DNA from: a virus | Direction: 5' to 3' (one strand) | Length of the DNA stretch: 20,012 bases | Virus record (IMG/VR): IMGVR_UViG_3300044858_002588 | Span: 1-20,012 of that record | Shown: positions 1 through 20,012 of the stretch, piece after piece | Layout: every line of letters begins with the position of its first letter | Numbering within the stretch: position 1 is the first letter of the stretch | Translations under genes and position numbers: made by a program | Notes under the pieces: model-generated | Seen by the model: the letters and a program-made list of their open reading frames with translations, nothing else | Databases searched by the model: none | What the model was told of the DNA's origin: nothing

Positions 1-302
1 CCAAACCCTATTCCAAAAGCTACCCACATAGTTATATCAACTCCTAATAATTCCTGTGTAAATCTAAGCCCTACAAACAACAATAAAAGTGATAATACTA
101 TTGATGTCCAATTGTCTGTTATAAAGTATTTTAAATCAAATTTGCTTGGTGTTTTCGGGTTTTCTTTAATTGCTTTTCTAACCGATATTAAACGGTTTAC
201 AGCTAACCCTAATAAAGCAAATACACCACCTACAATAATTATAGCAATGTTTTCGGGTGTAGGCTCTAATCCGAATAGTTGTGTAAATAATAATTTTCCC
301 AT
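1..302 (-). CDS. Partial holin-like membrane protein, cut by the left edge
   Basis: An ATG at 302-300 opens a minus-strand frame that stays open for about 100 codons to the window edge, so the 3' end is missing. The protein has a short N-terminal segment, a hydrophobic stretch at about residues 18-36, a charged loop with a KTP-x-KFD-x-KYF motif at about 50-60, a second hydrophobic stretch at about 65-80, and the start of a third at about 91-100. A small protein with several membrane segments, placed after the fibre genes of a late operon, fits a holin or lysis-associated membrane protein. I infer this from topology and position; no holin motif is diagnostic. It starts two bases after the stop of the upstream gene. 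The plus-strand frame at 112-315 is only its antisense shadow. Confidence 0.7.
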   Translation of the reverse strand, partial: MGKLLFTQLFGLEPTPENIAIIIVGGVFALLGLAVNRLISVRKAIKENPKTPSKFDLKYFITDNWTSIVLSLLLLFVGLRFTQELLGVDITMWVAFGIGF

Positions 303-304
303 AA

Positions 305-1162
305 TTAATCTTTAAATACTTTTACTTTGAATAATGCGCTTGGTGGGTTAACTGTACCACCGTTTATATTAAAACATCTTATTTTTACTGTGTTTGTTGC
401 ACTTACCCATGCAAAATATGAAGCGTCTGCTACTGCTGCTGCATTAGGTATGCCTATGCTTACTACATCGCCATCTGTTGCGCCTGTTACTGTTAGGGTT
501 AAATCCTCGTAAGCATGTGCGCCTATACTGCCAAAGTTTAGGGTTGCTGAATTGCTTAAAAATGTTGGTTGTTCATACCAACTCACTTCATTTGTTAGTG
601 AGTTTCTTATTAAAAAAATAGCATTTGCATTGCCTTCATTTGGTAAATTATCTATTCTAATAGTTCCGCCTAATGGGTTGAGCATTATATCTGATTGGTT
701 TGTGTCAATCGCAGCACCTGTTATTTTTACTCCTAATTGGTGCGTAGATGTGCCATTAATTTCTACACCCCCATTTATTGTATCAGTTGATGTGCCTTTT
801 ATAAAAATAGTACCGTTATATTTTTGATAATTATTATAAAGTACGCTACTATCACTCCCTAATATTGTGTCAAATATCCAATAATCATTAAATGCAGGCG
901 TAAACTTCCATGCTTTAGCAGTAGTGTACATATTCATAGTATCGGCATAGGTGTACATCGCTGTACTATCTTTACTTATCAATATCAATCCCGATGAACG
1001 TGAAGTGTCTATTATGCTAATTGCTTTAACGGTATCAGACCCAAAGTTTCTAGTTGGCATACTAAAGTCCGTTAATCGTCTAAATTTTTTGTTTCCAATT
1101 CCTGTAAATTGTGCTTGAACACTAAAGGAAAACAACACTAAAATAATTGTTAATAATCTCAT
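305..1162 (-). CDS. Secreted fibre-like virion protein with signal peptide
   Basis: This 285-residue protein begins with a typical Sec signal peptide: Met-Arg, a leucine/isoleucine-rich core at about residues 3-15, and a VQAQ cleavage region near 17-19. The middle is rich in Ser, Thr, Asp and Asn and looks like an elongated beta-structured shaft. The last 85 or so residues form a compact beta-rich module (LNFGSI near the start, FKVKVF near the end), a C-terminal domain type I associate with phage and Bacteroidota surface proteins. Position after the adhesin genes and before the holin-like gene suggests a tail fibre, spike or adhesion protein. The signal peptide is odd for a virion protein assembled in the cytoplasm. 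It could instead be a host-exported surface protein. Function is inferred; the signal peptide is seen directly. Confidence 0.75.
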   Translation of the reverse strand: MRLLTIILVLFSFSVQAQFTGIGNKKFRRLTDFSMPTRNFGSDTVKAISIIDTSRSSGLILISKDSTAMYTYADTMNMYTTAKAWKFTPAFNDYWIFDTILGSDSSVLYNNYQKYNGTIFIKGTSTDTINGGVEINGTSTHQLGVKITGAAIDTNQSDIMLNPLGGTIRIDNLPNEGNANAIFLIRNSLTNEVSWYEQPTFLSNSATLNFGSIGAHAYEDLTLTVTGATDGDVVSIGIPNAAAVADASYFAWVSATNTVKIRCFNINGGTVNPPSALFKVKVFKD

Positions 1163-1181
1163 AATTATATTTATTGTAAAG

Positions 1182-1676
1182 TTAAATTAAATCAATTCTA
1201 ATCACAACAGTACCCTCTCCAAATATTTCTTCAAGTGCTTTTTTCGCCAAAACATGAAACATTACTTGACCTATTAAAGTATATTTGCCCATTTGAAAAG
1301 TAATGCCTTGACCTAATGGCGTGTCTTTTATTCCTTCATAATAAGCATCTACTTCCGCTTCCGCTTGTTTGGCAAATCCGCTCGCTAAATCAATTACTTT
1401 AGTCTGTGGCGCAAATACTTTGCTTAAAATAGTTTGTGTGTCTATTTGCTCTTCATTCTCATTAAGAATAGGTTGTTCAACTTCTACTTCCCATGCCATA
1501 CCCACTTTAGACCATTTAGTTTCTGCGTCTTTATCGGGGTAAAACTCGAATTCCAAAGTAATCCCTGTGCCTCTTAAAGCAGGTTCGGGTTTAAATCTGC
1601 AAAATATTCCTTGTGATGGTAAAGGTTGCCCACCATTTACATTAAATAATCCTGTCTTATTAATTAGTAGTGCCAT
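1182..1676 (-). CDS. Virion-cluster protein of unknown function
   Basis: This 164-residue soluble protein has no signal peptide, no membrane segment and no motif I recognise. The first half looks beta-rich, with alternating hydrophobic and charged residues around EFEFYP and WEVEVEQP. The second half contains a helix-prone acidic stretch (KQAEAEVDAYYEG) and ends in a beta strand, VVIRIDL. Its ATG shares one base with the stop codon of the upstream lectin-like gene, so the two are probably translationally coupled. It lies between two probable adhesion proteins, so a role in the tail tip, as a fibre base or as a fibre chaperone is possible. That is inference from position only. Confidence 0.65.
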   Translation of the reverse strand: MALLINKTGLFNVNGGQPLPSQGIFCRFKPEPALRGTGITLEFEFYPDKDAETKWSKVGMAWEVEVEQPILNENEEQIDTQTILSKVFAPQTKVIDLASGFAKQAEAEVDAYYEGIKDTPLGQGITFQMGKYTLIGQVMFHVLAKKALEEIFGEGTVVIRIDLI

Positions 1677-2518
1677 TATAAAGGTATTGTATAGTTAGAA
1701 AATACGTTAGTTCTTATTGTTGTTAAATCAGCTAATTTATCGCCATCGAATAAAACCACTTCTGAAATAAAGCCATTCCAAAATTGTCCTGCTTCGTTAG
1801 CGTTTGCACCTATTGTTACTCGGTCTATTCCTGTTGTGCCGGGATTGATTGCCGTAACATACAAGAAGTTGTTTATATTCATTCTTGAACTTGCTCCGTT
1901 GTAAGTAGCAAATTGAAATATAGGCAAGTTGGCACGATTAACAGGAGTATATGTACCTCCCGAATAATCGGCTGCTATATTACTTACTGCTCTCCATGAA
2001 TTACCTGCGCCTATATTTCCTAAAGAGCTTCTATTAGTGGTTGTGCCATCTAAACCATATTCAACGGTACTATTAAGCCCCTGCCATACTCCATAAGCAG
2101 TATAAGGTTGCGCCCTTAAAGTAAATGTAGAAGAAACTAATCGGTCATTTGTGCCATCATATCTTGCTGATAAGTTTCCGCTTGCATCTAATAACAAACT
2201 ACCACTACTTACTATTTGTGGTTGTTGTCCTGATGTTGCATTAGTAACATTAAATCCGTTACCGCTTTGGTCGTACCACGTAACTATAAATCCGTTACCT
2301 GCACCAACAAATGAAAGCAAAGCAGCAGTGTCTAAATTGTTACCACTAAATCCAATATCTTGTTGTGTATTATCGCCTGAACGCCTTACTCTTATACAAC
2401 TTCCTGTATACGCTGCTCTTAATCTTTTTAAGGATATGCCAAAAAAAGAATTAGGCACTAAATCCATTATGAACTGTGCTGATGCTGTAGAACCGTAATA
2501 TGTAAAGCGTTTAGACAT
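1676..2518 (-). CDS. Adhesin with arabinofuranosidase-like / lectin-like fold
   Basis: This 280-residue protein has an N-terminal signature seen in proteins related to the alpha-L-arabinofuranosidase B catalytic domain: LKRLRAAYTG, then CIRVRRSGDN, DIGF and WYDQSGNG within residues 30-90. The rest is beta-rich with many Gly, Asn and Thr, compatible with a concanavalin-like jelly roll (ARYDGTNDRL near 120, and EVVLFDGDKL near the C-terminus). Such domains occur in phage receptor-binding or tail proteins that touch surface polysaccharide. I cannot confirm catalytic residues, so it may bind rather than cut sugar. Its ATG overlaps the end of the upstream neck/fibre gene by 8 bases. The role as tail adhesin is inference from fold resemblance and position. 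Confidence 0.7.
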   Translation of the reverse strand: MSKRFTYYGSTASAQFIMDLVPNSFFGISLKRLRAAYTGSCIRVRRSGDNTQQDIGFSGNNLDTAALLSFVGAGNGFIVTWYDQSGNGFNVTNATSGQQPQIVSSGSLLLDASGNLSARYDGTNDRLVSSTFTLRAQPYTAYGVWQGLNSTVEYGLDGTTTNRSSLGNIGAGNSWRAVSNIAADYSGGTYTPVNRANLPIFQFATYNGASSRMNINNFLYVTAINPGTTGIDRVTIGANANEAGQFWNGFISEVVLFDGDKLADLTTIRTNVFSNYTIPL

Positions 2519-3968
2519 ACGTTCCGCTTATTTTATAAAATCCTGCACTTGCAAAAGATGTTCTAACCACTACTAAAGTATTACCAACACTCAAAGTAAA
2601 AGGCAATGTGGCAGGGCTTCCGTTTACCGTATAACTAATAGTTCCGCTTGCTCCATCTTGTGTTAATGTGGTGTACGTTCCTGCATTATCTGCATCAATA
2701 GTTATAGTTTGCATGGTATCGCTACCTGCTGCAAATATTCCTTTTAGAAATAAAGACTTGACCTGTGGCGTGCATACTATTGAACCGCCATAAGGTGTAC
2801 TTTCTGCACTACCATCGCTATCAGTCCAACTAACATTAGCAATAGTAGCGGATTTAGTTTGGTTACTTCTTACTGTTTCTGTTTGAATTAATGTTGGTAC
2901 GGTATTGAATAATTGAATAGTGCCATCGGGTGCGGTGAGATTATTACTGCTTTCGGCTAAGTATGAATTAACCCCACCTATATTGTTATTTGCACTATCT
3001 CTTAACTGTACTAAGGTATTATTTATTGTAATATTTTCGCTAGTTTCAGCTAAGATATTTTCTGTTTTTAAAGTATTGTTAGCCGTGTCTTTAATTACTG
3101 CAATACTATCCGATATCGTTTCGTTTTTACTTTGATTGCTTCTTACACTTACTGTTCTTAAATTACTGTTATCGCTTTTCTTTAAAGTAATATTTCCATC
3201 GGGTGCAATAATATCCTCAGTATCTCCGCTTGGTATATCGGTAGTTGATAAAATATTACCAGCTGTGTCTTTTAATACGGCTGTTGCATCATCGCACCCA
3301 TTACTTACTGTTATTGTTATGCTATCGGTGGCTGTTCCTGCTGAATTAGTTGCATTTCCTACAAATGTTTCTGTATTATTAACCACTACATTTACAACTC
3401 CTGTACTTCCTTGTAAAACTCCTAACCCACTTATAGTAACTTGGTTTACATTTTCTGCTATCCATGCTAATTCTATTTCAGTGCCTGATACTACATTGGT
3501 TTCGTTTGCAAATAACTTTATAGAAGGTGGTAAATCTACATTTATGTTACAGTCATTTGTGTTATAGGTTAATGCTAAACTAAAACTAAAGCCTGTTAAC
3601 GTTCCCGCCATTTGCCTTATCTCTGGTTCGGGACTTTCAAATCTAACATTTTCAAGGTTATCGTTTTGGTCTATTCTTGAAAGCAATTGCATTGCTAAAA
3701 TGCTCATTTCTTGCTTTAAATCTTCACGCTGTATCTCTGTGCTTTCTGGGCTATCTTGACCTACAAAAATTATAGGAAAAGAAATATTTATAACGTACTT
3801 ACTGTTGTTCGATTGTGGTAATGGTCTTGGCTCTAAAAGAAATATGTAAGGGCTTGGTTCGTTATAATCTAATGAAGCATCGGTTTTTCTGCCATGTAAA
3901 AACGTTCCGTTGGGGTTAACGTATTCGGCTGCATCTCTTATTATATTTACTAACTCCTTATAAGTCAT
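2511..3968 (-). CDS. Neck/tail-terminator-like module fused to Ig and fibre repeats
   Basis: I take the ATG at 3968, which gives 485 residues and an 11-base overlap with the connector gene. A farther in-frame ATG at 4013 would add 15 residues but deepen the overlap. Residues 1 to about 140 (TYKELVNIIRDAAE, then a beta-rich region ending LALTYNTNDC) look like a small neck or tail-completion protein. Residues about 148-221 resemble an Ig/PKD-like domain (SGTEIELAW, then AGTATDSITITV). Residues about 228-375 hold imperfect repeats: KDTAGN and KDTANN, APDGNI and APDGTI, VRSNQSK and VRSNQTK. The last 100 residues are another beta domain. The layout suggests a neck protein with decoration or fibre domains. 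The domain reading is inference from sequence pattern; the repeats are seen directly. Confidence 0.75.
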   Translation of the reverse strand: MTYKELVNIIRDAAEYVNPNGTFLHGRKTDASLDYNEPSPYIFLLEPRPLPQSNNSKYVINISFPIIFVGQDSPESTEIQREDLKQEMSILAMQLLSRIDQNDNLENVRFESPEPEIRQMAGTLTGFSFSLALTYNTNDCNINVDLPPSIKLFANETNVVSGTEIELAWIAENVNQVTISGLGVLQGSTGVVNVVVNNTETFVGNATNSAGTATDSITITVSNGCDDATAVLKDTAGNILSTTDIPSGDTEDIIAPDGNITLKKSDNSNLRTVSVRSNQSKNETISDSIAVIKDTANNTLKTENILAETSENITINNTLVQLRDSANNNIGGVNSYLAESSNNLTAPDGTIQLFNTVPTLIQTETVRSNQTKSATIANVSWTDSDGSAESTPYGGSIVCTPQVKSLFLKGIFAAGSDTMQTITIDADNAGTYTTLTQDGASGTISYTVNGSPATLPFTLSVGNTLVVVRTSFASAGFYKISGTYV

Positions 3969-4494
3969 GTCTGTAATCTCTTTCCTCGTAAAAATATCTA
4001 GTACGTTTAGCACCTACCCTTCCCACTATTAAGTTATTGCCGTTTTTCTTCGCACAAGGGTTCTCGTATTTTATGCCATCAAAAGTATAATTTGCTTTAT
4101 CAAGTGCTTTGTTCATTCTCAATAAATAGGCTTGTCCGTTGTTCTTGTAATGTTGCATGAACGCTGCTCTGTCTGTTGGGTCTACAGGTACGCTTGTATC
4201 TTCGTTCATTACCCTTAAGCCATATTGAGTTACGTTAATACCATGAACAGAATAAAACTGATAACAAGTAATAAAACATATCCATTGTTTAATATAATTT
4301 TCAAAGAATGCTTCTAATTCGGGAAAGTTACCGCTACCGCCAACAATGGCTTGAAGATTAGTATACATATCTTCATTTAATACAGGCTCAATTTGCAATT
4401 GTTCGGTATCGGTTATAATTGGATTAACTAACCTATCCTCTATATTATTGCTAAATTGACATTTATCAACTAAATCTTGCTTATTGACTAACAT
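3958..4494 (-). CDS. Head-tail connector (adaptor) protein
   Basis: This 178-residue protein directly follows the portal gene and overlaps it by 14 bases. It is mostly helical, with an N-terminal segment (LVNKQDLVDKC), an acidic linker, a segment LNEDMYTNLQAI, an aromatic-rich helix (YIKQWICFITCYQFYSVHG), and a basic C-terminus ending YEERDYRHDL. This fits the helical connector proteins that sit under the portal in many tailed phages, of which Bacteroidota versions are common. The place between portal and neck module agrees with that. No catalytic motif is expected. The assignment rests on size, helical pattern and neighbours, so the family is inferred. Confidence 0.75.
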   Translation of the reverse strand: MLVNKQDLVDKCQFSNNIEDRLVNPIITDTEQLQIEPVLNEDMYTNLQAIVGGSGNFPELEAFFENYIKQWICFITCYQFYSVHGINVTQYGLRVMNEDTSVPVDPTDRAAFMQHYKNNGQAYLLRMNKALDKANYTFDGIKYENPCAKKNGNNLIVGRVGAKRTRYFYEERDYRHDL

Positions 4495-5668
4495 TGTTGT
4501 TTTGATTTAATGCAGTTAATACTTTTGGTGGTAAACCAAAATAGATATTCCTTATTTCATCTTCTGTTAAGTAATTCATTAACACAGGGTCAGCTACTAA
4601 TGCAGGCTGAAACTGTGTAATCTCTAAATTCAACTCTGGAAAGATAGTTTTTAAACATTCTGTAATAAATCTTTGGTCTGAATTAACGGTATTAATTAAT
4701 TCTTTTTGAGAGTTACTTAATGCTTGTTGATTGCCTAAAACTGTTGCCTCACTAAATCCAATTAGTACAGGTGGTACTTTCATTAACCTACATACGTTTC
4801 TATCTATTAATTCTCTTTTAGCGTTTGAAGCATCTATAATACCTTTTGTATCAAATGGTTGATAGATAGGCACTTCTTCTTTATTGTTTGCAAAAAATGT
4901 AAGTAAACTAAATCGTGTACTTAATCCATCACCATCTTTTTTCGCTCCTGTAAACTCGGTTAATAAGTCGTCTATGTATTGCTTATAAGTCTTGCCTGTT
5001 TCATCTTCAATAACTTGGTTTGGATTGCCAATAAACGTCATTGAACCGCTTGTTAAAAATCCATTCCATGTAATTTCTAAATCCATTTTGCTTAGTTCGG
5101 CACTTGTAATAATGTCTTCAATGCCTGCAAAATAATCAGGTATAGGGTAGTATGGATTTTCAGCACTCTTTTTAAAAAAGTAGGCTATTTCGCCATCGGG
5201 TGCAGTTAGTATTGTGTTTTCTCTTTTGTAAATAGGATATTGTTTCCATTTAATTTCTTCAAATTTAGCGGTGAATAACGTTGGATTGTACCAAATTCCC
5301 TCACCATCTTTGTCTTTTCGGCACTTATCTAACGCTAAAACCTTTGCTTTTGGCTTGTTAAATCCATCTCTTTGTATGAATAAAGCAAAACCTTTGAAGT
5401 ATGATTGCTGAATACTAACATCATAAAGAAATTGATTGCCTGTTTGATGTTCGTTAAACTTAAATTGCTGTGTGGTTTCATCTACAAAGCCATCTGCTTC
5501 TATGTATTGAGCGTATTTATTTAATGCTAGTTTAGCTGTTCCGCTTTCATTTACCCACTTTACTAACTTATTTGGTAAATAATTGTCTTTGCCATAAAAA
5601 ATATAGGGCTTACTTCCTAAATCTTTTACGATTTCGACAAACCTATTTAGAAATTTCATTAATTTCAT
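4481..5668 (-). CDS. Phage portal protein
   Basis: This 395-residue protein forms the dodecameric ring at the head vertex through which DNA enters and leaves. Features typical of portals are an N-terminal region with KWVNESGTAKLALNKYAQYI, a beta-rich wing, a long clip/stem region near SAELSKMDLEITWNGFLTSG, and the C-terminal crown part DRNVCRLMKVPPVLIGFSEA followed by SNSQKELINTVN. The phrase RLMKVPPVLIG is close to the 'ALGVPPxLLG' region of HK97-type portals. Its ATG at 5668 overlaps the TGA of the GT25 gene (ATGA), and its end overlaps the connector gene. It is a little short for a portal but within the Bacteroidota range. The unusual point is that it follows rather than precedes the protease and capsid genes. 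Confidence 0.92.
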   Translation of the reverse strand: MKLMKFLNRFVEIVKDLGSKPYIFYGKDNYLPNKLVKWVNESGTAKLALNKYAQYIEADGFVDETTQQFKFNEHQTGNQFLYDVSIQQSYFKGFALFIQRDGFNKPKAKVLALDKCRKDKDGEGIWYNPTLFTAKFEEIKWKQYPIYKRENTILTAPDGEIAYFFKKSAENPYYPIPDYFAGIEDIITSAELSKMDLEITWNGFLTSGSMTFIGNPNQVIEDETGKTYKQYIDDLLTEFTGAKKDGDGLSTRFSLLTFFANNKEEVPIYQPFDTKGIIDASNAKRELIDRNVCRLMKVPPVLIGFSEATVLGNQQALSNSQKELINTVNSDQRFITECLKTIFPELNLEITQFQPALVADPVLMNYLTEDEIRNIYFGLPPKVLTALNQNNNVSQ

Positions 5669-6267
5669 TCCGATAAATGTTTGATTTTACGATGACTATT
5701 AGTAATATACGAATAACCATCTCTATGTAAAATTAATTTATTGGCTGCAACGTAGTTATTCATTGCAGCACTTATTTTTATCAATGCTGCATCTGCTGTG
5801 TGTTCTAATTTTTCCCACTCATTTAAGATAATATCATAAACGCTTGAATTAACTAAATAGCCAAACGTTCCCCAATGTCCGAATGAACGGTTAAGATGTT
5901 TGCTGTAAAATTTAGTAGGACGTGCGGGTGTTCCAGATAAATAAAATATATCCCATTTATCGGACAACTCATTTAAACACAGTTGTAATTTATTGTCGAA
6001 GTCTTTTACTAATTCTACATCGTCCTCTAAAATTAAAACGTATGGCAACATTAATTCTTTTGCCATCTGTAAAACTTTTATGTGAGAAAGCACACAGCCT
6101 AAACCGCCTTGCCCCATTTTGTTATAAGATAAGGCGTAGCCATCAACAGCTTCAATTCTTACTAACTTTTTTTCTGTCTTGTTTTTCTCAAATGTTTCTC
6201 TTCTTTCGGTTGCTCGGTCAAGGTTGATATAGTAGATGGTGTCAACGTTTCCGATTTTGGCTGTTCG
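5665..6267 (-). CDS. GT25-family glycosyltransferase, read by -1 frameshift
   Basis: This is the trans-frame part of a glycosyltransferase family 25 enzyme. The frame reads IYYINLDRATERRETFEK from 6237, then IEAVDGYA, GGLGCVLSH, LILEDDVEL and a C-terminal LILHRDGYSYI. These match the family order: nucleotide-sugar-binding N-terminus, AVDG, GC-x-LSH and the acidic LEDD metal/donor site. The first ATG in this frame is at 6117, which would cut off the N-terminus and leave 150 residues. Upstream, the frame is open back to a TAA at 6360-6358 with no ATG, GTG or TTG. A -1 shift from the preceding glycosyltransferase gene at the A9 tract enters this frame at 6267 and adds 200 residues. Rare-codon initiation, sequence error or a recent mutation are alternatives. 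Family is confident; the translation route is inferred. Confidence 0.8.
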   Translation of the reverse strand, partial: RTAKIGNVDTIYYINLDRATERRETFEKNKTEKKLVRIEAVDGYALSYNKMGQGGLGCVLSHIKVLQMAKELMLPYVLILEDDVELVKDFDNKLQLCLNELSDKWDIFYLSGTPARPTKFYSKHLNRSFGHWGTFGYLVNSSVYDIILNEWEKLEHTADAALIKISAAMNNYVAANKLILHRDGYSYITNSHRKIKHLSE

Positions 6268-7934
6268 TTTTTTTTTATTTCTGCTTCCGCAATTACCAAG
6301 TGCGCATACTTTGGTAGGCTTGCAATATATTCTAATTCCTGCTGTGTAGTCTTGTTGTTAATAGTGATAACTGTATTTGCACCGATTACTTTAACTCCGA
6401 AATATTGTGGATTTGGTTTTAACATTTTAATTGATTTTTGATTTACTAAATTAACTAATTTATTCGTATTTAATTTAAGATTTGATTTATTGTTATTCCA
6501 ATTGCTAATATATTCTTGTAGTTCTGCTTTGGACATCTTCTGTACTTTTTGCCATTCGTTTTGATTGGCTTTAAAATGTGGGTGAGTATTAGAACTGTCC
6601 AAACTAATATAGTGATCTAAATGAAATAGTTTGCCCTTTATTCGTTCTACTTTATAGCCTAGTGTTTCAAATCTGTATTTGCGCTCTAAATCTTCTGCAC
6701 CGTAGCTTATAAAGTTTTCGTTTTCACCGCCTGCATCTATAAAAGACTTTTTGTTATAAGCAATCGCACCGCCAACACTTAAGAAGTCTTGTTTGCGTGT
6801 ACCTACGTATTCCTTTTTAAGTTGTCCAACGTCTTTGTATTTGTAAATAGTATTGATTTCTGTACGTGGGACTCGTGCAAATCTGCCATCGTAAGGGTAA
6901 ACAAAGTCCACACCTTTTCTTAGTTTATCAATTGCTAAAAATAATTGAACTGGTGAAATAAAAACATCTGCATCGTAATTAATTACATAGGGTGTTTCTG
7001 CTAAACAAGTTAATTCGTTTAACATCTTAGTTCGGTGAAAGTATTTTAAATCAAATTCAACACGCCTTACGTTGTTTTCAAGATACTTAAAATGTGAACC
7101 CATTTCACCCACAATAATATTGGTGTCAAAATACTTTTGTAAGAACTCAATACATAAAAGCATATTTTCTTCTCGGTGTGGGTGGTCGTATTTTACAGGA
7201 ATAATAAACGTGGTATCTTTTAAATCAATCTTTTGTTTGTGGTCTTGAATAATCCATCTTTTAGGGTAAAAGTCTTCATCGTTGTTCTCTAATAATTTGC
7301 CCGCAAACAAAGCATTTGGTCTAATTACATTACAGTCGCCTAAATATGCGCCCCACCAACTAAACGTACTATTTGCCATTATAACGTCCTGACACGATGC
7401 CATTGATATAAGCTGTTCAATAGGGCTACCTTGAATGAAGGTTACGTTAGGCAAGCCCTCAAAGTGTATTTTACAGTATTCAAAATCATCTGTGTAAATA
7501 TTTACTTCACGTTCAATTCCTAATTTAATTAAAGCGTTTAAGTAGTAATTGATTTCTAAAAGCACATAGTTTGGGTTGTCAACATAGTCTCCACGCCTTA
7601 CCGATATGCCTATTTTATTATTCTTTTGAATGCCTTTTAGTGTAAATAATCTTTCATAAAAATATCCTTCACTTTGCAACCACCCTAGTATATCATAATT
7701 GCCATCATTGTATAATTCTTTAAACTGGTTAAGGTCATAATGATAATTTACTTCATTAATAACCTTGCCAGTTATGTTTATTTGTTCGGGCAAACCTTCA
7801 AAATATTCTGCATATTGCCAATTAGGTATAACGACTTTATGATTAAACCATTTTCCCAAACCCATCAATGAGGCAATCTGGAATAACTGATTACCTAAGT
7901 TACCGTAGCTGCCTAACTTACTAAATGTTATCAT
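6162..7934 (-). CDS. Bifunctional GT11 fucosyltransferase-like / GT-A glycosyltransferase
   Basis: This is a 590-residue fusion. Residues 1-230 match glycosyltransferase family 11 (alpha-1,2-fucosyltransferase type): GNLGNQLFQIA near 11, ISVRRGDY near 110 (the GDP-sugar site) and NSTFSWWGAYL near 188. Residues about 240-480 are a GT-A fold transferase of GT2/GT7 type: FIIPVKYDHPHREEN, a DAD metal-binding motif at 321-323, then SVGGAIAYNKKSF and ISYGAEDLERKYR. Residues about 504-550 form a separate small module (FGVKVIGANTVITINN, then TTQQELEYIASL). The final 34 residues in this frame are charged and low-complexity. They overlap, in another frame, the conserved start of the GT25 enzyme. Its ATG overlaps the preceding methyltransferase stop (ATGA). 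It probably builds a fucosylated glycan on a virion or host surface acceptor; the acceptor is unknown. Confidence 0.88.
   Translation of the reverse strand: MITFSKLGSYGNLGNQLFQIASLMGLGKWFNHKVVIPNWQYAEYFEGLPEQINITGKVINEVNYHYDLNQFKELYNDGNYDILGWLQSEGYFYERLFTLKGIQKNNKIGISVRRGDYVDNPNYVLLEINYYLNALIKLGIEREVNIYTDDFEYCKIHFEGLPNVTFIQGSPIEQLISMASCQDVIMANSTFSWWGAYLGDCNVIRPNALFAGKLLENNDEDFYPKRWIIQDHKQKIDLKDTTFIIPVKYDHPHREENMLLCIEFLQKYFDTNIIVGEMGSHFKYLENNVRRVEFDLKYFHRTKMLNELTCLAETPYVINYDADVFISPVQLFLAIDKLRKGVDFVYPYDGRFARVPRTEINTIYKYKDVGQLKKEYVGTRKQDFLSVGGAIAYNKKSFIDAGGENENFISYGAEDLERKYRFETLGYKVERIKGKLFHLDHYISLDSSNTHPHFKANQNEWQKVQKMSKAELQEYISNWNNNKSNLKLNTNKLVNLVNQKSIKMLKPNPQYFGVKVIGANTVITINNKTTQQELEYIASLPKYAHLVIAEAEIKKNEQPKSETLTPSTISTLTEQPKEEKHLRKTRQKKS
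6267..6276 (-). other. Candidate -1 frameshift / slippage site (A9 tract)
   Basis: On the minus strand nine A residues are followed by C. In the frame of the 590-codon gene this reads AAA AAA AAC, giving two overlapping slippery heptamers, A AAA AAA (6276-6270) and A AAA AAC (6273-6267). A -1 shift here moves ribosomes into the GT25 frame. Downstream, TCGG at 6254-6251 can pair with CCGA at 6217-6214, and GTTGA at 6246-6242 can pair with TCAAC at 6227-6223. This forms a two-part stem that starts 12 bases after the heptamer. A run of nine A is also long enough for transcriptional slippage, and is a common site of sequencing error. Confidence 0.55.
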
Positions 7935-8482
7935 TTTTGAAATATCATTAAGGTGTTTCTAAAATAACTTACATAGGGTTCGGGTTCTTTTCTTATTTGT
8001 TCAGTTAGTTCGGGTAAATAGGTTAAGCCTTTTTCTTGTAACTTGTTTATAACATATTCGTTACTCCTACAATTAACGTGTCCTAACCCTTCTTGCCCCT
8101 CAACCGCTACGGATAAGATTAAATATCCTTTAAGATTATTCACTAAGTTATCTACAAAAACGTCCTCATATTCAGCAGGTATGTGTTCCCAAACTTCAAG
8201 ACACAATATATTGCTTTGCTCATAAATAACAAGGTCTTTTGTTAAGTCATGTTCATTTATTATTATTTCTAAATTATTAGATTTATATCCATCAAATCCT
8301 AAAGCTAACATGCCTAAATCACCAAAGTATTGTAAATATTTACCATTGCCACAGCCAAAATCGTATAAGTCATAATTAATAGTAAATGGCTTTAGTAAAT
8401 TGGCCACAAACCTTGCAATATTATAACTAAAAATATGAGCGTGTTGTTCTTCTTCGCTCCAAACACCTGTTTCTGAAATCAT
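7931..8482 (-). CDS. SAM-dependent methyltransferase
   Basis: This 183-residue class I methyltransferase has the glycine-rich SAM-binding motif DFGCGNGKYLQYF near residue 42, an acidic end of strand two (GFDGYKS), and a motif-IV-like LCLEVWEHIPAEYED near residue 93 of the UbiE/Methyltransf_11 style. Further strands (LKGYLILSVAV) follow. The histidine-bearing GHVNCRSNEYV segment resembles small-molecule or sugar methyltransferases, but the substrate cannot be read. It overlaps both neighbours by an ATGA, so it is coupled to the other methyltransferase before it and the double glycosyltransferase after it. A role in modifying a sugar or a nucleotide-sugar made by the same cassette is the simplest inference. 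The length is short but the Rossmann core appears complete. Confidence 0.85.
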   Translation of the reverse strand: MISETGVWSEEEQHAHIFSYNIARFVANLLKPFTINYDLYDFGCGNGKYLQYFGDLGMLALGFDGYKSNNLEIIINEHDLTKDLVIYEQSNILCLEVWEHIPAEYEDVFVDNLVNNLKGYLILSVAVEGQEGLGHVNCRSNEYVINKLQEKGLTYLPELTEQIRKEPEPYVSYFRNTLMIFQK

Positions 8483-9090
8483 TTGAATATAAATATTTGC
8501 TTAGGGTAAAAATGTATTGACTTAATTCCAAAGTAATTTTCTACTCCACTTTCAATTTGTAGGCTGTGTAGTTGGTGTCTAAAAAATCCTATTGCCGTTT
8601 CTTTACTTTCTAAATCTGTTGTGCCTCTAAAATTCTCTTTCCAATAACTTGTGTGCGTATCTTCTACAACATACATTGCACCTTCTTTTAAATAAGGGAA
8701 AACTATCTTAAAAGTCTGTATAGTTAAGTCGTTTATGTGGCTTGCATCGTCAATTACAATATCTGGCACACCTTGCTGAAAGAGATTGTAAAAAGACATT
8801 CCATCGTCTTGGCTAAACTTATGTAATTCTACTCTATGGTCTTTTTTAATTGCGCTTTTATCGTACAAGTCAACTCCAATTATTCGGGCATTATCAAAGT
8901 ATTCAGCCCACATATTTAAACTTCCCCCACCTCTATTGTTAAAATGATATCCGCCCACTCCTATTTCTAACATCGTTATTCCTTTACCCACAAACTCACG
9001 AAAGTATTTGTCATAAATTTCTGTGTAACCATGATGTTGTAATCCTTTGTCGGTTTCGTGTTTAACTGCTATTTCACTAAGCGTTCTCAT
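8479..9090 (-). CDS. Sugar O-methyltransferase of the MycE/macrocin type
   Basis: This 203-residue class I methyltransferase begins with LSEIAVKHETDKG and HGYTEIYDKYF. These are hallmarks of the macrocin/mycinamicin-type sugar O-methyltransferases and CmcI-like relatives. Next come the SAM site TMLEIGVGGY near 39, RIIGVDLYDKS near 70, the acidic DIVIDDASHIND near 110 (metal and catalytic region in this family) and YVVEDTHTSYW near 140. The protein ends FYPKQIFIFK, with a complete core. It likely transfers a methyl group from SAM to a sugar hydroxyl, which fits the glycosyltransferases just downstream. It overlaps the preceding small gene by 14 bases and the next methyltransferase by 4. Family is well supported; the substrate is inferred. 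Confidence 0.88.
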   Translation of the reverse strand: MRTLSEIAVKHETDKGLQHHGYTEIYDKYFREFVGKGITMLEIGVGGYHFNNRGGGSLNMWAEYFDNARIIGVDLYDKSAIKKDHRVELHKFSQDDGMSFYNLFQQGVPDIVIDDASHINDLTIQTFKIVFPYLKEGAMYVVEDTHTSYWKENFRGTTDLESKETAIGFFRHQLHSLQIESGVENYFGIKSIHFYPKQIFIFK

Positions 9091-9286
9091 TGTGTCTAAT
9101 AAATTTTAGTATATCGTAATGTGCTTCCATTTCACAAGCACCGCAATTATTCTTAAAGTCTTTTGCAAAGATTTGTTTGTACCAAGATTTTAATTCGTTG
9201 GAGTGTATATCCCTAAATACTCTGTTGTTTATTTCAGCCCTTATCTTAATAGCTAGTTCTTTCTTTTGTTCTTGACTTAGGTACAT
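9077..9286 (-). CDS. Small Cys-pair protein of unknown function
   Basis: This 69-residue protein has a helical, lysine-rich N-terminus, a WYKQIFAKDFK segment, and a CGAC pair at residues 48-51 followed by a helix (EAHYDILKFI). Similar small proteins with a single CxxC before a helix occur in phage structural clusters, but I cannot name a family. One CxxC pair could bind metal as a dimer or be redox active. Its ATG at 9286 directly follows the eight-T tail of the intrinsic terminator, leaving no leader. It overlaps the sugar methyltransferase gene by 14 bases, so it may couple translation into the cargo block. Confidence 0.65.
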   Translation of the reverse strand: MYLSQEQKKELAIKIRAEINNRVFRDIHSNELKSWYKQIFAKDFKNNCGACEMEAHYDILKFIRHNENA

Positions 9287-9316
9287 AAAAAAAAGGGCAA
9301 CCGTTAATGATTGCCC
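9287..9316 (-). terminator. Intrinsic terminator after the tail tube gene
   Basis: On the minus strand GGGCAA (9316-9311) pairs with TTGCCC (9300-9295) across a ten-base loop, and is followed directly by eight T residues (9294-9287). This is a classical intrinsic terminator, 22 bases after the stop of the tube-like gene. The T-run touches the ATG of the next gene, so genes beyond it depend on read-through or antitermination, or on a promoter I could not find. Confidence 0.85.
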
Positions 9317-9338
9317 TACGAATTTAACTAAATTTTTC

Positions 9339-9911
9339 TTATTGAGAAATACCGTTTAAATAAGTGATCGTATTTGCAAGCGTTCCGTTAACTAACATCT
9401 GCTTTGGTAAACCTAATTGCTCACCGCTTAACGTTACAACAAACGCTGTGTTGTCGTTTAACAACGCACCCAAACCGCCTGTACCTGCTGAACAGTTTAA
9501 CCCAAAGTCTAAGCCGTAAACCTCAATTCCACCATACTGACCCTGAACCGCCACAAATACGTCATCTGCATTAATCAAACTTTCAATCGCTTCTCTTTCT
9601 GTTGGGGTAGAATAATACAAAGCCAAGATAGTTGATTGGTTAACGGTATTAACGTTTTCGCCAGGCACAACTTCATTCGTTGTTGAATGCTTTGATTTCT
9701 TTCCTATAAACTTTTTAAGCGTATAAGGTATAGAAGCAACTGCTGTTAAATTTAAGCTATCTACATATCCGTTTACATCGGTAGTGTATTTAGCATCTTC
9801 ATCTAACATAGATAGTTGTCCTATCCATACTCTTTTATCTATACCGCCTACTTTGTTTAAGGCTGCACATGAAGGGTCTACCCCTCTTATTAATTCAATA
9901 CAAGTTGCCAT
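9339..9911 (-). CDS. Probable major tail tube protein
   Basis: This 190-residue protein is compact, beta-rich and without a membrane segment. It starts with a Cys-containing segment, then KRVWIGQLSMLDED, YTTDVNGYVDSL, and a central TTNEVVPGENVNTVNQ region. A later part reads STPTEREAIESLINADDVFVAVQ, GGIEVYGLDFGLNCSAGTGGL. The order of a variable loop, an 'LYYSTP' strand and a glycine-rich end resembles tail tube or other abundant virion proteins of Bacteroidota phages. It is separated from the capsid gene by a 40-base gap containing a GC hairpin and is followed by a strong terminator, as expected for a heavily expressed structural gene. A minor head or decoration protein is the main alternative. 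Confidence 0.65.
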   Translation of the reverse strand: MATCIELIRGVDPSCAALNKVGGIDKRVWIGQLSMLDEDAKYTTDVNGYVDSLNLTAVASIPYTLKKFIGKKSKHSTTNEVVPGENVNTVNQSTILALYYSTPTEREAIESLINADDVFVAVQGQYGGIEVYGLDFGLNCSAGTGGLGALLNDNTAFVVTLSGEQLGLPKQMLVNGTLANTITYLNGISQ

Positions 9912-9927
9912 GTTTTATAAAATTTAT

Positions 9928-9945
9928 GGGGGCTGTTACACCCCC
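9928..9945 (-). other. GC hairpin between capsid and tube genes
   Basis: On the minus strand five G residues (9945-9941) pair with five C residues (9932-9928) across an eight-base loop in the 40-base gap after the capsid stop. It is followed by an A/T-rich stretch rather than a clean T-run. It could be a weak terminator, an RNA processing site or a 3'-end stabiliser for capsid mRNA. Confidence 0.5.
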
Positions 9946-9951
9946 TTGTAA

Positions 9952-10965
9952 TTAAAATCCTGCGATAACGTTTAATGCTCCGTAACCAAATTCGTAGTCG
10001 AACAAACAAGAACCTGCCATGTAATACTTATCGTCTTTCTTCTCATACCATGAGTTAGTTTTCAAGATGCCATCTGCATCCATCAAAATCTTATGGTTAG
10101 AAGGTTCTGTTAAGATTACTCTGTAAGGGTCTTCAGTAATACCTGATTGAGTAAAGTCCTCTTCTAATCTCTCATCTACAATGGGCACAACTACAATTGG
10201 AATACCTAAGAACTGTGCTGCATCTAAGCCATCAGTGATGCTTTCACGTTGAATTACACCCGCATTTGTTTGAGTGGTTACATACAAATAGTTAAGGTAT
10301 AAGTCATAAACACTTTCAGTCCATATCCACGCTTTATTAGCTTTAGGAACGTTTCTTAACAAACGTGGTTGAGCATCATAAACCGCTTTCATAGTTGTAA
10401 AGAAATTAGTAGCATTTAAGTTAGTCGCATTTAATGCGCCTGCATCTACTACTAAATCATCACCTGTAAATGATGGAGTTACTGAACCCGCTTTTAACTT
10501 TTTATAAATACCATCTTTAATAGCATAGTAAGGGTTTGAACTAGCTTCATCACCTAAGAACGCAATGGTTAACATATCTCTGTTAAAAGCATAACCACGC
10601 ATATCAGCCATGTAGCTAACAACCTCTGGGCTTAATTCGCCACGCTGCCAACCTGTCGGCAACCCATCTGCAAATATGGTATTGATTAAAGGTATGTAAC
10701 ATTGTTCTGTTGCTGCTTCAATTTCAACAGGGCTAAGTGTTTTCTTAGCGAAGTTAGTGCCACCCACAAAGTTCCAACCACAAGCTACTTTCTTACTTGC
10801 AATTTTATCCAATTGTGTGTTGAAGTACAATTCTCTGTTTTTAAATGCTCCCACCATGAAATCAAACGGTAACGATTGAATTTGCGGGTCGTTCAAATAT
10901 GGCTTAAGATATAAGTCATATTCTGCGGTTTCTTGCGTAGGTACGCTAACGATTAAATTTGCCAT
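9952..10965 (-). CDS. Major capsid protein
   Basis: This 337-residue protein lies two bases after the protease-scaffold gene, the usual place for the major capsid protein. The N-terminal 100 residues are polar (TQETAEYDLYLKPYLNDPQIQ). The middle (RGYAFNRDMLTIAFLGDEAS, then KLKAGSVTPSF) and the C-terminal half (KAWIWTESVYDLYLNYLYV, LGIPIVVVPIVDERL, ILTEPSNHKILMDADG) follow the pattern of Bacteroidota phage capsid proteins with an HK97-type fold. The IPIVVVP strand with the following acidic turn resembles the late P-domain strand of HK97-fold capsids. There is no separate scaffold gene; the C-terminal part of the upstream protease probably serves. The fold is inferred; the role is well supported by synteny. 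Confidence 0.85.
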   Translation of the reverse strand: MANLIVSVPTQETAEYDLYLKPYLNDPQIQSLPFDFMVGAFKNRELYFNTQLDKIASKKVACGWNFVGGTNFAKKTLSPVEIEAATEQCYIPLINTIFADGLPTGWQRGELSPEVVSYMADMRGYAFNRDMLTIAFLGDEASSNPYYAIKDGIYKKLKAGSVTPSFTGDDLVVDAGALNATNLNATNFFTTMKAVYDAQPRLLRNVPKANKAWIWTESVYDLYLNYLYVTTQTNAGVIQRESITDGLDAAQFLGIPIVVVPIVDERLEEDFTQSGITEDPYRVILTEPSNHKILMDADGILKTNSWYEKKDDKYYMAGSCLFDYEFGYGALNVIAGF

Positions 10966-10967
10966 TT

Positions 10968-12107
10968 CTATTTTTGTTTTTGTTTGTTACGAAATTCTAT
11001 TGCTTTTTCTGTTAATGTTTTTTGTGGTGCAGCACCTTTTGAAAAGTCTTGAAACTCTTCGATTTTGCCTGTCAATAATTGCGCTTTGAAGTTGTCAAAC
11101 TCTTTTTGTGCGTTTATGATATTGGTTTCGGCTTGTGCTTTTAATGTTTCGGCTTCTGTTAACTTAGCTGTCATTTCAGCTAATTGAGTTTCTAAGGCTG
11201 TTACCTTATTCATTAACTCTTCTTCTTTTTTCTTAGCTGCTTCAACATCTGCTGCTTCTTTTACCTCTGTAATTACTCCATCAGCAACAACTATTACTCT
11301 GCCATCTTCGGTAGCGTGTTCACCATTTGGTGCAGGTGTTTCGGTAGGCTCACCGTTCTCAACAGTTACTACTCGCTTGCCCATTAAATCGCCATCTTCG
11401 GTAAATACAAATACTTCTTTGTCATCGTCTAATTTGACAACCATGTTTTTAATGTTGCCTTTTAAAAGGGCTTTGATAGTTGAGAACTTTCTCTCTAACC
11501 ATGACTGTTGTTCTTGTGTAAATTCTTTCATGTTTTCAATGTTTATTTGTGCTTTAATTGGTAATTGATTTCTAAATGATGTTGAGATTGAATTTTCTAT
11601 GCTGCCTATCAATCCGATTTCAAGCATTTTATCAGCAGTAAGTTTTATTTCATTTTGCATTAAGTGCAATATTTCTTCTGCTTTTGCTGTTAATCTTTTT
11701 AAATAGAAATTGTAAATCTTTTCTTCTTCATGCTTCAAGTCCTCTGATAATTTTTTCAAATCGTCAGCTTCCATTGGAGTAGGTGATTGCGGTGTCCAAA
11801 TGGGATTGTGAATGTAGCCTGTTGAGTTCTTAGTTGACCTTACATTATCTTTAGGCAAAGCACCAATTATAATAGTTGTTATTGAAGCAACCATGCCTTC
11901 AATTTTCGCTGTTACCTTTTTAGTATTCTGTAGCGAAACTAAGTAGTCATGTATTGCCCACCCCTCATAAACATCGCCACCTTCTGAATTAATAAACAAC
12001 TCTATTTCGGTAGCATCGGGATTGCTTTCAACCATAGATTTTAAAGTAGAAAGGCTAAACCCTCCGTACTTGTCAATATATCCGTCTATGTTTACTTTTA
12101 ACTTCAC
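10968..12107 (-). CDS. ClpP-type head maturation protease with scaffold-like C-terminus
   Basis: This 379-residue protein starts at a GTG (12107); no ATG lies between it and the upstream in-frame stop, and the first beta strand (KLKVNIDGYI) needs this start. Residues 1-170 match ClpP-type phage prohead proteases: INSEGGDVYEGWAI near 40 (oxyanion loop), GMVAS with the nucleophile Ser75, and YIHNP with His100. Glu153 is a possible third residue, before the LTADKMLEIGLIGSI end helix. Residues about 193-379 are charged and include a long coiled coil (about 285-350), as in scaffold domains removed during head maturation. An internal ATG at 11531 (Met193) could yield a separate 187-residue scaffold. 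It lies directly upstream of the capsid gene. Confidence 0.85.
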   Translation of the reverse strand: MKLKVNIDGYIDKYGGFSLSTLKSMVESNPDATEIELFINSEGGDVYEGWAIHDYLVSLQNTKKVTAKIEGMVASITTIIIGALPKDNVRSTKNSTGYIHNPIWTPQSPTPMEADDLKKLSEDLKHEEEKIYNFYLKRLTAKAEEILHLMQNEIKLTADKMLEIGLIGSIENSISTSFRNQLPIKAQINIENMKEFTQEQQSWLERKFSTIKALLKGNIKNMVVKLDDDKEVFVFTEDGDLMGKRVVTVENGEPTETPAPNGEHATEDGRVIVVADGVITEVKEAADVEAAKKKEEELMNKVTALETQLAEMTAKLTEAETLKAQAETNIINAQKEFDNFKAQLLTGKIEEFQDFSKGAAPQKTLTEKAIEFRNKQKQK

Positions 12108-12156
12108 GAAACAAAAATTATATTATTTCGATGGTTATGTTTATATTTACAGCAAT

Positions 12157-12342
12157 ATGCAGCACAAACTTTATAAGAAGCGTGTAATGACCACTTTGAA
12201 GGGTGAAACGCTACGGAGGTTTTTATTCTTTCAACAAGATGAAAGCATGGGCGAAGCAGAAGCCCTAAGATATTTAGTTAATAAAGCCATGCAAAATATT
12301 AATGAGCATAGGTATAATCAGTTTTTGCAAAATAAGAAGTAA
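12157..12342 (+). CDS. Ribbon-helix-helix-like small regulator
   Basis: This plus-strand gene encodes 61 residues from the ATG at 12157. The frame is open further upstream to 12022, but that part is antisense to the protease gene and looks unlike a domain; an ATG at 12187 is also possible. From residue 9 the protein aligns without gaps to the ribbon-helix-helix pattern. A beta strand (RVMTTL) is followed by a first helix (KGETLRRFLFFQQDES), a turn, and a second helix (EAEALRYLVNKAMQ). RHH proteins are DNA-binding dimers that often repress their own operon. It is divergent from the protease gene and is followed closely by two unknown genes, so it may control this small cassette. The match is by pattern only. 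Confidence 0.6.
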   Translation: MQHKLYKKRVMTTLKGETLRRFLFFQQDESMGEAEALRYLVNKAMQNINEHRYNQFLQNKK

Positions 12343-12346
12343 CATT

Positions 12347-12616
12347 ATGTCTAATTCAGCTTTAAGTCCAATTAATAGCGAACTTTTAGAAAACATTATT
12401 AGCATTATTCTTGACTATAAGGATAAATCTTTTAATGATATTTCTATTGAAATATGTAAAGGGAAAGTAAAATATAGGTGTACTGCAACTTTTAAAGATG
12501 GTGTTTTATATTTTGCATTTACTTCTACAAAAGACAATAAAGTGTTAAAATACGCTTCTACTGAAAAGTCGGCTATAAATAATTATTTATTGAATAAAAT
12601 GTTTAATAGTAACTAA
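12347..12616 (+). CDS. Small hypothetical protein in plus-strand cassette
   Basis: This 89-residue protein begins at the ATG at 12347, four bases after the stop of the RHH-like gene; an in-frame ATG at 12302 would overlap that gene. A helical N-terminus (NSELLENIISIILDYK) is followed by beta strands (ISIEICKGKVKYRCTATF, VLYFAFTST) and a final helix (EKSAINNYLLNKMF). The alpha-beta-alpha layout is a plausible small fold, but I recognise no family. It has no signal peptide or membrane segment. Tight spacing with both neighbours indicates one transcript. A toxin-antitoxin, anti-defence or moron role is possible but not shown. Confidence 0.55.
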   Translation: MSNSALSPINSELLENIISIILDYKDKSFNDISIEICKGKVKYRCTATFKDGVLYFAFTSTKDNKVLKYASTEKSAINNYLLNKMFNSN

Positions 12617-12617
12617 T

Positions 12618-12938
12618 ATGAACGTACAAGCAGAAATAATTAAAATTGAATTAATTGATACTACACACACAACTAAAAAATACCTAGTAGATGTTTTTCT
12701 TTATTTTGATTTAAAGGGCGAAACTGTTACGCCTAATACTTCAACTGAATTTACATTTAACCTAAATCAAATGCCACGTGTATATGATTTAGCTAAAATA
12801 GAAAAATTTAATTTTGAACAATTATTATTAATTGCTTCTGAAAATAAAGAAACAAATCTTGATTTTATAAATCCATCTTTATTTGATTACCAAATTAAAG
12901 AGGGTAAAATAATTGAAAAAGGAAATCCTTTTGGCTAA
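12618..12938 (+). CDS. Hypothetical protein at the end of the plus-strand cassette
   Basis: This 106-residue protein starts one base after the preceding stop. It has beta strands (VQAEIIKIELID, KYLVDVFLYFDL, STEFTFNLNQM), a helix (NFEQLLLIASEN) and a C-terminal segment NPSLFDYQIKEGKIIEKGNPFG. I do not recognise a family. Its TAA at 12936-12938 interlocks with the TAG of the tape measure gene on the other strand (12937-12935), so the two converging genes share the bases CTAA. This shows that the cassette is fitted exactly against the tape measure gene. The intact, well-packed frame argues for a real gene. Confidence 0.55.
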   Translation: MNVQAEIIKIELIDTTHTTKKYLVDVFLYFDLKGETVTPNTSTEFTFNLNQMPRVYDLAKIEKFNFEQLLLIASENKETNLDFINPSLFDYQIKEGKIIEKGNPFG

Positions 12939-15433
12939 ATCTCACTAATTCTTATAGACCTATTTCTTTTTGCGGTCTTTTTTTCGTATTCAACTATTGA
13001 TAGTTCGGGAGCGGGTAAATTGCTTAGTGAATTATTTAAAGCACGTTGTAATCTTATGTTTTCGTTTACTACTGCAACACTTCCGCTCATGCCTACATTA
13101 GTATTGATTGCGCCACCATTAGCTAAGTGCGTGCCTGTTGTAGTCCACGCATTACCGCCAAATGCTTTGTTAATGTTTGAGAATTTATTTATTGCTTGGT
13201 AAGCATTTTTCTTCATTACAAATAAGCCTTCCCCGCCTTCTACATTAGCTACTAATCTGTTACCTACAAATACATTCTCACCGCCTTGACTATGTGATTT
13301 ACCATCAATATCAATTGCACCACCCTCTTCTAACTTAGGCACTGTTGCCTGTGCTACTGTTTGCGCTGCAATGGTTGCAATAGATATACCTGCTTGCACA
13401 TTGTTTCTCACTCTTAACGCTGCTGCTTGACCTTGTGCAACAAAGAACGCAGGGTTAGGAAATCCTAAAGGATTGAATGGCGCAACACTTGTAGCATTAG
13501 CTGTTATGATTGCATTAGCACGTTGCGTTTGTATTACCACATCTGCTATGGCTGCTGCCTTTTCTGCTACCAATAGAATAGTCTGTAACTCACTATTATT
13601 GCCTGCTATCTGTTGGGCAATTGCTATAACTCCCTGAGCAGATGCAAGTCTTGCGTCTTGTATGGCTTGTTCTGCTTGACGTACTTGTTCTAGTAATTCT
13701 AACCTTTGTTCGGTGTTTTCTCTTTCTGCATTTAATTCGTCTTGTAGTTTATTAAATTGAGTATCTAATTCTTTTTGATTAAAATCTTCAATTACTTTAA
13801 GCCTTTCTTCTCTAAACTTTTCAGTTATTTCTAAATCAGAAAGACCTGCTTGTTCTAAAAATTCACGCCTGCCCTCTTGTTGTAAATCTAAATTCTCTAA
13901 CTCCTTTTCTACACCTGTTAAAAATTCTTCAATATATTTTTTCTGATTTTCAGTAGCTACTTTAAAATAATCTTTTATGATTTCTTTTTTGTCATTAAGT
14001 ATTTTGTTGTTTTCTTTTTCTTCTTTATTCAGCAACTTAATCAATTGCAATTGTTTGTCTTTTCCAGCATCTCGAACTTTAATTAATTGCGCTTCTAAGT
14101 CTTGTAGTTCTTTATTGCCCTCTCTGTCTGTTATGTTTTGCGATTGCGTAAGTTTTAGTTCTTGTATCTTTTTACTTATAATATCCTCTTCTAACTTTTG
14201 AAGTTTAGCAGTATTTGCCAAAATTTCATCGGTTGCTTTTTTCCTTTCTTGTGCTGTTGATTTAACAGACTTGGCAATAATTAATAACTCTTTTTCTCTG
14301 CTTTCAAATTCTGCCCTGCGTTTATTTATTGCACCTTCTAAATCTTCTATTTCTCTTTGAATGTTTACTATTTCTTGACCTTTTTTAGCTGCATCGGTTA
14401 AGAATTTCCCTGCTGCTTTTGCACTGTTTTCTAATTTATCTGTTAAATTTTCTACGCCTGTTGCTAATTGGGCTACTCCGTTTGTAATCTTTTTAGTGTC
14501 ACCTTCTAATATTCCATCAAGGATAACTCCAAATGATTTTAAACGATTTAATAAGTTGCCTTGCAAGAAATCTACTAAATCTTTGATAGCTTTTTTCGGG
14601 TTACTAAATATATCAATTAATTGCACCCCTAACTTTTGTGCTTCACCAAATAATGACTTTACAACTCCTGATATATTTGCAAACGCATCTTCTAATAAGT
14701 CAACTCCTTTTTCAGTTGTGGCTAATGCTGCTATAAGAGAACCCAACAATACTACAAACGCACCTATACCTGTTGAAATTAAAGCCAATTTAAGCACGTT
14801 CATTGCTGCCGATAACCCGCCTGTAGATATTATGGACAACTTAGTTGCTCCATCGGCTGCTTTTTGCCCTGTTATGTAGGCTGCTAATTGTGTTTTAGCA
14901 TCTTTTAAAGCATCATTATAACCATTAAATGTAGTTTCTAAAGTGCCTAATGATACACCGAATATGTTTATTTCACTTACTGCATTCTTTAATGCTCCTT
15001 GATAGTTACCAACATTCCTAACATTATTGCCTATTGCGCTTTCTTGCTCTTTTAATTGGTCTGATAGTTTACGTATTTGCTCGGTTTGTTCGGTAGTAGG
15101 CTTTTTTAAGTTAATATATTCTGCCGTTAACTGCTTTAGTAAATCTCTGTTTTGCTGAATAGAGTTATTGTAAAAATTACTTGTATCGGTTGCGCTTTTT
15201 TGTACTGCTGAATAACCTTCAACTGCTCTACTTAATACCCTTTGTTCATTGGCTAAGTTTTTAATTACTACTTGGTTTGCTTCATAGCTTTTGGCTGCTT
15301 CTTGGTTGCCTTTTTTTACTTCCTCTGTTAGCTGTTTCTGCTGTTCTTTATACGCATTTATATCCGCACGTATTTGTACTAGCTTATCTACTGCTCCTTT
15401 AATGTCTATATCAAATATTACTACCTCTGCCAT
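12935..15433 (-). CDS. Tail tape measure protein
   Basis: This 832-residue protein sets tail length and helps DNA eject. The N-terminal 200 residues are coiled coil (KQQKQLTEEVKKGNQEAAK and similar). A hydrophobic glycine/alanine-rich segment follows at about 205-240 (STGIGAFVVLLGSLIAALAT), typical of tape measure proteins. A very long charged coiled coil then runs to about 620, followed by an alanine-rich helix (AEKAAAIADVVIQTQRANAI) and a Gly-rich C-terminal part (EEGGAIDIDGKSHSQGGENVF, then VEGGEGLFVMKKNA) that recurs in Bacteroidota phage tape measures. It starts directly after the stop of the hub-like gene. Its 3' end is interlocked with the plus-strand cassette. No peptidase domain is visible. 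Confidence 0.9.
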   Translation of the reverse strand: MAEVVIFDIDIKGAVDKLVQIRADINAYKEQQKQLTEEVKKGNQEAAKSYEANQVVIKNLANEQRVLSRAVEGYSAVQKSATDTSNFYNNSIQQNRDLLKQLTAEYINLKKPTTEQTEQIRKLSDQLKEQESAIGNNVRNVGNYQGALKNAVSEINIFGVSLGTLETTFNGYNDALKDAKTQLAAYITGQKAADGATKLSIISTGGLSAAMNVLKLALISTGIGAFVVLLGSLIAALATTEKGVDLLEDAFANISGVVKSLFGEAQKLGVQLIDIFSNPKKAIKDLVDFLQGNLLNRLKSFGVILDGILEGDTKKITNGVAQLATGVENLTDKLENSAKAAGKFLTDAAKKGQEIVNIQREIEDLEGAINKRRAEFESREKELLIIAKSVKSTAQERKKATDEILANTAKLQKLEEDIISKKIQELKLTQSQNITDREGNKELQDLEAQLIKVRDAGKDKQLQLIKLLNKEEKENNKILNDKKEIIKDYFKVATENQKKYIEEFLTGVEKELENLDLQQEGRREFLEQAGLSDLEITEKFREERLKVIEDFNQKELDTQFNKLQDELNAERENTEQRLELLEQVRQAEQAIQDARLASAQGVIAIAQQIAGNNSELQTILLVAEKAAAIADVVIQTQRANAIITANATSVAPFNPLGFPNPAFFVAQGQAAALRVRNNVQAGISIATIAAQTVAQATVPKLEEGGAIDIDGKSHSQGGENVFVGNRLVANVEGGEGLFVMKKNAYQAINKFSNINKAFGGNAWTTTGTHLANGGAINTNVGMSGSVAVVNENIRLQRALNNSLSNLPAPELSIVEYEKKTAKRNRSIRISEI
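12956..12984 (+). terminator. Candidate terminator of the plus-strand cassette
   Basis: AGACC (12956-12960) pairs with GGTCT (12974-12978) over a thirteen-base loop, and seven T residues (12978-12984) follow. It lies 17 bases after the stop of the last plus-strand gene, inside the 3' end of the tape measure coding region. The stem is only five base pairs, so its strength is uncertain. Confidence 0.5.
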
Positions 15434-17428
15434 CTATTTTATTTTAACTAATTCAACTTGTGTGCTTAATGTATTCGTACAGTCATAGCCTGTAATCTTA
15501 CTGATATAAAAGTAAGAATTATGTTTATCTAAATATACAGGTCGTAAAAAATCTATGGTCTCAATGTCCAAAGGTGTTAGCCTTATGCTTTCGTTTATAA
15601 TCTTAGTCTTATCTAAAGCACCTTCTAATAGGTTGTAGTAACTTTCTTTAAGGTTGTTGTCAAATCCTAAGTTATATGTTTTATCTGTTCTTATAAACCA
15701 CGTTATCGGTAAATTAGTAGTAACTGTTGTTGTAGTTGTGCCATCGGTATAATCTACGTCCCCGCTTATTCTTTCTAACAATAATATTCGTGGTTCAACG
15801 TCTTCGCTTAGTTCGGTTTCGGGGGGGCTGTCATCGCTTGTGGTAAACAGTTTTATTTGTGAAATCTCTAAATTTCCCAAACGTTCCACTTGTTCAGTAG
15901 CTGCAAACGGAAGTACAATAAGTTCGTTTTCTTGCTCTAAGGTTTCATCATCAATTGTTATGCTTCCATCTGTACCCAAAGGTTTAATCACGCTGTCATC
16001 GTCCTCATAAAGTAGCAAGTTGTTTTGAGCATATCCATCTAACTCGTAATCAATCTCAGTGTTTTCTGAATAGTCTAACTTATCACTCCAATCGTATGCA
16101 TTACCGATGTTAGCAAGTATGTCATCAAACTTATTTATCTGTACTAGCTTGGTAAATTCGTTTACTTGAACTAAACCGCAATACATTTGTAGATATGCCT
16201 TGAATAGTTCTGATTGCTTTAATTTTGGTAGTAGATACTGAATGTACATAAACTCCCCAAACTCTATTCTAAGGCTGTTAGGTATGATATTAAGTTGTGA
16301 ATTATTTACTTGTATAAATCCGCCCAATGATGAAGCCACATAAACCATTACAATTACTTTGTCGTTTTGGTAGGCTTCAAATTTATCTTTATAAGTTATA
16401 GTGTAATCTGTATTGCTTCCTGCCGATGGTAAAGTAAATTGCTTTTGTTTCAACACAGTTAACGCACCGCTTTGAACTTTACAGATTGCAACCGTAAATA
16501 AAGGAGTGCCTACATATTTTACATTAACATCTAACTCAAAGTTATAAAAGCCTGTTGCAGCAACGTTGTAAACGTTTAATGTTCTTGTTATTGGTGTACC
16601 ACCGCTAATCTGAAAGTTAAGTGTTTCACTTGCTACCCTGTTGTCATTATCGTAAATGATAGTGTCGTAGTTCGGAAATGCCACATCTATGGTTACTACT
16701 CCTGCCAATACTGTAACTGGTGCTTCTGCTACCGTATTTTCTGCATCTAAATTAAATCGTGTGTTAATCGTCTTAGAATAGTCCTTAGTAATTATCGGAA
16801 GCATTAATTCTGCTGACTGATATTGTAAATCAGATAGAAAGATATTGTTTTGAATACCATAACCTGCACCCGCACAAATAGCTATTAATAGTTGTGTTAC
16901 TGAAAATATCGGCAATGTGTACCTAACATCATAACTATTGTTGTTATTCATTATGAAGTTAGGGCTGTCAGCATGGAAATCTATTAAAGCATAAACGTAT
17001 TGATTAGTATTTATGCGACTTGCAATAATATTGCTTAGCGTGTAGTTATGATTAAACGGTGTTAAGTCTGTTTCTGTTAATTCTTTTTTCTTGATGGCTT
17101 CAAAAAACGTAGTATTGCCACCAAATAATCTAACATTGATATTGTCTTTCGTGTTTTCAATACTGCAAAATCTTATTAATTGGTCTATGCCGTTTACAAA
17201 TAGTCTTGCTTTTAATGTTCTGTACGGTCTTACCGATAAGTTATTAACTTCCTGTGGATTATTTAATACCGATTTATTCTTTGCGGTAGGTGGTAAATCG
17301 AAATCAATGCCTCTAAATCCATTACGTGTTTCAAAGTTTCCAATTTCTGCAATAGAGTAGTCCGTTTGGATTTCAACTTCACCCAACTCCATTAGTTCAT
17401 CTTCTATGTACAACTCTACGAATGCCAT
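15434..17428 (-). CDS. Large tail protein, hub/baseplate-like
   Basis: This 664-residue protein is beta-rich, soluble and without a signal peptide. The N-terminus (VELYIEDELMELG, then FETRNGFRGIDFDLPPTAKNKSVLNNPQ) is of a kind I associate with tail hub or distal tail proteins of Bacteroidota phages, where an opening beta domain carries a 'PPTAKN..VLNNP' segment. Residues 150-400 hold several beta modules; residues 400-560 include LPKLKQSELFKAYLQMYCG and NAYDWSDKLDYSE, a gp27-like feature. It shares one base with the preceding gene and abuts the tape measure gene. A hub or tail-tip role is inferred. The placement before the tape measure is unusual, since hubs are usually encoded after it. Confidence 0.65.
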   Translation of the reverse strand: MAFVELYIEDELMELGEVEIQTDYSIAEIGNFETRNGFRGIDFDLPPTAKNKSVLNNPQEVNNLSVRPYRTLKARLFVNGIDQLIRFCSIENTKDNINVRLFGGNTTFFEAIKKKELTETDLTPFNHNYTLSNIIASRINTNQYVYALIDFHADSPNFIMNNNNSYDVRYTLPIFSVTQLLIAICAGAGYGIQNNIFLSDLQYQSAELMLPIITKDYSKTINTRFNLDAENTVAEAPVTVLAGVVTIDVAFPNYDTIIYDNDNRVASETLNFQISGGTPITRTLNVYNVAATGFYNFELDVNVKYVGTPLFTVAICKVQSGALTVLKQKQFTLPSAGSNTDYTITYKDKFEAYQNDKVIVMVYVASSLGGFIQVNNSQLNIIPNSLRIEFGEFMYIQYLLPKLKQSELFKAYLQMYCGLVQVNEFTKLVQINKFDDILANIGNAYDWSDKLDYSENTEIDYELDGYAQNNLLLYEDDDSVIKPLGTDGSITIDDETLEQENELIVLPFAATEQVERLGNLEISQIKLFTTSDDSPPETELSEDVEPRILLLERISGDVDYTDGTTTTTVTTNLPITWFIRTDKTYNLGFDNNLKESYYNLLEGALDKTKIINESIRLTPLDIETIDFLRPVYLDKHNSYFYISKITGYDCTNTLSTQVELVKIK

Positions 17429-18105
17429 TACTGCGATTGAATTACTAACTCTGTTGAATAAATAAACCTTATTGTTATGTCAAATAGTTTTTGTCTTGAC
17501 GTGTACTTGGTGAAATCTTCGCTATCCAATACTATTGGAATATCAAAGGCGTGAGTAACCTCGTTAAACATAAATGCTTGTATCGAATATCTTAAGCTAT
17601 CTAAATAATCTACATGGCTTTTCGGTATGTTTCCTGTTGTAGCTATTACTGCATTATACACGTTTGTTTTTTCGCTGTACTTAGCTACTTTATTAAATGT
17701 CTTAAATAGGTCGCTGCTGTTCTGCTGTACTTCAAAGGTTTTAATTCCTGTGAAGATATAATTTTGCCACCCGCCCTGTCTATTTAACCATGCTAAGTTT
17801 ATTTGATTATTGCAGCATGAAGTATAATTAACTATTCCACATTGACCTACTACTATATTTACCTGCCATTGAATGTTACCGCTTAACGTTGTTTCTTGAA
17901 AGCTAAACGAATAGCTGCCATTGGTTGCGGTGTTGGTGTTTATTTCCCACCCCGAATATGTGCCTGGTGCTGCTCCGTTTTCTAATATCACAAATGAAGG
18001 TACACCTGCAAAATTAATGTAAGTAGTTACAAAAGGATTACCTGTTGGCAATGCTTCCTGTACAATGTCCCCTTGACATAATTGATATGACTTATAAAGT
18101 GCCAT
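17428..18105 (-). CDS. Tail protein, possibly distal-tail-like
   Basis: This 225-residue protein begins YKSYQLCQGDIVQEALPTG and has a beta-sandwich-like first half. A Cys-containing CGIVNYTSCCNNQINLAWLNRQGGW segment is split here as CGIVNYTSCC at about 89 and INLAWLNRQGGWQNYIF at about 102. The WLN-R-GGW signature is common in Bacteroidota phage virion proteins next to the hub. The second half has mixed helix and strand and ends RFIYSTELVIQSQ. It joins its neighbours by one-base overlaps on both sides, so it belongs to a coupled set. A role at the tail tip with the 664-residue protein is inferred. Confidence 0.6.
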   Translation of the reverse strand: MALYKSYQLCQGDIVQEALPTGNPFVTTYINFAGVPSFVILENGAAPGTYSGWEINTNTATNGSYSFSFQETTLSGNIQWQVNIVVGQCGIVNYTSCCNNQINLAWLNRQGGWQNYIFTGIKTFEVQQNSSDLFKTFNKVAKYSEKTNVYNAVIATTGNIPKSHVDYLDSLRYSIQAFMFNEVTHAFDIPIVLDSEDFTKYTSRQKLFDITIRFIYSTELVIQSQ

Positions 18106-18350
18106 TATACTATTGAGGTTGTTACAACTCCTTCATTATTCATTTTAATAGTTCCATCGTTAGACTGTGGCGTATCTATATTAGTGTTGCCGTTTGCTTT
18201 TAGTAAAATCTGTTTGCCATAAGTTACACCGCTTTCTTGGCTCACCATACTGTCAACAATATTAGTTAATAGGTTAGTAAGTGAGGTTCGGTCTATTGGG
18301 TCTGGCAATGCTGCTATTTCAGCTAACAGTTGTCCGTTTGTCTTTATCAT
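18105..18350 (-). CDS. Small virion-cluster protein of unknown function
   Basis: This 81-residue protein has a helical first half (NGQLLAEIAALPDP, then RTSLTNLLTNIVDSMV) and a polar second half ending in a GTIKMNNEGVVTTSIV segment. The layout, a short coiled region then a beta tip, resembles small trimer-forming tail or fibre-foot pieces, but no family is evident. It overlaps the upstream gene by four bases (ATGA) and the downstream gene by one. The intact overlaps on both sides support it as a real gene. Confidence 0.6.
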   Translation of the reverse strand: MIKTNGQLLAEIAALPDPIDRTSLTNLLTNIVDSMVSQESGVTYGKQILLKANGNTNIDTPQSNDGTIKMNNEGVVTTSIV

Positions 18351-19120
18351 ATCTGTATTTTAAATTGATTGTTAAATTGTAATGTAAAGTCTGGTTCACT
18401 TTCTGCATCTTCAACTATTTCATTTACTATTACGTTATTTTGTAACTTAGAATAGATGGTCTTGCCACAGCTAAACACTATTGCATTTTGTGAATTAAGT
18501 ATCTTGCCTGTGTTTACGTAAAACTCATTAAAATCGGATTGAGGGATTGAAGCATTGGCTACCTGATAATATCCCATGTCCTCACCTAAGAAGTACAGCC
18601 GCCATCTATTAAACATATTAAAATCAATACCTTCAGTTGGTGGCTGAATGGTAAAGATAGATTTCAGATAACCTGAAACGTCCCAACGATAACTAATTGT
18701 CTTGGTGTTTATTTCTACTTTAAAACTAGCTACTTCAGTTAAAGGTAATTCAGTGGGGAACTGTTCGGTTGTATCATACCCTTTAGATAATGTAAAGTTT
18801 AACGTAGGGCAATAATTAACATCATGTGCTGTGTTGTCATTTACTGTGTACAAAGTTTCTAAAATAACCTGTATAGTGGTGTTTACTGTTTTGATTAAGT
18901 GAAAGCCTTTATACGCTCCATCGCTGATATAAATTAACGCACCTGCGTTTAATGGTAGGGCAAAAGCTGAACTAAATGTTAGCCTAGCGTAACCTGCCAA
19001 ATTATCTATTAATACATTTGTTCGTGTCTGTGGTTCGGCTGTGAATATTATAGGATAGTGAGCAGCACTCCACACATTTGGATATTGTATGTTATCTAAG
19101 TATGTGTTAAGGCTTGCCAT
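18347..19120 (-). CDS. Tail protein of unknown family
   Basis: This 257-residue protein is beta-rich, with repeated strands such as YARLTFSSAFALPL, GAYKGFHLIKTVN and ASFKVEINTKTISYRWDVS. It ends in acidic residues followed by FTLQFNNQFKIQI. No motif with a known catalytic role is visible. It overlaps the gp10-like gene by 14 bases and the small 81-residue gene by 4. Between a neck protein and tail-tip proteins, a minor tail role is likely. Confidence 0.6.
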   Translation of the reverse strand: MASLNTYLDNIQYPNVWSAAHYPIIFTAEPQTRTNVLIDNLAGYARLTFSSAFALPLNAGALIYISDGAYKGFHLIKTVNTTIQVILETLYTVNDNTAHDVNYCPTLNFTLSKGYDTTEQFPTELPLTEVASFKVEINTKTISYRWDVSGYLKSIFTIQPPTEGIDFNMFNRWRLYFLGEDMGYYQVANASIPQSDFNEFYVNTGKILNSQNAIVFSCGKTIYSKLQNNVIVNEIVEDAESEPDFTLQFNNQFKIQI

Positions 19121-19658
19121 TTAATATTGTTTTTACTTCTGCTACAAATATATTGTTTAATTGTGCCATTACTAATTCTTTTTCTGCTTCTGTGAACGCA
19201 CTTTGCAGCATATCGCTACCACCTTTTTGAGCTATTACCGTTCCTTTTTGAGCTATGCCTTTGGCTACCATAAATACTAAACCTGCTTTTTCGCTATCAC
19301 TTTTGCTGTCATAGTTAAACCTTGAACGTGCCGATTGCTTGGTACTTAACCAATCGGCTATATTGGGGAACGTGCCTCTTGGCTTGCCTTTGTTTACGCC
19401 TTTAACCTTGTAACCATACCTTGTATCATTCGGATTGTAAGGTGGGTATTTGCCTGCTTTACGCCCTTCTGAAACATTATAGATATAATCTTCACCAACT
19501 ACTGTTAACCTAAATTCAGTTGCATTGTATTTAATGCTGCTGGCTAATTTACCTGTGTTGTTAGCTGGTCCAAAGCCATTATAGGTTACTTGGGTTATGT
19601 TTAACTTTAACCTAGTAACTAAGTTATTACCGATATTATCTAATAGTTGCTTAAACAC
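19107..19658 (-). CDS. HK97 gp10-like neck / tail completion protein
   Basis: This 183-residue protein carries a TGKLASSI segment near residue 36, the signature of HK97-gp10-like proteins, which usually read TGxLxxSI. A beta region (FRLTVVGEDYIYNVSEGRKAG) and a Gly/Pro/Tyr-rich loop with KGKPRG follow. The helical C-terminus (SAFTEAEKELVMAQLNNIFVAEVKTIL) is as usual for the family. Such proteins finish the head-tail joint or attach the tail tube. It overlaps the upstream gene by 8 bases. In the common phage order it would sit near the connector gene, which here is about 15 kb downstream. Confidence 0.75.
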   Translation of the reverse strand: MFKQLLDNIGNNLVTRLKLNITQVTYNGFGPANNTGKLASSIKYNATEFRLTVVGEDYIYNVSEGRKAGKYPPYNPNDTRYGYKVKGVNKGKPRGTFPNIADWLSTKQSARSRFNYDSKSDSEKAGLVFMVAKGIAQKGTVIAQKGGSDMLQSAFTEAEKELVMAQLNNIFVAEVKTILNGKP

Positions 19659-20012
19659 TATTTGACTTTATTTTATGTAGCTTGGTTTCAAATTCGTTTT
19701 TCTCATGCTCATACAACAATTTAGTATAAACTATTTCAGCAGGCATCTTTAACACTTCATCGTGAGTTATGCCATAAACAATAGCCAACTTATCTACAGT
19801 TGGAAAACTTCCGAACTTGGCGAACACTTCCGCACCTGCTAACTCCTCTTCTAAATCGGGTTCACCTTCAAATAGTTTCTTATATTTTTCTAAGAATGTG
19901 TTTATCTTTCCGTAAATATCATTCAGATAAGAAATTGCTAAAGGTATCATCATATCATTAACTTCGATTAGATTGTAGGCTTGCATTACTTCATTACCTG
20001 CTCTTAGCCACC
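19651..20012 (-). CDS. Partial virion-cluster protein, open at the right edge
   Basis: At least 111 residues are seen from the ATG at 19986, but the frame stays open to the window edge with eight further sense codons (WLRAGNEV). The true start is probably outside and this is likely the C-terminal part of a longer protein. It is helical, with an acidic stretch (FEGEPDLEEELAGAEVFAK), a TVDKLAIVYGITHDEVLKMP segment, and a KYTKL-like helix ending KNEFETKLHKIK. Size, charge and position before the neck/tail genes are compatible with a tail assembly chaperone or a small neck protein. That is inference. Confidence 0.55.
   Translation of the reverse strand, partial: WLRAGNEVMQAYNLIEVNDMMIPLAISYLNDIYGKINTFLEKYKKLFEGEPDLEEELAGAEVFAKFGSFPTVDKLAIVYGITHDEVLKMPAEIVYTKLLYEHEKNEFETKLHKIKSNSV

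Follow-up and report, generated by a model that had tools for sequence, protein, structure and literature searches.

A conserved −1 frameshift probably appends a GT25 glycosyltransferase domain to the product of the gene preceding the portal gene in a group of phages

The window analyzed here, which is the entire 20,012-base viral record IMGVR_UViG_3300044858_002588, contains a GT25 glycosyltransferase frame whose conserved N-terminus is not preceded by a usual start codon, and this raises the question of how the frame is translated. The genes at issue all lie on the minus strand. The GT25 frame is open from 6357 to 5665; its conserved start, IYYINLDRATERR, lies at 6237, and the first ATG lies at 6117, 120 bases further downstream. 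The preliminary description had placed this N-terminus upstream of any ATG, GTG, or TTG in a −1 frame open back to the stop at 6360-6358; these coordinates were confirmed, and CTG is likewise absent ahead of the motif. In addition, the match to PF01755 (6.7e-18) starts at residue 40, ahead of the first in-frame ATG. This match exceeds the curated cut-off, as do those of five relatives (7.3e-11 to 2.5e-15). An acidic EDD motif (E71, D72, and D73) is invariant across the GT25 alignment of the window's clade and is also present in the GT25 translations of distant relatives; we read it here as a putative DxD-type metal site. Directly 3' of GT25 is the portal gene (4481..5668; phrog_11226, 3.5e-18), which occupies the same place in every relative whose record extends that far.

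The start of GT25 overlaps the end of another gene. The upstream ORF (6162..7934, 590 aa), whose reading frame is referred to as frame 0, encodes a fucosyltransferase-like GT11 domain (residues 1-229, 7248..7934; PF01531, 3.5e-23; phrog_2644, 1.2e-38), a GT-A domain (residues 235-483, 6486..7232; PF02709, 1.8e-6; phrog_15655, 3.5e-47), and a small C-terminal module followed by a lysine-rich tail (6165..6425), the module starting at an ATG (6425-6423). Within this last part is a tract of nine A residues (A9, 6268..6276); no other A run on the window's coding strand reaches this length. In frame 0 the tract reads ATA AAA AAA AAC, so that it holds the slippery heptamers A_AAA_AAA and A_AAA_AAC, and a −1 shift at either would give a product of the same length, 756 aa. 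Counted from the slip, the −1 frame comprises about 200 GT25 codons (5665..6276), and the stretch between the slip and the end of the frame-0 ORF (6162..6267) would be dual-coded as the frame-0 tail and the GT25 N-terminus. We consider it about 90% probable that a conserved programmed −1 ribosomal frameshift appends GT25 to the product of the gene just before the portal gene. The preliminary description had proposed this junction at the A9 tract, and the comparison of relatives described below strongly supports it.

Homopolymers are error-prone in sequencing, and from one record alone it could be argued that the true run length differs and the frames are joined, or that GT25 is the dead remnant of a decayed gene. 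The comparison table comprises 22 loci. Both the A9 tract and the split of the frames are found again in another IMG/VR record (L003), with a GT25 that is 97% identical. A capsid-based scan yielded L016, L017, and L018 (capsids 86, 65, and 66% identical, respectively), all of which retain A9 together with a startless GT25 frame, even though the glycosyltransferase encoded upstream is of another kind, GT2, in L017 and L018. Searching with the GT25 alignment brought in L021-L024; the portal alignment, used likewise, recovered L044, L046, and a more distantly related group, L050-L062, in one member of which (L060) other genes occupy this place. Other metagenomes have thus yielded records with this A run and these frames at GT25 identities as low as about 46%, and further relatives combine the split frames with a slippery site that contains no homopolymer. 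A homopolymer error or a real frameshift mutation, which the preliminary description had named as the competing account, is excluded by these independent records together with the homopolymer-free relatives, and we regard error or decay as scarcely credible.

Across the table, GT25 is in the −1 frame at 22/22 loci, each with an in-frame X_XXY_YYZ heptamer 2-12 codons ahead of the GT25 motif. The heptamer is A_AAA_AAN with exactly A9 at 13 loci and C_CCA_AAN at nine. In the distant group there is no glycosyltransferase upstream; a single small ORF of about 160-190 residues, designated gene X, precedes GT25, which is again startless and in the −1 frame. Two members of this group (L051 and L052) have A9, and the remaining nine read xxC CCA AAN (C_CCA_AAN), in most cases five codons ahead of the GT25 motif. 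On the GT25 tree, L051 and L052 are nested inside the C_CCA_AAN clade, beside L050; the slip type has changed at least twice, and the coupling to GT25 was kept. Strong heptamers are found at 0.2% of codons in these genomes, and 11/11 lineages have one in the short open stretch (naive probability ~5e-18, with independence assumed).

Could GT25 instead be made as a protein of its own, by initiation at an unusual start codon or by reinitiation within the overlap? The window does have ATT, ATA, and ATC codons in the −1 frame ahead of the motif. However, no ATG, GTG, or TTG precedes the motif at 20/22 loci, and the only such codon at the other two (L021 and L022, identical to each other over 8,044 bases) is a GTG located downstream of the slip. 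At ten loci (L016, L017, L018, L023, L024, and L051-L055), neither NTG nor ATN occurs between the −1 stop and the motif, so ordinary initiation, non-standard start codons included, is impossible there. Reinitiation would need to run backwards, since the frame-0 stop lies well beyond the GT25 motif. Separate translation is thus very improbable, and the pattern of selection, which sets in at the slip and not at a start codon, argues against it as well.

This pattern was obtained by sorting substitutions by frame-0 codon position in eight pairs of loci without shared sequence. Upstream of the slip, the substitutions fall mostly at position 3 (53/35/141 at positions 1/2/3). In the overlap past the slip, position 2, which is the wobble position of GT25, leads (13/40/23), and it leads likewise past the frame-0 stop (52/263/92). 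The position profiles of the upstream part and the overlap differ (p=3e-10), and the change is located in the 30-base bin at the slip. The difference holds for each slip type (A9, p=2e-8; C_CCA_AAN, p=0.005). Inside the overlap alone, position 2 versus 3 is not significant (0.07 for A9 and 0.50 for C_CCA_AAN), a result to be expected under constraint on both frames. In the eight pairs, the substitution rate is also at its minimum in the overlap, 0.080 versus 0.137 upstream and 0.107 downstream, and the GT25 frame is under purifying selection over its whole length, which speaks against a dead remnant. Because the wobble position switches frame exactly at the slip, the GT25 frame appears to be translated from the slip onward. 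Taken together, the comparison shows, at the level of sequence, the frame, the site, the lack of starts, and selection that acts on the GT25 frame beginning at the slip. The check on relatives proposed in the preliminary description has therefore come out in its favor, with either the A run or a replacement heptamer kept along with the split frames and the missing start.

The step at the slip could also be transcriptional. Nine A residues are a run length that can cause transcriptional slippage, whereby RNA polymerase would add one A on A9 and the mixed mRNAs would yield the short and long proteins. Runs as long as nine are rare in these genomes, and the phase of the run relative to frame 0 differs in L017 and L018, as expected if run length alone matters; in the A9 phages such slippage would leave an identical trace. 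Against it, nine loci keep the coupling with C_CCA_AAN and no run, and all 13 A9 loci have exactly nine A residues together with an in-frame A_AAA_AAA. The absence of a homopolymer from C_CCA_AAN points to ribosomal slippage. According to PMC5009743, C_CCA_AAG shifts very readily in E. coli, and a haloarchaeal virus uses A_AAA_AAC as its shift site. We infer the ribosomal nature of the step in the A9 phages, as well as its efficiency; transcriptional slippage is an unlikely substitute for it there, and it could add to the ribosomal slippage. A second A9 run was seen immediately ahead of the capsid start codon in L018 (L018:3706).

A stem, a pseudoknot, or a Shine-Dalgarno-like stimulator is common at −1 frameshift sites and is not universal. 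The two-part stem that had been proposed downstream of the A9 tract did not hold up: in the window it cannot be distinguished from shuffled sequence (z -0.26, -0.84, and -0.89), and simple folds of the 75 downstream bases gave no conserved stem over 20 loci (z -1.9 to +1.6). A Shine-Dalgarno-like match was found at only 1/20 loci.

How does the three-domain product of the window relate to the simpler arrangement of the distant group? In the window, a 69-aa ORF (9077..9286) corresponds by homology to the N-terminal domain of gene X (hhalign probability 95.7, E 9.4e-9). A weaker match (probability 74) links the C-terminal part of gene X to the module at the end of the GT11/GT-A gene, and both start at the same methionine. 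The two halves are now separated by methyltransferase and glycosyltransferase genes. These include two methyltransferase-like cassette genes (7931..9090; phrog_21658, 5.4e-23; PF13489, 3.9e-4, under its cut-off), and the last cassette gene is fused in frame to the gene X module. The simplest reading of these matches is that a cassette was inserted into gene X, since gene X is a single ORF in both outgroups described below; a later fusion is a less likely alternative. Different partners occur upstream (GT11/GT-A, GT2, or, in L023, a 360-residue ORF without a Pfam match), and the module, the slip site, and GT25 stay constant. The preliminary term "tri-functional" enzyme fits the lineage of the window, of which the predicted 756-aa GT11-GT-A-GT25 product is the particular version; as a general unit it does not stand, the widespread one being the small portal-adjacent gene X protein plus GT25. 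Of the loci inspected, some of them near-duplicates and the outgroups included, 18/18 have the ATG at which the module starts, and internal initiation there could produce the module alone and module-GT25.

Two further observations concern the cassette region. In L023, a different cassette of two GT2-like genes and a methyltransferase (L023:2179-4030) lies where the window has its GT11 cassette. In L022 (4435-4437), and likewise in L021, an in-frame TAG breaks the GT11/GT-A gene, with a same-frame ATG three bases on; the module, A9, and GT25 are intact despite the TAG.

Gene X is flanked by the portal gene on one side and, on the other, by a gene for a conserved protein of about 190 residues. 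Bacteroides phage BS-TP3 has counterparts of all three: gp4 is annotated as a head-tail adaptor, gp6 is portal-like, and gp5, which has no GT25, aligns with the L050 gene X at 26% identity. A second outgroup, L074, also has the gene and lacks GT25. In the structure model of the L050 gene X (pLDDT 71), helices form the N-terminal part, a small alpha-beta module comes next, and a very-low-confidence tail begins at residue 119; the slip position falls within this tail, and by this model the frame-0 tail is probably disordered. A fold search with gene X gave no PDB match, and its best viral match was an uncharacterized phage protein (59% identical); its placement in the virion therefore draws on gene order only. 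For its upstream neighbor in the window (9339-9911), the model was too poor to interpret, with a pLDDT of 43. Capsid and portal scans of bacterial and archaeal genomes found no relative. Among named phages there was no DNA match to the window and none for gene X, and only remote matches for the portal and GT25. The portal similarity is to phages of Tenacibaculum and Bacteroides (22-24% identity), which hints at a host among the Bacteroidota.

The gene order also bears on whether gene X could be a tail assembly chaperone. Such a gene (gpG/gpGT) lies between the tail tube and tape measure genes. Like its counterpart in the lambda-type system, the gene X protein is small, starts with a helical part, comes after a possible tail-tube protein in gene order, and is extended by a −1 shift; however, it is followed by the portal and not by a tape measure, its extension is GT25, and no homology was found. 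With these neighbors, we rejected the chaperone identity. A long, coiled, tape-measure-like ORF, without profile confirmation, lies elsewhere (12935-15433). Between it and a protease are three small plus-strand ORFs (12022-12938; 27.7% GC), which run against all their neighbors. Another ORF of the window (2511-4013) contains repeated modules resembling TDSITITVSNGC and DDATAVLKDTAGN, and its C-terminal part is different in L003 and L022, which suggests domain shuffling.

Among tailed phages, tail assembly chaperones and appended Ig-like domains account for most of the programmed frameshifts known. The Ig-like domains appended by frameshift to phage structural proteins (reviewed in PMC5009743) offer a parallel, in that a minority product is extended C-terminally by a domain from another frame; here, in contrast, a glycosyltransferase is added, the frameshift is conserved over deep divergence, and gene X is only a candidate virion protein. 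Mycobacteriophage capsids and tail tubes are glycosylated by phage glycosyltransferases, according to work cited in PMC12619734. The glycosyltransferases studied here are likewise phage-encoded, and they are clustered with structural genes; for the mycobacteriophage enzymes, no description as frameshift fusions to another phage protein was found. The GT25 proteins of cyanophages S-SCSM2R (gp248) and SynMITS9220M01 (gp212) are homologous by sequence to the GT25 of the window; unlike it, they are ordinary genes with their own ATG. A full-text literature search of open-licence papers found no report of a frameshift-made glycosyltransferase, and the work on PRFect, a frameshift-site predictor, does not mention a glycosyltransferase. 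Thus, the mechanism is of a known kind, and the appended activity and the gene appear to be new.

The programmed ribosomal frameshift would operate as follows. Ribosomes on the gene before the portal would meet A_AAA_AAN in the window or C_CCA_AAN in relatives; most would stay in frame 0 and add a short lysine-rich tail, and a fraction would slip back one base and add the GT25 domain of about 200 residues. The phage of the window would make a 590-aa GT11/GT-A/module protein and a 756-aa protein with GT25 added, and cassette-free relatives would make a gene X protein of 160-190 aa and gene X-GT25. The gene X protein, whose gene has a putative tail-tube or adaptor gene on one side and the portal gene on the other, would carry the enzyme to the assembling virion, where it would act on a structural protein. 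A more specific proposal is tentative and rather doubtful: gene X may be a minor neck or tail protein, whose few GT25-bearing copies glycosylate adjacent structural proteins as the virion assembles or else act from the particle on the surface of the host, and the clade of the window may have captured further glycosyltransferases into the same polypeptide as a virion-tied assembly-line enzyme.

Collectively, these results describe a catalytic domain that is probably appended by frameshift, with the coupling kept over deep divergence. That the slippery sequence has been exchanged at least twice, with the coupling retained, makes the comparative case for selection on the frameshift itself unusually clear. 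A standard gene caller would start GT25 at the internal ATG and lose its conserved N-terminus. The finding also makes a question directly testable, namely why the sugar-transferring enzyme of a phage should be attached to a portal-adjacent protein, and in just a limited share of its copies.
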